DNA of 64,000 nt. Origin: Fluctibacter corallii. Its GTDB lineage: Bacteria > Pseudomonadota > Gammaproteobacteria > Enterobacterales > Alteromonadaceae. The stretch spans positions 620,259 through 684,258 of the forward strand of contig NZ_JAOWKX010000001.1 of assembly GCF_025751585.1 (NCBI RefSeq), read 5' to 3'. Both the position numbers and the translations under genes were made by a program. Below, one piece after another: positions 1-64,000 of the stretch. A model generated the notes under the pieces. The model saw only the letters and a program-made list of their open reading frames with translations, was not told the DNA's origin and did not search any database. Numbering within the stretch: the first letter of the stretch is position 1; every line of letters begins with the position of its first letter.

Positions 1-278
1 GCTTGTTTTTGGGGAGACAAGGTTCGGTAGATCACGTCTACACGCACATGCTCGTTAACGCGGAGCGTATGTGCCGCGCCCAGCATAAACACCGCGGCGT
101 GCAGGTACATCACTGATTCCTGCATGGCAATCCAGCCCATATTGAATACGTATCGCAGTATTACAATCAAACAGGTAATTAACACCATCAGTAAGGTAAA
201 CCAGCTGACAATACGGCTTAATGTGTCGTTGGCGCGATCAATTCCAACCTGAAGAGACTGGAGAAAGGTTTTACTCAT
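1..278 (-). CDS. TRAP transporter small permease (DctQ-like), 3' part outside window
   Basis: Reading from an ATG just left of the 279-465 gap gives 92 codons that stay open to the window edge, so the C-terminus is missing. The protein starts MSKTFLQSLQVGIDRANDTL, followed by a hydrophobic helix (about residues 22-45), a short RYVFNMGW segment and a second helix leading into LRVNEHVRVDVIYR. The arginine/asparagine-rich loop after helix 2 (residues about 75-90) is typical of the DctQ small subunit of TRAP solute transporters, which bridges the substrate-binding protein and the DctM permease in the inner membrane. The substrate cannot be told from this fragment. The large permease is expected just outside the window. 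Confidence 0.8.
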   Translation of the reverse strand, partial: MSKTFLQSLQVGIDRANDTLSRIVSWFTLLMVLITCLIVILRYVFNMGWIAMQESVMYLHAAVFMLGAAHTLRVNEHVRVDVIYRTLSPQKQ

Positions 279-417
279 TATTTTTCTTTTGAACAATTCG
301 TTTGTTTAACGAAAATGCAGACTTGTTACTAACTGGTAAATGTTTTTAACAAAAATCAAAGAGATGAGCAATGATAGAAACCATTAGGCGCAGGTAAAAT
401 GGAATAAATAATGGACG

Positions 418-451
418 GAATAGGAGAAACCAAAATGTGGTTCTCCTATTC
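418..451 (-). terminator. Stem-loop downstream of lysC
   Basis: A 14-bp stem (GAATAGGAGAA... against ...TTCTCCTATTC) with one bulged A and a 5-nt loop sits just after the lysC stop codon. The following U-tract on the minus strand is weak, so it may be an mRNA 3' end or stability hairpin rather than a strong intrinsic terminator. Confidence 0.55.
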
Positions 452-465
452 AAGACGTAAAGCAG

Positions 466-1821
466 CTACTCAAACAATTCGCTGTGCAGCTCTTTCACGA
501 CGTCGGTACTGTCTTTTGCATGTACAAGAAACGACATATTGTGTGGATTCGCGCCATAGCAAATCATACGCAGATTAAAGTTTTTTACTGCCGCAAAAAT
601 ACGAGACGAAACACCAGCAGCGCTGTTCATGTTATTCCCTACAACAGTGACTAGGTCGTAATCATTCTCAATCACCACCTCACAGATTTCTTTGAGTTCT
701 GCCAAGGTTTCTCGATTAAGGCGTTCCGCCACAGAGTTACTGGGATTATCTAACGTAAAGGCTACTGCTATTTCAGAGGTGGTAATAAGATCTACGCTCA
801 AGTTATGGTCGGCAATGATCGTAAACACTTTTTGCAGAAACCCTTGCGCATGCATCATTTTAGGTGTTTTAACGGTAACCATCACCTGTTCTTTACGGCG
901 TGTAATGGCTCGATAATGGGGCTCTTCTTTACAATCTCTGGCAATCCATGTTCCGCCCTTCTCAGGCTCTTTGCTAGACCCGACAAATACACGAATATCT
1001 TGCCGAAGCGCAGGCTCCATAGTAGCTGGGTGTAATACTTTTGCCCCGAACGTCGCCATTTCTGCGGCTTCTTCAAAACTCAATTCTGGTAAAGGCTTTG
1101 CTGCAGGCGTAATGCGAGGGTCGGTGGTGTAAACGCCAACAACATCCGTCCAAATTTCACAGGTTTGTGCATCCAACGCTTCGGCCAGTAACGCGGCGGT
1201 AAAGTCAGATCCGCCTCTTCCCAACGTCGTCGTGTTGCCTTGTGCATCAGCGCCAACAAACCCTTGTGTTACCAACACACAATCAGCCATTTCTGGACGT
1301 AACAATTCATTCGCCAGAGTACGAATTTCATTGAGTTGGGGGGCTGCTTCACCATAGGTATCATCTGTACGAAGTACTTTTCTTACATCAAAGTTTTCAG
1401 CTTTTACACCTATTCCTTTCAATACTTCGGTAAATAACAGAGAAGACATGCGCTCACCCAGTGACAGAATGGCATCTTTTAAATCTGGACGGTGCAGAAT
1501 TTCTTCATGGTGTGCTAACTCACGCGCGTGACTCAATAATTCATCAAGTTTGGCTTTGACGGGGGCGGGGTTTCCCAAGTCATTCAAAATGGCATATTCA
1601 ATCGCTTCAATTTGTTTAATCGTGGCATTGATCTGCTCTTTTGTGAGTGCTTTATGCGCCAGTTCAACCAGCAGGTTGGTAATTCCTGCCGCCGCACTCA
1701 CCACGACCACTCGGGTCGCTGAGTTTGCCCGAACAATGTTGGCACAATTAGACATCGCCCCAAAATTAGCGACACTTGTTCCACCAAATTTAGCGATATT
1801 TAAAGACAGATTGCTCACCAT
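466..1821 (-). CDS. lysC: Lysine-sensitive aspartokinase III
   Basis: Catalyses ATP-dependent phosphorylation of aspartate, the first step to lysine, threonine and methionine. At 451 aa it matches E. coli LysC (449 aa). The kinase domain opens with the KFGGTS motif (residues about 11-16), with TTLGRGGSD and IWTDVVGVYTTDPR in the middle and EMATFGAKVLHPAT near residue 265. The C-terminal third carries the tandem ACT domains (HNLSVDLITTSE, NLRMICYGANPHNMSF), where lysine acts as allosteric inhibitor in this class. There is no fused homoserine dehydrogenase. Only about 150 bp separate it from the upstream DUF192 gene. I could not fit a lysine riboswitch there, so feedback may be mainly at the enzyme level. 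Confidence 0.95.
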   Translation of the reverse strand: MVSNLSLNIAKFGGTSVANFGAMSNCANIVRANSATRVVVVSAAAGITNLLVELAHKALTKEQINATIKQIEAIEYAILNDLGNPAPVKAKLDELLSHARELAHHEEILHRPDLKDAILSLGERMSSLLFTEVLKGIGVKAENFDVRKVLRTDDTYGEAAPQLNEIRTLANELLRPEMADCVLVTQGFVGADAQGNTTTLGRGGSDFTAALLAEALDAQTCEIWTDVVGVYTTDPRITPAAKPLPELSFEEAAEMATFGAKVLHPATMEPALRQDIRVFVGSSKEPEKGGTWIARDCKEEPHYRAITRRKEQVMVTVKTPKMMHAQGFLQKVFTIIADHNLSVDLITTSEIAVAFTLDNPSNSVAERLNRETLAELKEICEVVIENDYDLVTVVGNNMNSAAGVSSRIFAAVKNFNLRMICYGANPHNMSFLVHAKDSTDVVKELHSELFE

Positions 1822-1908
1822 GTTTCCTTGTTTGTTATTTATGCATTTACGTTAGCAGTTTTTTCGCACGCAAGGCAGCGTTATTCCGCGGTTTATATGA
1901 ACATTTAA

Positions 1909-1914
1909 ATTATA
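1909..1914 (-). promoter_or_regulatory. Candidate lysC -10 box
   Basis: A perfect TATAAT on the minus strand lies about 90 nt upstream of the lysC start. No good -35 hexamer is visible at 16-18 nt, so the call rests on the -10 alone. Confidence 0.3.
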
Positions 1915-1972
1915 GTTTATTCCCAAAAATCACTGCCCACTAAGCGAGAATACTCTGCCATTATAGCGTCGA

Positions 1973-2419
1973 TTAGGGCTTTTTTTGCTCAATAACCCTA
2001 ATCTTATCGCCTTCTTTTACATTGTTTTTCTCGAACCACCCTTGATTCATTTCAAGCGCATAATGCACTTCACCACTGGATCCCACAGGCGTTAAGTCAT
2101 GAGGGGATAGCGGCTTAATATCCAAAATTTTTCCATCTGATTGAATAAATGCGACATCAAGGGGAATATAGGTGTTCTTCATCCACATACTGGCATAGCG
2201 ACTATGTTGAAAGTTAAACAACATACCGCAATCTGAGCACAGCGTTTTACGGTGCATTAACCCTTTATTTCGCTCTTCGTAGGTGCTTGCATATTCAACC
2301 GTAAGAGGTTGATTATTTACCTCTATTAGAATGGTCTTAGGTGGATTCTGAACCGCTTCAGCAAACCCACCCGTCATCGACATCAGAGCAAACACAAGTG
2401 TCGTTACAATGATTTGCAT
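1973..2419 (-). CDS. DUF192 family exported protein
   Basis: I chose the ATG that yields MQIIVTTLVFALMSMTGGFAEA, a clear signal peptide, because AGAGGG lies six bases before it. A longer non-ATG reading would put 19 polar residues before the signal. The mature part has the DUF192 hallmarks: TYEERNKGLMHRK, CGMLFNF, SMWMKNTYIPLDVAFI and a C-terminal YALEMNQGWF (about 148 aa in total). DUF192 proteins are small periplasmic beta-rich proteins of unsettled function. The start lies inside the end of the preceding lipoprotein gene (16-bp overlap in another frame), so the two are probably translationally coupled. Confidence 0.85.
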   Translation of the reverse strand: MQIIVTTLVFALMSMTGGFAEAVQNPPKTILIEVNNQPLTVEYASTYEERNKGLMHRKTLCSDCGMLFNFQHSRYASMWMKNTYIPLDVAFIQSDGKILDIKPLSPHDLTPVGSSGEVHYALEMNQGWFEKNNVKEGDKIRVIEQKKP

Positions 2420-2652
2420 GAGCATCCCTCTGTGCCGTCGCTCGTTTCCCAAGACTCGAAATGCCCTTGCTGGCACTGGGATTTAACCGCAAAACATTCA
2501 TTGGCACCATAACCAACCTGTGCGCCAGCTGCCTGCCCAACACCTTTGCCCAACACCTGCTTTATGTCAGTACTACTGCAACCCGCTGTTGTTAAGATTA
2601 AACCCGCGAACAAAATCGTCATACTTGTCGATACCCGTATACGAAATCCCAT
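2404..2652 (-). CDS. Small Cys-containing lipoprotein
   Basis: An 82-aa protein with a lipoprotein signal: positively charged start, hydrophobic stretch ILFAGLILT and lipobox LTTAGC (lipidated Cys about residue 25). The mature part has a Gly/Ala segment (GKGVGQAAGAQVGYGAN) and four further cysteines (ECFAVKSQC and GCSC), which could form disulfides in the periplasm. I do not recognise the family. It follows the DUF819 gene by 36 bp and overlaps the DUF192 gene, so the three probably share a transcript. The lipobox and coupling make it a real gene despite its size. Confidence 0.75.
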   Translation of the reverse strand: MGFRIRVSTSMTILFAGLILTTAGCSSTDIKQVLGKGVGQAAGAQVGYGANECFAVKSQCQQGHFESWETSDGTEGCSCKSL

Positions 2653-2688
2653 TGCCTTGGCCTTTATGTGTTTTAGACTTTACACACT

Positions 2689-3891
2689 TTATTGCATCAT
2701 CGCTGCTACTGCCAGCCCTAAAGGTGTACCAACAATATAACCTGCGACACCCACGAGGACGCCGGGCGTAACTAACGCGGGCCAACCTCGAGCCATCGCC
2801 AGAGCAGGCGCAGTAGTTGCACCAAGTACCGCAGCGTTTGATGCGATAATGCACTCAGGTAATGACAACGCCAGTCCGGAATGGGGATTGCCTGTCAATC
2901 GCTGTGCAGCTTTAGAAATCAGCGCCCCACCACCAAACACAACAAGCCCATGTACGGTGAGTAAAATAATTACGAACGCTAACAAAATTGGCGCAGTACC
3001 TAATAGCTTTGCAACATCAGCGCCCGCGGCAATTGCCGCAAAGAAAACAAATGCAAGCACCAATCCTAAACTTTGTCCACCGTGAAGTTTCTGCATTTGT
3101 TTGGGAGCAAACGTCGCCGGCAGCACCGCAAAAAGAGTAATAAAGACATATCGAAGGCTCGCAAAGTTAAAATCGCTCCCTAACGAATTTAGTCCAGCAA
3201 CCACGGCATCACTCAATGCAACAACTGTAAGAGAAAAGGCAATCGCACCTGCCATGCTGTATCCACTCACATTACGCTCTATAGACGATTGCGCCTGCCC
3301 TTCTTGCTCATCATGATTACGCTGTGCAAACTGGCGCATTAACCACGCCGATGCAGGCATTAACGCCAAACCTGCCAAAAAGATTGCACTCATCAAATTG
3401 TCTACTGCCGTTGCAGCAGAAATTATATTTGCGTCATCATATCCCGTAGATTGAATCACAGCCGCATAATTGACGGAGCCGCCCGTATAAGTTGCGGTAA
3501 AAATACCTGCTAAATCGCCCTCTCTGGCACCGAGGTCGACAACATTGGCTGCAATGATTGCACCTAGTGCCGTTCCAATACAGGCCAAAATAAACGCGAT
3601 GCCTACACGCCCACTTTCAGCAATAATTTTTCTGACATCGGCGTGCATTAAAAAAAGAGGAATAAGCGCTGGTACCAAATATTTGAAAACAAAACTGTAC
3701 GCTGGTGCGCTTTTTGGAATAAGTCCGATGTTTGAAGCCAATATAGCACCGAGAATGGCCCATACAGCCCCAGTGACCATTTTCCCCCAAGACTTTTGCT
3801 CAGCCCAAAAGCCAAATAGAGCGATTAAAAATAATGCTGCCGCCACAGCAAAAGGTTGATCCGCAGGGATCAAAGAGGACGATTCCATCAT
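2689..3891 (-). CDS. DUF819 family integral membrane protein
   Basis: A 400-aa, very hydrophobic protein with about ten membrane helices. Motifs characteristic of DUF819 (YjcL-like) are visible: GIFTATYTGGSVNYAA near residue 135, ATAVDNLMSAIF around 160, and a C-terminal half with GGGALISKA and LPECIIASNAAVLGATTAPALA. The internal pseudo-repeat of small-residue-rich helices suggests a transporter fold, but the substrate is unknown. It is probably the first gene of a small leftward operon with the lipoprotein and DUF192 genes. Upstream lies only the acnB terminator region. Confidence 0.85.
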   Translation of the reverse strand: MMESSSLIPADQPFAVAAALFLIALFGFWAEQKSWGKMVTGAVWAILGAILASNIGLIPKSAPAYSFVFKYLVPALIPLFLMHADVRKIIAESGRVGIAFILACIGTALGAIIAANVVDLGAREGDLAGIFTATYTGGSVNYAAVIQSTGYDDANIISAATAVDNLMSAIFLAGLALMPASAWLMRQFAQRNHDEQEGQAQSSIERNVSGYSMAGAIAFSLTVVALSDAVVAGLNSLGSDFNFASLRYVFITLFAVLPATFAPKQMQKLHGGQSLGLVLAFVFFAAIAAGADVAKLLGTAPILLAFVIILLTVHGLVVFGGGALISKAAQRLTGNPHSGLALSLPECIIASNAAVLGATTAPALAMARGWPALVTPGVLVGVAGYIVGTPLGLAVAAMMQ

Positions 3892-3933
3892 AGTATTCGC
3901 GCACCTTTATTATTGTAGGCACCTGTTTTACAT

Positions 3934-3969
3934 AAAAAAGCCGGACTTATCAAAAAATAAGTCCGGCTT
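3934..3969 (-). terminator. Rho-independent terminator of acnB
   Basis: A 13-bp perfect stem (AAGCCGGACTTAT and its complement) around a CAAAAA loop, followed on the minus strand by six U residues. It sits 70 bp after the acnB stop codon and upstream of the DUF819 gene. Confidence 0.9.
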
Positions 3970-4041
3970 ATGATGAAATAATGTTGCGATCTACGCTGAT
4001 TTGGTTAAGACCAAACCAGACTTACACGCTGTTTTACATTA

Positions 4042-6654
4042 TTAAGCAATGTTTAGCGTAGGAATAATCTTCTCTTTCGCCGCTTCTTCTGCTTTCTTGA
4101 ATACGTCCATGTGGTCGAAGTTCAAGTAGCGGAAAATGTCAGCAGACATAGCATCAATCTTGCTCGCATATTCCATATACTCAGCCGCTGTAGGAATACG
4201 TCCAACAATTGCACCAACCGCCGCTAGCTCAGCAGACGTTAGGTAAACATTGGCTCCGTCACCTAAACGGTTAGGGAAGTTACGCGTAGAGGTAGACAAT
4301 ACCGTCGCACCCGGCTCAACACGCGCTTGGTTACCCATACACAATGAACATCCTGGCATTTCTGTACGCACACCTGCACGGCCATAAATGTTGTAATAGC
4401 CTTCTTCCATTAGCTGCGCTTTATCCATCTTCGTTGGTGGAGAAATCCACAGACGCGTAGGAAGCTGCCCTTTGTACTGCTCAAGCAGTTTACCCGCAGC
4501 ACGGAAGTGGCCGATGTTAGTCATACATGAACCGATGAAGACTTCGTGCACTTCGTCTCCAGCAACGTCAGAAAGGGTTTTCGCATCATCAGGGTCGTTA
4601 GGGCAACAAACGATTGGCTCGTTAATGTCGTCAAGATCGATTTCAATGATTTCCGCATATTCTGCGTCTTTGTCAGCTTCCATAAGTTCTGGATTTGCCA
4701 ACCACTCTTCCATTTTACGAGCACGACGCTCAAGTGTACGCGCATCGCCGTACCCTTCATTGATCATCCAACGTAACATGGTGATATTCGAGCGTAAGTA
4801 CTCAGAGATTGATTCTTCAGACAGTTTAATTGTACAGCCCGCAGCAGAGCGCTCAGCCGATGCATCAGACAGCTCAAATGCCTGCTCAACGGTAAGGTGC
4901 TCAAGGCCTTCAATTTCAAGAACACGACCAGAGAACGCATTGATTTTGCCTTTTTTCTCAACAGTGAGAAGGCCTTGTTTGATTGCGTACAATGGAATGG
5001 CGTGTACAAGGTCACGTAGCGTGATACCTGATTTCATTTTACCCTTGAATCGAACCAAAACCGATTCTGGCATATCGAGAGGCATTACACCTGTTGCCGC
5101 AGCGAACGCCACCAAACCTGATCCTGCTGGGAATGAAATACCCATAGGGAAACGCGTATGCGAGTCACCACCTGTTCCCACTGTGTCTGGCAACAACATA
5201 CGGTTTAGCCAAGAGTGAATGATACCGTCACCAGGACGAAGAGATACGCCACCACGGTTCATGATGAAGTCAGGCAATGTATGCTGAGTATCAATATCGA
5301 CTGGCTTAGGGTACGCCGCTGTGTGACAGAAAGACTGCATGGTTAAATCAGCCGTGAAGCCAAGGCACGCCAAGTCTTTCAGCTCGTCACGCGTCATTGG
5401 GCCTGTTGTATCTTGAGAGCCCACTGTGGTCATTTTTGGCTCACAATACGTGCCAGGACGAACACCGTCTACACCACACGCTTTACCCACCATCTTCTGA
5501 GCGAGTGTGAAGCCTTTACCTGAATCTTTTGGTTGCTCTGGCTTGCGGAACAAGTCAGACGCTTCTAAGCCTAGTGATTCACGGGCTTTTTCTGTTAAAC
5601 CACGACCGATAATCAAATTAATTCGACCGCCAGCACGAACTTCATCAAGAATCACTTTTGATTTGTAGCTGTATTCAGCCAGTACTTTACCCGTCTCGCT
5701 GTTGGTAATTTTGCCTTCATGCGGGAAGATGTCGATAACATCACCCATTTCCATTTCTTCCACGTCGGCTTCAAATACTAATGCACCTGCGTCTTCCATC
5801 GTGTTGAAGAAAATGGGAGCTACTTTACCACCGATACAAATACCGCCACCGCGCTTATTAGGCACGCCTGGTAAGTCTTCACCAAAGAACCAAAGTACCG
5901 AGTTAGTCGCAGATTTACGAGATGAACCCGTACCCACAACATCACCAACAAATGCAACAGGGTGACCTTTTGCTTTCACCTCTTCAACTTGCTTCATTGG
6001 GCCAACTTCGCCGTGTGCTTCGGGCTCAAGGCCTTCACGGGTCATTTTGTACATCGCGCGCGCGTGAAGTGGAATATCAGGACGAGACCATGCATCTGGT
6101 GCAGGTGACAAGTCATCCGTATTCGTTTCGCCAGTGACTTTAAATACGGTAGCCGTGATTTTTTCAGGTAAGTCTTTGCGATTTGTGAACCATTCAGCGT
6201 CAGCCCAAGATTGCATTACGCCTTTAGCATGCTCATTACCTGCTTTTGCTTTGTCTTCTACGTCATGGAACGCGTCAAACATTAGCAAGGTGTGCTTAAG
6301 TTCTTCTGCAGCAAGTGCCGCCAGTTTGTCATCATCAAGCAAAGATACTAGCGTTTCGATGTTGTATCCGCCATGCATGTTGCCTAGCAATTTTACAGCG
6401 TCTTCTTTAGAAATCAGAGGCGAAGATGTCTCGCCTTTTACAATCGCGCTCAAAAAGCCAGCTTTCACATATGCTGCTTCATCAACACCCGGAGGAACGC
6501 GTTCAGAAATCAGTTCTAGGATGTAATCCTCTTCACCTGCTGGCGGATTTTTTAATAGTTCAACCAGCTCTGCCACTTGCTCTGGATTCAGTGGTTTTGG
6601 TGGGACACCTTCTGCGGCACGTTCTTCTACGTGTTTACGATATGCTTCTAACAC
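4042..6654 (-). CDS. acnB: Aconitate hydratase B
   Basis: Bifunctional aconitase and 2-methylisocitrate dehydratase of the TCA and methylcitrate cycles, cytoplasmic, with a [4Fe-4S] cluster. The 870 aa match E. coli AcnB (865) from the first residues ([15 protein letters not shown]) through the N-terminal HEAT-like domain, swivel domain ([14 protein letters not shown]) and catalytic domains. Cluster ligands are visible in GSCMTNIGH and [10 protein letters not shown] near residues 710-775. The start is GTG, supported by GAGGA seven bases upstream. A TATACT -10-like element lies at 6722-6727, with a weak -35. It is monocistronic, ending at a strong terminator. Confidence 0.97.
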
Positions 6655-6845
6655 AATTTGGTCCTCTTGTTTTTACTCCGGAATTACGACATGTATTGGA
6701 GTATAGAAATGAAACCGTGCAAGTATAAGCGGAAATGATTAAAAATTAAATTTATTAACGCTTTTGAATACTTATGGTGGCTATTCAACAAATTAATACG
6801 TTTATATTTGTTAATAACCTGCGCAAATTTGTGTACATCTTTTGA

Positions 6846-7958
6846 TTACTTGCTGCGAATACGCAAAAGCCGCCCGTTTGCACTATCCGTCAATAAATAA
6901 ATACTTCCGTCTCCTGCCACACGAACATCGCGAATACGTTCATCTATTTCGTCGAACAATACGACCTCTGATTCGACCTCACCGCCCGCTACTTTTACCC
7001 AGCGAACGTCCCGAAACTTCAATGAACCAATCAACAACCCACCGTTTAATGACGGAAACATTTTATTATCGTAGTAAGCCATTCCCGATGGCGCAATAGA
7101 GGGTGTCCAATCGTGTAATGGCTGCTCCATGCCGTCATATTCGGTAAACGGCGTAATCATGGCTCCTGAGTAATCTTTGCCAAAGGTGATGACTGGCCAC
7201 CCATAGTTTTTTGCAGACTCGATTATATTGATCTCATCACCACCAGCAGGGCCATGTTCATGAGCGAAAACTTTGCCACTGCGAGGTTCCAATACCATAC
7301 CTTGTGGGTTACGATGACCCAGTGAATAAATGTAACGGGCGTTTTCTTCTTTGTGCTGTAAAAATGGGTTATCTTTCGGTAAAGAACCATCATCATGGAT
7401 TCGAATAATTTTGCCTAACTGACTAGACAATCGCTGCGCATCTTCACGATAGTCAAAACCATCTCCGGTTGTTACAAGCAATGTTCCATCTGCCATAAAC
7501 GCCATTCTCGCACCATAATGCACTGGCGTATCCTTCATAGGCTTCGCAGCAAATACCGTATCAATATTTAACAGTGTATTTTGTTGCAACTGCGCACGTA
7601 TCACTTTCAATTGGTTCGCGTTGGCATTTCCTGCGGCATAGCTCAAATAAACCAGGTTGTTTTGGGAAAACTCAGGATGCAGTACGATATCTTGGAGCCC
7701 TCCCTGCCCTGCAACGAAAACGTCGTTTGGGAGTCCATCTATTTGAGAAGCGCTACCATCACTTATCTTAACGAGCCCACCGTTACGCTCAGCTATTAAC
7801 ATCTCCCCGTTTGGTAAAAACGCGAGAGACCAAGGATGATTCAACCCGTCTGCGACTTCTTCAATGACGTAATCGTCTTTCATCAGTTGCCCAGCTGAAA
7901 CTAAACTACTTACACACATATGTAAAAACAGCAGACTACAGACAAATTGCGCTCTCAT
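6846..7958 (-). CDS. PQQ-dependent sugar dehydrogenase-like beta-propeller, periplasmic
   Basis: A 370-aa secreted protein (signal peptide ending near LVSAG) of the glucose/sorbosone dehydrogenase family, similar to E. coli YliI (Asd). Motifs of the six-bladed propeller are visible: LNHPWSLAFLPNGEMLIAER near the N-terminus, GLQDIVLHPEF, GARMAFMADGTLLVTTGDG, SLGHRNPQGM, HEHGPAGGDEIN and APSGMAYYDN. The family oxidises aldose sugars using PQQ and calcium. The catalytic His in the GLxHPW/HRNPQG region appears conserved. The exact substrate is unknown. It lies about 190 bp upstream of acnB on the same strand but has no visible functional link. Confidence 0.88.
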   Translation of the reverse strand: MRAQFVCSLLFLHMCVSSLVSAGQLMKDDYVIEEVADGLNHPWSLAFLPNGEMLIAERNGGLVKISDGSASQIDGLPNDVFVAGQGGLQDIVLHPEFSQNNLVYLSYAAGNANANQLKVIRAQLQQNTLLNIDTVFAAKPMKDTPVHYGARMAFMADGTLLVTTGDGFDYREDAQRLSSQLGKIIRIHDDGSLPKDNPFLQHKEENARYIYSLGHRNPQGMVLEPRSGKVFAHEHGPAGGDEINIIESAKNYGWPVITFGKDYSGAMITPFTEYDGMEQPLHDWTPSIAPSGMAYYDNKMFPSLNGGLLIGSLKFRDVRWVKVAGGEVESEVVLFDEIDERIRDVRVAGDGSIYLLTDSANGRLLRIRSK

Positions 7959-8062
7959 TTATTGACTCCTATTTTACGTTCGTGCTTTGATGGTAAGACA
8001 TTCAAGATAAGTATATTTATACGTATCAATTCGCGATAACAACCATTTTGGGTAAATTTTTT

Positions 8063-8530
8063 ATGAAAATAATTGGCGCTTACTTGTTTGCATGTTTATT
8101 GTCAGCAGCATGTACCTTTGTGCTCGCAAGCCTATTTCATACCCAATTTGTCCTTCATGAACTTGTAAAAATAGGCACCGAGATTACCTTTGGCACTCGA
8201 CTAGAAATGACCCTAAGCGACTTGTCAGGCCTGTTAATCGGCTATGGAAGTGTCATCTTTATTGCCTTGCTATCGGGCTTTCTAATTGTGGATGTAATTA
8301 AATGGAAATTGTCAGCAATACCATCATGGCGCTATGTCGTAGCTGGTGGACTATCAATGGCTATGGCTTTGAGTCTAATGCAACCACTACTGGGCGTCAC
8401 ACTGATAGCCGGCGCTAGAAGCGATTTCGGATTTGTGTGTCAAATAATTGCAGGACTGTGTGGAGGCTGGATATTTATTTTGCTGAAAAACAAAAGGAGG
8501 CAGCCGCCTCCTTTACAGAAAAATGCTTAG
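8063..8530 (+). CDS. Unknown small inner-membrane protein
   Basis: 155 aa, with four predicted membrane helices: residues about 3-25, a helix around SGLLIGYGSVIFIALLSGFLIV, a third in YVVAGGLSMAMALSLM, and a fourth near the C-terminus (IAGLCGGWIFILL). The last 14 residues are basic (KNKRRQ). I chose the ATG over an upstream TTG because neither has a strong ribosome site and the ATG gives a cleaner first helix. I do not recognise the family. Its 3' end overlaps that of the convergent outer-membrane gene by 4 bp, and a shared hairpin lies within its last codons. Confidence 0.65.
   Translation: MKIIGAYLFACLLSAACTFVLASLFHTQFVLHELVKIGTEITFGTRLEMTLSDLSGLLIGYGSVIFIALLSGFLIVDVIKWKLSAIPSWRYVVAGGLSMAMALSLMQPLLGVTLIAGARSDFGFVCQIIAGLCGGWIFILLKNKRRQPPPLQKNA
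8493..8514 (-). terminator. Terminator of the outer-membrane barrel gene
   Basis: A 9-bp GC-rich stem (AAAGGAGGC / GCCTCCTTT) with an AGCC loop, followed on the minus strand by a T-rich tail (TTTTGTTTTTC). It lies inside the final codons of the convergent plus-strand gene. Confidence 0.8.
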
Positions 8531-9114
8531 AAGCTGTAACGACCTGTTAGCATCCAAGTGTCATAGTCTTCGCCAGATTCGAAGCTAGCACCTGCAGAGA
8601 AGTTGTCAGTGAAGAAGTATTGACCACCTAGACGGTACAATTTGTATGACTCATCACCAATTTTCACAATACCCGCAGACGCGTCTAGCTCAACATTAGA
8701 TGCAACCATGCTTCTTACACCAAGGCGTAAACCCATTCCATTGTCATCATCACCATCAGACATATAGCCGTAAGATAACTTTGCTTCTGCGTGTTCAATA
8801 GAAACAATACCGTAAAAATCTGTACCTGTCGCAATTTCTTGGTTAAATCCAAGACCAATGCTCATCGTTTCATATTCAAACCTAAGTCCGTCGTCAGTTT
8901 TCGACATATCAGACACGCCCGCAGCCAAGAAGAAGTTTTCAGCAAACTCGAAAGAACCATTCAAAGCAAAACCGTCTGTATCGACATCAAGATCATCGAG
9001 AGATAAATCAGCGTAAGATGCTTCTACGTAGTTCCAGTTTGGCGTTTCAGCGGCAACGTGTGAAGAAAGAAGTGACGCCGCGATAAGTGAAGAAATAGAA
9101 ACAAGTTTTTTCAT
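8527..9114 (-). CDS. Outer-membrane beta-barrel protein (small, 8-stranded type)
   Basis: 195 aa with a signal peptide (MKKLVSISSLIAASLLSSHVAA). The rest alternates hydrophobic and polar residues with Asp/Gly-rich turns (LSLDDLDVDTDG, DGDDDNGMG), and the chain ends in RYSF; a C-terminal aromatic residue is the recognition signal for the BAM assembly machinery. The size fits an eight-stranded barrel of the OmpA/OmpW/opacity type. The acidic loops could bind cations, but that is inference. Ribosome site AAGGA lies nine bases before ATG, preceded by a hairpin. Confidence 0.82.
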   Translation of the reverse strand: MKKLVSISSLIAASLLSSHVAAETPNWNYVEASYADLSLDDLDVDTDGFALNGSFEFAENFFLAAGVSDMSKTDDGLRFEYETMSIGLGFNQEIATGTDFYGIVSIEHAEAKLSYGYMSDGDDDNGMGLRLGVRSMVASNVELDASAGIVKIGDESYKLYRLGGQYFFTDNFSAGASFESGEDYDTWMLTGRYSF

Positions 9115-9133
9115 TTTTAAATCCTTAATACAA

Positions 9134-9155
9134 CGCTTAATCCATATATTAAGCG
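9134..9155 (-). promoter_or_regulatory. Leader hairpin of the barrel gene
   Basis: A perfect 8-bp inverted repeat (CGCTTAAT / ATTAAGCG, 6-nt loop) about 20 nt upstream of the start codon and just above the Shine-Dalgarno sequence. It could stabilise the mRNA or be a protein-binding palindrome. Confidence 0.4.
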
Positions 9156-9244
9156 GCGCGGAGTATATCAGGATAAAATTTTGTAATTCAATTTCTTCTG
9201 CAATTTTTCATTTTACTTTGTTTCAAAATATTTACGAAGAAGAT

Positions 9245-9342
9245 GAAAAGAAAAAGGTGGGCCACCTCACTACCGTTAACTATCTTGGCAACCCACCCCT
9301 TACAACACGTTGAGTCGGACCAATTACTCAACGTTTACAGGC
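9245..9342 (-). ncRNA. Candidate Fur-controlled small RNA, about 98 nt
   Basis: No protein is encoded on this strand, but the layout is that of a bacterial sRNA. It has a promoter (see 9349-9377) and a perfect 9-bp stem (ACGTTGAGT / ACTCAACGT, 10-nt loop, positions 9307-9334). A G-rich single-stranded linker (AAGGGGTGGGTT) follows, then a terminator hairpin (9254-9266, AGGTG/CACCT) with the tail TTTTCTTTT. The arrangement resembles RyhB or PrrF iron-sparing sRNAs, but I see no RyhB core sequence. The start site is inferred as seven bases after the -10 box. It occupies most of the otherwise empty 9115-9523 gap. Confidence 0.5.
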
Positions 9343-9348
9343 AGATTC

Positions 9349-9377
9349 AATTTAATGCAAATGATAATGATTTGCAA
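9349..9377 (-). promoter_or_regulatory. Promoter with embedded Fur-box-like palindrome
   Basis: On the minus strand TTGCAA and TAAATT are separated by exactly 17 bp. The spacer holds a palindrome with TGCAAAT / ATTTGCA arms around GATAATG (9356-9376), which matches the GATAATGAT hexamer pattern of Fur sites. Fur binding here would block this promoter. Because TTGCAA is self-complementary, a rightward promoter toward the DUF1554 gene (TTGCAA, 16-17 bp, TATTAA) is also possible. Confidence 0.6.
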
Positions 9378-9523
9378 TACCAATCTTGAATTTTATTAAT
9401 CCCACCATTTCATCCATTCGTACCAGAACGTCTCACACTACCCACCTAACTGATAAATTCTCTTCCCTCGCGAGTCAGTGAAGACTCGTCAAATATTTTT
9501 ATGTCGTAAAATCAGGAACTAAA

Positions 9524-10111
9524 ATGAACAAAAATATTATGATTGGTGCACTAACATTGTCTGCATTCCTGTCAGTATCAGACGCCTCTGCGCTCCCTTC
9601 AAAGCTAGACAATATGGAAAAACGTACGATATTCATCACGTCAGCTCAATTTAACGGCAATTTGGGAGGCACCGCGGGTGCAGATGCTAAATGCAATGAA
9701 GCAGCAGCACACCCTGATGCGCTCGTGCCTTCGGGCACATACAAAGCACTCATCGCAGACGAACAACAAGCTTGGGCAGATGTATTGCCGACGGAAAACG
9801 TATTGTATATGAGCGCCATGAATGAACCGACTACGACCGCGTTTCACCTATTACACGGACGCGGTGCCTTTAGTAGTTTGGGATTGAACGAATTTGGTGC
9901 ATACCAAAGTATTTCTCAGGCATGGACTGGCTACACACCTACTAATGATAGCTTCATCAACAGTAAAAACTGCGCTAACTGGACGAGTGACAAAGGCTGG
10001 AGTGCACCACTATTCGACGAAGGTGCTACGTTTGACTATCCAGGTTACTATATCACCAGTTCTTTAGACGTCTGCGAATCACAACATAGTCTGATTTGCG
10101 TTCAGCAATAA
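9524..10111 (+). CDS. Secreted DUF1554 protein
   Basis: 195 aa with a signal peptide (LTLSAFLSVSDASA). The mature protein begins with the DUF1554 signature RTIFITSAQFNGNLGG, then GADAKCNEAA, a central YKALIAD segment and a C-terminal YYITSSLDVCESQHSLICVQQ. DUF1554 has an endostatin/C-type-lectin-like fold, and its cysteine pairs are consistent with disulfides here. The family is found in Leptospira and marine bacteria as surface or secreted proteins, with no settled function. Ribosome site AGGA lies seven bases before ATG. The Fur-like palindrome upstream hints at iron control. Confidence 0.8.
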   Translation: MNKNIMIGALTLSAFLSVSDASALPSKLDNMEKRTIFITSAQFNGNLGGTAGADAKCNEAAAHPDALVPSGTYKALIADEQQAWADVLPTENVLYMSAMNEPTTTAFHLLHGRGAFSSLGLNEFGAYQSISQAWTGYTPTNDSFINSKNCANWTSDKGWSAPLFDEGATFDYPGYYITSSLDVCESQHSLICVQQ

Positions 10112-10145
10112 TGTTCGTGTTGCATAACACCTTAGACTAAAACAT

Positions 10146-10177
10146 CATGCAGGCGCAGCTAACACGCCGCCTGCATG
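10146..10177. terminator. Hairpin between convergent genes
   Basis: A perfect 10-bp stem (CATGCAGGCG / CGCCTGCATG) with a 12-nt loop, between the DUF1554 gene and the convergent serine hydrolase, touching the latter's stop codon. U-tracts are weak on both sides, with TGTTTTAGT on the minus side. Confidence 0.6.
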
Positions 10178-11395
10178 TTAATGACTAAAGTGTTGAACCA
10201 GTCCTCTGAACAAGGCCATATGCTTAGCATTCCAATTATGGCCACGTTGAGTAAAGCGATGATTTGCTGAGTTTTTCACAATTACAATGCGTTTATCTGG
10301 ATCAATATAGATGAACTGATGATAGATGCCTCTAGCGAGGAACTCGTCTTCTGCCCCCTCAGGAAGCCACCATTGATAACCATAACCTTCGCGGTTGCTT
10401 GAGTAGGCATTAACGCCAGGTAGAGTATGCTGTCCATCTGGCGTTATAGACTCTGCAATCCATTCGGCAGGCACAAGTTGCTGACCTTGCCAGCTACCTT
10501 TATTTAAGTATAACCAACCAAATTTTCCATAATCCCTCAGAGCAACATGCAATCCCCCCAATGCCAACTCCATGTCATATTTATCTTTTAACCAGTAGGC
10601 GGGATACTCCATTCCTAAAGGGTGCCATAGTTTTTCTTGCAAATAATCGGTAAGACGTTTGGGTGAAATAGCACGATCAAGCACCATGCCTAACGCTTGC
10701 GTATCAATACTAACGTAATGGTTGTAAGTTCCAGGCTGACGTTCACGTTCTAGAGATGCTGTGAATTCGTCTAATGAATTACCAAATGCGATGATTCGTG
10801 AGAATCGATTGATATCTGAGTGAAAGTCACCATAATCTTCGTTGAACCTTACTCCTGATGACATTTGTAACGCATGCTTAATCGTCACACCATCATAAGC
10901 CGATCCCACGAGCTCTGGCACATAGTCGGTAATTTGCTGCTCGATACTTTTGATATACCCTTCATCTATGGCAATTCCAATCAGCGCTGATACAAACGAC
11001 TTACCCATAGACCAAGAGATGTGAAGCTTGCTCTCCTCATGACCTTGAAAATATTCCTCAACACGAATCTCTCCGTCTTGTATCAACAATAAGCCTGTCG
11101 TGCCACTTTCCTTCAAAAAACTAGAAATATTTAACTCCGATTCTTGAAACGGAACGAATTCAGGCATGGGTTTACGTGCGACAGGGAACGTAAAGGGCGT
11201 ATCTGCAGGAGGAATTCGGTTTGATTCAAAAGTGTGGTAAAGGGTAACAAAGTTGTCTACTATTTTGTCTTCATCATAAAGCGTAACAGCAATCCACAAT
11301 CGGCTTACGCTCTGCCAATACAGTGCAATCACCAGCATTAAAATAACAATGAATATCATCGACGCTATAGACGCACGTCTCTTTGCGATTATCAT
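10178..11395 (-). CDS. Membrane-anchored serine hydrolase, class C beta-lactamase/esterase fold
   Basis: 405 aa. An N-terminal membrane anchor (residues about 10-31) is followed by a periplasmic beta-lactamase-related domain. The nucleophile motif SxxK is visible as SMGK in ISWSMGKSF (about residue 130), and the second catalytic motif is probably YNHYVS near residue 225. LALGGLHVALRDYGKFGWLYL is the usual serine-hydrolase family segment and YGYQWW comes toward the end. Family members include esterases, D-aminopeptidases and true beta-lactamases. The membrane anchor and overall sequence fit the EstB-like or 6-aminohexanoate-hydrolase-like group, so antibiotic resistance should not be assumed. 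Confidence 0.85.
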   Translation of the reverse strand: MIIAKRRASIASMIFIVILMLVIALYWQSVSRLWIAVTLYDEDKIVDNFVTLYHTFESNRIPPADTPFTFPVARKPMPEFVPFQESELNISSFLKESGTTGLLLIQDGEIRVEEYFQGHEESKLHISWSMGKSFVSALIGIAIDEGYIKSIEQQITDYVPELVGSAYDGVTIKHALQMSSGVRFNEDYGDFHSDINRFSRIIAFGNSLDEFTASLERERQPGTYNHYVSIDTQALGMVLDRAISPKRLTDYLQEKLWHPLGMEYPAYWLKDKYDMELALGGLHVALRDYGKFGWLYLNKGSWQGQQLVPAEWIAESITPDGQHTLPGVNAYSSNREGYGYQWWLPEGAEDEFLARGIYHQFIYIDPDKRIVIVKNSANHRFTQRGHNWNAKHMALFRGLVQHFSH

Positions 11396-11540
11396 GATAT
11401 GTGCCTCGCTCTATGCAATTCAATATCAACGACTAACACCTACCATACGCTATCTAAGTAGTGATACTCAAGTGACCAGAGTCGAGGCAAGTCATGCATT
11501 AAAATCAATGAACAAGGCACTATTTTGAATGCCAACAATA

Positions 11541-11558
11541 ACGGGGCAGCTGCCCCGT
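11541..11558 (-). terminator. Hairpin closing the TonB2 operon
   Basis: A perfect GC-rich palindrome (ACGGGGCA / TGCCCCGT) 29 bp after the TPR gene stop. The minus-strand tail (TTATTGTTGG) is only moderately U-rich. Confidence 0.65.
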
Positions 11559-11587
11559 AAACGTATTTAGGTGTGAAATACGTTATG

Positions 11588-12907
11588 TTAATCTGATGCA
11601 ACCTCCACGCGTTGACGTTCAGAGCTTTGCTTCTCTGCTAACACAAACTTTTCCCACTGACGCGCAACACCGCGACTGCGCTCAAAATTTTCAGCATTTG
11701 CCAGTTCATTTAGCGCATCATTAAATCGACGCTTGTTGTAATAGGCCATACCTAAGATAAGGTGAGGTATTCCAGCATTACGTAAGCCGCCTTTATCAAT
11801 CGCATTTGATGCCGCAACTATTGCTTCATCATACTTTTCCATATTCAGTAAAATTTGAGCCAGTTGAGCATCTAATTGTCCATCCTCTGACAACGCCGCA
11901 GCTTGACGCATCACAGGCACAGCTTTGTCATTCTCTTTCGCCAAAGACCAGCTTTGCGCTAAAAATTTGAGATTACGAAGGTTACGCTCTAGCACGCCCT
12001 GCTCCATACCCATTTCCATCATTTTAGCGCTTTTGTAGGGCGCCTGATGGTAATAGTACAATTGGGCTAAATTGAACATATCAGAGGCACTGGTAATAAA
12101 GCCACGCTGATTTGCAGTCTCAAGCACAGCAAGCTGCTTTTTCTCTTCGCCAATTTCGCCATACATGCCGCCAAGCTGAATCCAGTATTTCGGCTCGTCA
12201 AATAATCGAACCATGGTTTCTAACACTTCTACGACTTTTTCAGGCATTTTGAGTTCGTAATAAATTGCACGCTGAAGCACATACCAGTTTTCGGGCACAG
12301 TAAAACCTTGCTCGCTGTTAAGCTGAGCGTCAATGGCGGCCTCGATGTAGCCAAGTGCATCTTGGTAGTTCTTTTGTTGGTACATGGCCTGCGCTTTCAA
12401 CACATGGGTTTTTGCGGGCACAACGCCTTCATTCAACGACTCCCAACGCTCCAGATACTCAACAGTTTTGTTGTAGTTACCGCGCATCATATTTAGCTGA
12501 GCCAAACTAAATAACGTAGATTGCTCAAAAGACGCTGGGATCGGTTGTTGCGCAATCACCTTTTCAAACGAAGCGATAGCATCTTCGAAGTTTTCAACGT
12601 TATAGTGAATAAAACCATAAAAGTTGTACATCATGGCCAATTCATAGCTATTCATTGAACTCGCTCGTTCTTCCACCATTGCTAGCGCATTCAGTGCCTC
12701 TTGCGTTTTGCCCTCATCAGCTAAGCTCTGAGCCCTAGATAGTTGTTCATACACTTTTGAGCGTAATGCGGGGGTACGGCGGGTTTGTTGCTCACCAGAC
12801 TCTTGGGCTAATACCCATTGTTGTCCGGTCACAACAGGGGCAGAGTATATGCCAAGGGTTATTGAAGCAAAAACAACGATATTTGAAATATGTCGCAGGT
12901 TCATCAT
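11588..12907 (-). CDS. TPR-repeat protein of the TonB2 operon
   Basis: 439 aa with a signal peptide (hydrophobic IVVFASITLGIYSAPVV), then tetratricopeptide-like helical repeats throughout (for example QSLADEGKTQEALNALAMV, AMMYNFYGFIHYNVENFEDAI, NMMRGNYNKTVEYLERW, HLILGMAYYNKRRFNDALNEL). I chose the internal ATG because AAGGA lies seven bases before it. The upstream in-frame codon overlaps tonB and has no ribosome site. It is the last gene of the TonB2 operon, as in Vibrio. It probably acts as a periplasmic scaffold for the energy-transducing complex, but its exact role is not established. Confidence 0.85.
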   Translation of the reverse strand: MMNLRHISNIVVFASITLGIYSAPVVTGQQWVLAQESGEQQTRRTPALRSKVYEQLSRAQSLADEGKTQEALNALAMVEERASSMNSYELAMMYNFYGFIHYNVENFEDAIASFEKVIAQQPIPASFEQSTLFSLAQLNMMRGNYNKTVEYLERWESLNEGVVPAKTHVLKAQAMYQQKNYQDALGYIEAAIDAQLNSEQGFTVPENWYVLQRAIYYELKMPEKVVEVLETMVRLFDEPKYWIQLGGMYGEIGEEKKQLAVLETANQRGFITSASDMFNLAQLYYYHQAPYKSAKMMEMGMEQGVLERNLRNLKFLAQSWSLAKENDKAVPVMRQAAALSEDGQLDAQLAQILLNMEKYDEAIVAASNAIDKGGLRNAGIPHLILGMAYYNKRRFNDALNELANAENFERSRGVARQWEKFVLAEKQSSERQRVEVASD

Positions 12908-12920
12908 CTGATTTTCCTTC

Positions 12921-13535
12921 TTAACCATCTATCTGAAACGAAATACGGTTCTGAACACCCGAGACTTCAGTTGCCTCGCCGTTGATGACCCGTGGCTTAT
13001 ACTTAAATTTCAGTGCAGCATCTACCGCAGCCTGATTAAAAATATCAGCTGGGTTTGCTTCAATGACTACCGGATCCTTTACCGAGCCTTGTTTGGTTAC
13101 AGTAAATTCAACAATAACGTAGCCTTCTATACCTCGAGACAATGCACGTCGCGGATAAACAGGCGACACCTTAACAATTGGTAAGTACTCACCATCACCA
13201 TTCTCCAATGCTAACCCGCCTTCCAATGCTACATCACCAGCAACGTCGGCAGCAAAATTCATGCTTGCGCCTTCCGCATCAGGAGACGGTGAATCCAACT
13301 GAGGCTGTTGCATTTGCGGAGGTGGCTCTTCGGGTTTAGGCGGTTTTTTCGGCTTTCGCTCTTTTTTCTCCACCGTTTCTTCTTGTTTAACACGAACGAA
13401 ATCTAGTACGTTGCCTCTTGGCGGTTCCGTGAGTGCACTTCCCCCCATTTTGATCAGTGACTGCATGACATAAAACAGTCCAAGGGTAATCACTAACGAA
13501 AGTGCAAAGGCAATCAGTATTCTTGGCGCAGCCAT
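12921..13535 (-). CDS. tonB: TonB2-type energy transducer
   Basis: 204 aa. One N-terminal membrane helix (residues about 6-27) is followed by a short basic/proline linker (KKERKPKKPPKPEEPPP) and a C-terminal TonB domain with the hallmark SPVYPRRALSRGIEGYV (about residues 124-140) and ending near YKPRVINGEA. TonB couples the inner-membrane proton gradient to TonB-dependent outer-membrane receptors. The proline region is shorter than in E. coli TonB, as expected for TonB2. It sits 3 bp from exbD. Confidence 0.92.
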   Translation of the reverse strand: MAAPRILIAFALSLVITLGLFYVMQSLIKMGGSALTEPPRGNVLDFVRVKQEETVEKKERKPKKPPKPEEPPPQMQQPQLDSPSPDAEGASMNFAADVAGDVALEGGLALENGDGEYLPIVKVSPVYPRRALSRGIEGYVIVEFTVTKQGSVKDPVVIEANPADIFNQAAVDAALKFKYKPRVINGEATEVSGVQNRISFQIDG

Positions 13536-13538
13536 AAC

Positions 13539-13946
13539 TTATTGCTCTTGTGCAGCGATAGACACGTCATAAACCCCCGCCGCTCGAGATGCGTCCATGA
13601 CTTTAATTAGGGTTTCTGTTGTCGCTTTTTTGTCTGCTTGAATCACAACCGTTCCTTGTGGATTTTCCGCATATAAGCGCTCAATATTCGCCTGTACTGC
13701 TCGCACATCAACACGACGCTTATTAATCCAAATTTCACCTTTGTCGCTGATTGCAACTAAAATATTGGCGCGGTCTTTTTTTACCGCTGTAGCGGCTTCA
13801 GGACGATTCACGTCAATACCCGCCTCTTTTACAAAAGACGCCGTGACAATAAAAAATATCAACATGATAAACACCACGTCCAGCATAGGCGTCATGTCTA
13901 TGGCTGCTTCTTCTTCCTCAACCAAATTTTGGAAATGTTGTTTCAT
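13539..13946 (-). CDS. exbD: Biopolymer transport protein ExbD
   Basis: 135 aa with the usual ExbD plan: a short cytoplasmic N-terminus (EEEAAIDMTPMLDVVFIMLIFFIV) containing the transmembrane helix with its essential Asp in MLDVVF (about residue 23), then a periplasmic domain with GEIWINKRRV and VVIQADKKATTETLIKVMD. With ExbB it forms the proton channel that powers TonB. A 61-bp gap separates it from exbB, the largest spacing inside the operon, and could hold a processing site. Confidence 0.93.
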   Translation of the reverse strand: MKQHFQNLVEEEEAAIDMTPMLDVVFIMLIFFIVTASFVKEAGIDVNRPEAATAVKKDRANILVAISDKGEIWINKRRVDVRAVQANIERLYAENPQGTVVIQADKKATTETLIKVMDASRAAGVYDVSIAAQEQ

Positions 13947-14007
13947 AACTTTCTCACTTATTAGGTCCTGTAGGGCGACTGGTTAATTTATTGATCCACT
14001 CTTCGCC

Positions 14008-14529
14008 CTAGCGCTGAATCTGTAATGCGTCTTCGATGTGGGTGCGTTCACGCTTTGCAGTACGAGTTAACCACGTTGATGCAAATACGCCTGACAACGC
14101 ACCAACCATGCCTGCCATTGTAGGAATGGTCGCTTTTGATACGCCAGAGGCCATCGATCTGGCATTGCCAGAGCCAGAAATGGCCATGACATCAAATACC
14201 TCGATCATCCCCGTCACCGTTCCGAGTAGTCCAAGCAAAGGACAAAGCGCAACGAGTGCCTGAATAATGGTGATGCCAGAATTCAGGCGTAACGACACCT
14301 GAGACACCATTTTTTGGCGTATTTGTTCTGCATTCCATGACGCGCGATCTTGTCTGGCTTGCCACTGGGCCACCATACTTTTCTTAAAAACAGGGTGCGT
14401 CACAAACAGATAGAATGCTCGCTCAAGAATCAATAGCCACATAACGAATATCAGCAAACCGATGACCAGCAGAACCTGGCCACCTGTCTCTGTAAAATCT
14501 CGAATTGCCTCAAACACTTCGGTAAACAT
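14008..14529 (-). CDS. exbB: ExbB-type proton channel subunit (ExbB2)
   Basis: 173 aa with a MotA/TolQ/ExbB domain. The first helix is around QVLLVIGLLIFVMWLLILERAF; the conserved helix pair is in CPLLGLLGTVTGMIEVFD and KATIPTMAGMVGALSGVFASTWL. The LLGTVTGMI motif lines the channel in this family. It is shorter than E. coli ExbB (244 aa), as is usual for the ExbB2 of TtpC-containing systems. It begins 5 bp after ttpC. Confidence 0.92.
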   Translation of the reverse strand: MFTEVFEAIRDFTETGGQVLLVIGLLIFVMWLLILERAFYLFVTHPVFKKSMVAQWQARQDRASWNAEQIRQKMVSQVSLRLNSGITIIQALVALCPLLGLLGTVTGMIEVFDVMAISGSGNARSMASGVSKATIPTMAGMVGALSGVFASTWLTRTAKRERTHIEDALQIQR

Positions 14530-14534
14530 GCGTA

Positions 14535-15899
14535 TTAGCCTCGCTCAGCGCGCTCAGCAATCACACCTGAAGCTTGTTCTTGTAAAATCGCCACGATATT
14601 GCGGTTTTGAGTATTGAGCAGTGCATATAGCAGCGTCATCGGAATCGCAACAACCAAGCCCAACACTGTCGTGACAAGGGCTGTAGAAATACCGCCAGCC
14701 ATTAGCTGAGGGTCGCCTGTGCCGAATAACGTAATCGCCTGGAAGGTGTTAATCATACCGGTAACCGTTCCCAACAAGCCCATTAGCGGCGCGACGACAG
14801 AGATAATTTTGATAATCGTTAAATTACGTCCAAGTTTTGGCAACTCGCCAAGAATGGCCTCTGTCAGATGCAGTTCAAGTGCTTCGGTATCGGCCTTGGC
14901 GTACCTATCACGTACCTGCATTACGCGACCTAGTGGGTTGTTGTCTTTAAACTCGGGGGTTTTTAATTGCCTGTTCACTTTAGCACGCGTTACCGTTAAC
15001 GAGATGAGTCGCTCTAATGCCAGTAACAGCCCTACAGCACCGACAGCAAGAATAATGTAACCAACGATGCCACCTTGCTCTACTCGTTCTTGAAGGTTTG
15101 GTGCTTGTACAAGTAGCCCCAAAATAGAGCCCCCAGTCGGATCTAAACCAAACTCAACTAGCTCACCTTTCGATTGTTGCAAAGCCGAAGCGGTGTCTTG
15201 ATAGCGATCAACGGGCTGACGAACCAACTCAGAAACCGATCCTGTTACACCGTTGTACTCAAGGTATTTGCCATCTGAAACCAGCGCGAATGGCCCTACA
15301 CGTACCACATCTTTATTCACTTTGTTTCCGCCAGCTTCAACAACATCCGTCTTGAACGTCGTGACTTTGCCTGATTCTGTCATTTCACGCTGAATTTCAA
15401 ACCAGACACGCTCAATCTCTTCGATTGACGCCAACTTTGAGCTTGAGCCCATAGACTGAGCCAGTTCATCTAGAAATTCTGCGCGCCCTGGAATTTGTGC
15501 AGAGATCACCGAGTTGTAAAATTTGTTTTTCGTGTCACCCGATACTTGCTGTAACACACCAAACAGCTCTTTAAGCGAACCCAAGCGTTTTGTTAATGCT
15601 TCGTTTAAATCTGCAATTTTGAAATCATTTTCTTCAAATTGTGTTTCGAGTTGTTCTGAGTTTCTTAGCATCTGATCACGTTGCTGGCGTGCTTCACGCA
15701 ACATTTGATCTTGCTCCGCTCGCTTCTGCGTGAAGATTTTTTCACGAGATACATTTTGCTGATTCTGCATGAACTGGCCTTGTTCAAGCTGCTTTAATAG
15801 CGCATCAAGATCCAAGGCTCGGCCTTCTTGCGCCCATGCCTGCCCAAGAAACAGGGTTGCCAGAAGGCCGCTTGCGATAGATTTTAGTAGTGTTTTCAT
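14535..15899 (-). CDS. ttpC: TtpC-like long ExbB paralogue
   Basis: 454 aa. A signal peptide (SIASGLLATLFLGQAWA) is followed by about 200 residues rich in Gln/Glu/Arg that look coiled-coil (KRAEQDQMLREARQQRDQML), a periplasmic domain, then a C-terminal MotA/TolQ/ExbB domain (about residues 270-450) with VVAPLMGLLGTVTGMI and GGISTALVTTVLGLVVAIP. This is the architecture of TtpC, the extra component that Vibrio TonB2 systems require for iron-siderophore uptake. Its periplasmic part is thought to reach toward outer-membrane or peptidoglycan partners. Confidence 0.88.
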   Translation of the reverse strand: MKTLLKSIASGLLATLFLGQAWAQEGRALDLDALLKQLEQGQFMQNQQNVSREKIFTQKRAEQDQMLREARQQRDQMLRNSEQLETQFEENDFKIADLNEALTKRLGSLKELFGVLQQVSGDTKNKFYNSVISAQIPGRAEFLDELAQSMGSSSKLASIEEIERVWFEIQREMTESGKVTTFKTDVVEAGGNKVNKDVVRVGPFALVSDGKYLEYNGVTGSVSELVRQPVDRYQDTASALQQSKGELVEFGLDPTGGSILGLLVQAPNLQERVEQGGIVGYIILAVGAVGLLLALERLISLTVTRAKVNRQLKTPEFKDNNPLGRVMQVRDRYAKADTEALELHLTEAILGELPKLGRNLTIIKIISVVAPLMGLLGTVTGMINTFQAITLFGTGDPQLMAGGISTALVTTVLGLVVAIPMTLLYALLNTQNRNIVAILQEQASGVIAERAERG

Positions 15900-15912
15900 T
15901 CTCGTCCCCTCC

Positions 15913-16680
15913 TTAGTCAGTCAATGCAACTGGCATCATAAGTAGATCAGGTGCCATTTGTTTTTTCGCCATACGTAACCCCTTGGTTACCTGTGTACGA
16001 TAACTGGAAGGCAATGCTTCCCACTGGCGGGTGCGTTTATTCCATACGCCCTGTTCACTAGCATCACGAGTTTGATAAATTAATGCTGTACGCCCAACAC
16101 GAAGAAAGTCAACATCTCGCTCCTGACCGCTTAGGGTGATCAACCCAGAGTAAGCTTCTAGTGTTTTGCCGTATTCCATCTCAATTTGATAGGCTTCCAT
16201 CACACGACGAAACTTCTCTGACGCAGCAACATCTGCACGCTCCATCAAGCTTTTTAACTCATTGATGCGGGTAGCACGTTCTTCTGGAAGAAATGGAACA
16301 TCTAATGCGATGAATTGCTCAAGCCCATCAATCATACGAATCATGAGTGGCGTAATTTGGCGCTCAATCACGCTGACTTCGTCGATGGCTTTATTTAAGT
16401 CAGCCATTTCTTGGTCTTGGTTAGCGATTTGCTTTCTCAATTGCGCGTTATAAACTTGCAGGCCATCAATTTCTTTATTGATCGTCTTAAACTGCTGAAG
16501 TTTAGACGCTACCTGATCCATAATGTTGTTGATTTTATCTTGAGACTTGGCAGCAGATTCATTAATTTTGGCTGCTTCTTTCGTCACAGGCTCAATATAG
16601 TCATTGTCTTGCGCTATGGCTGCATTAACCGCCAAGGCACTAGCGAGTATTGCAACTGGCAGTCGGTTGAAAAGCTTCAT
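15913..16680 (-). CDS. DUF3450 periplasmic coiled-coil protein, first gene of TonB2 operon
   Basis: 255 aa with a signal peptide (LASALAVNAAIA). The first half is a predicted coiled coil (NIMDQVASKLQQFKTINKEI... QIANQDQEMADLNKAIDEV). The second half holds DUF3450 features such as MIRMIDGLEQFIALDVPFLPEERATRI and VDFLRVGRTALIYQTRD. DUF3450 genes routinely precede ttpC in Vibrio, Shewanella and Alteromonas TonB2 operons, so it is probably a structural partner of the complex. The promoter must lie in the 16681-17064 gap. I saw no convincing hexamer pair and no Fur box there. Confidence 0.88.
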   Translation of the reverse strand: MKLFNRLPVAILASALAVNAAIAQDNDYIEPVTKEAAKINESAAKSQDKINNIMDQVASKLQQFKTINKEIDGLQVYNAQLRKQIANQDQEMADLNKAIDEVSVIERQITPLMIRMIDGLEQFIALDVPFLPEERATRINELKSLMERADVAASEKFRRVMEAYQIEMEYGKTLEAYSGLITLSGQERDVDFLRVGRTALIYQTRDASEQGVWNKRTRQWEALPSSYRTQVTKGLRMAKKQMAPDLLMMPVALTD

Positions 16681-17064
16681 ACGATCAAACCTTAAAATGT
16701 GAAAAGTCAGTAGAGCACTGACCCATTAAAACTGCGCAAAGGATAGGCCGAATGTGTGACATTTTTATTACAAATTTAAATACTTAGATGAGTAAAAAGC
16801 GCTAAACATCTCCTGTTTATGCCTCACTCTCAATAGTCACGGGACGTAGCGTTTTTTAAGGCGTTGAAATAAAAACGTCTTGCTCTGTATTCATTTCACT
16901 TTGAGATATATCGATTTTTTTGGGCAACTATTTTCAGTCTATGTATGACAATCACGTGAAGGAAGCATGACAGTAAAATGGAAAGGAAAATAATAAATAT
17001 AACGAAAGAGAAGCTGTCACAAATCAGTAAAAAATCAACCATTTGAACATTAAATTACACTTAG
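16681..17064. other. Intergenic gap upstream of the TonB2 operon
   Basis: About 380 bp of AT-rich DNA between the first TonB2 gene and the yebC-like terminator. It must hold the TonB2 operon promoter. I could not find a convincing sigma-70 pair, a Fur box or a stable hairpin. A weak CGCTA/TAGCG pair followed by six T residues (about 16798-16856) is too long-looped to call. Confidence 0.4.
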
Positions 17065-17088
17065 AAAAAAGCCCTCATATGAGGGCTT
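17065..17088 (-). terminator. Terminator of the yebC-like gene
   Basis: A near-perfect palindrome (AAGCCCTC-ATAT-GAGGGCTT) followed on the minus strand by a run of T residues, 34 bp after the stop codon. Confidence 0.9.
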
Positions 17089-17121
17089 ACTTCACTAAAT
17101 ATTCATTTGATGATATTTGAG

Positions 17122-17844
17122 TTATCGCTCAACAACGGCATTGTGATAGACGTTTTGTACATCATCACAATCTTCCAGCATCGCCATAAATTTATCAAAC
17201 ATAGCAACATCATCGCCGCTCACCGGCGTTTCAGTTTGCGGAACCCAGGTGATCTCATCCACATCGAACTCAACACCTTCCAGTGCGTCTGTTAGCGTTG
17301 TTTTTGTCTTAAAGTATTCTGTATGCGGCGCAAAGACAGTGATTGTGCCATCTTCAGATTCCACATCAGTGACATCAACATCCGCTTCCATCAATAACTC
17401 AAGGATGGCGTCTTCATCGTTACCTTTGAAGCCAAGAATCGCTTGATGATCGAACATATGGGCAACAGCACCAGGCGCGCCAATTTTCGCATTCGTTTTA
17501 GTAAAGCAGTTGCGTACATCTGTAATGGTACGGTTATTATTGTCTGTCAGACAATCAACAATCACCATACAATTACCCGGTCCGAAACCTTCATAACGCG
17601 CCGGTACAAAGTCTTCACCTGCACCACCGGCAGCCTTGTCTATGGCCTTATCGATGACATGGCTTGGAACTTGGTCTTTTTTTGCTTTATCCATCAAGCG
17701 ACGTAGCGCTAGATTCGTATCAGGATCAGCTCCACCATTTTTAGCGCACACGTAAATTTCTTTACCGTACTTTGAATATACTTTAGTTTTCGCGCCGGCC
17801 GTTTTCGCCATGGCCGCCTTTCTTACTTCAAACGCTCTGCCCAT
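17122..17844 (-). CDS. YebC/PmpR-family protein, YeeN subtype
   Basis: 240 aa. The YebC fold is clear: [73 protein letters not shown] and a C-terminal [11 protein letters not shown]. The N-terminus reads [20 protein letters not shown] rather than the MAGHSKWANI type of canonical YebC, which places it with YeeN. YebC proteins have been described as DNA-binding regulators and, more recently, as translation factors that help ribosomes through proline stretches. The paralogue's role is less clear. It is probably monocistronic with its own terminator. Confidence 0.88.
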
Positions 17845-17912
17845 TCGAATTCTCTTCTTAATTCATTAATCACATTTCACGATAGTGGCGGAATTCTACC
17901 CGCACAGCCGTA

Positions 17913-19010
17913 TCAGGGCAAATGCTCTGTGGCTAAATATTCGTGAGACTGCATTTCTTTTAATCGACTCAAACAACGCTTAAATTCAAAACTAAGCTGC
18001 CCTTCGGTATAAATTTCTTCAAGGGGTGCCTCAGCCGAAATGATTAATTTAACGTTGCGCTCGTAAAATTCATCCACCATTGCAATAAAACGACGAGCAA
18101 TGTCATCTGTCGTTTGTCCCATTTGCTCAACATTGGCAAGCAGTACTGAATGGTATAAGCGACTGATTTCCATATAATCTGTTTGGCTTCTAGGACCATC
18201 GCACAGCTCTCGGAATTCAAACATCACCACGCCGTCGGCATTACGTATCGTGTTTATTTTTCGATTTTCAATATCAATCTCTTGATTCAGCGTGCCTTCT
18301 TCTGGTGCCAACTGTTTAAAATACATATGCAGATTTTCAGAGGCGGTTTTATCAAGTGGATAATGGTATATCTCGGCTTGCTTTAGGGTACGTAAGCGAT
18401 AATCAATGCCGCTATCGACATTCACAATGCGCGTGTTTTGTTCAATGAGTTCAATGGCTGGCAAAAAGCGAGCGCGCTGGAGCCCGTTACGATAGAGCTC
18501 TTGAGGCACAATGTTAGATGTCGCCACCAGTACGATCCCCTGAGCAAACAACTCTTGCATTAACGTTCCAAGAATCATCGCATCAGTAATATCTGATACA
18601 AAAAATTCATCAAAACAAATTACCTTCGCTTCTTTAGCAAAGCGCTTGGCAACAATTTTCAAGGGATCTTGCTCACCAGGTAATGCTTTTAGTTCTGCGT
18701 GCACTTTGTGCATGAATCGATGAAAGTGAATACGCAATTTATTGTCAAAGGGCAAACAATCGTAAAATGTATCAACCAGATACGTCTTGCCACGACCAAC
18801 ACCGCCCCAAAAATAAATTCCCTGAATACCAGGGCGTTTCATTCCTTTACCGAATCGTTCGGCTAAGCGCACACGCCATGTAGCTTTTTTCTGGGGTTGC
18901 GTCAGTTCGTCATACAGCCGCTGCAATTCTTTTACTGCACGCTCTTGTGCCTCATCATACTTAAATTCCGGACTTTGCAAGTCTTGCTGGTATTTTTGCC
19001 AGGGAGTCAT
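17913..19010 (-). CDS. zapE: Cell-division ATPase ZapE (AFG1 family)
   Basis: 365 aa from the chosen ATG. The AFG1-type AAA+ domain has Walker A GGVGRGKT (about residues 70-77), the HFHRFMHKVH motif and the Walker B region VICFDEFFVSDITDAMIL. The C-terminal part with ISAEAPLEEIY and SRLKEMQSHEYL matches ZapE. ZapE is an inner-membrane-associated ATPase that destabilises FtsZ polymers during constriction. In-frame GTG and TTG codons lie just upstream. The GTG two codons earlier has AAAGG seven bases before it and is a possible true start. It is divergent from zapG with about 100 bp between. Confidence 0.92.
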   Translation of the reverse strand: MTPWQKYQQDLQSPEFKYDEAQERAVKELQRLYDELTQPQKKATWRVRLAERFGKGMKRPGIQGIYFWGGVGRGKTYLVDTFYDCLPFDNKLRIHFHRFMHKVHAELKALPGEQDPLKIVAKRFAKEAKVICFDEFFVSDITDAMILGTLMQELFAQGIVLVATSNIVPQELYRNGLQRARFLPAIELIEQNTRIVNVDSGIDYRLRTLKQAEIYHYPLDKTASENLHMYFKQLAPEEGTLNQEIDIENRKINTIRNADGVVMFEFRELCDGPRSQTDYMEISRLYHSVLLANVEQMGQTTDDIARRFIAMVDEFYERNVKLIISAEAPLEEIYTEGQLSFEFKRCLSRLKEMQSHEYLATEHLP

Positions 19011-19114
19011 GGCCACATTTTTACCTTTTAACACATCTTGATTCAAAATTATTTGACCGCATAGTTTGCTTAGCGAGTATCATTAAGTAAAGACTTTCTG
19101 AATTTGGAGTAATT

Positions 19115-19552
19115 ATGGACTGGATTGTTGGAATTTTATTATTGCTTGCTGGCGTGATTGTCGGCTTCTTTATCGCGAAATATGTTTACGCAAACCAAAA
19201 CAAAAAAGCGAGTAAAGACACAGCCAACACACTCAAGCAAGTATTAGCACAGCAAGCGGCAAGTCATATTAATCAAAGCCGCATGATTGTAGATACCTTA
19301 AAACTTGAATGTGAAAAGCTTGAAGAAGAAATCAATGGTTACGAAACGCTTTTGCAAAGCGAAACCAAAAATGAAGGTGGCGCGAAGCTAAATTACTTTG
19401 GTGAACACGCGACGACTATCATTGGCAATCAGCAAAAGCGAGAAAAACGCGCTGCTAGTGCCACAGATGTGCAACCACGTGATTTCTCAATGGGTGGTTC
19501 GGGCCTGTTCGACGGCTCAGTAAATGAGCAAGTCGTCGACAAACAAAAATAA
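19115..19552 (+). CDS. zapG: Z-ring associated protein ZapG (YhcB, DUF1043)
   Basis: 145 aa. A single N-terminal membrane helix with small residues (DWIVGILLLLAGVIVGFFIAKYVY) is followed by a cytoplasmic coiled coil (NTLKQVLAQQAASHINQSRMIVDTLKLECEKLEEEINGYE) and a disordered tail. This is the DUF1043 plan. The E. coli homologue YhcB/ZapG links cell division with envelope synthesis. A good ribosome site (GGAG, six bases) precedes the ATG. The neighbourhood, zapE divergent and degQ/degS downstream, is the conserved gammaproteobacterial order. Confidence 0.92.
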   Translation: MDWIVGILLLLAGVIVGFFIAKYVYANQNKKASKDTANTLKQVLAQQAASHINQSRMIVDTLKLECEKLEEEINGYETLLQSETKNEGGAKLNYFGEHATTIIGNQQKREKRAASATDVQPRDFSMGGSGLFDGSVNEQVVDKQK

Positions 19553-19573
19553 TTAGTGAACTTTTTTCTGTAA

Positions 19574-19680
19574 CACTAAGTCTTTGTAAAACAGTCTGTT
19601 GCAAACTGAATATTTTTGTTCAGTTCACAGGTTTAAGACTTAGTGACTTAGCAACTGGCATTCGTTGGCATAGGCCAACG
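19574..19680 (+). promoter_or_regulatory. Structured intergenic segment before degQ
   Basis: It has an 11-bp outer stem (CACTAAGTCTT 19574-19584 with AAGACTTAGTG 19635-19645). Inside is a 7-bp hairpin (AACTGAA / TTCAGTT, 19604-19625). A separate 7-bp GC-rich hairpin follows (CGTTGGC / GCCAACG, 19663-19680). No U-tract follows, so this looks like a folded degQ leader or a zapG mRNA end rather than a standard terminator. Confidence 0.5.
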
Positions 19681-19721
19681 ATATCTGTAACTATGGATTT
19701 AGCATCGGAGAATTTTCTAGA

Positions 19722-21080
19722 ATGAAAAAAAACGCCAATCGAGTTGTCATCGCAGTTTTCATGATGTTCAGCAGCCTAATAGGTGCATCATCGGTCACGG
19801 CAGCATTACCGTTTTTTGGAGAGGATAAGCCGCCTTCACTGGCCCCCATGTTGGAAGAGACCATGCCTGGAGTCGTCAGTATTGCGGTAGAAGGAACACA
19901 AGTTTCTAGGCAGCGAATACCTGAAATGTTTCGTCATTTCTTTGGAGGCCCAAGCGAACAAGTGCAAGAAAGGCCATTCAGAGGGTTAGGGTCTGGTGTT
20001 ATTATCAACGCAGAGCTAGGGTATGTCGTTACCAACAATCATGTGGTCGATAATGCAGATAAAATTATTGTAAAACTGGCCGATGGTCGAGAGTTACAAG
20101 CCAAAAAGCTAGGCGCTGATGAGCAAGTAGATATTGCATTATTAAAAATTGATTCAGACGATTTAACCGCGATACCGCTCGCTAACTCAGATAAACTTCG
20201 TGTAGGAGATTTCGTCGTTGCAATTGGTAATCCATTTGGTTTAGGCCAAACGGTGACCTCTGGAATTATTAGTGCCTTAGGACGCTCAGGTCTTAACATT
20301 GGTGGCCTTGAAGATTTCATTCAAACTGACGCGGCTATTAACCGAGGCAACTCTGGCGGTGCACTGGTGAGCTTGGATGGTAAGTTAGTTGGAATCAACA
20401 CCGCAATTTTTGGCCCTAATGGTGGAAACGTGGGCATTGGTTTCGCTATTCCAAGCAATATGATGAAGAGTCTGGTTGATCAAATTGCTGAATTCGGTGA
20501 AGTCAGACGTGGACTTCTCGGCATTTTAGGCCAAGATGTTGACGCAGGTTTGTCTGAAGCAATGGAGCTTAGTGTGAGTAAAGGGGCATTCGTAAGCGAA
20601 GTCCAACCTGACTCTGCAGCTGAGAAAGGCGGATTGCAACCAGGCGACATCATTACCTCCGTTAACGGTAATAGTTTAAATGGTTTCTTTGAGCTTCGAG
20701 CCAAAATCGCGACATTAGGCGCCGGATCAGAGGTGAAACTGGATGTATTACGTAAAGGTAAGCGTGAAACAATTACCGTCGTATTAGATGATGCTAAACA
20801 AAGCGTCGTTGAGGCCAAAGAAATGCATCCTGCACTGGAAGGTGCAACCCTTGCTAATGGCCAGACAAAGCGAGGCGATGCAGGTGTAGAAATTACCGAA
20901 TTGGTAAACCGATCTCCAGCTGCACGCATTGGTCTTGAAGAGGGCGATGTGATTGTTGGCGTAAACAGACAACGTGTTAATTCAGTTTCTGAGCTGCGCA
21001 ACATTCTTGATGAAGCAAAAGGCGTAATCGCCTTCGACATTCAACGCGGTAATTCTACCCGTTACATTGTTATCCGCTAA
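19722..21080 (+). CDS. degQ: Periplasmic serine endoprotease DegQ/DegP (Do family)
   Basis: 452 aa with a signal peptide (VIAVFMMFSSLIGASSVTAA). The trypsin-like domain shows the catalytic triad in NNHVVDNAD (His), DIALLKI (Asp) and RGNSGGAL (Ser), and two PDZ domains follow (about residues 265-355 and 370-450, with GFFELRAKI and RVNSVSELRNIL). Length and the short LA loop (RQRIPEMFRHFFGG...) fit DegQ rather than DegP. It degrades and refolds damaged envelope proteins. GGAG lies 11 bases before ATG, rather far. A weak TGAACTT at 19557 recalls a sigma-E -35, but the -10 is poor. Confidence 0.93.
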   Translation: MKKNANRVVIAVFMMFSSLIGASSVTAALPFFGEDKPPSLAPMLEETMPGVVSIAVEGTQVSRQRIPEMFRHFFGGPSEQVQERPFRGLGSGVIINAELGYVVTNNHVVDNADKIIVKLADGRELQAKKLGADEQVDIALLKIDSDDLTAIPLANSDKLRVGDFVVAIGNPFGLGQTVTSGIISALGRSGLNIGGLEDFIQTDAAINRGNSGGALVSLDGKLVGINTAIFGPNGGNVGIGFAIPSNMMKSLVDQIAEFGEVRRGLLGILGQDVDAGLSEAMELSVSKGAFVSEVQPDSAAEKGGLQPGDIITSVNGNSLNGFFELRAKIATLGAGSEVKLDVLRKGKRETITVVLDDAKQSVVEAKEMHPALEGATLANGQTKRGDAGVEITELVNRSPAARIGLEEGDVIVGVNRQRVNSVSELRNILDEAKGVIAFDIQRGNSTRYIVIR

Positions 21081-21096
21081 TTACATTCTTTATTTT

Positions 21097-21130
21097 TCAA
21101 CCCAGCATCTGTCGTCAGAAGCTGGGTTGA
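21097..21130 (+). terminator. Stem-loop after degQ
   Basis: A 10-bp perfect stem (TCAACCCAGC / GCTGGGTTGA) with an inner TCTG/CAGA pair, 17 bp after the stop codon. The downstream tail is not U-rich. Confidence 0.6.
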
Positions 21131-21263
21131 CTTCTGTGTCTCAACAAGCCAGCACTGCCACCTTTCACGCCAGCAATCAATTTGACATTTAACAGCTAAT
21201 CTCAATGGCTGAAATCAAGTTATCAAATTCACCTTAAAATCAAGCATATATCACGATTGTTAC

Positions 21264-21272
21264 TGTTATAAT
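21264..21272 (+). promoter_or_regulatory. Extended -10 promoter for degS
   Basis: TGTTATAAT is a TGn-extended perfect -10 box, 38 bp before the degS ATG. No good -35 is needed for this class. A short GTGATA/TATCAC hairpin follows in the leader. Confidence 0.5.
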
Positions 21273-21310
21273 TCAGGGTTCAGTGATATGCTTTCTATCA
21301 CGTACACTCA

Positions 21311-22399
21311 ATGCTTTTTAATCACGTGAAACTTCCCAGCTGGATAACCTTCATTCTTCGCTCTGCACTGTTAGGCGTGATTATTTCCGTATTAATGCTA
21401 CTTCTTGTGCCAGAGCTTCGCCGTGGAAGTGGTATTACACTGGATTGGTTCGCTTACGAAAGTAGCGCGCCAGAAAAACTGAGTTATTACAACGCAGTGA
21501 GTCATGCGGCTCCTGCGGTGGTAAACATTTACAGTAACAGTATTGATGTGCAAAGTAGTTTGTTTACCCAACGCTCTGTAGAACGGACGCGCACTAGTTT
21601 GGGGTCCGGTGTGATCATGACTGAAAATGGTCATATTCTTACTTGTCTGCACGTTATTCAAAATGCAGAAACCATCTTTGTTGGACTACCAGACGGACAA
21701 TTAGCCGCCGCGGATTTGGTTGGACAAGATATTCATACTGATTTGGCCGTTCTAAAAATCGACGTAGAAAACCTTCACGTGATTCCACAGCTAGACGACC
21801 CAGATACGCGAGTGGGCGATGTTGTTCTAGCCATAGGTAATCCTCTCAATCTAGGACAAACTATCACACAAGGTATTGTGAGCCGTATTGGCAGAAATAT
21901 TTCATCGCATTTTATCGATTTTATTCAGACCGATGCAGTGTTAAATGAGGGGAATTCTGGCGGTGCATTAGTAGACAGCAATGGGTACTTAATTGGTATC
22001 AACAATGCCAACTTTAAAACAGTCGATAACCGCCGCCGATTAAGAGATGTCGACGGTGTATTTTTCGCAGTTCCGTATAAACTCGCTCGGCGCGTAATGG
22101 ATGAAATTATTGCAACAGGGCGTGCAACCCATGGAGTATTAGGGTTCTCTGCAACGTCGATGCCCAACACCATAGGCATTGTTATCAATACCGTATTTCC
22201 AGGCGGACCGTCCGAACAAGCAGGTCTGCAACCAGACGACGTTATTATGGCAATAGACGGCGTGGCAGTAAAAAACGTTTACGAGACACTGGATAAAGTA
22301 GCCAGTAGCACGCCAGGTACAATACTTACTTTAGAGGTAAGAAGAAACGGTGAAACCCTTAATCTACCGGTGACTGTAGCTGAATTAGGCCAGCAATAG
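21311..22399 (+). CDS. degS: Membrane-anchored site-1 protease DegS
   Basis: 362 aa. A single N-terminal membrane anchor (residues about 14-33) is followed by a trypsin-like domain with LTCLHVIQNAE (His), DLAVLKI (Asp) and NEGNSGGAL (Ser), and one PDZ domain (about residues 260-355). DegS senses misfolded outer-membrane protein C-termini and cuts the anti-sigma factor RseA, starting the sigma-E response. One PDZ and an anchor distinguish it from its neighbour DegQ. It is convergent with murA across a bidirectional terminator. Confidence 0.95.
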   Translation: MLFNHVKLPSWITFILRSALLGVIISVLMLLLVPELRRGSGITLDWFAYESSAPEKLSYYNAVSHAAPAVVNIYSNSIDVQSSLFTQRSVERTRTSLGSGVIMTENGHILTCLHVIQNAETIFVGLPDGQLAAADLVGQDIHTDLAVLKIDVENLHVIPQLDDPDTRVGDVVLAIGNPLNLGQTITQGIVSRIGRNISSHFIDFIQTDAVLNEGNSGGALVDSNGYLIGINNANFKTVDNRRRLRDVDGVFFAVPYKLARRVMDEIIATGRATHGVLGFSATSMPNTIGIVINTVFPGGPSEQAGLQPDDVIMAIDGVAVKNVYETLDKVASSTPGTILTLEVRRNGETLNLPVTVAELGQQ

Positions 22400-22437
22400 T
22401 ACATTGATTAGCAGCGTAGACAGCAGCTAGAAACATT

Positions 22438-22470
22438 AAAAAATAGGGAGCAAGTGCTCCCTATTTTATT
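22438..22470. terminator. Bidirectional terminator between degS and murA
   Basis: A 12-bp stem (AAATAGGGAGCA / TGCTCCCTATTT) with a very tight loop, an A-run before it and a T-rich tail after it, so it can stop transcription from both convergent genes. Confidence 0.88.
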
Positions 22471-22499
22471 ATCAACTTATTAGCTAATTCAGTATATAT

Positions 22500-23771
<1,272 letters not shown>

Positions 23772-24032
23772 TTACTGCTGTGGCATATTGAACATTTTCT
23801 CGCGTGACCATTGCTCAACTGAAAATGTTTTAATTGAAATTGCATGCATCGATCCGTCTGCAATTTTGTCTTTCAAAGGTGCATAAATAAACTGTTGCTT
23901 CTTCACTCTCGACATATCACCAAATTTATCGCTAACAGCAATAATTTGAAAATGAGAGCCATCACCTGTCACGTAGACTTCATCTAGGCCTAGTTCATCT
24001 TTCAACAAAGATGCAATCTGGTCGTTATCCAT
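23772..24032 (-). CDS. ibaG: BolA-family protein IbaG
   Basis: 86 aa with the BolA fold: DQIASLLKDELGLDEVYVTGDGSHFQIIAVSDKF, then KKQQFIYAPLKDKIADGSMHAISIKTF. The position directly upstream of murA and downstream of mlaB is that of IbaG (YrbA) in E. coli. BolA proteins pair with monothiol glutaredoxins to handle Fe-S clusters, and IbaG has been linked to acid stress. The conserved His residues in GSHFQI and MHAISIK are present. Confidence 0.93.
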   Translation of the reverse strand: MDNDQIASLLKDELGLDEVYVTGDGSHFQIIAVSDKFGDMSRVKKQQFIYAPLKDKIADGSMHAISIKTFSVEQWSREKMFNMPQQ

Positions 24033-24065
24033 TGGGTTTACCTTGTAGGTTAAATTTAGAAAAGA

Positions 24066-24377
24066 CTATTCTAACGGTAAAAGCGATGTCGCATCGCTTA
24101 TATCAGCGAGTTTACGCAAACTATCTGGTACGTTTTTGAATGACAAGGAAATCTGCTCGGCATCTGCAAACCCTGTTAATTCAATCATTGTTGCCAGTGT
24201 AGCAGAATCTACCTTTACCACCTCAGTCATATCAATAACAAGCGCGTTGTTCGACTTTACGGCCTGCAAAACATGCTTTTTACGCTCTGACCAATCACGC
24301 GTGACAGTGGTGCGGTTAAAGGCACCACGTAGTTCAATTATACCGTCTTGATCTCGAATTACTTGAAGAGACGACAA
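24066..24377 (-). CDS. mlaB: Phospholipid transport protein MlaB (STAS domain)
   Basis: 103 aa with a STAS-domain pattern: GIIELRGAFNRTTV, NNALVIDMTEVVKVDSATLATMIEL and a C-terminal LRKLADIS. MlaB binds the cytoplasmic ATPase MlaF and stabilises the MlaFEDB importer. The start is TTG placed directly after the mlaC stop codon. GAGGA seven bases upstream supports it, and no ATG fits. The serine in KVDSATLA is the usual STAS site. Confidence 0.88.
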   Translation of the reverse strand: MSSLQVIRDQDGIIELRGAFNRTTVTRDWSERKKHVLQAVKSNNALVIDMTEVVKVDSATLATMIELTGFADAEQISLSFKNVPDSLRKLADISDATSLLPLE

Positions 24378-25040
24378 TTACGCTTCCTCATCACGCTTTT
24401 TGATTTCTATAGGTTGCTGAACTTTTTCACGCATAAGCGCGATCACCTTATCAACACCTTCTTGACGCAAAATGGATTCAAATTCTTTTTGCTTACTAGA
24501 CAGCACGCTGATACCTTCAGCGACCATGTCGTATGCTTTCCATTCATTCGTTTTTGTATTTTTACGCACTTTGAAAGCAAGCTTAATATCTGGACGTCCA
24601 GGTTCTTTAACGATAGCTCTAACCGTTACATTGTTGTCACCTTCAACATCACTGACAGGCTCAAACTGTACAGTTTGATTGTCATAGTAACCAAGTGCAA
24701 CCGCATACGTAGTAATGAGATATTCGCGAAATACTTGAATGTACTCCACCAATTTATCTTTAGGTACTTTTTTGAAGTATTTGCCTAAAACCTTATACGC
24801 AGAAAACTTATAATCTACGTACGGAAGCAGTTCTTCTTCCATTATTTGCTTCAGTAAATCAGGGTTTTGCTTGATCTCAGGCTGTTCGTTTTTAATTCTA
24901 TCGAAGGTCACTTGTGCAACTTCATGAATCATTTCATACGGATTCTCGTATTCCTTCTGCTCAGCCATTGATGGCATTGACACCGCAGACACTAAAACTA
25001 GCACTACAGTTGAAACCCAAGCTTTAATATTCGTGTACAT
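24378..25040 (-). CDS. mlaC: Periplasmic phospholipid carrier MlaC
   Basis: 220 aa with a signal peptide (VVLVLVSAVSMPSMA). The mature protein has the MlaC family motifs EELLPYVDYKFSAYKVLGKYFKKV and QVFREYLITTYAVALGYY, and a C-terminal AYDMVAEGISVLSSKQKEFESIL. MlaC shuttles phospholipids between the outer-membrane MlaA complex and the inner-membrane MlaFEDB complex. MlaA is not in this window. It is coupled to mlaB with no spacing. Confidence 0.95.
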   Translation of the reverse strand: MYTNIKAWVSTVVLVLVSAVSMPSMAEQKEYENPYEMIHEVAQVTFDRIKNEQPEIKQNPDLLKQIMEEELLPYVDYKFSAYKVLGKYFKKVPKDKLVEYIQVFREYLITTYAVALGYYDNQTVQFEPVSDVEGDNNVTVRAIVKEPGRPDIKLAFKVRKNTKTNEWKAYDMVAEGISVLSSKQKEFESILRQEGVDKVIALMREKVQQPIEIKKRDEEA

Positions 25041-25052
25041 GGAAACCCCTAA

Positions 25053-25520
25053 TTAATCGTTATCGCGGCTAAAGAGGAACTGACCAATTAGATCCTCTAA
25101 TACTAACGCAGACTTCGTGTCTTCAATATAATCGCCTTCTTTGAGCATTTCTATCCCATCAAAGGTGAACCCAGGCTGAAATCCGATGTATTGCTCACCC
25201 AATAGGCCGGATGTCAAAATAGAAACTGAACTCGTTTCAGGAAACTCGTTGTATTCTTTGAAAATAGCTAGCTCAACAACTGGTGTATAGTCATCTGGAT
25301 CAAGAAATATCTTTTCAACTCTGCCGATGGTTACGCCCCCTACTTTGACGGCAGAACGCGGTTTAAGCCCACCAATGTTGTCGAACTTAGCAAGAAGCTG
25401 ATAGGTGTCTCCATTTCCACTCATGCCCTGATTGGCGACTTTCATTGCTAACATCATGGTGGCAGCAAATGCAATCACCACAAATAGGCCGACCATTAAT
25501 TCAATCTTACGAGATGCCAT
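25053..25520 (-). CDS. mlaD: MCE-domain protein MlaD
   Basis: 155 aa. An N-terminal membrane helix (LMVGLFVVIAFAATMMLAMKVA) is followed by a single MCE domain with YQLLAKFDNIGGLKPRSAVKVGGVTIGRV and the SSVSILTSGLLGEQYIGFQPG segment. MlaD forms the hexameric lipid ring on the periplasmic side of the MlaFEDB complex. E. coli MlaD is 183 aa; the shorter C-terminus here is within family range. Confidence 0.95.
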   Translation of the reverse strand: MASRKIELMVGLFVVIAFAATMMLAMKVANQGMSGNGDTYQLLAKFDNIGGLKPRSAVKVGGVTIGRVEKIFLDPDDYTPVVELAIFKEYNEFPETSSVSILTSGLLGEQYIGFQPGFTFDGIEMLKEGDYIEDTKSALVLEDLIGQFLFSRDND

Positions 25521-25534
25521 TTCTCATTTTCCCT

Positions 25535-26314
25535 CTAAATACCAAACATCAGCGCGGTAAGAACGAAGTCTAATCCAAGCACTGCTAATGAAGAATACAC
25601 AACGGTTTCGGTCGTTGCTTTGCTGATCCCTTCAGACGTTGGGACAGCATCGTAACCTTTAAACACACTTATCCAGGTCACCACGAATGCAAAGACAATG
25701 CTTTTAATCACGCCATTAACGACATCCTCTTCCCACTCAACGGTTGCTTGCATAATTGACCAATAACTTCCTGCATCTACGCCAAGCCAATCAACACCGA
25801 CAAGATGACCGCCTATAATGCCCACCGCACTAAAAATAATCGCTAGCATCGGCATTGAAATAAGACCGGCCCAAAGGCGTGGTGCGATGATGCGGCGCAA
25901 TGGATCTACGGCCATCATCTCTAAACTACTAAGCTGTTCCGTAGCTTTCATCAGACCAATTTCTGCGGTCAATGCTGAACCTGCTCGCCCTGCAAATAAC
26001 AGGGCGGTCACCACAGGTCCTAACTCTCTTAGCAAAGAAAGTGCAACCATTGGCCCAAGGCTTCCCTCTGCGCCATAATCCACTAAAATAGTGTACCCTT
26101 GCAGCGCCATAACCATGCCAATAAATAAGCCAGAGACGACAATAATCGACAATGACTTCACCCCAACTACATGCATTTGTTTGATAACTAAAGGGAAATG
26201 CTTAATAGGTTGAGGTTTGGCTACGACTGCTCCCCACAAAATTTGTGTTGCTCGTCCGATAGCACGTAATTTATTTAACGTGCCAGCTCCAACATCCGCT
26301 AACCAGCTAACCAA
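25535..26314 (-). CDS. mlaE: Phospholipid ABC permease MlaE
   Basis: 259 aa with five or six membrane helices. Family motifs: [53 protein letters not shown] (the coupling region) and [20 protein letters not shown]. The start is TTG within the end of mlaF (8-bp overlap), supported by GGAG seven bases upstream, so the two are translationally coupled. Confidence 0.95.
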
Positions 26315-27110
26315 CGTGCTTCTCCATAAGATCTTCTTTCAATTCATTTGCCTTAAAATGAAACGGTACTGGACCATCCGCTTTACCTTGCAAAAACTGT
26401 TGCACCAACGCCGACTGGCTTTGCTTGATTTCATCAGCCGTTCCCTCACCAATTATTTTTTGCTCAGCAAGTATGTAAATATAATCGGCTATCGTCAGCA
26501 CTTCGGTGACATCATGGGTGACGACAATACTGGTTAAGTTGAGCGCATCATTTAATTCTTTAATCAGTTTTACCAATACCCCCATTGAGATAGGGTCTTG
26601 CCCTGCAAAGGGTTCATCGTACATGATTAACTCAGGATCTAACGCAATAGACCTAGCCAATGCAGCTCTTCTCGCCATCCCTCCGGATAGCTCTGCTGGC
26701 ATCAAATTAGCCGCGCCACGTAATCCAACGGCTTGTAATTTCAATAATACAATCGTACGAATCAAAGATTCAGGCAGGTGCGCATGCTCTCGCAGCGGAA
26801 ATGCCACGTTGTCGAATACTGACATATCGGTAAATAGTGCACCACTTTGAAACAACATACTCATTTCACGGCGTGCAGTAAAAAGTGCTGAGCGTGACAT
26901 GCTAGGAATAGATTGCCCTTTAAAGCGAATATCACCACTGTCAGGTCTGAGTTGGCCACCAATCAATTTCAATAACGTGGTTTTGCCAATACCACTGGGG
27001 CCCATCACCGCGATAATTTTGCCTTTCGGAATGGTGAGAGAAATACCATCGTAGATTTTTCTTTCCCCTCGAGAAAAACTTAAATTATCAATTTCTACCA
27101 AATTATCCAT
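26307..27110 (-). CDS. mlaF: Phospholipid ABC ATPase MlaF
   Basis: 267 aa. Walker [10 protein letters not shown] (about residues 36-44), Q-loop MLFQSGALF, signature [18 protein letters not shown], Walker [14 protein letters not shown] and the switch His in VVTHDV. Drives the MlaFEDB importer. First gene of the leftward cluster mlaF-E-D-C-B-ibaG-murA. A TTGAAA hexamer with TATTAA 18 bp away on the minus strand near 27160-27195 could be its promoter. Confidence 0.96.
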
Positions 27111-27586
27111 TAATTATATAAATCCCAAGCTCACATTCAGGTATGCAATGCGGTAAACAGGTGCTTAATATGCGGTTAGTCTACACTTTTTCAAGCAAGT
27201 TCAACAAAATCAAAACGTAACAATATATATAAGGTGGTAACCTATCACATTGAAGCAAATATCGATGGTCGCTCTAAAATCATGATAAATAAACGAGCTT
27301 AACTTACTGTGCTCTACTTCTATCGCAAATTGCTTAGAAAAACGCCTTTTAACCCTTGAAAGTTTCTTCTTTAGATACAAGGTTATAGGAAATGTTTATA
27401 GATTTTGAGACAATCGCTCACGCGTAAACACGTTGCCTGTGCTCTAACACAACTTCGTATGTACGATAAAAGACGTTGCCACTTGCTAAATGGCAAAGAT
27501 CAAGTTGGCTCAATGTTTATACGCCGCGTAATTATACGCACATGTTAGCCTAAAACATAGTCTGGAAAAGTTAAGAAGATTAAACT
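27111..27586. other. Divergent intergenic region between mlaF and the Na/Ca exchanger gene
   Basis: A 476-bp AT-rich gap that must hold promoters for both divergent blocks. I see a plausible leftward pair (TTGAAA, 18 bp, TATTAA near 27160-27195), a weak rightward pair near 27505-27535, a small TTGCCA/TGGCAA hairpin at 27476-27496, and an ACGTTGCC octamer repeated twice. No ORF with a ribosome site is convincing. Confidence 0.45.
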
Positions 27587-28543
27587 GTGATAACTCAATG
27601 TATTATTTTTCTCATTGGCCTCGCTGTCTTAAGTTGGAGTGCAGACCGATTTGTATACGGGGCATCTGCATTAGCCAAAAACTTAGGCGTCAAGCCTATG
27701 GTTATTGGGCTTACAATAATCGCTATGGGCTCGTCGGCTCCTGAAATTGTTGTCTCCGCCGCAGCATCAATCTCTGGCAATACCGACACAGCAGTAGGTA
27801 ATGCTATCGGCTCCAACATCACTAATGTCGCTCTAGTACTTGGCGTGACAGCTCTACTCAAGCCGTTGATCGTTAGTTCTACTACAATTAGACGAGAAAT
27901 GCCCGTGTTATTACTTATCACGTTGTTGGCATTGTACTTTTTGTATGATAATCAATTGACCTTCGTTGAAGGTGCCATTCTTATTGCGTTACTTATCGCG
28001 ATGATAGCAGCACTAGTGTGGATGTCATTAAATGTAGAAAAAGGCGACCCCATAGAGAAGGAAACCGAAGACGAAATTCCCACAGGCGTTTCCACTGGCA
28101 GTGCAATTTTTTGGATTGTTGTCGGGCTGATCATGCTGCCTCTTAGCGCGCATTTTATGGTAGAAGCCGCCGTATTTATTGCGCGTCACTTCGGACTCTC
28201 TGATCTTGTTATTGGCTTAACCATTATCGCGTTGGGCACGAGCCTCCCTGAACTGGCTGCGAGCGTCGCGGGTGTACTAAAAGGAGAAGACGACTTAGCT
28301 CTGGGGAACATTATCGGCTCGAATATTTTCAACATATTAGCAGTGATGGCCATGCCAGGGCTTATTGCTCCGGGACTTATTGACCCTAATGCCGCATCAC
28401 GTGACGGTATTGCGATGCTACTAATCACAACACTCATGATTATTTTTAGCTTTAATATCCGCGGAACAAGACGTATTAATCGCTATGAGGGTATTGCCTT
28501 AGTGGGCTGCTTTATTGGCTATCAATACATTTTATTCGCCTAA
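27587..28543 (+). CDS. Calcium/sodium antiporter (YrbG family)
   Basis: 318 aa with ten helices in two inverted halves. The alpha-1 repeat is MAMGSSAPEIVVSAAAS...GNAIGSNITNVALVLG (about residues 44-85) and the alpha-2 repeat is ALGTSLPELAASVAGVLKG...LGNIIGSNIFNILAVM (about residues 214-255). These paired GSS/TSxPE motifs are the ion-binding signature of CaCA exchangers. The start is GTG; the nearby ATG is out of frame. It lies 16 bp before kdsD, the same order as yrbG-kdsD in E. coli. Confidence 0.93.
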   Translation: MITQCIIFLIGLAVLSWSADRFVYGASALAKNLGVKPMVIGLTIIAMGSSAPEIVVSAAASISGNTDTAVGNAIGSNITNVALVLGVTALLKPLIVSSTTIRREMPVLLLITLLALYFLYDNQLTFVEGAILIALLIAMIAALVWMSLNVEKGDPIEKETEDEIPTGVSTGSAIFWIVVGLIMLPLSAHFMVEAAVFIARHFGLSDLVIGLTIIALGTSLPELAASVAGVLKGEDDLALGNIIGSNIFNILAVMAMPGLIAPGLIDPNAASRDGIAMLLITTLMIIFSFNIRGTRRINRYEGIALVGCFIGYQYILFA

Positions 28544-28559
28544 GTTTGAGTAAACGTTC

Positions 28560-29528
28560 ATGATTACAAACTATACGCAATCTGCATTAAACGTTCTGGA
28601 TATTGAGCAGCGAGCCATTCAACATATAAAACAGTTCATTGACGATAACTTTACCAGGGCATGCCAACTTATTCAGGAGCGAAAAGGCAAAGTCATAGTC
28701 ACGGGCATGGGTAAATCAGGTCATATTGGTAAGAAAGTAGCCGCCACTTTGGCAAGCACCGGTACACCGTCCTTTTTTATGCATCCCGGTGAAGCCAACC
28801 ACGGCGACCTAGGTATGTTAGAAGCCAACGATGTTATTTTGGCCATGTCTAACTCTGGTGAAACAGAAGAAGTTATTGGCTTATTGCCTGTAATTAAACG
28901 CCTCGACGTGCCGATGATTGCCTTTACAGGCAATCCTAAAAGCACCTTAGCGATTCATGCCAATGTTCACGTTTGCATAGCGGTGGAGGAAGAAGCATGC
29001 CCGCTTGGTTTAGCGCCGACAGCGAGCACCACAGCCACTCTCGCTATGGGTGACGCGCTCGCGGTTGCGCTATTAGAAGCAAACGGCTTTACTTCTGATG
29101 ACTTTGCATTGTCACATCCGGGAGGTAGCTTAGGCAGAAAGCTACTTTTAAAGTTAAGCGACATCATGTTTACAGGTGATCAGTTGCCTCTTGTTAGACC
29201 CACTGAAACCATTAGCGACGTCCTATTAGAGATTTCTCAAAAAGGCTTAGGCATGGCAGGCATTATTGATGACAAAGGTAAGTTGCTTGGTATTTTCACC
29301 GATGGCGATCTACGCAGAATTCTCGACCTAAAAATTGATATTCATCATACGCAGGTTCAAACCGTTATGACGAAACGAAGTATCACAGGGTCTCCAGACA
29401 TGCTGGCCGTTGAGGCACTGAATATCATGGAAGACAAAAAAATAAATTCTATGTTTGCAATAGATAACAAGGGTAAGCCCGTCGGCGCACTGAATATGCA
29501 CTTGCTACTTCGAGCGGGGGTAGTGTAG
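28560..29528 (+). CDS. kdsD: Arabinose-5-phosphate isomerase
   Basis: Interconverts ribulose-5-P and arabinose-5-P, the first step to Kdo for LPS. 322 aa: N-terminal SIS domain (GKVIVTGMGKSGHIGKK, MSNSGETEEVI, PTASTTATLAMGDALAVALL) and two C-terminal CBS domains (about residues 205-320, with GIFTDGDLRRIL). The last base of its stop codon is the first base of the kdsC GTG, so the pair is coupled. Confidence 0.95.
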   Translation: MITNYTQSALNVLDIEQRAIQHIKQFIDDNFTRACQLIQERKGKVIVTGMGKSGHIGKKVAATLASTGTPSFFMHPGEANHGDLGMLEANDVILAMSNSGETEEVIGLLPVIKRLDVPMIAFTGNPKSTLAIHANVHVCIAVEEEACPLGLAPTASTTATLAMGDALAVALLEANGFTSDDFALSHPGGSLGRKLLLKLSDIMFTGDQLPLVRPTETISDVLLEISQKGLGMAGIIDDKGKLLGIFTDGDLRRILDLKIDIHHTQVQTVMTKRSITGSPDMLAVEALNIMEDKKINSMFAIDNKGKPVGALNMHLLLRAGVV

Positions 29529-30082
29529 TGACAACAATTGATACACTTTACGGTGCCCTTCCTATCAATATATTCAAAAGCTTGAGCGGTATAAAACTCG
29601 CAGCCTTTGATGTAGATGGGGTTTTTTCAGACGGCCGTATTTACATGGGAAATGATGGCGAAGAATTAAAAGCCTTCAATACGCTCGATGGGTACGGTGT
29701 AAAAGCAATTATGAAACTGGGCATTGAGGTGGCAATCATTACTGGCCGACGCTCTCATATTGTTGAAAATCGAATGCAATCTCTTGGCGTAAAACATATT
29801 ATCCAGGGCGAAGAGGGCAAGCAAAATGCTTTAGCAGTACTGCAGCAGTCTTTGAATATACCTTCCGAGTCTACCCTTGCCGTTGGCGATGATATGCCTG
29901 ATATTGGTATGTTTAATCAGAGTGTACTTGGAATTGCAGTCTGTAACGCGCACCCTTACGTTAAACAGCAGGCTGATTACATCACCACATGCAAAGGAGG
30001 CTTTGGCGCAGTAAGGGAAGTATGTGACTTATTACTTCAAGCGCATGATCAGATTGATATGAATCATGGAAGTAGTGTATGA
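29528..30082 (+). CDS. kdsC: Kdo-8-phosphate phosphatase
   Basis: 184-aa HAD-type phosphatase without a cap domain. Motif I DVDGVFSDG (nucleophile Asp about residue 28), then AIITGRRS (motif II), the conserved Lys in QGEEGKQNAL, and VGDDMPDIGMF (motif IV). Removes phosphate from Kdo-8-P. GTG start overlapping the kdsD stop; its own stop overlaps the lptC ATG (ATGA). Confidence 0.95.
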   Translation: MTTIDTLYGALPINIFKSLSGIKLAAFDVDGVFSDGRIYMGNDGEELKAFNTLDGYGVKAIMKLGIEVAIITGRRSHIVENRMQSLGVKHIIQGEEGKQNALAVLQQSLNIPSESTLAVGDDMPDIGMFNQSVLGIAVCNAHPYVKQQADYITTCKGGFGAVREVCDLLLQAHDQIDMNHGSSV

Positions 30083-30639
30083 ATCGTATTACCCTGAGCA
30101 TATTACTGTTGTTCATGCTTGTCTTGGGTATTTATGTTCCAAGCTGGGTGTCAGACGAAGCCGCACAAAAAACGCCTTCGGTAGATGAGTCTCTCAGACC
30201 CAACTATCAAGCACACAATATGCGAAGCACGTTTTATAATGCTGAGGGTGAATTAAACCATTTGGTTTATGCAAAAAAAATGGAGCATTATCAGCTCTTA
30301 GGGTTCACGCTATTTGAAACGCCTCAGTATACCATTTTTGTAGAGAATCAAGCAGAGCCATGGCAACTAGATGCCGAAGAGGGCACACTGTATGAAAACG
30401 AGATTATACGCCTTGAACACGAAGTAGAAATCCGCACATTAAGTAATAAAGGTTATGTGCAAACGATTAAAACTGAATTTCTCGAAGTGAATTTGAAAGA
30501 CAGAACGATGATGTCTGACCAACCTGTAGAAATTACGGGGCAGAACTTCGTTATTAAGAGTAAAGGGTTTACTGCTAATCTGGAAACCCAGCAATACGAG
30601 TTAAAAGACCATGTACAAACTGTTTACGCGCCTTATTAG
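30079..30639 (+). CDS. lptC: LPS transport bitopic protein LptC
   Basis: 186 aa: a single N-terminal membrane anchor (ITLSILLLFMLVLGIYVPSWV) and a periplasmic beta-jellyroll with ATG-like LptC motifs (YQLLGFTLFETPQYTIF, WQLDAEEGTLYENEIIRLEHEVEI). Links the LptB2FG extractor to the LptA bridge. It overlaps kdsC by 4 bp and lptA by 29 bp. Confidence 0.93.
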   Translation: MNRITLSILLLFMLVLGIYVPSWVSDEAAQKTPSVDESLRPNYQAHNMRSTFYNAEGELNHLVYAKKMEHYQLLGFTLFETPQYTIFVENQAEPWQLDAEEGTLYENEIIRLEHEVEIRTLSNKGYVQTIKTEFLEVNLKDRTMMSDQPVEITGQNFVIKSKGFTANLETQQYELKDHVQTVYAPY

Positions 30640-31159
30640 TGTCGCATATATTGGCAGCGTATGCCTATTGTCTTTCCATGCTAACGCTGGTAAAGATGAT
30701 TTTAATCAACCTATATTTATAGATTCAAAATCTAATTTTTTTGACGGAAAAACCAAAACGTCAGTATTCCGAGAAGATGTCAGTATTAAGCAAGGTACGT
30801 TAGACATCAAAGCTGATGAAGTAGAAGTCATCGCGTTGGCTGGTGACGGCAAAGAAATATTCATCGCTCGCGGTAAACCGGCCATTTACACACAAAAAAT
30901 GGATGACGGCGAAAAAATAACAGCAAAAGCCGATGAAATTAAATACGAAGTTGAAAACCGTACGTTAACGCTAGAAGGCAATGCTGAGCTAAGCCAGAAA
31001 GGTAGCATGGTAAAAACCCAGTCTATCGTATTCAATATGGCGCTACAGCAGCTTATCGCTGAGGGTAACGAAAATGAAGAAGGGCGCGTCCGAACGGTAT
31101 TTCAACCGAACGTAATTAAACAAGACAAAAACAATAACGAGCAAAAAGGTAAACAGTAG
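30611..31159 (+). CDS. lptA: LPS transport periplasmic bridge LptA
   Basis: 182 aa with a signal peptide ([14 protein letters not shown]) and an OstA-type jellyroll: [40 protein letters not shown]..., [19 protein letters not shown]. It polymerises into the periplasmic conduit for LPS. The start lies inside the 3' end of lptC in another frame; the signal sequence supports it. Confidence 0.94.
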
Positions 31160-31161
31160 TC

Positions 31162-31887
31162 ATGGCCACTCTCAGTGCCAGTAATTTGGCTAAGTCTTAT
31201 AAGTCGAGACAAGTAGTTCGAAATGTGAGCTTGGAAGTGGCTACCGGCCAAATAGTTGGCTTGTTAGGGCCTAACGGTGCAGGAAAAACCACGACCTTCT
31301 ACATGATTGTAGGGCTTGTTCCCCTAGACAAGGGGGAGATATTTATCGATCAAAGCGAATTAACATTGCAACCTATGCATGTAAGAGCGCGTAAAGGTAT
31401 CGGCTACTTGCCTCAGGAGTCTTCTATTTTTCGAAAGTTGACCGTATATGAAAATATCATGTCGATTTTACAAACACGTAAAGAGTTATCCAGTGAAGAA
31501 CGAGAAGAAGAAGCGGATGCCCTACTCGATGAGTTTAATATCAATCACATCCGCAATACGTTAGGAATGAGCTTATCGGGTGGAGAGCGGCGCCGCGTTG
31601 AAATCGCTCGCGCCCTAGCAGCGAATCCAGAATTTATTTTATTGGATGAACCCTTCGCGGGTGTTGATCCCATCTCTGTAAATGATATAAAGAAGATCAT
31701 AAAACATTTACGAGATCGCGGCATTGGCGTTTTAATCACCGATCACAATGTGAGAGAAACCCTAGATGTATGTGAAAAGGCATACATCGTCAGTCACGGA
31801 GAACTGATCGCGTCAGGCACCGCGGATGAAGTATTAAATAATCAGCAAGTCAGAGATGTATACTTGGGCGAGCAATTCAAGCTATAG
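31162..31887 (+). CDS. lptB: LPS export ABC ATPase LptB
   Basis: 241 aa. Walker [10 protein letters not shown] (about residues 37-45), Q-loop YLPQESSIF, signature [16 protein letters not shown], Walker [14 protein letters not shown] and switch His ITDHNVRET. Powers LPS extraction with LptF/LptG, which are encoded elsewhere. It starts 3 bp after lptA. Confidence 0.97.
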
Positions 31888-31973
31888 TTAACGTAACAAG
31901 AAGTAATCAACCTCTATGAACGTTTTTTATTTCAGCATTTTTGGCTATTAAAACGAGCAACAACAAGATATAA

Positions 31974-33446
31974 ATGAAACCCTCATTACACCTAAAGTTT
32001 AGCCAACAACTGACAATGACACCTCAGCTGCAGCAGGCCATTAGACTGCTGCAGCTTTCTACGCTCGATTTACAGCAAGAAATTCAAGAAGCGTTAGAGT
32101 CAAACCCTTTGTTAGAGGTTGAAGAAGGAACTGACGGCAATACTGAATCTTTGAATGGCGAAAGCACGAGAGACAAAGAGCAGCAAACTGCAGACAACGT
32201 ATCCTCTGATAGCCTAGAAACGGGTGATGCACTTGAAAAAAATGATCTCCCTGATGAGCTTCCAATAGACAGCACATGGGACGAATATTACAGCGCATCT
32301 TCTGCGCCAGCCCCTTCCTCTTCAGGCGCTGACGACGAGCAAATTTTTCAGGGCGAAACGACAGAAGACATCCAAGATCACCTTCTCTGGCAAATGCGCC
32401 TGACACATTTCAGCGAGACCGATACTGCTATTGCTATTGCTATTATCGATTCTATTGATGAATCAGGTTATCTAACGGTATCCACCGAAGACATCCTTGA
32501 GAGCCTCGATCAAGAGGATGTAGAAATCGATGAAGTAGAGTGCGTATTGAAGCGCATCCAGCTTTTTGACCCTATAGGTTCAGGTTCGCGTTCACCACAA
32601 GAGTGCCTACTGATTCAATTGAATCAGTTTAGCCAAGACACACCTTGGCTGGAAGAAGCGAAACGCATTATAAAAGACTTTTCAGACCTGCTAAGCAGCA
32701 AAGACTATAGAACGCTCATGCGTAAGAGCAAGCTCAAAGAAGATGAACTACGTGAGACCATGCGCCTGTTACAAACCCTCAATCCAAGGCCTGGCAGCGC
32801 GCTAATTACGGGAGAACCAGAGTACGTTATTCCTGATGTGTCTGTGTTGAAGAAAAATGGGCGCTGGGTGGTAGAACTTAATCCCGATAGCTTACCCAAA
32901 TTGAATGTAAACCAACAATACGCAGCCATGAGCAAAAATGCTCGGAATAGCAGTGATAGCCAGTTTATTCGCTCTCACATGCAAGAAGCGAAGTGGTTTA
33001 TTAAAAGTTTAGAAAGCAGAAATGATACCCTACTTAAAGTAGCAAACTGCATTGTTCAACAACAAATTGGCTTTTTTGAACATGGGCCCGAAATGATGAA
33101 ACCCATGGTATTGAATGACGTAGCCGAAATGGTAGATATGCATGAATCTACAATTTCTAGGGTAACCACACAAAAATACATGCATACACCACGCGGTATT
33201 TTTGAACTAAAGTATTTCTTTTCAAGCCATGTCGCAACAGACTCTGGCGGCGAGTGCTCGTCTACGGCCATTCGTGCTCTGATTAAAAAACTGGTCGCAG
33301 CCGAAAAGCCAGATAAACCATTAAGCGACAGTAAGATTGCCCAATTGTTAGCCGACCAAGGTATAAAAGTGGCGCGGCGAACAATAGCAAAGTACCGGGA
33401 ATCGCTATCGATACCCCCGTCAAACCAGAGAAAGAGTCTTATCTAG
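31974..33446 (+). CDS. rpoN: RNA polymerase sigma-54 factor
   Basis: 490 aa. Region I is Gln/Leu-rich ([32 protein letters not shown]), followed by an acidic region II, the core-binding domain, the helix-turn-helix ([19 protein letters not shown]) and the RpoN box [12 protein letters not shown] near the C-terminus, with the usual SIPPSNQRK tail. It recognises -24/-12 promoters and needs enhancer-binding ATPases. The order lptB-rpoN-hpf-ptsN-rapZ-ptsO is conserved in gammaproteobacteria. A putative -24/-12 promoter for the neighbouring PEP-CTERM gene lies at 36003-36017. Confidence 0.97.
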
Positions 33447-33473
33447 ACTCGCTAAACAGAAGGAAGACGCGTT

Positions 33474-33761
33474 ATGCAAATCAACCTAACTGGTCACCAT
33501 GTGGAAATTACAGATTCTCTTAGAGATTATGTAGACAACAAGTTCACCAAATTAGAGAGGCATTTCGACCACATTAACAACGTTCATGTCATCCTCAACG
33601 TAGAAAAACTTAATCAAAAAGCCGAAGCAACGCTTCATTTAAATGGCGCAGAAGTCTTTGCAAGTACCGAACACAATGATATGTATGCAGCCATTGACAG
33701 CTTAATCGATAAGCTTGATCGTCAAGTGATCAAGCACAAGGAAAAGCTGAAACGCCATTAA
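33474..33761 (+). CDS. hpf: Ribosome hibernation promoting factor (short form)
   Basis: 95 aa, the short HPF/YfiA type: MQINLTGHHVEITDSLRDYVDNKF, then HVILNVEKLNQKAEATLHLNGAEVFAST and a basic C-terminus (DRQVIKHKEKLKRH). Binds the 30S subunit in stationary phase. There is no long C-terminal dimerisation domain. Confidence 0.95.
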   Translation: MQINLTGHHVEITDSLRDYVDNKFTKLERHFDHINNVHVILNVEKLNQKAEATLHLNGAEVFASTEHNDMYAAIDSLIDKLDRQVIKHKEKLKRH

Positions 33762-33779
33762 CACATTCTGATCATATTA

Positions 33780-34226
33780 ATGGAAATTAAAGACATACTT
33801 TCCCCTGACTGCACACATTGTGCAGTTCAGGGCACCAGCAAAAAACGTATTCTCGAAATTATTAGCCAAGTTGTATCAGATCATTTACCTAGCCTTGAAC
33901 CTTCGCTTATCTTATCAAGTTTGCTATGTAGAGAAAAAATGGGAAGCACTGGTATTGGCAATGGTATCGCTATTCCACATGGTCGCATAGAGGGGCTTGA
34001 GGAGGTTGTGGCTGCGCTTATTACCAGTGACACAACGGTGGAATTTGACGCTATTGATAATAAACCCGTCGATATATTCTTTGCGATTTTTGTGCCCGAA
34101 GGCCAAGCAGAAGGGCATTTACAAACGCTTGCTATGATTGCTGGAAAACTCAACGATAAAAACACCATCAAACGCATTCGCTCAGCAAGAGGAAACGTGC
34201 AACTCTTTGAGGCGATTACGCAATGA
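33780..34226 (+). CDS. ptsN: Nitrogen-PTS EIIA component
   Basis: 148 aa with the PTS EIIA-2 fold. The phosphorylated His is in GIAIPHGRIEGL (about residue 66), with flanking LLCREKMGSTGIGNG and the C-terminal HLQTLAMIAGKL. It receives phosphate from PtsO and signals nitrogen/potassium status. Its stop overlaps the rapZ ATG (ATGA). Confidence 0.95.
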   Translation: MEIKDILSPDCTHCAVQGTSKKRILEIISQVVSDHLPSLEPSLILSSLLCREKMGSTGIGNGIAIPHGRIEGLEEVVAALITSDTTVEFDAIDNKPVDIFFAIFVPEGQAEGHLQTLAMIAGKLNDKNTIKRIRSARGNVQLFEAITQ

Positions 34227-35068
34227 AGCTCATCATCATTAGTGGGCGATCTGGTTCGGGAAAATCAATCGCATTGAGGGCGCTTGAAGATTTAGGGTAT
34301 TATTGCGTAGACAATATTCCCGTTAACCTTCTTCCCACACTCACTCATACTGTTGTAGATGAGTACGATCAGGTGGCTGTCAGTATAGATGTAAGAAATC
34401 TTCCCAAGAATCCACAAGAGTTAGTAGAAATTCTAGACTACTTACCTGCGACCTGGGAGATGACAATACTCTATTTGGATGCGAGTGACGACGTTTTGTT
34501 AAAGCGCTTTAGCGAAACACGTCGATTACATCCATTGTCTAAGCAAAACAAGTCGTTATCGGATGCCATACGGGCCGAAGCCGAGTTGCTAGCGCCTATC
34601 GCAGAGCGCTGTGATTTATATCTTGATACAGATAAATTGTCTGTTCATCAACTGGCGGAATTGGTAAGAGAACGTATTCTAGGTAAAAAAAGCTCTAGGC
34701 TTGTTTTGGTATTTGAATCATTTGGATTCAAGTACGGTATTCCTAAAGATGCTGATTACGTGTTTGATGCGAGATTTCTTCCGAATCCACATTGGGAACC
34801 AGATTTAAAACATTTAACGGGGCTAGATTCCCCCGTTGAGATCTTCTTGGGCTCGCAACCCATAGTTACAAAATTTATTTGGCAGATACAAAACCTGATT
34901 TCAACTTGGCTACCTCATTTAGAACGTAATAACCGAAGTTATGTCACCGTAGCAATTGGATGTACAGGGGGACAACATCGCTCGGTCTATGTGTCTGAGG
35001 CCCTAGCAAGAAACTTTCGCGGTGAACATCCTGACGTTCAAATTCGACATAGAGAACTCAACAAATAA
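34223..35068 (+). CDS. rapZ: RNase adapter protein RapZ
   Basis: 281 aa. Walker A GRSGSGKS at residues about 7-14, then the DNIPVNLLP motif and the C-terminal AIGCTGGQHRSVYVSEALA, typical of RapZ (YvcJ). In E. coli it guides RNase E to the sRNA GlmZ and so controls glucosamine-6-phosphate synthesis, feeding the murA pathway. The GlmY/GlmZ sRNAs are not visible here. Confidence 0.96.
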   Translation: MKLIIISGRSGSGKSIALRALEDLGYYCVDNIPVNLLPTLTHTVVDEYDQVAVSIDVRNLPKNPQELVEILDYLPATWEMTILYLDASDDVLLKRFSETRRLHPLSKQNKSLSDAIRAEAELLAPIAERCDLYLDTDKLSVHQLAELVRERILGKKSSRLVLVFESFGFKYGIPKDADYVFDARFLPNPHWEPDLKHLTGLDSPVEIFLGSQPIVTKFIWQIQNLISTWLPHLERNNRSYVTVAIGCTGGQHRSVYVSEALARNFRGEHPDVQIRHRELNK

Positions 35069-35343
35069 TGCGCGTTGAAAAAACCCTTACCATTGTTAAC
35101 AAACTCGGCCTGCATGCTCGCGCGGCGACACAGCTCGTTAAACTAGCACAAACGTTTGATGCTGAGGTTACGCTTGTGCAAGGTAACAAGCAGGCATCAG
35201 CCAACAGTGTACTTGGATTAATGATGTTGGAAAGTTCTCAGGGCAAAGAGGTAACCGTCATAAGCGAAGGGCATGATGCAAACGAGGCCCTAAAGGCGAT
35301 AGAACAGCTAATTGTTGAAAAGCGTTTTAACGAAAAAGAATAA
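35068..35343 (+). CDS. ptsO: Nitrogen-PTS phosphocarrier NPr
   Basis: 91 aa HPr-like protein with active-site His in NKLGLHARAATQLV (residue about 16) and the regulatory-serine region QASANSVLGLMMLESSQG. Transfers phosphate from PtsP to PtsN. Its ATG overlaps the rapZ stop (TAATG). Last gene of the rightward envelope/rpoN block. Confidence 0.95.
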   Translation: MRVEKTLTIVNKLGLHARAATQLVKLAQTFDAEVTLVQGNKQASANSVLGLMMLESSQGKEVTVISEGHDANEALKAIEQLIVEKRFNEKE

Positions 35344-35360
35344 GGGGGACTCAGCCCCCT
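35343..35360. terminator. Hairpin between ptsO and the PEP-CTERM gene
   Basis: A 6-bp GC stem (AGGGGG / CCCCCT) with an ACTCAG loop between the convergent genes. The minus-strand tail contains CTTTTTC; the plus tail is not U-rich. Confidence 0.6.
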
Positions 35361-35384
35361 CACCTGATAATTACGAAAGTTTTC

Positions 35385-35969
35385 TTATTTGGCTTTACGT
35401 CTGAAGGCGATACTGGCCACACCTAATAACATAAGCGCTAAAACGCCTGGCTCAGGAACGGCCGTCGGGTTAGATGCGCGTGATACGCCATCTAGCCATA
35501 CGCTCCAGAACGACCCCATGTTGATACTATTCGCAGGTTGAGTCCAATCACGCAGTAGTATTGGTGCCTGACTGTCAAAATTAAAACCATCTGATAGCTG
35601 ACGACCATTGGCCCTGTTGTTATATGTCGCTACGGTAAACAGGTAATCACCTGCCGCCAAAAAGTCGATAGTAAATCCAGAGTCAAATCTGGTCTGTGTG
35701 CTCGGGTTAATATTGTCGTTGTCGTCATCTTCCTCAATTAAACTACCGTTTGCATTCCACAAGGCGGTAATTGGATCAAAGTTCGTGCCATCTCGGAAAG
35801 AATCCGTCCATACACGTACGTTGGTCGCATCTTGATCCAAACTAAAATACGTGTAAATAACGTCGTTGTGGTAGGTAATATTCCCTGTAAAGTTAATTAA
35901 TGCGGCATTCGCACTAGCAGACATCTGTAATGCTAATGCAGCACATAAAAGTTTAACTATTTTAATCAT
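35385..35969 (-). CDS. PEP-CTERM sorting-domain protein, DVUA0089-like
   Basis: 194 aa. Signal peptide (LLCAALALQMSASANA), a beta-rich body with FDPITALWNANGSLIEEDDDND and LAAGDYLFTVATYNN (the DVUA0089 pattern), and a C-terminal PEP-CTERM tag: VPEP, a hydrophobic helix GVLALMLLGVASIAF, then RRKAK. PEP-CTERM tags are recognised by exosortases in exopolysaccharide-producing bacteria, so this protein should be surface-linked or released. No exosortase is in this window. The strong ribosome site AAAGGAG and a -24/-12 promoter lie just upstream. Confidence 0.9.
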   Translation of the reverse strand: MIKIVKLLCAALALQMSASANAALINFTGNITYHNDVIYTYFSLDQDATNVRVWTDSFRDGTNFDPITALWNANGSLIEEDDDNDNINPSTQTRFDSGFTIDFLAAGDYLFTVATYNNRANGRQLSDGFNFDSQAPILLRDWTQPANSINMGSFWSVWLDGVSRASNPTAVPEPGVLALMLLGVASIAFRRKAK

Positions 35970-36002
35970 TTCTCACTCCTTTAAATAGACACACCTACAA
36001 AG

Positions 36003-36017
36003 GCAAACATCATGCCA
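36003..36017 (-). promoter_or_regulatory. Sigma-54 (-24/-12) promoter of the PEP-CTERM gene
   Basis: On the minus strand TGGCATG-N4-TTGC places the GG and GC pairs at the exact sigma-54 spacing (consensus TGGCAYR-N4-TTGCW). The predicted start site would be about 22 nt before the ATG, leaving room for the AAAGGAG ribosome site. Confidence 0.72.
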
Positions 36018-36118
36018 AATTCTATTTAATTGATTTATAAGGCTTTTAATGTCATATCAGTCATAAGAAAGGTCAGACTTGTATAAATTCATGACACTCC
36101 CCCCTTTTATCCGTTAAA

Positions 36119-36233
36119 ACTACCAAAAATACACTTTTATCAATTTATTTTCTCCGTCAATCACTAAACTTGCGAAATAGGTTCTTTTTACTGGCAAAAT
36201 TTGGTAGTCTTTTTTACCGATATAGGTAAAAGG
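36119..36233 (+). promoter_or_regulatory. Structured leader of the rof gene
   Basis: Two elements are visible. A 9-bp perfect inverted repeat (ACTACCAAA at 36119, TTTGGTAGT at 36200) encloses 72 nt and is followed by CTTTTTT, which is terminator-like. Then TTTTACC / GGTAAAA (36212-36231, loop GATATA) can pair over part of the AAAAGGA ribosome site seven bases before the ATG. Confidence 0.45.
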
Positions 36234-36241
36234 ATGTGTAA

Positions 36242-36532
36242 ATGATTGATTGCCATATTCATGACTATGTAGAGATTGCATGCATGTATCGAATCGACGT
36301 AGAGTTAACTCTAGTTTCAGGCGATAAAGTATTAGGGAAGCCTGTGACAACTGGCTATGACGAGCTAAAAAGGGAATGCTTATATCTTGACGTAAGCCCA
36401 CACCCAGCAGCAGCGCTAGACAGCATGAAAGAGCCATCACGCGCCGCGATCGTACTTGATGACGTGTTAACCATGAAAGCCATTGAAACCAATCAGCATT
36501 TCAATATGATCGATTTTCGTCAATCAGCATGA
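36242..36532 (+). CDS. rof: Rho-binding antiterminator (Rof family)
   Basis: 96 aa. The N-terminal half follows the Rof pattern: an acidic/aromatic start (DCHIHDYVEIACMYRIDVEL), then TLVSGDKVLGKPV, and a DELKRECLYLDV strand, with a C-terminal VLDDVLTMKAIE that replaces the RLDKI segment of E. coli Rof. Rof is a small Sm-like protein that binds Rho and blocks termination. This one is about 10 residues longer than E. coli Rof. The call rests on pattern similarity, so moderate confidence. A good ribosome site AGGA lies upstream. Confidence 0.75.
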   Translation: MIDCHIHDYVEIACMYRIDVELTLVSGDKVLGKPVTTGYDELKRECLYLDVSPHPAAALDSMKEPSRAAIVLDDVLTMKAIETNQHFNMIDFRQSA

Positions 36533-36553
36533 ATTTAGACATGTAAACATGTT

Positions 36554-36571
36554 TAGCCTAGTGGAAGGCTA
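36554..36571 (+). terminator. Small hairpin after rof
   Basis: TAGCCT / AGGCTA stem with a 6-nt loop, 22 bp after the stop, with the short tail TTTC. A weak terminator candidate. Confidence 0.35.
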
Positions 36572-36616
36572 TTTCATGGATTCCGTCTAAATAGCAGTCA
36601 ACAAGTAGCAACGCGT

Positions 36617-37282
36617 TTACTTGGTGAGAGCTTCATGTGCGCCTTGTAGAGCTTCCTGTTCAATTGACTGCTTTGGTGTTGCGGAAATGGTTTGATACCG
36701 ACCTGGCTTGTGATTCACTGTGAGTACAATATTCATCATCACAGCTCCCAGTACGCTTAACGCGAGTAACCAAGCACTAAAAAAGAAAGCAGCAAAAGCC
36801 ATGATTGAGATATCCACTACAAGTTGGAATGTACCGGCGCGAATATTGAATTTTTGCTGAAGATAAAAGGCGAGAATCCCTAGCCCCCCCAAGCTTGAGC
36901 TGTGTCTGAACATAATCAGTAACCCCACGCCAATCATCATTCCTCCGACAAATGCTGAAAAAATCGGATTTACGCTATCAATAGAAATGACGTTGTGCAT
37001 ATGCTCAGTCAATAAAGACACCAAGCTCACTGAAACAAAGGTGTTAATGGTAAAACGCTTGCCAACCTGCGTCCACGCTAGGTAATAAAAGGGTATGTTA
37101 ATGAAAAAGAATAAGGTACCAAAGCTGATGTTGGTCAGGTTTGCTACTACAAGAGCCATACCCGCTGTACCACCTGTCAATAAACCATGTTGGTTAAAAA
37201 GGCCGATTCCCATCGCCACAAAGAGCCCACCACTGATCAACGCCAAAAGATCTTCATAGAATGGATGAGAGGTCGGTTTCAT
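36617..37282 (-). CDS. YitT-family membrane protein
   Basis: 221 aa from the ATG preceded by AGGG eight bases away; an upstream GTG has no ribosome site. Five membrane helices, with the YitT motifs GLFVAMGIGLFNQHGLLTGGTAGMAL near the start and FRHSSSLGGLGILAFYLQ in the middle. The long GlyGly-rich first loop is diagnostic. It lacks the C-terminal DUF2179 domain of Bacillus YitT. The function of the family is unknown; transport has been suggested. Confidence 0.88.
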   Translation of the reverse strand: MKPTSHPFYEDLLALISGGLFVAMGIGLFNQHGLLTGGTAGMALVVANLTNISFGTLFFFINIPFYYLAWTQVGKRFTINTFVSVSLVSLLTEHMHNVISIDSVNPIFSAFVGGMMIGVGLLIMFRHSSSLGGLGILAFYLQQKFNIRAGTFQLVVDISIMAFAAFFFSAWLLALSVLGAVMMNIVLTVNHKPGRYQTISATPKQSIEQEALQGAHEALTK

Positions 37283-37590
37283 ACAGCATACCCTGATAGT
37301 TTTCTGAATAATGATTCTGGATAGCACCACTTAGACTTTTTATCTATGGACACAATAGTCAGAATTGATAAACGGGGGCGTATTCTACGGATAACCTGAA
37401 TTTTTTCACCTCTTCATATGGGCTTCTGTGACGGCCAAATATCGCAAAAAGTACCTATAAGTTTACAGTTTTTGAATAAGGTGTAATGGAGATAGAATAT
37501 TGATGTAAATAATATGTTTTCTTTAATTAACACACGACCACATGCGCGTTTTCTCTGTCTTAAACATGGATTTTAACGAGAATAGTGTCG

Positions 37591-38343
37591 TTAAACTGCA
37601 AGCTCAGGTAAAGACTCAAAGCCCGGTCTAGCATAATAATAACCTTGTACGTATCGCACGTTATGTTTGCTCAGCCAGTCATGTTCAAACTGGCTTTCAA
37701 CCCCTTCTGCAATGACACCAATACCCAGTTCGCGCAATAGTGCCAACGTGTGAGACACAATACTTTGTCGTTTGGCATCTTTGTCGATATTGCGAATCAA
37801 TGCCATATCTAGCTTTACAAAGTCCGTAGCCAGTTTTGCTAGTAAATTCAATCCTGAATGACCAGAGCCAAAGTCGTCAATTGCCGTTAACATGCCAGAG
37901 CTCCGGTAGTAATCGACAATTCCTTTGATATGTGAGGCATCATCGATTCTCTCCATTTCTGAGAATTCGAACATAATTTTTTCTAGCGGAAAGCCAGCCT
38001 GATTGGCTGCATGCATCGTAGTACGAATACAACGTTCAGGCTTGTAAACGGCGTTGGGCAAAAAGTTAATCGAGAGCTTCTCTTTCACCCCCAATTGCGC
38101 TGCCAGTTGTATGGCTTTTACCCGACATTGTTGGTCAAAGTGATATCGATTATGATCATTAACTTTAGAGAGCACTGTATACGCTGGCTCATTATTCTTT
38201 CCTCTGACCAGAGCTTCATAAGCAAACACTGAGGACATCTCCATATCGAAAATAGGCTGCATGGCCATGGAAAAGTCAAAATCCAGATCTCCAGAAACCT
38301 TACATTGCTCACACCCTTTATAAGCGTTTTTACCTTCTTCCAT
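37591..38343 (-). CDS. EAL-domain c-di-GMP phosphodiesterase
   Basis: 250 aa, a stand-alone EAL domain. All key motifs appear intact: YEALVRG (EAL), NFLP (Asn), FEFSE (Glu), IDDFGSGHSG (metal-binding Asp pair), VKLDMAL (Lys) and AEGVES (Glu), ending with QGYYYARP. It should therefore hydrolyse c-di-GMP. A CEQC pair near residues 11-14, in front of the domain, might bind metal or sense redox. The upstream GTG and this ATG are both possible starts; the ATG has GAGAG at better spacing. No sensor domain is attached. Confidence 0.9.
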   Translation of the reverse strand: MEEGKNAYKGCEQCKVSGDLDFDFSMAMQPIFDMEMSSVFAYEALVRGKNNEPAYTVLSKVNDHNRYHFDQQCRVKAIQLAAQLGVKEKLSINFLPNAVYKPERCIRTTMHAANQAGFPLEKIMFEFSEMERIDDASHIKGIVDYYRSSGMLTAIDDFGSGHSGLNLLAKLATDFVKLDMALIRNIDKDAKRQSIVSHTLALLRELGIGVIAEGVESQFEHDWLSKHNVRYVQGYYYARPGFESLPELAV

Positions 38344-38449
38344 TGCCACTCTCGCCTGTATATATAAATAGAAGGCTAGTTGCTCTTTCGATATTTACCA
38401 CTCTTATGCGTGAGGTCAGTGCCAACCTTCCATTGGCACTGTTTAGGTC

Positions 38450-41400
38450 TTATTTTCTAGTCACCTTGAGGTACAGGCAAGGCAGCACAATTAAGGTCAA
38501 CAACGTTGACGAAATTAACCCGCCTAATACAACCACCGCCAATGGCCGGTGAACCTCAGCCCCCACTCCACTGCTCATAATAACAGGTAACAATGCAAAG
38601 CAAGTCGTCATCGCTGTGATTAGCACGGGACGCAGCCTGCTCAAGGTGCCTTCTATCACGGCATCTTGCACATCTCCTCCCATCAGGCGGCGCCGATGAA
38701 TACTTTCTATTAACACGACACCATTTAACACTGCGATACCAAACAATCCGATGAATCCGATGGCACTGGGAACAGATAAATAATGCCCTGAAAAATACAA
38801 CCCCCATACGCCTCCCAAAGTTGAAAGAGGAATACACACCATCACCAATCCAACTAATTTGATTGATTGAAAGGCTGAAAACAGTAAAAAGCCAATCATT
38901 AGGACACATAGAGGAATGATAGTGAAAAGCTTAGCTTGCGCACGTTGCTGACTTTCGTACTGCCCACCAATTTTTATTGTATAGCCATCGGGCAAATTCA
39001 CTGTTGTATCCAATACGTGTTTAATGTCCGACACAACATTTCCCATGTCTCGATGTTTTATATTTGCCTGAATCGTGATTCTGCGCTGTATATTATCTCG
39101 TCTTATTTGCGATGAACCTGACTTAAATGAGACTGTCGCCACTTGCTCTAACTTCACCCAAGCCCCTGTTGGCGACTGCAACATGATATTCTCAATCTCT
39201 TTTGTAGATGCTCGATAGTGCTCTGAAAATCTAACATTAATATCGTAACGCTCATTACCGTGAATAATTTGTCCTGCCTGCTGCCCCCCGATACCGTTTT
39301 GCACGACAGACATAACATCACTTACTGACAACCCATAACGTGACATCGCAGCTCTTTTTGGCGTGACCACAAGCTGTAACTCTCCTGCCATTTGCTCTAT
39401 TGCCACATCAGCGGTGCCTTCTACGGCACTTACCATCTTTTCTATCTCAGCGCCTTTTTCTTGGAGTACCTCAATTTCTGGGCCATACAACTTAATCGCA
39501 AGCTGCGCTTTTACACCCGAAAGTAATTCATCTACACGTGTTGCGATAGGTTGGGAAAATGTTAAAAGCATGCCCGGAAACGTATTCAAAGCATTTGCCA
39601 TTTCAGCTTGTAGCGCCTGCCTCGACTTTGCCGTCGTCCACTCTTTCATGGGCTTCAAACCTATATAGATCTCAATGTTACTAACGGGCTCCGGGTCCCC
39701 CCCAATTTCAGGTCGACCTATACGGCTCAGTGCGTAGGTCACTTCAGGAAAAGCTAATAACGCATTTTCTAATTTGGGAGCAAGCGCTAAGGCCGTTTCA
39801 AGGCTAGCAGATGGAGCCAATGTCACGCGAATATTCAATGTACCTTCTTCTAGCTCTGGCACGAATTCACTCCCCAGCTGAGTTAAAAAATAAGCAGAAG
39901 CCAAAGTAATGAGAACGAGAGCAAAGATTAACCTTTGAGTGTGAGCCATTAAATAAACTAAGAGCGCGGTAAACTTATCTTCGAAAACACGCCATACTCG
40001 CTGCTTTTTCTTTTGCGGGTTAGACTGCTTCATCATTATCGCCGCCAGAGCGGGTAACACCCATAGCGCCACTACAGTCGCTATACTAATAGCTAACATT
40101 ATCGTTGTTGCCATTGGTTCGAACAGCTTTGCTTCAACACCTTCAAATGCAAACAGCGGCAAAAAAACACTAAGAACAATCAGCGACGAAAACATGATAG
40201 GTTTTGCGACATCGTTAACCGACATGTATATGCCTTCTAACGCTTGCAGCGAAGAAGAAGAGACCGTTTGATTTCGCCGAATGATACTCTCAACAATCAC
40301 AACGGCACTATCGACTAAGATACCAATAGCGATTGCCAATCCTCCCAAAGACATAAGATTTGCAGATATATCGAACCATGCCATGCAAGCAAGCGTGATC
40401 AGCACAGAGGCAATCATTGCAGTGACGACTAATATTATTGCGCTTGCATTGGCCATAAATACAGCCAACACACCGATAATGAGTACAGACGCGATAAGTA
40501 GCGCTTTTATGATGGTTAACACCGCCGCATCTACAAGCAGTGATTGGTCGTACACAGGCTTAAAGCTTACGCCCTCAGGCAAGGCTTTCTCTATCAGTTC
40601 AACCCGTCGATTTATCGAAGAAATCGTCTCATCAGTATTCGCTCCCATCCGGCTCAACACGAGGCCCGAAACAACCTCACCGTATTGTTTAATTTCCCCA
40701 TTTTCATCGCGCTCAGAATACGTCACCGCACCTTGGCGGATCTCGCTACCAAAAGACACAATAGCAAGTTGCTCCAAACGAACAATTTCCGCTCCTTCTG
40801 TTTTAACCGGTACTTGTTTGAGCTGAGTAAGCCCGATTTCTCCACTTTCAAACCAACCCGCCCCTCTTACAACAAGTTGCTCTTGACCGCGCTGCATATA
40901 CCAACCGCCCGCGGTTACATTATTACTCTCAATCGCGGCAATGACATCCTCTTGCGTTAAGCCATAGGCTAATAATTTCGACGGGCTCAAGGCCACTTGG
41001 TATTGCTTTACCTCTCCACCAAAAGACAACACCTCAGTAATACCCTCTACGGGCATTAATAACACCTTCACTACCCAATCATTCAGGCTTCGAAGCGCAA
41101 CATTGTCAAAGGTTACAGGATCATCCGACTTTAAAAGATACTGAAATACTTGCCCCAAACCCGAAGTATTTGGGCCCATTGTTGGAGCCCCGACGCCATC
41201 AGGAATAAGACGTTCAGCACTGTTAAGTCGCTCAAATACAAGCTGCCTCGCAAAATAAATGTCTATGCCTTCTTTAAAAACAACGGTAACAATAGAAAGG
41301 CCCGTTTTAGAAATGGATCGTACTTCTTCTACCTGAGGCAACGCATACATAGCAGACTCGATAGGGTAAGTGACAAGTTGTTCTATATCTTCTGATGCCA

Positions 41401-41566
41401 GACCCTGTGCTTCGGTATTCACGGATACCTGAACATTTGTTACGTCTGGAAACGCATCTAACCGTAAGTCTGAGAGAGAAACACCAGAAATGACTAACAA
41501 TGTAGCGAATAGGGCAAGCACCAGATGTCGAGCCTCTATGCTCAGGGCAACCAATTTAGCTAACAT
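38450..41566 (-). CDS. Heavy-metal RND efflux pump, CzcA/CusA family
   Basis: 1038 aa, inner-membrane proton-driven pump with the usual two-fold repeat of six helices and a large periplasmic loop. Motifs: FPDVTNVQVSVNTEAQGLASEDIEQLVTYPIE near the N-terminus, LGGLAIAIGILVDSAVVIVES in TM4 (the substrate-class motif), PATEFVPELEEG-like SEFVPELEEGTLNIRV, and GYTIKIGGQYESQQRA. The TM4 motif resembles the divalent-cation HME classes more than the CusA copper class, but with S-S replacing G-N, so the metal is uncertain. It starts at an ATG with GGGGG upstream, right after the adaptor gene. No outer-membrane channel gene is nearby. Confidence 0.9.
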   Translation of the reverse strand: MLAKLVALSIEARHLVLALFATLLVISGVSLSDLRLDAFPDVTNVQVSVNTEAQGLASEDIEQLVTYPIESAMYALPQVEEVRSISKTGLSIVTVVFKEGIDIYFARQLVFERLNSAERLIPDGVGAPTMGPNTSGLGQVFQYLLKSDDPVTFDNVALRSLNDWVVKVLLMPVEGITEVLSFGGEVKQYQVALSPSKLLAYGLTQEDVIAAIESNNVTAGGWYMQRGQEQLVVRGAGWFESGEIGLTQLKQVPVKTEGAEIVRLEQLAIVSFGSEIRQGAVTYSERDENGEIKQYGEVVSGLVLSRMGANTDETISSINRRVELIEKALPEGVSFKPVYDQSLLVDAAVLTIIKALLIASVLIIGVLAVFMANASAIILVVTAMIASVLITLACMAWFDISANLMSLGGLAIAIGILVDSAVVIVESIIRRNQTVSSSSLQALEGIYMSVNDVAKPIMFSSLIVLSVFLPLFAFEGVEAKLFEPMATTIMLAISIATVVALWVLPALAAIMMKQSNPQKKKQRVWRVFEDKFTALLVYLMAHTQRLIFALVLITLASAYFLTQLGSEFVPELEEGTLNIRVTLAPSASLETALALAPKLENALLAFPEVTYALSRIGRPEIGGDPEPVSNIEIYIGLKPMKEWTTAKSRQALQAEMANALNTFPGMLLTFSQPIATRVDELLSGVKAQLAIKLYGPEIEVLQEKGAEIEKMVSAVEGTADVAIEQMAGELQLVVTPKRAAMSRYGLSVSDVMSVVQNGIGGQQAGQIIHGNERYDINVRFSEHYRASTKEIENIMLQSPTGAWVKLEQVATVSFKSGSSQIRRDNIQRRITIQANIKHRDMGNVVSDIKHVLDTTVNLPDGYTIKIGGQYESQQRAQAKLFTIIPLCVLMIGFLLFSAFQSIKLVGLVMVCIPLSTLGGVWGLYFSGHYLSVPSAIGFIGLFGIAVLNGVVLIESIHRRRLMGGDVQDAVIEGTLSRLRPVLITAMTTCFALLPVIMSSGVGAEVHRPLAVVVLGGLISSTLLTLIVLPCLYLKVTRK

Positions 41567-41577
41567 GTCACCCCCCA

Positions 41578-42705
41578 CTAATGGTTGTGTGGGTCAAAAC
41601 CCACTTTATTGAGTTCAGATGCGATAAAAAATGCGCCCGACGTTACCACTGAAATATTCTCAGGTAGGCCTGTGATAATTACGCCACCCTCGACTTCCTC
41701 TCCGCGTTTTACTGAGAGCGGGGAAAAGACGCCAGGTTTAAGTTGCATAAACACTGACCAATTTCCCGTAGCGTCAGACATCAATGCAGACTCAGGAACA
41801 ACCGTTTGTTTATGCTGAAGGAAGGAAGTAAACCTAGCCTCTGCATACATACCTGCATGTAACCTGTCTTTTGGGTTATCTACTTGGAGTCTTACAATGC
41901 GAGTACGCGTGCTAGAATCCAGCATATGCGCAGTTTGTATAACGTGAGAAGGGTAGGTTTCGCCATTCACGATGACTACCGCTGGCGTGCCTACGTTAAC
42001 GTTGAATGTTGAAGATGGCGAAACAAAAACATTTGCCCATAGAGTACGTTCATTGGAAATAGACAACAGCACATCCCCAGACTCCACATGCTGCCCCTGA
42101 AGCAAGTTATCTTCCAATACTGAACCCAACAGGCTTGCATAGAGTGTGTACTCTCCTAACGTATCTGCATACTTTGAGTCTGAACTCATCGACAGGATTA
42201 ATTCATCTTTTAATCCGTAAGCCTGCAAGATTCCTTTGGCTGCATCAAACTCCGTTTTGGCTTCAGACTTTTGCTTTTCACTCACTGACGATGTCTGAAG
42301 CCCTTGCATTCTTTGCCACTGAGCGCGTGCGGTTACATAATCCGCTTGTGCACGGGCTACTTCAGCACTAAACAGCGTGACTAAGGGTTGGCCAGGCTTG
42401 ACGGTTTCCCCCAATGCAACGTGTCTTTTGCGTACAACTGAATCAACAATGGGCGCAACAACTTGCGTCTTAAATCTATTTGCAACAATTTCGGCTGGCG
42501 CAAAAAACACACTTTTAGCGCGCTCAGGATTAATTTCACTGACAACAATATTGGCGTTTCGTATTTGTGCTTCCGTCAATTGCACCGTTCGACTGTGTTC
42601 ATCCTCATGTTCATCATGTGCGTGTTTAATCTCTGCATTGGCAGGTTGAATTGATAAAAAAATAAAACAAAAAAGTAAGCACTTACGTACTTTAAAAATT
42701 AGCAT
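41578..42705 (-). CDS. RND periplasmic adaptor (CusB/CzcB type)
   Basis: 375 aa with a signal peptide (LLFCFIFLSIQPANA) and a His/Glu-rich start of the mature protein (HAHDEHEDEH), likely a metal-capture segment. The HlyD core includes VVAPIVDSVVRKRHVALGETVKPGQPLVTLFSAEVARA, the hairpin helices, and LHAGMYAEARF. Links the inner pump to an outer-membrane factor. The stop codon is followed at once by the pump gene. Confidence 0.9.
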   Translation of the reverse strand: MLIFKVRKCLLFCFIFLSIQPANAEIKHAHDEHEDEHSRTVQLTEAQIRNANIVVSEINPERAKSVFFAPAEIVANRFKTQVVAPIVDSVVRKRHVALGETVKPGQPLVTLFSAEVARAQADYVTARAQWQRMQGLQTSSVSEKQKSEAKTEFDAAKGILQAYGLKDELILSMSSDSKYADTLGEYTLYASLLGSVLEDNLLQGQHVESGDVLLSISNERTLWANVFVSPSSTFNVNVGTPAVVIVNGETYPSHVIQTAHMLDSSTRTRIVRLQVDNPKDRLHAGMYAEARFTSFLQHKQTVVPESALMSDATGNWSVFMQLKPGVFSPLSVKRGEEVEGGVIITGLPENISVVTSGAFFIASELNKVGFDPHNH

Positions 42706-42789
42706 AATGGTTTCTCATAAATAAATTCGCTTTACAACGCGATGGAGATAAAAAGGAAATTGCCCCTTAGTTCGGGCGATAGAGAAACG

Positions 42790-43167
42790 TTAAGCTATAG
42801 GAGGTCGGTATGGAGCGGAAATGAAATTATGTGGGATCACCGAAGAGTAAGGAACATCAAGCAATGAAACAGCATCGTGATAGTGTAACTCTGATGTTTC
42901 TGTTACCCATGACATGTGCGTTCCTGTGCAGTGCCCACAATGATGGCAATCAGCAGGATCATGACCATCGATGCTTCTGGATTTCTCTTGATTAGGAATA
43001 TCAACGGCTTCCGTAAGAATACGATCATGTTGATGATCATGAGACAATTTTGCATGAGTAGGGTCATACTGATGTAGCGACTCCGAAGACACAGCAAAAG
43101 ACAGCGACTGAATAACAATCGATATCATCACCATAAACCATGTAAACGCCTGTTTAGACTCTGTCAT
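42790..43167 (-). CDS. His/Cys-rich exported protein of the metal-efflux cluster
   Basis: 125 aa with an N-terminal hydrophobic signal (FMVMISIVIQSLSFAVS). The mature part is rich in likely metal ligands: HAKLSHDHQHD, then DPADCHHCGHCTGTHMSW, and an ending of SAPYRPPIA, which occurs in small cation-efflux-associated proteins. A periplasmic metal chaperone or sensor is likely, by inference. A good ribosome site AAGGA precedes the ATG. It lies 84 bp upstream of the adaptor. Confidence 0.75.
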   Translation of the reverse strand: MTESKQAFTWFMVMISIVIQSLSFAVSSESLHQYDPTHAKLSHDHQHDRILTEAVDIPNQEKSRSIDGHDPADCHHCGHCTGTHMSWVTETSELHYHDAVSLLDVPYSSVIPHNFISAPYRPPIA

Positions 43168-43226
43168 CTGCTTCCTTCAAGTAGATAGGCAGGGTAACCA
43201 TTTCCATTCGTCCCAGCAAGCACATT

Positions 43227-43805
43227 TTAAGGCTGCAATCTGTTACGTTGCCAGTGTCCCGCACGCTTTGTGTAACACTCTCGAATGTGCAAGCGATCAT
43301 CAGAAAACTGAAAAAACTCAATGGATTCTGGCTCAACAACAAATCCCCCCCACTCTTGAGGCCTAGGAATGGACTTTCCTTCCCACGCTTTCGCAGCACT
43401 CGCCAAGTTGGCTTGGAAAACAGCCTCTGATGCCATAATGTGACTTTGTTGACTAGCAATAGTTGAAAGCTTTGCTTCAAACGATCGTTGAGACCAAAAG
43501 TAATCTGCTCGTTCATCAGATAGGAGATGTGCATAGCCAGCTACTCTCACTTGATAGCCAACGTGATCCCACCAAGCAGTCACGCCTACTTTATTACAGC
43601 GGCTTATTTGACTGGCTTTAGCAGACGCCAATGACGTACAAATCGTGAGCCCCTTTGCATCTATCGCTTTCAGGTCAACGAATCGTCCTACAGGATAACC
43701 GTCTTCGTCTATCGTCGACACACATATTGCACTTTTGTGATTGAGGGGAGACGAACGGGTAGCTTCAACCCACCAGCCTTGCAGTCGAACGAGTGGATCT
43801 TTCAT
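43227..43805 (-). CDS. PdxH-like pyridoxamine-phosphate oxidase family protein
   Basis: 192 aa, shorter at the N-terminus than E. coli PdxH (218). FMN-binding features: GRFVDLKAIDAKGLTICTSLASAKASQI, WWDHVGYQVRVAGYA, PRPQEWGGFVVEPESIEFFQ and RLHIRECYTKRAGHWQRNRL. The final RLH is kept. However, the segment equivalent to the PLP-phosphate-binding YFHSRPRDS of E. coli reads YFWSQRSFE, so two substrate-binding positions differ. It may be a divergent PdxH or a flavin-dependent relative. Confidence 0.82.
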   Translation of the reverse strand: MKDPLVRLQGWWVEATRSSPLNHKSAICVSTIDEDGYPVGRFVDLKAIDAKGLTICTSLASAKASQISRCNKVGVTAWWDHVGYQVRVAGYAHLLSDERADYFWSQRSFEAKLSTIASQQSHIMASEAVFQANLASAAKAWEGKSIPRPQEWGGFVVEPESIEFFQFSDDRLHIRECYTKRAGHWQRNRLQP

Positions 43806-43833
43806 TTTACTTCTTTCAAAAACAACGACTTAC

Positions 43834-44247
43834 TCACACTACATTTTCTTCGTTACGTTGACTACGAAGCTTTGACATGCTTATTGCACAAAACAACGTC
43901 ACCATAATAGCCAAGAGGTTAATTGAAACGAATCCGCCCATATCGTCAAATTGTAAGATAATGTTCACCATTAACCCGCTTTGCAACGAATACGTTAAGG
44001 CACCATAACTAAATTGGCACACCTGCACTAAAAACATAACAAACGTGAGCCGTAGTCCAAGTATATAGCGCTTACATAGTACGACCGCAGCAGCCACATG
44101 AGCGACAGCAAAGCCTACTCCCTCATATGTTAGAACAGCCGCGTCATAGAGCGTAAAGACCACACTTCCCATCGCAGCCATTGCTGCAATGATATTGAGG
44201 GTAATGATCGTTTTAATCAGTAAAGTATGGGGTGAAAATTTTCGCAT
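43834..44247 (-). CDS. Unknown four-helix membrane protein
   Basis: 137 aa with four hydrophobic helices (IITLNIIAAMAAMGSVVF, VGFAVAHVAAAVVLC, LTFVMFLVQVCQFSYG, SINLLAIMVTLFCAI) and a charged tail. I do not recognise the family. Its ATG follows directly on the TAA of the tautomerase gene, so the two are coupled. Confidence 0.65.
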   Translation of the reverse strand: MRKFSPHTLLIKTIITLNIIAAMAAMGSVVFTLYDAAVLTYEGVGFAVAHVAAAVVLCKRYILGLRLTFVMFLVQVCQFSYGALTYSLQSGLMVNIILQFDDMGGFVSINLLAIMVTLFCAISMSKLRSQRNEENVV

Positions 44248-44481
44248 TTACTTTTCTTTCACTGGTAAGCTGTCGGGCTGATCAGCGTCTGATTTTTTCC
44301 ATTCATCCGTTAATTGCCCTGCAAATCCCCAGTTTTGTTCCTCTATTTCTTGAATAACAACATGGGTGTGCTCTGGCTTTTTCCCTAACACACGGCTGAG
44401 TGAGTCTGTAATGTCTTTCACAATCTCAGCTTTCTGTGATTTACTTGCACCAGATAAAATTTGAACGTTTACATACGGCAT
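44248..44481 (-). CDS. 4-oxalocrotonate tautomerase family protein
   Basis: 77 aa. After removal of Met the catalytic Pro-1 is exposed (MPYVNVQIL). The body follows the family: GASKSQKAEIVKDITDSLSRVLGKKPEHTHVVIQEIEEQNWGFAG. A tail of about 15 residues goes beyond the 62-aa classical enzyme. The substrate is unknown; tautomerases occur in aromatic-acid degradation, but no such pathway is present here. Confidence 0.88.
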   Translation of the reverse strand: MPYVNVQILSGASKSQKAEIVKDITDSLSRVLGKKPEHTHVVIQEIEEQNWGFAGQLTDEWKKSDADQPDSLPVKEK

Positions 44482-44542
44482 AGTAATTTCCTTCTTATTT
44501 TTGCGGTATTAAACTGCAATAAATACTTGCTAAATTGTCTGC

Positions 44543-45793
44543 TTACAATGCTTCAGAAAGAAGATTGATTGCCACCAGCAAGGCTTCATCTTCGCCAGAT
44601 TGAGTAATATCTGCCGCCGATAGAAGAATATCAGGCTCGAAGTCTTCTCGAAACGTGCCATTGATGTGATAAAGTCGTTCAAATCCTACTTCTAACCATG
44701 CACCTGATGTAGGCAGCTCAACACGTTTAATCCCTCCCAACAAATCAGCCATGGGTGCGCCAATCACAGCTTTAGCGCCCAATGCATCAAAGGCAATGGT
44801 CATTCCTTCTCCCATACTCCCGGTCCAGCGTCCAGCAAGCACGACAAAAGGCTGTGAAATAAAAGGTGAGGTTGGAGTAACGATTGCCTGTTGCATATCG
44901 GCATCACCATAGGACTTGCCACCAGTTTGCACCTTATATTGTTGGTAAGCTGTGGGCTCCTTTACAAAGTGTCCTAATATTGGCTCAGCCACACCCGTAT
45001 TCCCACCGCTGGGTGTATTACGCATGTCAATAATAAACGCTTCAACGCCTGTTAACTGCTCGAGCGCACTGTGAAATCCTGAGACGGTTTGTTGATTTCC
45101 CAGCCCGTTATTAAAACGGATGTAACCAATATTATTCAAACGCTTAAAGCTGACAGCCGGACCATCATTAAGCGCATTGATACTGTCGTACCCTGCCGCA
45201 AGCGAGACCGTGCGTTTTTCACCTTGTTGCTCAATGATGAATTGTCTTGGCTGATAACGTTTCCCCCCCAAAGCCACATTAAGTGCGTAGTCTCTCTGAC
45301 CGTTACTTAAGCGCTCACTATCCACTCCCGCTACCTCAAAAATAGCTTCATCAATAGAGTGCTCATCTATTCCTAGTATCAGGTCTCCAGGCAAGATATT
45401 GGCTTCATGGGCCGCTGAACCAGATTTAGTATCGATAACCCTCGCGTTGCCATTTTCATAGGTGACATACACATCAGCCCCTGTCGGATAAACGCTGATA
45501 TCGTTTTCGTCGTAAGGGCCCAGATTTAAATGAGGATCTCTAAATAGTTTGACGTATTGCTGCGCCTTATCAATGAAGCTATGTTGTGAATCTGCATCCA
45601 CTAAAGCTGAGCGAAAGGTTTCTGTTAGCTCAGCAACATTCCTTTCAGCTGAATCCAAATAGGCATAATGTTCATCAAGAGCTTGCTTAAGTTCAGAGTA
45701 TGCTTTCGCACCATCAAACGATTGCTTTTGGTGGAGGACAAAAGCGCTCAAGCCAAGCAAAGAAAGTAAAAGCAAAATAGAAACGGTCTTCAT
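44543..45793 (-). CDS. S41-family peptidase (C-terminal processing protease-like)
   Basis: 416 aa, exported or anchored by an N-terminal helix (SILLLLSLLGLSAFVL). A PDZ-like segment (AAHEANILPGDLILGIDEHSI, about residues 130-150) precedes the S41 catalytic domain with IGYIRFNNGLG, AFIIDMRNTPSGG and the nucleophile region RWTGSMGEGMTIAFDALGA (Ser about residue 327). It resembles tail-specific or retinol-binding-like S41 peptidases. The substrate is unknown. The terminal LLSAA region is normal. Confidence 0.85.
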   Translation of the reverse strand: MKTVSILLLLSLLGLSAFVLHQKQSFDGAKAYSELKQALDEHYAYLDSAERNVAELTETFRSALVDADSQHSFIDKAQQYVKLFRDPHLNLGPYDENDISVYPTGADVYVTYENGNARVIDTKSGSAAHEANILPGDLILGIDEHSIDEAIFEVAGVDSERLSNGQRDYALNVALGGKRYQPRQFIIEQQGEKRTVSLAAGYDSINALNDGPAVSFKRLNNIGYIRFNNGLGNQQTVSGFHSALEQLTGVEAFIIDMRNTPSGGNTGVAEPILGHFVKEPTAYQQYKVQTGGKSYGDADMQQAIVTPTSPFISQPFVVLAGRWTGSMGEGMTIAFDALGAKAVIGAPMADLLGGIKRVELPTSGAWLEVGFERLYHINGTFREDFEPDILLSAADITQSGEDEALLVAINLLSEAL

Positions 45794-45997
45794 GACAGGG
45801 GGTACAACCTTAACGGAACATCAATTTAATCAGACAACATACCGTAAGCATTTTTCCAATTCAATCAGCCAGTTACAAACTGTTACCAAGTTGTCACTAT
45901 TACGCTAAATCACCACTACGTTAACGGTAATATTTGTAACACAAATACGGGTGAAAAACTCAACATGCCATGTTATGACGTCTGAAATAACGCTTTT

Positions 45998-46456
45998 TCA
46001 GCGTTTTTTGCTCACATGGTCGTTGATATTATTGAGTTGCCACAACACGTTGATGACTTTCCATTGCCCTTCACCGTTTTTGTATAGATGCATGTAATCA
46101 ATCCAATCATCAGCCGTCAGTTTTACCGAGGCAACACGTTCGTCAATATCATAAATATCTATGTCAACTCGTGGTGAGGCGGGAAATTTATCACCATTTT
46201 TATTATAAACACCCGCTAAATTCACCATGTCTTCGTAAGTCGACTCAAGAATAAATTCATTACCCTCTTCTGATTCCCAATACGTTCGCTTTGCCAGAGA
46301 TGTATCTATCCCGTTCGCCATCATATCGGGCAAGACCCTGTGCTGAGATTGGATATAATCCTTGACCGCTCGCTCTATTGCCGATTTTTCCTTATTCTCT
46401 GCAAAGATATAAAGAGATAAAGCGACACAAAGTAACAGTAATCCAAATCGTTTCAT
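45998..46456 (-). CDS. Exported NTF2-like protein (putative lumazine-binding family)
   Basis: 152 aa with a short signal (FGLLLLCVALSLYIFA), then an NTF2-like fold: KSAIERAVKDYIQSQHRVLP, RTYWESEEGNEFILESTYEDMVNL, VDIDIYDIDERVASVKLTADDWIDYMHLYKNGEGQWKVINVLW. This matches the putative lumazine-binding/nuclear transport factor 2 group. Function unknown. The ATG is preceded by AAGGA. Confidence 0.8.
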   Translation of the reverse strand: MKRFGLLLLCVALSLYIFAENKEKSAIERAVKDYIQSQHRVLPDMMANGIDTSLAKRTYWESEEGNEFILESTYEDMVNLAGVYNKNGDKFPASPRVDIDIYDIDERVASVKLTADDWIDYMHLYKNGEGQWKVINVLWQLNNINDHVSKKR

Positions 46457-46597
46457 ACTTACCAATCCTTATAGCAGCGTATACCTCTGATAGCTCTGGG
46501 TAGCCGAGTCATTTATACCAAAGATCTTTCTTAACAAATTCGCCCGCTAAATTCGAACCTCATCAGACACACAGTAATATCTCCACGGCGACACGCC

Positions 46598-47179
46598 TCA
46601 ATGCGTGCTGATATAAACCAATAAATCTTCATCACTGAGAATTTTCGACAAGGCTCTTGATAGCGCCTCGTTTAACCATTTCGCATTTTTTTCTTCGTCA
46701 GGGGAAAACACCACACGCTCTTCTTGCTCAGAGCGGAACGTCTTTTTCATATTTCCCGTTGGTTTCTCAGCTTTAATATCCATAACACTTTTTATTATCA
46801 CGCCTTTGGTCCAATCTTCATCAACCCTTTCATACTGAAAAGACTGAATAGCAATGCTTAGCGTCATGTCTGCACCGTCAGTGATACGAAAACCTTTACG
46901 CGCCAAACCTTCGCTCACAGCTTCCTTGACGATATTTTCTAAAGGCTCTGACGTCATGATAGGCGCTTGTTTTTCGCCTTTTTTCCCCACCATACCCAGA
47001 TATTTTTGGAGTCGAACGTCAGAAATTTTCACGCTGACGGCTTGCTCACTGCCAATCGATGAACTCTGTATCGTCAGCGCTGGTTCTAACACTACTATCT
47101 GTGGTGTGACCGAACACCCAGCCATCATTCCAACTAAACTCATCACTCCCAGTAAATTCAATAGCATTTTTTTGCGCAT
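46598..47179 (-). CDS. YajG-family lipoprotein
   Basis: 193 aa from the ATG with CAGGAG five bases upstream. The lipobox MMAGC follows LGVMSLVG (lipidated Cys about residue 22). The mature protein has ISDVRLQKYLGMVGKK, EAVSEGLARKGFRI, TLSIAIQSFQYE and ALSRALSKILSDEDLLVYIS, matching the YajG pattern. Outer-membrane lipoprotein of unknown role. Confidence 0.85.
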   Translation of the reverse strand: MRKKMLLNLLGVMSLVGMMAGCSVTPQIVVLEPALTIQSSSIGSEQAVSVKISDVRLQKYLGMVGKKGEKQAPIMTSEPLENIVKEAVSEGLARKGFRITDGADMTLSIAIQSFQYERVDEDWTKGVIIKSVMDIKAEKPTGNMKKTFRSEQEERVVFSPDEEKNAKWLNEALSRALSKILSDEDLLVYISTH

Positions 47180-47407
47180 ACTCACTCCTGTTGTAATTGC
47201 ATAAGTTTTTAGCATTTATTGCTGTACATTAACCCACTACAGTAAAAATGCAGTTGTGTCATCATCATACTCTGTCGAAAGGCCTTCGGTTTAATTTAAC
47301 CTCGTTGTTGTTCCAAAATACACACAATTGATTGCCTCAATAAATAGTTTAAAAAAGCGCACTCCTGCATTATTCATCATTCTCACTCATACACTTGCTC
47401 AGGCATC

Positions 47408-47944
47408 CTACACATCGGGAATTTTCATGAGCAGATCGGTGACGCCGATGTCTACTCCCATTTGGCTCAGTAGCGTAGATGCTTGACCTCGATGATGGGT
47501 TTGATGATAAAATACATGCAGCAATAAATAACTGAGCGGCTTTTGATGAGACTGGCCTTTCATCGATTGATATTTAATAGAGGTTGTTACCAATGCCTCA
47601 TCCGTTAGTTCGTGTGTAAATGTTAGCATTAGTTTGTCGAGCTGTTGGCGCACTTGCCGCGCTGACTTAATATCATTATGTAGTATCTGATCAAGGCTTA
47701 CTGGCTGCTGTAGTGCTTGCATGGGAGCCAATGAGGCAAATTGAGGCATCTGCGCATGAAACCGTTTTAACCAGATAATATCGCCAACAAGAATATGATT
47801 CAGCGTTCCCAATACCGAACCAAAAAATGCGCCCCGATTAGCATTTAATGCAGAACGACTAAGCTGTGAGGCGGCGTCATACACATTTTCATTCATCCAC
47901 TCATTGTATTCGGCTAACTTCCTGCAATGCTGTACTAACGACAC
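47408..47944 (-). CDS. DinB-family putative metalloenzyme
   Basis: 178 aa four-helix bundle. Metal-ligand histidines are in GTLNHILVGDIIWL (about residue 49), LLLHVFYHQTHHRGQASTLLSQ (about residues 142-155). These three His positions are the DinB pattern. DinB proteins are divalent-metal enzymes, some acting in bacillithiol or glutathione transfer. Last gene of a three-gene unit with the two genes upstream. Confidence 0.88.
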   Translation of the reverse strand: MSLVQHCRKLAEYNEWMNENVYDAASQLSRSALNANRGAFFGSVLGTLNHILVGDIIWLKRFHAQMPQFASLAPMQALQQPVSLDQILHNDIKSARQVRQQLDKLMLTFTHELTDEALVTTSIKYQSMKGQSHQKPLSYLLLHVFYHQTHHRGQASTLLSQMGVDIGVTDLLMKIPDV

Positions 47945-47962
47945 AAGATGTATCCTTTTGCG

Positions 47963-48991
47963 TTATTGAATTTTATGCAACCACGTTTGAATGCCAGCAG
48001 GACAACGCAGCATTAACCATTGAACAAATTGCGCTTCTCGCTTCTGCCAAACAATTCCTACTAGCACAATCCCCATGCCGAGTATCGTCAATGATATCGG
48101 AAAAAACCATGTATCTTTAAATACATCAAACGCCAGATGCCCTAAATAGCCAAACACCCCAAGGCCGCCGAGTATAACGAAAATACGACGACGAATGACA
48201 GCGCCAATGACTACCAACACAAAATTCGTCATACAGTACAGGAACTTACTCCATTCGCTGTCTGACTCCATCAAAGATAAGCCACCCCAAAAGGTTAGAC
48301 CGCCAACAATATATAGCCAGAAAGCAAAGTCTTTTTCTCTGCTAGAACGATAATCTATAACCAACGCAGCAACCACCATGAAAAAACCAACCAACATGGA
48401 CGTTCGCTTTCGAATATCCCAGTTGCTGTCTTCAATAAACAACACAGTCGCATCAAGCGAGAAATACCAGAGAGTGACAGCAATTGGCATCACCATAAAA
48501 GGAAAACGATAGATATACAGGACAAGCGCACCCACTAAGAGGGTTGCCAACTCCATGTACACCCAATACCATTTTACGTCTCGATGATAGTCAGAATAGA
48601 CCACTTTCTCGGGCCACAACCCCAACATATGTTGAATACCAAAAACGGCTAGAGGCGTGAGGCATATTACAAATGTAAAAGAAATTCCTGCCGGAAGCAT
48701 GAATTGGCGCTGCATTAAAAACCTGGCGACACCCCACCCAACAACCGAGAATACTCCGCAAAGCGTCACTAACCCTAAACCTTTATAGTACTGCCAACCG
48801 AGATTAAAAAATAACGTTACGGCCGCAATGGCTACCAAGCCTCCAAGATAGTAAAGTATATGACTAAACGAAAATGTGGGGCTTTCATCGATTTGGTCTT
48901 GCCACAACGCAATCATATTTTGTGCTTGCGCTGACGTAATAATGTCAGCCTCTACGGCTTGCTGAAGTTGCCTCTGTGAGATCTTGGTCAC
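47963..48991 (-). CDS. DUF2157-like multi-helix membrane protein
   Basis: 342 aa. A soluble N-terminus (QRQLQQAVEADIITSAQAQNMIALW), then eight or nine membrane helices. The N-terminal two-helix motif followed by membrane helices is the DUF2157 plan. Function unknown. It begins 21 bp after the preceding gene and ends 18 bp before the DinB gene. Confidence 0.75.
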   Translation of the reverse strand: MTKISQRQLQQAVEADIITSAQAQNMIALWQDQIDESPTFSFSHILYYLGGLVAIAAVTLFFNLGWQYYKGLGLVTLCGVFSVVGWGVARFLMQRQFMLPAGISFTFVICLTPLAVFGIQHMLGLWPEKVVYSDYHRDVKWYWVYMELATLLVGALVLYIYRFPFMVMPIAVTLWYFSLDATVLFIEDSNWDIRKRTSMLVGFFMVVAALVIDYRSSREKDFAFWLYIVGGLTFWGGLSLMESDSEWSKFLYCMTNFVLVVIGAVIRRRIFVILGGLGVFGYLGHLAFDVFKDTWFFPISLTILGMGIVLVGIVWQKREAQFVQWLMLRCPAGIQTWLHKIQ

Positions 48992-49012
48992 GCTTATTCC
49001 TCCTTGAATGTG

Positions 49013-49342
49013 CTAATAGATGTCAATGTAGCCTGCAACAAGTTGACCATTTATCTCATTCCCGATACCCACTGATGTTAATTTACCATCTAAACGCCAC
49101 TCTAAACGAAAGTGCGCTTCCACCTTTTTGATACTCAGTAAACGTGAAGCTAATATCTCTTTGTTCTGATTGTAATACGTTACCGTATACTCACCTTCAA
49201 ACGGAGCCTTTTCTGGTAACTCTTGATGCCCATGCATTTCCGCGTACCCAGTCCCTTCTCCATATTCATCATGTACCCATTGAGCACGTAAGTCAGTACT
49301 ATTCTCGGCTTGCCAGTATGTCACGTGTCCAATATTTGCCAT
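49013..49342 (-). CDS. Unknown soluble beta-rich protein
   Basis: 109 aa with no signal peptide or membrane helix. Alternating strands (EGEYTVTYYNQNKEILASRLLSIKKVEAHFRLEWRLDG, VGIGNEINGQLVAGYIDIY) suggest a small beta-barrel or sandwich. I do not recognise the family. Tight spacing to the DUF2157 gene supports expression as one transcript. Confidence 0.65.
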   Translation of the reverse strand: MANIGHVTYWQAENSTDLRAQWVHDEYGEGTGYAEMHGHQELPEKAPFEGEYTVTYYNQNKEILASRLLSIKKVEAHFRLEWRLDGKLTSVGIGNEINGQLVAGYIDIY

Positions 49343-49469
49343 GGCATTTTCCTTTCTTTAATCTTAAAACCACTAGAAATAACCAAAAGGCTGTCCACTT
49401 TTGTTGAGGATAGCCTCGTGAGTGTGGAGGCCTCGAAAGGCCTATCTCAATCGCGCTACTAAACATACG

Positions 49470-49787
49470 CTAGATCAAAACAACCGACGTCAAAAGGAAA
49501 CACAGTGCGTAAGCTTCATTGAATGTAATTGAACGAAGCGAAAACACATCAACAATCAATCGATTCCAGATCTCTCTAAAGATTAAAGATATTGTTACAG
49601 CTACCATAAGCACTAGCAAAAAGTGAAAAAGCACTGCATACCCCGCATCTTCAAATAGTATATCTATCAAGTTGACTGGTTGAGTCTGTCGATTCAAATC
49701 AGCAATAAACATGAAGTGAATTGCCAATACCGTAAACAATCCGAATGTTGATACAATATTAAACAAACTGGTTATGTTTTTTCTCAT
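49470..49787 (-). CDS. Unknown small membrane protein
   Basis: 105 aa, three predicted helices (IVSTFGLFTVLAIHFMFIA, AGYAVLFHFLLVLMVAVTISLIF, FNEAYALCFLLTSVVLI), ending in a hydrophobic residue. No recognised family. Confidence 0.55.
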   Translation of the reverse strand: MRKNITSLFNIVSTFGLFTVLAIHFMFIADLNRQTQPVNLIDILFEDAGYAVLFHFLLVLMVAVTISLIFREIWNRLIVDVFSLRSITFNEAYALCFLLTSVVLI

Positions 49788-49875
49788 TTAATTACGTCCT
49801 TTAACGTTGATGGTTTCCCCATACCTGGGTTAAACTTTTATTTGAAACACCTACGAAAACTTGCAGCTATTTATT

Positions 49876-50364
49876 TCATGACGCCTTAGCCAACGCTATC
49901 CAATCCCCTTTCGTTAGCTCACTTAATTGTTCCGGTGTGAGTCTGAACACAGAATGAGGTGTGCCTGCTGCGGCCCAAATTTCTGGATAGTGTTGAATAT
50001 CTTCATCAAGATAGGTAGTCAGGGTGTGGGTATGCGCTACAGGTGGTACCCCTCCAATAGCATAACCAACGTGCTCACGCACAAAGGCTGCATCCGCTTT
50101 TTCTAATATGATACCAGTTGCGGCTTTTACTTTTTCAACACACACCGTATTGGCGCCTGACGCAATAATCAATACGGCCTGCTTAGTGCTCGCTTCTTTA
50201 AAAACCAGAGACTTAGCAATTTGAGCAACCTTGCAGCCAATGGCTTGCGCAGCCTCTTCAGCTGTTCGAGTCGATGCTGGCATTTGGTGCACAGCGAAGG
50301 TGTACCCATGCTCTGTTAAAAATTGCTGAACGCGTTGCGCAGAGGGTTTCAGTGTCTGTGTCAT
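49876..50364 (-). CDS. YbaK/EbsC-type aminoacyl-tRNA deacylase
   Basis: 162 aa with the INS/YbaK editing fold: HQMPASTRTAEEAAQAIG, IAKSLVFKEAS (catalytic Lys region), EHVGYAIGGVPPVAH and AAGTPHSVFRLTPEQL. The family clears mischarged tRNAs such as Cys-tRNA(Pro) or Ala-tRNA(Pro). Subtype undetermined. Confidence 0.88.
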   Translation of the reverse strand: MTQTLKPSAQRVQQFLTEHGYTFAVHQMPASTRTAEEAAQAIGCKVAQIAKSLVFKEASTKQAVLIIASGANTVCVEKVKAATGIILEKADAAFVREHVGYAIGGVPPVAHTHTLTTYLDEDIQHYPEIWAAAGTPHSVFRLTPEQLSELTKGDWIALAKAS

Positions 50365-50415
50365 TAACTATTCCTTTTGTACAACCGTTTTTCTACCATA
50401 GCAAAAAACACAGGC

Positions 50416-50886
50416 TTAGTTACAAGAGGATATGATCTCCAAGGCGACTTTTTTCACACCGTGAGAAGGCGTCCAAGTTTTATATTCAATAAAACCGTAC
50501 TTTTTATAAAGCGCAATAGCAGGCATGTTTGCGGCTGCGGTCTCTACCCGCGCGCGCCGATATTCGAACTCACCAAGGGCAAAAGTCAACATGCTGCCGG
50601 CCACGCCTTGTCTAAAGTACTCAGGAGAAACCACTAAGCTTTCAATGTCTAGAGCACCAAGTTCAACGTTCATCTCTACAATACCTGCAATGCGATCAGC
50701 GAGGTAAAGTCCATAAAATGCAGTACTTGCCCTCTGGATGTCCTGTTGTGAACGCAGCAAAGGCGGAAAATATTGTTCGTCGCAATCAACCACCTCAGCT
50801 TCAATACGATAAGCGCGTTGGAATAGCGAATAAATCTGTTCTGCCACCTCTGGAAGGCAATGTTTCAGCTTCTCAATGTTTGCCAC
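50416..50886 (-). CDS. GNAT-family N-acetyltransferase
   Basis: 156 aa. The acetyl-CoA motif is in SLVVSPEYFRQGVAGSML (about residues 83-100), with an adjacent AIALYKKYGFIEY that is the usual motif B. The substrate is unknown. Located 51 bp upstream of the YbaK-like gene on the same strand. Confidence 0.85.
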   Translation of the reverse strand: MANIEKLKHCLPEVAEQIYSLFQRAYRIEAEVVDCDEQYFPPLLRSQQDIQRASTAFYGLYLADRIAGIVEMNVELGALDIESLVVSPEYFRQGVAGSMLTFALGEFEYRRARVETAAANMPAIALYKKYGFIEYKTWTPSHGVKKVALEIISSCN

Positions 50887-50910
50887 AAATGTCCTTAATC
50901 GCCATAAAAA

Positions 50911-50937
50911 ATAAAAAAGGCTCCATTATGGAGCCTT
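50911..50937 (-). terminator. Terminator of fadBA
   Basis: A 9-bp stem (AAGGCTCCA / TGGAGCCTT) with a 3-nt TTA loop, followed on the minus strand by TTTTATTTTTTA. It lies 26 bp after fadA. Confidence 0.92.
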
Positions 50938-50962
50938 AACATGTAGTGCGAATTAATCGTGC

Positions 50963-52147
<1,185 letters not shown>

Positions 52148-54304
52148 TTATGCTTGTTCAAAGTAAGATTTGCCAGACGCAGCCATTTCACGCACGCCAT
52201 CTGTCAATTGGTAAATTGGACCCAAATGCGCATATTTGTCTGCCAACTTCACAAAGTTGTCTAGTCCCATTGTTTCGATATAACGGAAAATACCGCCTCT
52301 GAATGGAGGGAAGCCTAAACCGTATAGTAGCGCCATATCCGCTTCAGCCGCACTGGCTACGATGCCTTCTTCTAAACAACGAATCGCCTCATTTGCCATT
52401 GGGATCATAAGGCGTGCAATAATTTCTTCTTTATCGAATTCTTTGGTATCTGCCACATGTGGCTTAAGCAATTCATACGCTTCTGGTGCAGCATCTTTTG
52501 TTGGGCGACCGCGCTTATCAGTACCAAAGTTATAAAAACCTTTGCCATTTTTCTGACCTAAACGTTCAGAACCGTATAGAACCGTGACAGGGTCGTTGTC
52601 GATTTTTTGCATACGCTCAGGAATACCGTCGGCCATAACACCTGATGCATGGTCAGCAGTATCCATACCCACTACATCTAGCAAGTATGCAGGGCCCATT
52701 GGCCAACCAAAGATTTTCTCCATTACTTTATCTACCGCAGCAAAGTCAGCGCCATCAAGCACCAATTTGCTAAAGCCAGCAAAGTAAGGGAACAATACAC
52801 GGTTAACTAAAAATCCTGGGCAATCGTTAACAACAATTGGCGTTTTACCCATGCGTAGCGTTGCTGCAACCACCGCATTAATTGTGTCTTCTGAGGTTTT
52901 TTCACCACGGATAATTTCAACTAGCGGCATGCGGTGTACTGGATTAAAGAAGTGCATTCCGCAGAAACGCTCTGGCTTGTCTAAAGATTCAGCCAATGAA
53001 TTGATTGAAATCGTCGACGTGTTTGAACAGATGATTGCATCATCAGCAACCGTTTCTTCTGTTTCCTTCAGTACAATGCCTTTTACCTTTGGATTTTCAA
53101 CCACGGCCTCAATAATAAGGTCTGATTGTTTAATCGAAGAATACTCTAAAGATGGCGTAATGTTGTTCAGCGTCATCGCCATTTTCTTCGCGTCAACTTT
53201 GCCACGCTGCATGCCTTTAGCAAGAATCTTTGATGCTTCGCCAAGGCCCAAATCAAGCGCAGGTTGTGCGATATCCTTCATCACGACTGGCATACCTTTT
53301 ACAGCGGCTTGGTAAGCAATACCACCGCCCATAATGCCCGCACCTAATACTGCCGCTTGCTTAACGTCTTTTGTAGCCGCTTTTGCTTGCTTTTTACCTT
53401 TGCCTTTCACCAACTGATCGGCAAGGAAAATACCAATTTGTGCTTTAGCCGCATCTGTTTTCGCCAGCTGCACAAAACCTTGGTTTTCAAGTTGAAGAGC
53501 ACCTTCTCGCTCAAGGCCCGCAGCCTTAGACACTACATCAACCATCGCCATTGGAGCAGGGTAATGTTTGCCCGCTTTGGCTGCGACCATTGCTCTGGCA
53601 GTAGAGAAGCTCATCATGGCTTCATTCGCATTTAGCTTCAATGGTGAGGTTTTTTGTGCACGGCGCGCTTGCCAATCAAACTTGCCATCGATAGCATCTT
53701 TCAAAATTTGTGTCGCTGCTGCAACAAGGTTATCGCCTGCGACAACAGCATCAACTGCGCCTTCAGCCAAGGCTTTATCACCTTTACGTTCAACGCCGGT
53801 GGTCATCCACTCAAGGGCGTTGTCTGATCCAATAAGACGAGGAAGGCGTACCGTGCCTCCAAAACCTGGCATTAAGCCTAGTTTTACTTCTGGCAATCCA
53901 ATTCGCGCGCTGTCGTCAGCGACACGGAAATCACACGCTAATGCCATTTCACAACCACCGCCAAGCGCATAGCCATTGACCGCAGCGATTGTTGGGAAGG
54001 GTAAATCTTCAAAACGATCAAAGACCTGAGAGGTTTTTCCAACCCACTCAAGAATTTCGCTTTCAGACAGGCTGAACAACCCGGTAAATTCGGTGATATC
54101 CGCACCGACAATAAATGCAGGCTTGGCAGAACGCACAATCACGCCTTTCACACCACCGTGAGCCTTCAGGGCCTGCGTGGCCTGATCTAATTCAGACACT
54201 GTTTGTCTATCAAATTTGTTTACTGATCCTTGTGCGTCAAACACAAGTTCAGCAATACCTTCTTCCAACAATTTTGCTGAGAGGCTGCTGCCTTCAAATA
54301 TCAT
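52148..54304 (-). CDS. fadB: Fatty oxidation complex subunit alpha FadB
   Basis: 718 aa from the ATG with AAAGGAG six bases upstream; a TTG six codons earlier has no such site. The N-terminal crotonase domain has IVGADITEF and [20 protein letters not shown] (Glu about residue 115) plus [16 protein letters not shown]; the NAD-binding motif [14 protein letters not shown] starts near residue 315; [14 protein letters not shown] follows. Hydratase, dehydrogenase and epimerase of beta-oxidation. Confidence 0.97.
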
Positions 54305-54536
54305 TATCTTCTCCTTTGGCAAACGCCAGGAATTCGGAGCACCTAGTGTACTCTGTTTGTAGGGTTGCTAAATTCTTATTGAACATCATTGAAATATCAA
54401 TCTCAATTCGGTGAACGCCACACAACCTGCTTTCCCGGGCTAAGGGTTAACGTTGGGATGTAACTTTCTGTTTACAGGCACTCATATTGACTGCCGTCCT
54501 AAACAAAATGTCACACCACCAAGACAAAATTTCACC

Positions 54537-54553
54537 AAGTCCTCTGACCAGTT
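54537..54553. promoter_or_regulatory. Possible FadR operator
   Basis: AAGTCCTC-T-GACCAGTT matches the palindromic FadR consensus AACTGGTC-N-GACCAGTT at 13 of 16 arm positions; the right half is perfect. It sits about 230 bp upstream of fadB and 140 bp upstream of the divergent transglycosylase, in the 380-bp gap between them. Confidence 0.4.
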
Positions 54554-54696
54554 AAGGTAAAATAGGAATAGTCTCTCTAAATTCAAGGGCAAAGGCTCAT
54601 TTATTTTATTTATTCTCATGCTTTCTACTTGCATATTTAGTCAGATATTTTATGGTTTGATGTCTGAGTAAGCAGAAAAGTGCCTTGTTCGAAATC

Positions 54697-56634
54697 ATGT
54701 TATTCCTTAGAGGAGTGGTATGCGGGTTCGTTCTTCTTAGTTGCTGTGTGCAGGCTTCACCTGCCAGTGACGACGAACAAGCTTTACAACATCAGCGGAA
54801 GATGTTCGTAAAAGCAGAAAGCTTCGCCACTAAACCCAAAAGTTGGGACTACAAATACCTGATGAAACAAATTCAGGATTATCCGCTCAAGCCATACATC
54901 GAGCTCAAAACGCTGATGGCGTACCCGTATTTATCAAACAAGAAAAAAATTGAAACGTTTCTCACTCAATACGAAAACACGCCGCTTGATAAACCGCTTC
55001 GAAAAAAATGGCTACGTTATTTAGCCAGAAAAAACCAACCGGCTTTATTCCTGCATTTTTATCGTGATATTGGCGATGCGTCGCTCACCTGCCAGCGTTT
55101 ATCTTTCATGTTAGACAGAAACACCCTTAAAGAAGAAGCGTACGACGAGATTCAACAGCTTTGGCTTGTGGGCAAATCTCAGCCCAAAGAATGCGATCCG
55201 GTGTTCAAAGCGTGGAAAGGTGCAGGTAAACAAACGCCAGAACTAGTATGGAAGCGTCTGTCGCTGGCAGCAGATGGCGGAAAACACACGTTGATTCCTT
55301 ATCTAAAGACGCTACTGCCAAGTAACGAGCAATATTTGGCTGATTTATGGCTAAAAGTACGACGCTCTCCTAGTCAGGTTAGCCGAACGTCTAATTTTCC
55401 TGGCAAGTATCCCGACAAAGAGGCAGAAATCATTGCCTACGGATTGTCACGGTTGGTGTGGCGCGATCATAGCCTGGCACTAAAAAGCTATCATACGCTA
55501 AGCAAACGTTTTGATTTCAGCCAAACGCAAATGGCTCGTATTGCCAGTAAGTTTGCATTGGCACTCACCATAGACACCCACCCCAGTGCCACCCAATGGT
55601 TAGAAAAAGCTAACATGCTTATGAAAGACGAAGAACTGCTTCGGTGGCATTTAGCGCATGTCGTGCGCGAACAAGACTGGCAGCAGGCATTGGGTATTAT
55701 TGATTCTGCGCCCGATGATATTGCAGACGATTTAAGTTTTCAGTATTGGCACGCCCGCGCATTAGAAGAAACCCAACAGCCTCAACGTGCATCTATTCAA
55801 TACGACAAACTTGCCGACCAGCGACATTACTATGGGTTTATGGCAAGCGGTAAACTGGCAAAAAACCCATCACTTGCCGACAAGCCATTGGTGTTTGAAA
55901 AAGATGCACTGCTTGAGGTAGCTACCCTGCCCGGAGCTCGGCGTGCCTACGAATTCTTGAAACTAAAGCGCTTTACTAGTGCTCGTCGAGAATGGATTTA
56001 TCTAAGAAAGTCGCTGACTGAGCCACAAAAGCTCATTGCAGCCGTGCTTGCAGACAGTTGGGGCTGGCATGATCAAGCAATCTTTACACTTGCCAATGCG
56101 GGTTACATGGACGACGTAAAACGCCGTTTTCCTCTGGCATACAGTGAATATTTGGTCGAAAACGCCAAACAAAATAATATTGATCCTGCCTGGGCTTTTG
56201 CCATTGCGCGTCGAGAGAGTTCATTCATGACCGATGCATATTCTGGCGCAGGCGCACGGGGTTTAATGCAACTTATGCCCGGTACGGCACGCTATTTGGC
56301 AAAGAAAAAGGTCAGTAACCGAACCCTTTACGACCCGGAAAAAAACACCCAGTTTGGCACCCAGTATTTACGCTACTTAATGGATAAAATGGACAACAAT
56401 CCCGTTTTAGCCACGGCCTCATATAATGCGGGCTGGCGCAGGGTGAAAAGCTGGCTCCCTAAAGACAATGCCGTACCAATGGATATATGGGTGGAAACCA
56501 TTCCTTATAAAGAAACCCGGAATTATGTGAAGGCAGTACTTGCATACAAGCAAATTTACGCCAATCAACTCGGGCAGAATAACAACATGTTTAAGTCATT
56601 GGCGACCATGCAGATATCCCCTTCACAACTGTAA
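54697..56634 (+). CDS. slt: Soluble lytic murein transglycosylase (Slt70 family)
   Basis: 645 aa with a signal peptide (LRGVVCGFVLLSCCVQA). A long helical superhelix (about residues 20-465) precedes the C-terminal SLT domain: ARRESSFMTDAYSGAGARGLMQLMPGTA (catalytic Glu about residue 504), YDPEKNTQFGTQYLRYLMDKMDN and ATASYNAGWRRVKSWLP. Cleaves peptidoglycan to 1,6-anhydromuropeptides. The upstream TTG is an alternative start; neither has a strong ribosome site. Confidence 0.92.
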   Translation: MLFLRGVVCGFVLLSCCVQASPASDDEQALQHQRKMFVKAESFATKPKSWDYKYLMKQIQDYPLKPYIELKTLMAYPYLSNKKKIETFLTQYENTPLDKPLRKKWLRYLARKNQPALFLHFYRDIGDASLTCQRLSFMLDRNTLKEEAYDEIQQLWLVGKSQPKECDPVFKAWKGAGKQTPELVWKRLSLAADGGKHTLIPYLKTLLPSNEQYLADLWLKVRRSPSQVSRTSNFPGKYPDKEAEIIAYGLSRLVWRDHSLALKSYHTLSKRFDFSQTQMARIASKFALALTIDTHPSATQWLEKANMLMKDEELLRWHLAHVVREQDWQQALGIIDSAPDDIADDLSFQYWHARALEETQQPQRASIQYDKLADQRHYYGFMASGKLAKNPSLADKPLVFEKDALLEVATLPGARRAYEFLKLKRFTSARREWIYLRKSLTEPQKLIAAVLADSWGWHDQAIFTLANAGYMDDVKRRFPLAYSEYLVENAKQNNIDPAWAFAIARRESSFMTDAYSGAGARGLMQLMPGTARYLAKKKVSNRTLYDPEKNTQFGTQYLRYLMDKMDNNPVLATASYNAGWRRVKSWLPKDNAVPMDIWVETIPYKETRNYVKAVLAYKQIYANQLGQNNNMFKSLATMQISPSQL

Positions 56635-56730
56635 TAAAGATTGCCTCAGAACCATGCTTTCTATGAATACCGTATGAGTGGGATATTGAGTCCTGCTCGT
56701 GCAATCTACCTAGGGCTTATGGTAGTGTAA

Positions 56731-58080
<1,350 letters not shown>

Positions 58081-58132
58081 AGCTTCTGACGACGTCAGTA
58101 CGAAGATATTCAATTTACATTATCACTGTTCA

Positions 58133-58168
58133 CATGAAACAGAAGTACGTCGCTATTTCTGTTTCATG
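58133..58168 (+). terminator. Strong hairpin downstream of pepQ
   Basis: A 12-bp perfect stem (CATGAAACAGAA / TTCTGTTTCATG), extendable to 15 bp with one G-U pair, loop CGTCGC. No U-tract follows, so it may protect the pepQ mRNA end or be a palindromic repeat. Confidence 0.6.
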
Positions 58169-58264
58169 CTTAGATTTAGGCAACGGTTCTAGTCTTAACA
58201 TGTCAGCTGACGCAATTAACACGTATATCGCATTTTTTATACCTTACTCATAACTATTCCCACC

Positions 58265-58270
58265 TATAAT
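58265..58270 (+). promoter_or_regulatory. Candidate -10 of the diguanylate cyclase gene
   Basis: A perfect TATAAT about 110 bp before the start, with only a weak -35. It lies in the 300-bp gap after pepQ, which otherwise holds only the hairpin. Confidence 0.3.
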
Positions 58271-58380
58271 AAATACACATTATTCATACGGAATCTGCCA
58301 TATTCATCGCTGCGACAACGTAACATCTAGCGGACACGGTGAAACTCTAATAGGCATGTTTTTTAAAGCAGATCGTTTAC

Positions 58381-60516
58381 GTGCATTACGAGGATAAATT
58401 GCAAGTAGCTTCAATACTGCAAAAAAATATTATCGGCTATGGTGTTGCCTACGGTGCGATTGCATCTGTAGTGAATATTCTGTTCTTAGTACCGGTATAC
58501 GGGCAACTCGCGTTCCATCTTGGGCAAGCGTTTGTTTTCTTGTGTTTTTTAACACGAGGGCTTCCCACTGCATTAATTGCTGGCTCGATTGCGTCAGTGA
58601 GCTTGGCGTATTCGATAGATAATTCCGCCTTCATTTTTTTAATGCTTGCAGAGCTTATTACCGTGGCATGGCTTTACAATAAACGCATCGTAATGCTGTT
58701 CGCGAATATTCTATTTTGGCTATTAATTGGCATTCCAATCTCTTACCTGCTGGTAAAAGCAAGCACCAATTTTCCGCTTGATTACACCTTGCTCTTGCTG
58801 ATTAAACAACTCTTAAACGGGGCGCTTTATACGCTGTTAGCAACAACCATGCTGGTGTTTGTGCCATTATCGTGGTGTAAAGATGGGGTGCGACCTCATA
58901 CCATGCCACTGGGCAGCCGTATTTTCTATCTTTCGATGGTATCAACGGTATTACCGGCATTATTGGTTGCCATGGTATTTACGTCTCGATCAGTTTCAAA
59001 CTTTAGTCTACAAACCGCGGCAGAAGTAAAGGAAACCTCTCGAGGTACAGTCTCACTGATCGATACCTATATAGACACCCACAAAGCCGTTGTGCGCAAT
59101 GTCGCTGAGAACATTGTTTATTCGCAAGACCCGCAAACCTATCTACTTCAAACCCAGCAAAACTTCGATGGGTTTATCACCATGCTAATGACGGACACGC
59201 AGGGGTATATTGTTGCAGGCGCACCTGATAAATTCTATCAACGGCTAGAAACCCATATTCGCCCTGTTTCTGTCTCAGACAGAGATTACTACCGCGTGCC
59301 TCTTGAATCAGGTGAGGATTTTATTTCGTCAGTATTTATGGGGCGAGGCTTTGGCAACGACCCTATTGTTGCAGTGAGTAGCCCTATTATTGAAAATGGT
59401 GACTTTATTGGGGTTGTCGAAGGCTCACTCAACCTGCCCAAACTACGCTTTTTTGAAGAGCAAACCTACGTGGTAAAAGACGAACACCTCGTTATTCTCA
59501 CTGATGCAGAAAACAAGGTAGTGTATGCCAGCACTAGCCTTCCCTTTACCCAGCTGCAAGTATTCTCCCCTAAAACAGAAGACAACGTTTACACCGATCA
59601 ACTGAAAATTACGCGTATTGATAATCGAGAATACCTTATCTATACGGCCACTGGGCAGTATGGCTGGAAAGCACATACCGTGGTCAGGCCATCCATTCTT
59701 ACCTCTATGTTTATGCAGAACATTGTTATCTTGCTGATTGTTCTTAGCGTGCTTTCTTTTATTTTCTTACTGGTTTCACGGCGCTTTTCCAGACAACTCA
59801 CTACGCCAATACGTACCCTGATTAAAAAATTCAGTGCAGGAGAGCGCGATTTGTCTCCAGATGATTCGTTATACCTGACTGAAGAAGTGGTAAATATCGC
59901 CCAAGAGCTCAATCATACGCGAGACATCATCGTTGACTACAACGAAAAGTTGCAACGGGATGTAGAAGAAAAAACCGCCGAATTAGTGGCGCTCAACGCT
60001 CAATTGGAAGCACTTGCATTAAAAGATGCGCTGACTGAATTGTCTAATCGTCGTCATTTCGACGATCAAGCCGAAAAAGTGTTTAATGTGAATATGCGTA
60101 ATAAAATCACAACCACGATCGTCGCGATAGATATAGATCATTTCAAACGCATCAATGACACATTTGGTCATCCGACAGGCGATCAATGCATTAAATTTCT
60201 CGCCAAAGCGCTCTCGCAACATTTTACCCGAAAGTCTGATATTTTGGCGCGTTATGGCGGCGAAGAGTTTATTCTGCTGCTGTCGGGTGGTGATGCGAAG
60301 GGCCACGTGAATAAGTTAGAAACCTTTAGAAAATACATTCAAACTCACCCCTTTACCGATAACCATACAGATATTCATTTCACGGTGAGTTTGGGGGCGA
60401 TGTGTGTAACCACAAACTATAGAACATCCTTTAATGACGCGATGCGGGAAGCAGACGCGCTGCTTTACCAAAGTAAGCAGAACGGTCGCAACCAAATAAC
60501 CCATAAAATGGAGTAA
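58381..60516 (+). CDS. Membrane diguanylate cyclase with Cache sensor
   Basis: 711 aa. N-terminal block of five helices (about residues 17-165), a further helix (about 180-205), a periplasmic Cache-like sensor (about 210-435 with VSVSDRDYYRVPLESGEDFISSVFMG), a helix (IVILLIVLSVLSFIFLLV), a short HAMP-like linker and a C-terminal GGDEF domain. The active site reads RYGGEEF (about residue 626), a functional variant, and an RxxD inhibitory site (RKSD) lies five residues before it. It should make c-di-GMP with product inhibition. GTG start. Confidence 0.93.
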   Translation: MHYEDKLQVASILQKNIIGYGVAYGAIASVVNILFLVPVYGQLAFHLGQAFVFLCFLTRGLPTALIAGSIASVSLAYSIDNSAFIFLMLAELITVAWLYNKRIVMLFANILFWLLIGIPISYLLVKASTNFPLDYTLLLLIKQLLNGALYTLLATTMLVFVPLSWCKDGVRPHTMPLGSRIFYLSMVSTVLPALLVAMVFTSRSVSNFSLQTAAEVKETSRGTVSLIDTYIDTHKAVVRNVAENIVYSQDPQTYLLQTQQNFDGFITMLMTDTQGYIVAGAPDKFYQRLETHIRPVSVSDRDYYRVPLESGEDFISSVFMGRGFGNDPIVAVSSPIIENGDFIGVVEGSLNLPKLRFFEEQTYVVKDEHLVILTDAENKVVYASTSLPFTQLQVFSPKTEDNVYTDQLKITRIDNREYLIYTATGQYGWKAHTVVRPSILTSMFMQNIVILLIVLSVLSFIFLLVSRRFSRQLTTPIRTLIKKFSAGERDLSPDDSLYLTEEVVNIAQELNHTRDIIVDYNEKLQRDVEEKTAELVALNAQLEALALKDALTELSNRRHFDDQAEKVFNVNMRNKITTTIVAIDIDHFKRINDTFGHPTGDQCIKFLAKALSQHFTRKSDILARYGGEEFILLLSGGDAKGHVNKLETFRKYIQTHPFTDNHTDIHFTVSLGAMCVTTNYRTSFNDAMREADALLYQSKQNGRNQITHKME

Positions 60517-60571
60517 TCATCCAATGAGTAAATGGATTTATTCCATCATCCAAGTGCCACACTCGAGTACC

Positions 60572-60674
60572 GAACATTTGATATTCATCAGCATTGTTAA
60601 TTTATTTGCTGATTTAACCCAAATGTTCCACTAAAATACGCATTATCAATAAGTTGCATCACTTTTGGAACATT
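60572..60674 (+). promoter_or_regulatory. mgtE leader with alternative pairing elements
   Basis: Three copies of one element: GAACATTTG (60572), its complement CAAATGTTCCA (60620) and TGGAACATT (60666). The middle copy can pair perfectly over 9 bp with either neighbour, not both. Pairing with the third copy covers the GGA ribosome site 12 bases before the mgtE ATG. An inner ATCAGCA/TGCTGAT stem (60587-60613) reinforces the first fold. See the finding for the operator alternative. Confidence 0.55.
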
Positions 60675-60681
60675 CGTCTGC

Positions 60682-62043
60682 ATGACAGAAGCGCTACTCA
60701 CTAAACATACTCAAAGTCAGTTACAGGCCATCAATCACGCCATGGCCAACGGTATGTATGTGCATGTACGCAAGATGCTTCATAGCATGCCTGCCAGTGA
60801 CATTGCGCTGGTGCTCGAATCCAGCCCTTCTAAAACACGTGCAGAATTGTGGAACTTTCTTGATGACGACTTTCACGGCGATGTGTTGGAAGAGTTATCA
60901 GAAGAAGTGCGTAATGGCATTATTCGTCAGATGGTGCCTGAAAAGGTCGCCGATGCCCTTGAAGACATGGACATCGATGACCTGGCAGAAACCCTATCCA
61001 GTCTGCCAGAAGAAGTCACGCAAGACGTATTAAGCTCAATGGATGAACAAGACAGGCAACGCGCAGAGCAAGCCTTGTCTTACGGCGATGATACTGCCGG
61101 TTTCATCATGAACACCGACACCATCACGCTGCGCCCAGATGTCACCGTCGACGTGATATTGCGCTACTTGCGGTTAAAGGGTGAAATTCCTGAAGGCACA
61201 GACAGCCTGTACGTTGTTAGCCGTAATGACCGCTTAATCGGCGTTGTTGCCGTTACCAAACTGCTTACAGCATCGGCAGATGTTACTGTTGAAGAGCTGA
61301 TGGACGAAGAAGCAGAAGCCATTTCTGTCGATATGCACGAAACCGAAGTGGCAAAAATGTTTGAGCGCTACAATTGGATTTCTGCACCTGTCGTAGATGA
61401 GAACCATCACCTACTTGGCCGTATTACCATCGATGATGTGGTAGATATTATTCGTGAAGACGCTGAACACTCTATGATGAGCATGGCAGGTTTAGATGAC
61501 GAAGAGGACACCTTCGCTCCCGTATTACAAAGTACTCAACGACGCTCTATCTGGCTGGCAGTAAACTTGGTTACCGCTCTCATGGCCGCAGCCGTAAGCG
61601 ATTTATTTGAAGAAACCCTGAGCCAACTTGCAGTACTGGCCATTTTAAATACCATTGTTCCCAGCATGGGTGGCGTCGCTGGCAACCAAACCTTAACGCT
61701 GGTCATTCGTGGTATGGCGCTGGGCCATGTAAGTGCCAGTAACTCACGATGGTTAGTCAGCAAAGAGCTCGCCATTGGGTTTCTAAATGGGCTCATTTGG
61801 GCGGTATTGATCGCCTCGGTGATAGCCCTATGGAAGCAAGATCTCCTCTTAGGTGGCATTATAGCTTTCGCCATGATGGTAAACATGGTTGCGGCAGGAT
61901 TAGCCGGGGCTACACTCCCTATCATCATGAAGAAAATGAAAATCGACCCTGCGCTTGCAGGCAGCGTTATTCTCACAACCATCACCGATGTAGTAGGCAT
62001 CTTTGCCTTTTTGGGTACAGCAACCCTGCTGATGATGCCTTAG
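60682..62043 (+). CDS. mgtE: Magnesium transporter MgtE
   Basis: 453 aa. N-terminal superhelical domain with LEELSEEVRNGIIRQMVPEKVADALEDMDIDDLAETLSSL, a CBS pair (about residues 135-255, with ITIDDVVDIIREDAEHSMM) and five C-terminal membrane helices with the pore segment PSMGGVAGNQTLTLVIRGMALG (about residues 330-350). CBS domains sense cytoplasmic Mg. The 165-bp upstream gap carries the switch-like leader. Confidence 0.95.
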   Translation: MTEALLTKHTQSQLQAINHAMANGMYVHVRKMLHSMPASDIALVLESSPSKTRAELWNFLDDDFHGDVLEELSEEVRNGIIRQMVPEKVADALEDMDIDDLAETLSSLPEEVTQDVLSSMDEQDRQRAEQALSYGDDTAGFIMNTDTITLRPDVTVDVILRYLRLKGEIPEGTDSLYVVSRNDRLIGVVAVTKLLTASADVTVEELMDEEAEAISVDMHETEVAKMFERYNWISAPVVDENHHLLGRITIDDVVDIIREDAEHSMMSMAGLDDEEDTFAPVLQSTQRRSIWLAVNLVTALMAAAVSDLFEETLSQLAVLAILNTIVPSMGGVAGNQTLTLVIRGMALGHVSASNSRWLVSKELAIGFLNGLIWAVLIASVIALWKQDLLLGGIIAFAMMVNMVAAGLAGATLPIIMKKMKIDPALAGSVILTTITDVVGIFAFLGTATLLMMP

Positions 62044-62285
62044 TTTCCTTAAACACATTCTTCCGCGATGCGAAGACGTTGATGACAAAGTATTCTCGTT
62101 GCATAGCTTGTATGCTACTGGCCAAGTCATTGATCTACTCAAGCGGCTCCCTAGCACTGGAACGCCAATCTCACACTGTTTCTCGATACTAGTTATTTTT
62201 CGGGAGGATTACCAGTCTCGATAAAAAACGATCAAACTATTAGAGCAAATTAGGCAATAAATAATATTGATGATTTTGAGAAGGA

Positions 62286-62972
62286 TTATTTATTGATGAG
62301 GTTAATTTCTAGGATATTTTCTATCCTCTGTTTTCTGCCACTCCAAATGTATTTGTAATGTCCACCTTGTACTGGGATAGTTACAGCTCTAGGTTTAAAC
62401 GCAGCAACACATTCACCACCTTCATCACGAACACTTCTATACAACAAACCATTACTCCCTTGCGCACGGATTTCCTTTGCGAACTCTTGAGGCGCTGCGT
62501 AATCGTCAGAATATAAATTCTCAAACTCCTCACCCCTAACATCATGGAGTTCAAGCGCTACTTTATTGATATAGCAACGCATCGTTAATTCAGTATCAGG
62601 CTCGTTAGTCGCCGCCAAAAACTTTTCTCGATGGAAAATGGTCTCAGCAAATGCCGTATTTAAATCTCTTGCTCCGTAATAGACACCGAACTCTGTTCCA
62701 TCAGTGAATCGAGTAGGAATGGAAATATGAGTAAATGCAGCCATTACAGGTGTCGAGCCAGGGCCAGAAACTCTCTCTTCATCAGGTACAAGCGCCAAGT
62801 CACCAACTTCTTCCCTGAGTCTGTCATTAGTAATTGATTCTATTGCAAATACGATCTCAAGCTCATCTGGAGAAGCAACATTTTCAAATAAATCGATGGG
62901 AGGGAAATGACTGGGAACTAAACGGTGCAACTTCTCCCAGTCAGGTAAGACTGTATTAACCTCGTTGGGCAT
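62286..62972 (-). CDS. RES-domain toxin
   Basis: 228 aa. The Arg-Glu-Ser triad is visible as VYYGARDLNTAFAETIFHRE (Arg, Glu) and GLLYRSVRDEGG (Ser), with the C-terminal FKPRAVTIPVQGGHYKYIW. RES toxins of the ParT/MbcT type degrade NAD or ADP-ribosylate targets. The ATG lies inside the antitoxin 3' end (17-bp overlap in another frame). An 11-bp AT-rich inverted repeat (CAATAAATAAT, 62255-62295) overlaps the stop. Confidence 0.9.
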   Translation of the reverse strand: MPNEVNTVLPDWEKLHRLVPSHFPPIDLFENVASPDELEIVFAIESITNDRLREEVGDLALVPDEERVSGPGSTPVMAAFTHISIPTRFTDGTEFGVYYGARDLNTAFAETIFHREKFLAATNEPDTELTMRCYINKVALELHDVRGEEFENLYSDDYAAPQEFAKEIRAQGSNGLLYRSVRDEGGECVAAFKPRAVTIPVQGGHYKYIWSGRKQRIENILEINLINK

Positions 62973-63345
62973 CAAGGTATCTCCGCATATCGTTCAAGTG
63001 CATCATGCTACCTTTTAGCATATAGGCTAGCGCCGATTCATTGTTAAAATGACTATTAGGCTTTTTGATCCAAGCGTCCGCTTGCTCACGTGTCGGAAAC
63101 AAAATACCTAGCGCCTTGTAAATACCCATAATGTAAGAAATTCTCTCCATCGTATCTACTGATAGACTGGATACCTGTCCTTTTTTCCAATTATAAAACG
63201 TTGTCGAGCCTGGCTTGCCAAGTAAAGTGATTTGATCTTGGTTTCTGACATTCCACTCATTCATGATGTTAAAAAACACCTTAAGTGCGACTTGAGCAGT
63301 TTTACTTGGGTTTTGAGCTAGCACGTTATTTTCTAATGCAGGCAT
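62956..63345 (-). CDS. Xre/MbcA/ParS-type antitoxin (DUF2384)
   Basis: 129 aa from the ATG preceded by GGGGA. The N-terminal region is a Cro-like HTH (DQITLLGKPGSTTFYNWKKGQVSSLSVDTMERISYIMGIYKALGILF). The C-terminal MbcA/ParS domain (REQADAWIKKPNSHFNNESALAYMLKGSMMHLNDMRRYLDAQRG) normally plugs the RES active site. It probably represses its own promoter (see 63375-63413). Confidence 0.9.
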   Translation of the reverse strand: MPALENNVLAQNPSKTAQVALKVFFNIMNEWNVRNQDQITLLGKPGSTTFYNWKKGQVSSLSVDTMERISYIMGIYKALGILFPTREQADAWIKKPNSHFNNESALAYMLKGSMMHLNDMRRYLDAQRG

Positions 63346-63374
63346 GATGATTTCCCCTTTAATTTGCCAACTAC

Positions 63375-63413
63375 AATATAGTCCCATTACGGAGTAATTT
63401 CAACATTTACTAC
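63375..63413 (-). promoter_or_regulatory. Promoter and operator of the toxin-antitoxin pair
   Basis: TTGAAA and TATATT are separated by exactly 17 bp on the minus strand (63375-63403), 30 nt upstream of the antitoxin ATG. An inverted repeat GTAGTAA-N9-TTACTCC (6 of 7 arm bases paired, 63391-63413) covers the -35 box, as expected of an autorepressor site. Confidence 0.68.
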
Positions 63414-63436
63414 AAATACGAACCAAGCAAAAGAAA

Positions 63437-63455
63437 AAGCCACGCTCTGTGGCTT
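63437..63455. terminator. Hairpin between the antitoxin promoter and the Cys-rich ORF
   Basis: AAGCCAC / GTGGCTT 7-bp stem, GCTCT loop. T-rich tails are present on both strands (TTTTTCTTTT on minus, CGATTTTATT on plus). Confidence 0.75.
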
Positions 63456-63525
63456 CGATTTTATTACAAAGGAAATCAGCTTGACTGATCAGAAAAATGC
63501 TAATGCATCGCTCGCCGAAACCTCC

Positions 63526-63793
63526 TTACGAGTTCCTTCTCCAACCAGAACATAAAACGTAATTCTCACATCCAACAGGAAGTATCAACTCGGCCCAAGT
63601 AAAATTTTTACATGGTATGACATCGCAACCAGTAATTCTTTCTTGATCGGGTCGGAGTTGTTGATAACTCACATAGTGAGATGCGGTGTTGCCATAATAC
63701 TTTAATTCTCTGCAAGTCAATGATAACAAGCCCTTCCACACTATAGAGGCAGTAATTTCGCTCGCGATTTACAAGTTGGTCTGAACCCTGCAA
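63526..63793 (-). pseudogene. Possible broken small Cys-rich gene
   Basis: Two overlapping reading frames look like one sequence with a frameshift near 63730. The upstream part reads ...NRERNYCLYSVEG and the downstream part continues LLSLTCRELKYYGNTASHY... to GCDVIPCKNFTWAELILPVGC and CSGWRRNS. The downstream part has six cysteines, suggesting an exported disulfide protein. A terminator-like hairpin lies 70 bp after the stop, which suggests a once-functional gene. No family is recognised and neither frame has a good ribosome site. Confidence 0.3.
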
Positions 63794-63899
63794 CAGTCAT
63801 AGTGAGTTTTAATCGAGTGCTTTCAATGTGGTGTTGTGAACATATTCAAGGCGGTCAATTAAAACATGTTTATTTTTTCACATGAAAATGGAGAATCCC

Positions 63900-64000
63900 A
63901 TGTCTAATCAAGTTCGTCAGGTAGAAAAAGTAAGTGATATTATTAAGGTCTTGCGCGCTGGTGCAGAATTCTATGAAGATGCCAAAGACGAAGTGAAAGA
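63900..64000 (+). CDS. PA2169/DUF2383-family protein, 5' part only
   Basis: Starts MSNQVRQVEKVSDIIKVL, then RAGAEFYEDAKDEVK, and runs off the right edge. The start of the four-helix-bundle PA2169 family is recognisable. GGAG lies six bases before this ATG. In-frame ATGs at 63882 and 63888 are less well placed. Some relatives have been linked to stress or ferritin-like functions; that is not testable from this fragment. Confidence 0.7.
   Translation, partial: MSNQVRQVEKVSDIIKVLRAGAEFYEDAKDEVK

Follow-up and report, generated by a model that had tools for sequence, protein, structure and literature searches.

RyhB of the enterobacteria (Rfam family RF00057) is a short RNA under the control of Fur that lowers the amounts of iron proteins, and sodB, sdhC and acnB are classical targets of iron-sparing RNAs. 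PrrF in Pseudomonas, NrrF in Neisseria, HrrF in Haemophilus and BrrF in Burkholderia are described as RNAs controlled by iron or by Fur. NrrF is reported to repress sdhCDAB (PMC5586341), and RyhB has also been reported in Shewanella (PMC8891985).

Closer to the genome of this study, Alteromonas macleodii is reported to respond to iron limitation with less of the iron-containing citric acid cycle enzymes and more of iron-free replacements, one of them being fumarase C, which goes up in Alteromonas under this condition; the main text of that report uses neither the word RyhB nor the word sRNA (PMC7190382). Small RNAs have been described from the same bacterial family as the RNA that I predict below. 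The main text on A. macleodii Te101 presents a primary transcriptome with 127 chromosomal sRNAs, and the CsrB-like RNAs Aln1a-c, which come from one 404-bp intergenic region and are proposed to bind CsrA (PMC5864184). The word iron is absent from the main text of that paper. The predicted RNA may be an unnamed entry among the Te101 sRNAs. A full-text search outside subscription papers and preprints found no paper on an iron-related small RNA in Alteromonas or in the family.

The window, by which I mean the whole 64-kb stretch of DNA that was analysed, very probably contains a small-RNA gene that stands on its own and is repressed by Fur; its product would act in trans, turning down sdhC and acnB and so sparing iron. 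Like RyhB, this RNA would be short, controlled by Fur and directed at iron proteins. The features of the gene and of its promoter are the following:

9246..9343, minus strand: predicted small RNA of about 98 nt (hit of covariance model R1 at 9343-9246, and fold; the exact ends are deduced)
9335..9343, minus strand: 5'-end seed UGCCUGUAA, complementary to the sdhC ribosome-binding region
9307..9334, minus strand: hairpin 1 with a 9-bp stem, 9334-9326 with 9315-9307 (fold; covariation in relatives)
9316..9325, minus strand: loop AAUUGGUCCG, predicted acnB seed (GGUC loop common to relatives; acnB pairing)
9246..9297, minus strand: intrinsic terminator with an 11-bp stem, 9297-9287 with 9266-9256, and a U-rich tail (fold; the helix covaries in relatives)
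9372..9377, minus strand: -35 element TTGCAA (sequence; homologues keep the register)
9349..9354, minus strand: -10 element TAAATT (sequence; AT-rich element, in equal register in homologues)
9356..9376, minus strand: predicted Fur-type operator, a 21-bp palindrome overlapping the promoter spacer (a Fur-like box precedes all 29 strong homologues)

The 9-bp stem-loop at 9307-9334, which an initial annotation had drawn from the letters of the DNA, is present on the minus strand with a loop of 10 nt. The computed anatomy departs from that annotation further downstream. The T-rich 3' end of the terminator is there as described (9255-9246); the stretch taken for a G-rich linker is, in the fold, the 5' arm of the 11-bp terminator stem. 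A short hairpin at 9268-9254, returned by a terminator scan, is an alternative of this stem, and terminator-like sites are not enriched near the RNA (four found against 2.8 expected). The 98-nt RNA folds with -32.8 kcal/mol (z -2.5), a value equalled in three of 200 shuffles; three bases of its 5' end are paired in the minimum free energy fold and free in the centroid. Read by eye, the 98 nt contain no AUG.

Searches with the Rfam models place the RNA apart from its functional counterparts. At the gathering score the 64-kb window gives no match; the segment 9200-9420, searched at E <= 10, lists 11 entries with neither RyhB nor PrrF among them, and nine homologue loci, searched at E <= 5, list eight, none of them on the RNA. 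The remark that no RyhB core is visible agrees with the absence of a RyhB match from the Rfam searches of the window and of the nine homologue loci. RyhB thus differs in having no Rfam match with the predicted RNA in sequence or structure, the seeds here being the 5' end and the GGUC loop. PrrF, NrrF, HrrF and BrrF are set apart through Rfam models, which for HrrF and BrrF take the place of a direct comparison of sequences. Judged by these searches, the predicted RNA is new as a separate sequence family, and of a known functional kind, that of the Fur-controlled iron-sparing RNAs.

The promoter was found where it had been claimed: on the minus strand, TTGCAA (9377-9372) is followed by a 17-nt spacer and TAAATT (9354-9349), and the Fur-like palindrome in that spacer, TGCAAATGATAATGATTTGCA, occupies 9356-9376. 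Against the 7-1-7 Fur consensus it agrees at 12 of 14 positions, the top score in the 64 kb and the sole one of that height. A palindrome pattern, derived from the 9356-9376 site itself, occurs at one place in the window when both strands are scanned, a count that was reached in one of 100 shuffles. With up to three mismatches allowed, the classical 19-bp Fur consensus is matched nowhere in the 64 kb, and a sigma-70 consensus promoter scan did not list the TTGCAA/TAAATT promoter. For these two reasons the site is unconvincing by sequence alone, and it is conservation in other genomes that makes the predicted small-RNA site convincing.

A scan of the window's own genome gave related sites, with three mismatches to the palindrome pattern, at 16 loci, with frames listed for nine. 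One such site lies 44 nt before a gene (L104) with TonB-receptor domains most like those of siderophore receptors, and another 28 nt before a gene (L099) resembling the diaminobutyrate decarboxylase of siderophore pathways; these names are resemblances with NCBIfam scores under the curated cut-offs, and the two were chosen from the nine loci read out of 16. At L097 and L105 the related sites are far from iron genes, and the remaining loci of the nine have no obvious iron gene. A reading of L099 as isochorismate synthase was rejected in favour of the decarboxylase, the NCBIfam resemblance. Because of the sites before L104 and L099 I read the palindrome as a Fur site, to which iron-loaded Fur would bind. 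The palindrome might instead be used by another metal regulator of the Fur superfamily, as the assignment to Fur is made from sequence, two of the 14 consensus positions depart and the 19-bp consensus is unmatched; however, the related sites before siderophore-type genes in the same genome and the predicted targets, which are iron enzymes, argue for Fur itself, and I consider another regulator very unlikely.

Relatives of the RNA were sought in several ways. In a BLASTN search of 395 family genomes the best matches came from genus g25, which is Alteromonas, and the top group also included one g51 genome (G050); for counting members the search was dropped, as short Fur-box matches dominate (212 of 395 genomes at E <= 0.1), and it brought in one member, G113. 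A DNA pattern searched in a named collection gave 18 stretches, of which 16 are from Alteromonas, one is from Aestuariibacter and one is from a Pirellulales metagenome bin; the last has no Fur-like box. Alignment A1 holds 16 RNAs (15 from Alteromonas or g25, one from Aestuariibacter) with two helices, aligned without structure, and model R1 was built from it with the window sequence left out. Within the window its top match (26.3 bits, E 2.2e-4) covers 9343-9246 of the minus strand, and since the site had been picked from the sequence before the model existed, this match is an independent test. The only other window match, at 19502-19567 on the plus strand (14.3 bits, E 0.18), is probably due to chance.

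In the 395 family genomes R1 matched 42 at E <= 1 (44 places), and its strong matches (E <= 3.6e-5) fall in 29 genomes, 27 of g25 and two of g5. The Fur-like box ATTNTCATT, which lies outside the model, is found within 45 nt upstream of every one of the 29 strong hits; the 15 weaker hits (E <= 1) were dropped, the box standing before none of the 11 that were read. This family-wide search used stricter filters than the search of the window and did not report the window's own genome, which was found genome-wide by model R2 alone, with the RNA of that genome in the training set. Applied to 40 genomes, one per genus, R2 matched 23 at E <= 3 (38 places) and added g38 (G037, E 2.5e-10) and g6 (G005, E 0.013), in each of which a Fur-like box precedes the RNA. 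Eighteen of the 38 places were inspected (two of them blank), and apart from the own genome new members came only from G037 and G005; the G050 hit falls, out of register, on a previously found RNA, and another hit of the own genome (C12:281584, E 0.0115) was dropped because no Fur-like box accompanies it.

A pattern scan for the Fur-like box, the 5' end and the GGUC loop matched 55 of the 395 genomes, against 10 with the reversed control. By eye I judged 43 of the 55 to be members and set 12 aside as chance-like, G016, G326 and G093 from their full loci and the other nine from the matched string. Members outside the pattern-scan set are G202, G328 and G310, from R1, and G113 from BLASTN. The by-eye reading thus gives members in 47 of 395 sampled family genomes and in eight of 52 genera, with the RNA in 29 of the 31 genomes of g25; two g51 loci (L007 and L024) have no R1 match and were counted on account of their Fur-like box, GGUC loop and terminator. 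In the wider order the scan matched 10 of 343 genomes outside the family (of 375), against seven with the reversed control, and no member was seen among the 10 matched strings, in a scan that would miss more diverged forms of the RNA. A plasmid collection gave three matches, at E 0.5. Five loci of g51, g6 and g15 (L007, L024, L109, L167 and L168) make up a subtype with 5' end TGCACTAC and terminator loop UUCUCCAU, and the g51 RNAs carry an extra hairpin between hairpin 1 and the terminator.

Judged from the alignments, both helices covary. In A1, 11 of the 22 pairs are changed on both sides, nine in the terminator and two of 11 in hairpin 1. In A3, the fit to R1 (28 of 30 given sources matched; 27 distinct rows including the window RNA), this rises to 18 of 22 pairs with seven of 11 in hairpin 1, 97.3% of the cells are paired, and the covariation score is reached by none of 500 shuffles; since A3 was fitted to the structure, it leans towards it. 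A further alignment, A4, has the 3' arm of the window shifted by one base. The covariance search proposed in the initial annotation thus did find compensatory changes in the 9307-9334 stem, and with the R1 match, the covarying helices and the 29 of 29 Fur-like boxes, the Fur box, stem and terminator are conserved in relatives. Prediction and covariation together describe a stand-alone short RNA with a terminator and a conserved structure.

The neighbourhoods were compared by BLASTP (E 1e-8, up to 5 kb per side, less in short loci) between the window and 25 members. Neighbours are largely conserved within Alteromonas and mostly different between genera. Those of the window, an outer-membrane protein gene and a DUF1554 gene, are common to none of the 25 other loci, and because the DUF1554 gene is absent there, it is unlikely that the palindrome serves this gene alone, a possibility that the initial annotation had named as refuting the small RNA. 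The more general form of this objection is that the element acts in cis, either as a leader or attenuator of the outer-membrane protein gene (8527-9114), which lies on the RNA's strand 132 nt downstream of it, or as an operator for the divergent DUF1554 gene alone, and the palindrome could indeed also affect rightward transcription. In g5, g6, g15, g51 and one g10 locus, too, the next gene is on the strand of the RNA. However, these genes differ from the outer-membrane protein gene, a complete terminator separates that gene from the RNA, and in 13 loci of Alteromonas and Aestuariibacter the first shared gene downstream lies on the other strand, which also holds for g38 and two g10 loci. For the same-strand loci of g5, g6, g15, g51 and g10, the terminator and the changing neighbours alone counter a leader role. 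Overall, action purely in cis seems extremely unlikely, and a free-standing gene remains the preferred reading.

Some observations on these neighbourhoods are recorded here in their own right. In L040 an unshared frame of 147 codons overlaps the RNA. A fumarase gene together with a small gene is seen repeatedly in g10 and g15, and the broad cluster c6 in several genera; at L138, L139, L141 and L167 (g10 and g15) the RNA is near a class II fumarase gene, which in L167 is PF10415 by domain scan. By eye, a second Fur-like sequence (L167:2226-2252) stands before the operon of the small gene and fumC in g15. On the plus strand of the window, a stem-loop with a weak T run (9470-9489) lies some 35 nt ahead of the DUF1554 start.

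For target prediction, sodB, sdhC and acnB were chosen beforehand and their leaders read in 13 genomes from eight genera. Among 117 tests (three genes, three RNA parts, 13 genomes), 26 gave p <= 0.05 where about six are expected; the tests are interdependent, as related genomes repeat each other. In the window's own genome, the 5' end UGCCUGUAA is a 9-nt complement of the sdhC ribosome-binding region, and none of 400 leader shuffles is as good. Compared with the 98 leaders of this genome, which were called by a simple start rule and include sdhC, acnB and sodB, sdhC has the sole 9-nt run and ranks second in energy.

In the ten TGCC-type genomes the sdhC segment ACAGGCA, which complements the 5' end of the RNA, stops 6-7 nt short of the GTG start. 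The own genome and the two g5 genomes pair over an unbroken 9 nt, five Alteromonas genomes and G037 over 8 nt, while in G163 (g10) 6 nt and 4 nt flank one mismatch, so that complementarity to sdhC is seen in 10 of the 13 genomes, nine of them with a run of 8-9 nt. For the own genome, G163 and G037 no shuffle out of 400 per leader is as good, while the remaining seven TGCC-type genomes have p values of 0.010-0.060. At base 8 of the RNA the pair with sdhC reads A-U in the own genome (G000) and G037, and U-A in Alteromonas and g5; this switch preserves the pair through a change on each side, concerns one position and may be a single event. Non-cognate pairs are sometimes equal or better, as with the own RNA and the G163 leader, or the g5 RNA and the G099 leader. 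The conservation of ACAGGCA, seen in genomes that carry the RNA, could be that of an ordinary ribosome-binding sequence. In the TGCAC-type genomes G005, G050 and G095 the sdhC pairing is absent, and both sides have changed. In the own genome, TACAGGCA occurs 3-9 nt before ATG or GTG at 41 places, against three in the reversed control, an excess to which I give no weight since the control differs in composition; these places lead to 11 open frames of at least 50 codons, four of which start within 21 codons after a stop, one being sdhC.

The loop of hairpin 1 points to a second target, which is itself encoded in the window:

4042..6654, minus strand: acnB, predicted target, with GTG start at 6654 (NCBIfam TIGR00117; leader GGACCAA complements the loop)

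In each of the five Alteromonas acnB leaders tested, the loop ACGGUCUUGG with its flanks has a complement of 10-14 nt (p <= 0.007), situated some 47 nt upstream of the start; this distal site suggests a different mode for acnB in Alteromonas, perhaps messenger decay. In the own genome the computed complementarity is less strong than for sdhC: GGACCAA at the ribosome-binding site pairs over 7 nt with UUGGUCC (p 0.028), which places acnB sixth in energy among the 98 leaders. With G163, G037 and G095 (p 0.025-0.050), the loop and acnB are complementary at p <= 0.05 in nine of 13 genomes; in G116, G053, G005 and G050 the pairing is not significant. Across six Alteromonas genomes the loop complement CCAAGACCGT shows no enrichment (44 places against 85 in the reversed control), and two of the 42 places read are acnB leaders. 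By computation the RNA thus pairs with iron-enzyme messengers near their starts, for sdhC in 10 and for acnB in nine of the 13 genomes. As a separate observation, CCAAGACCGT is also present in an Alteromonas genome (G255:C13:514734-514743, L254), 82 nt before a gene that by eye resembles sufB.

The picture for sodB differs between genera. Its leader holds a 10-nt complement of the RNA 5' end in two Alteromonas genomes, and in G005, G050 and G095 the sodB ribosome-binding segment AUGGAGAA is a 9-nt complement of the terminator loop UUCUCCAU. As a target in the own genome sodB was rejected, no significant pairing being found.

It could be that the RNA is real and controlled by Fur while its main function is other than iron sparing through sdhC and acnB, the seeds acting on other messengers. 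The tests covered 13 genomes and three genes chosen beforehand, the acnB match of the own genome is modest (the sixth of 98), and one other leader of that genome pairs better with the loop, over 10 nt; it belongs to L101, a frame (1363-2608, plus strand) that looks proA-like by eye, and its match, the best of the 98, is either chance or a target. Against this stand the sdhC complementarity, which is seen in 10 of 13 genomes and includes one switched pair, and the 10-14-nt loop complement in five of five Alteromonas acnB leaders, and I regard a main function elsewhere as unlikely.

The distribution of these matches also allows a more tentative idea, namely that the RNA is modular, with a single-stranded part for each iron enzyme: the 5' end for sdhC, the loop of hairpin 1 for acnB and, among the TGCAC-type genera, the terminator loop for the sodB ribosome-binding site. 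Modules would be swapped between lineages and seeds would change with their targets, the Fur promoter and the fold staying constant. I consider this possible rather than probable, and have lowered my estimate slightly because the sdhC switch rests on a single position.

Returning to iron sparing through sdhC and acnB, the following course of events is proposed. With plentiful iron, Fur would occlude the palindrome between the -35 and -10 elements and block transcription. With scarce iron, the RNA of about 98 nt would be made, ending at the terminator; its 5' end UGCCUGUAA would pair with the ribosome-binding region of sdhC, the first succinate dehydrogenase gene, and its loop UUGGUCC with that of acnB, which encodes aconitase B. 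With ribosome binding on both messengers masked, translation of these iron-rich enzymes would go down and iron would be spared. I infer transcription, binding by Fur, pairing in the cell, repression and any need for Hfq from the computed features. The proposal of a Fur-repressed iron-sparing sRNA in the initial annotation is supported by the conservation, the covariation and the Fur-like boxes; the linker in its anatomy was misread, and it named no target, so that the target model is new here.

Much of the ocean is limited by iron, and Alteromonas is a copiotroph common in marine waters. The predicted RNA, similar in kind to RyhB and PrrF and separate from them in sequence, is a candidate for the regulator behind iron sparing in Alteromonas. 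It offers a concrete candidate for the low-iron switch of this genus, with named seeds and targets, and as the predicted seeds of this iron-sparing RNA differ between genera, changes of seed and target may be traced together.
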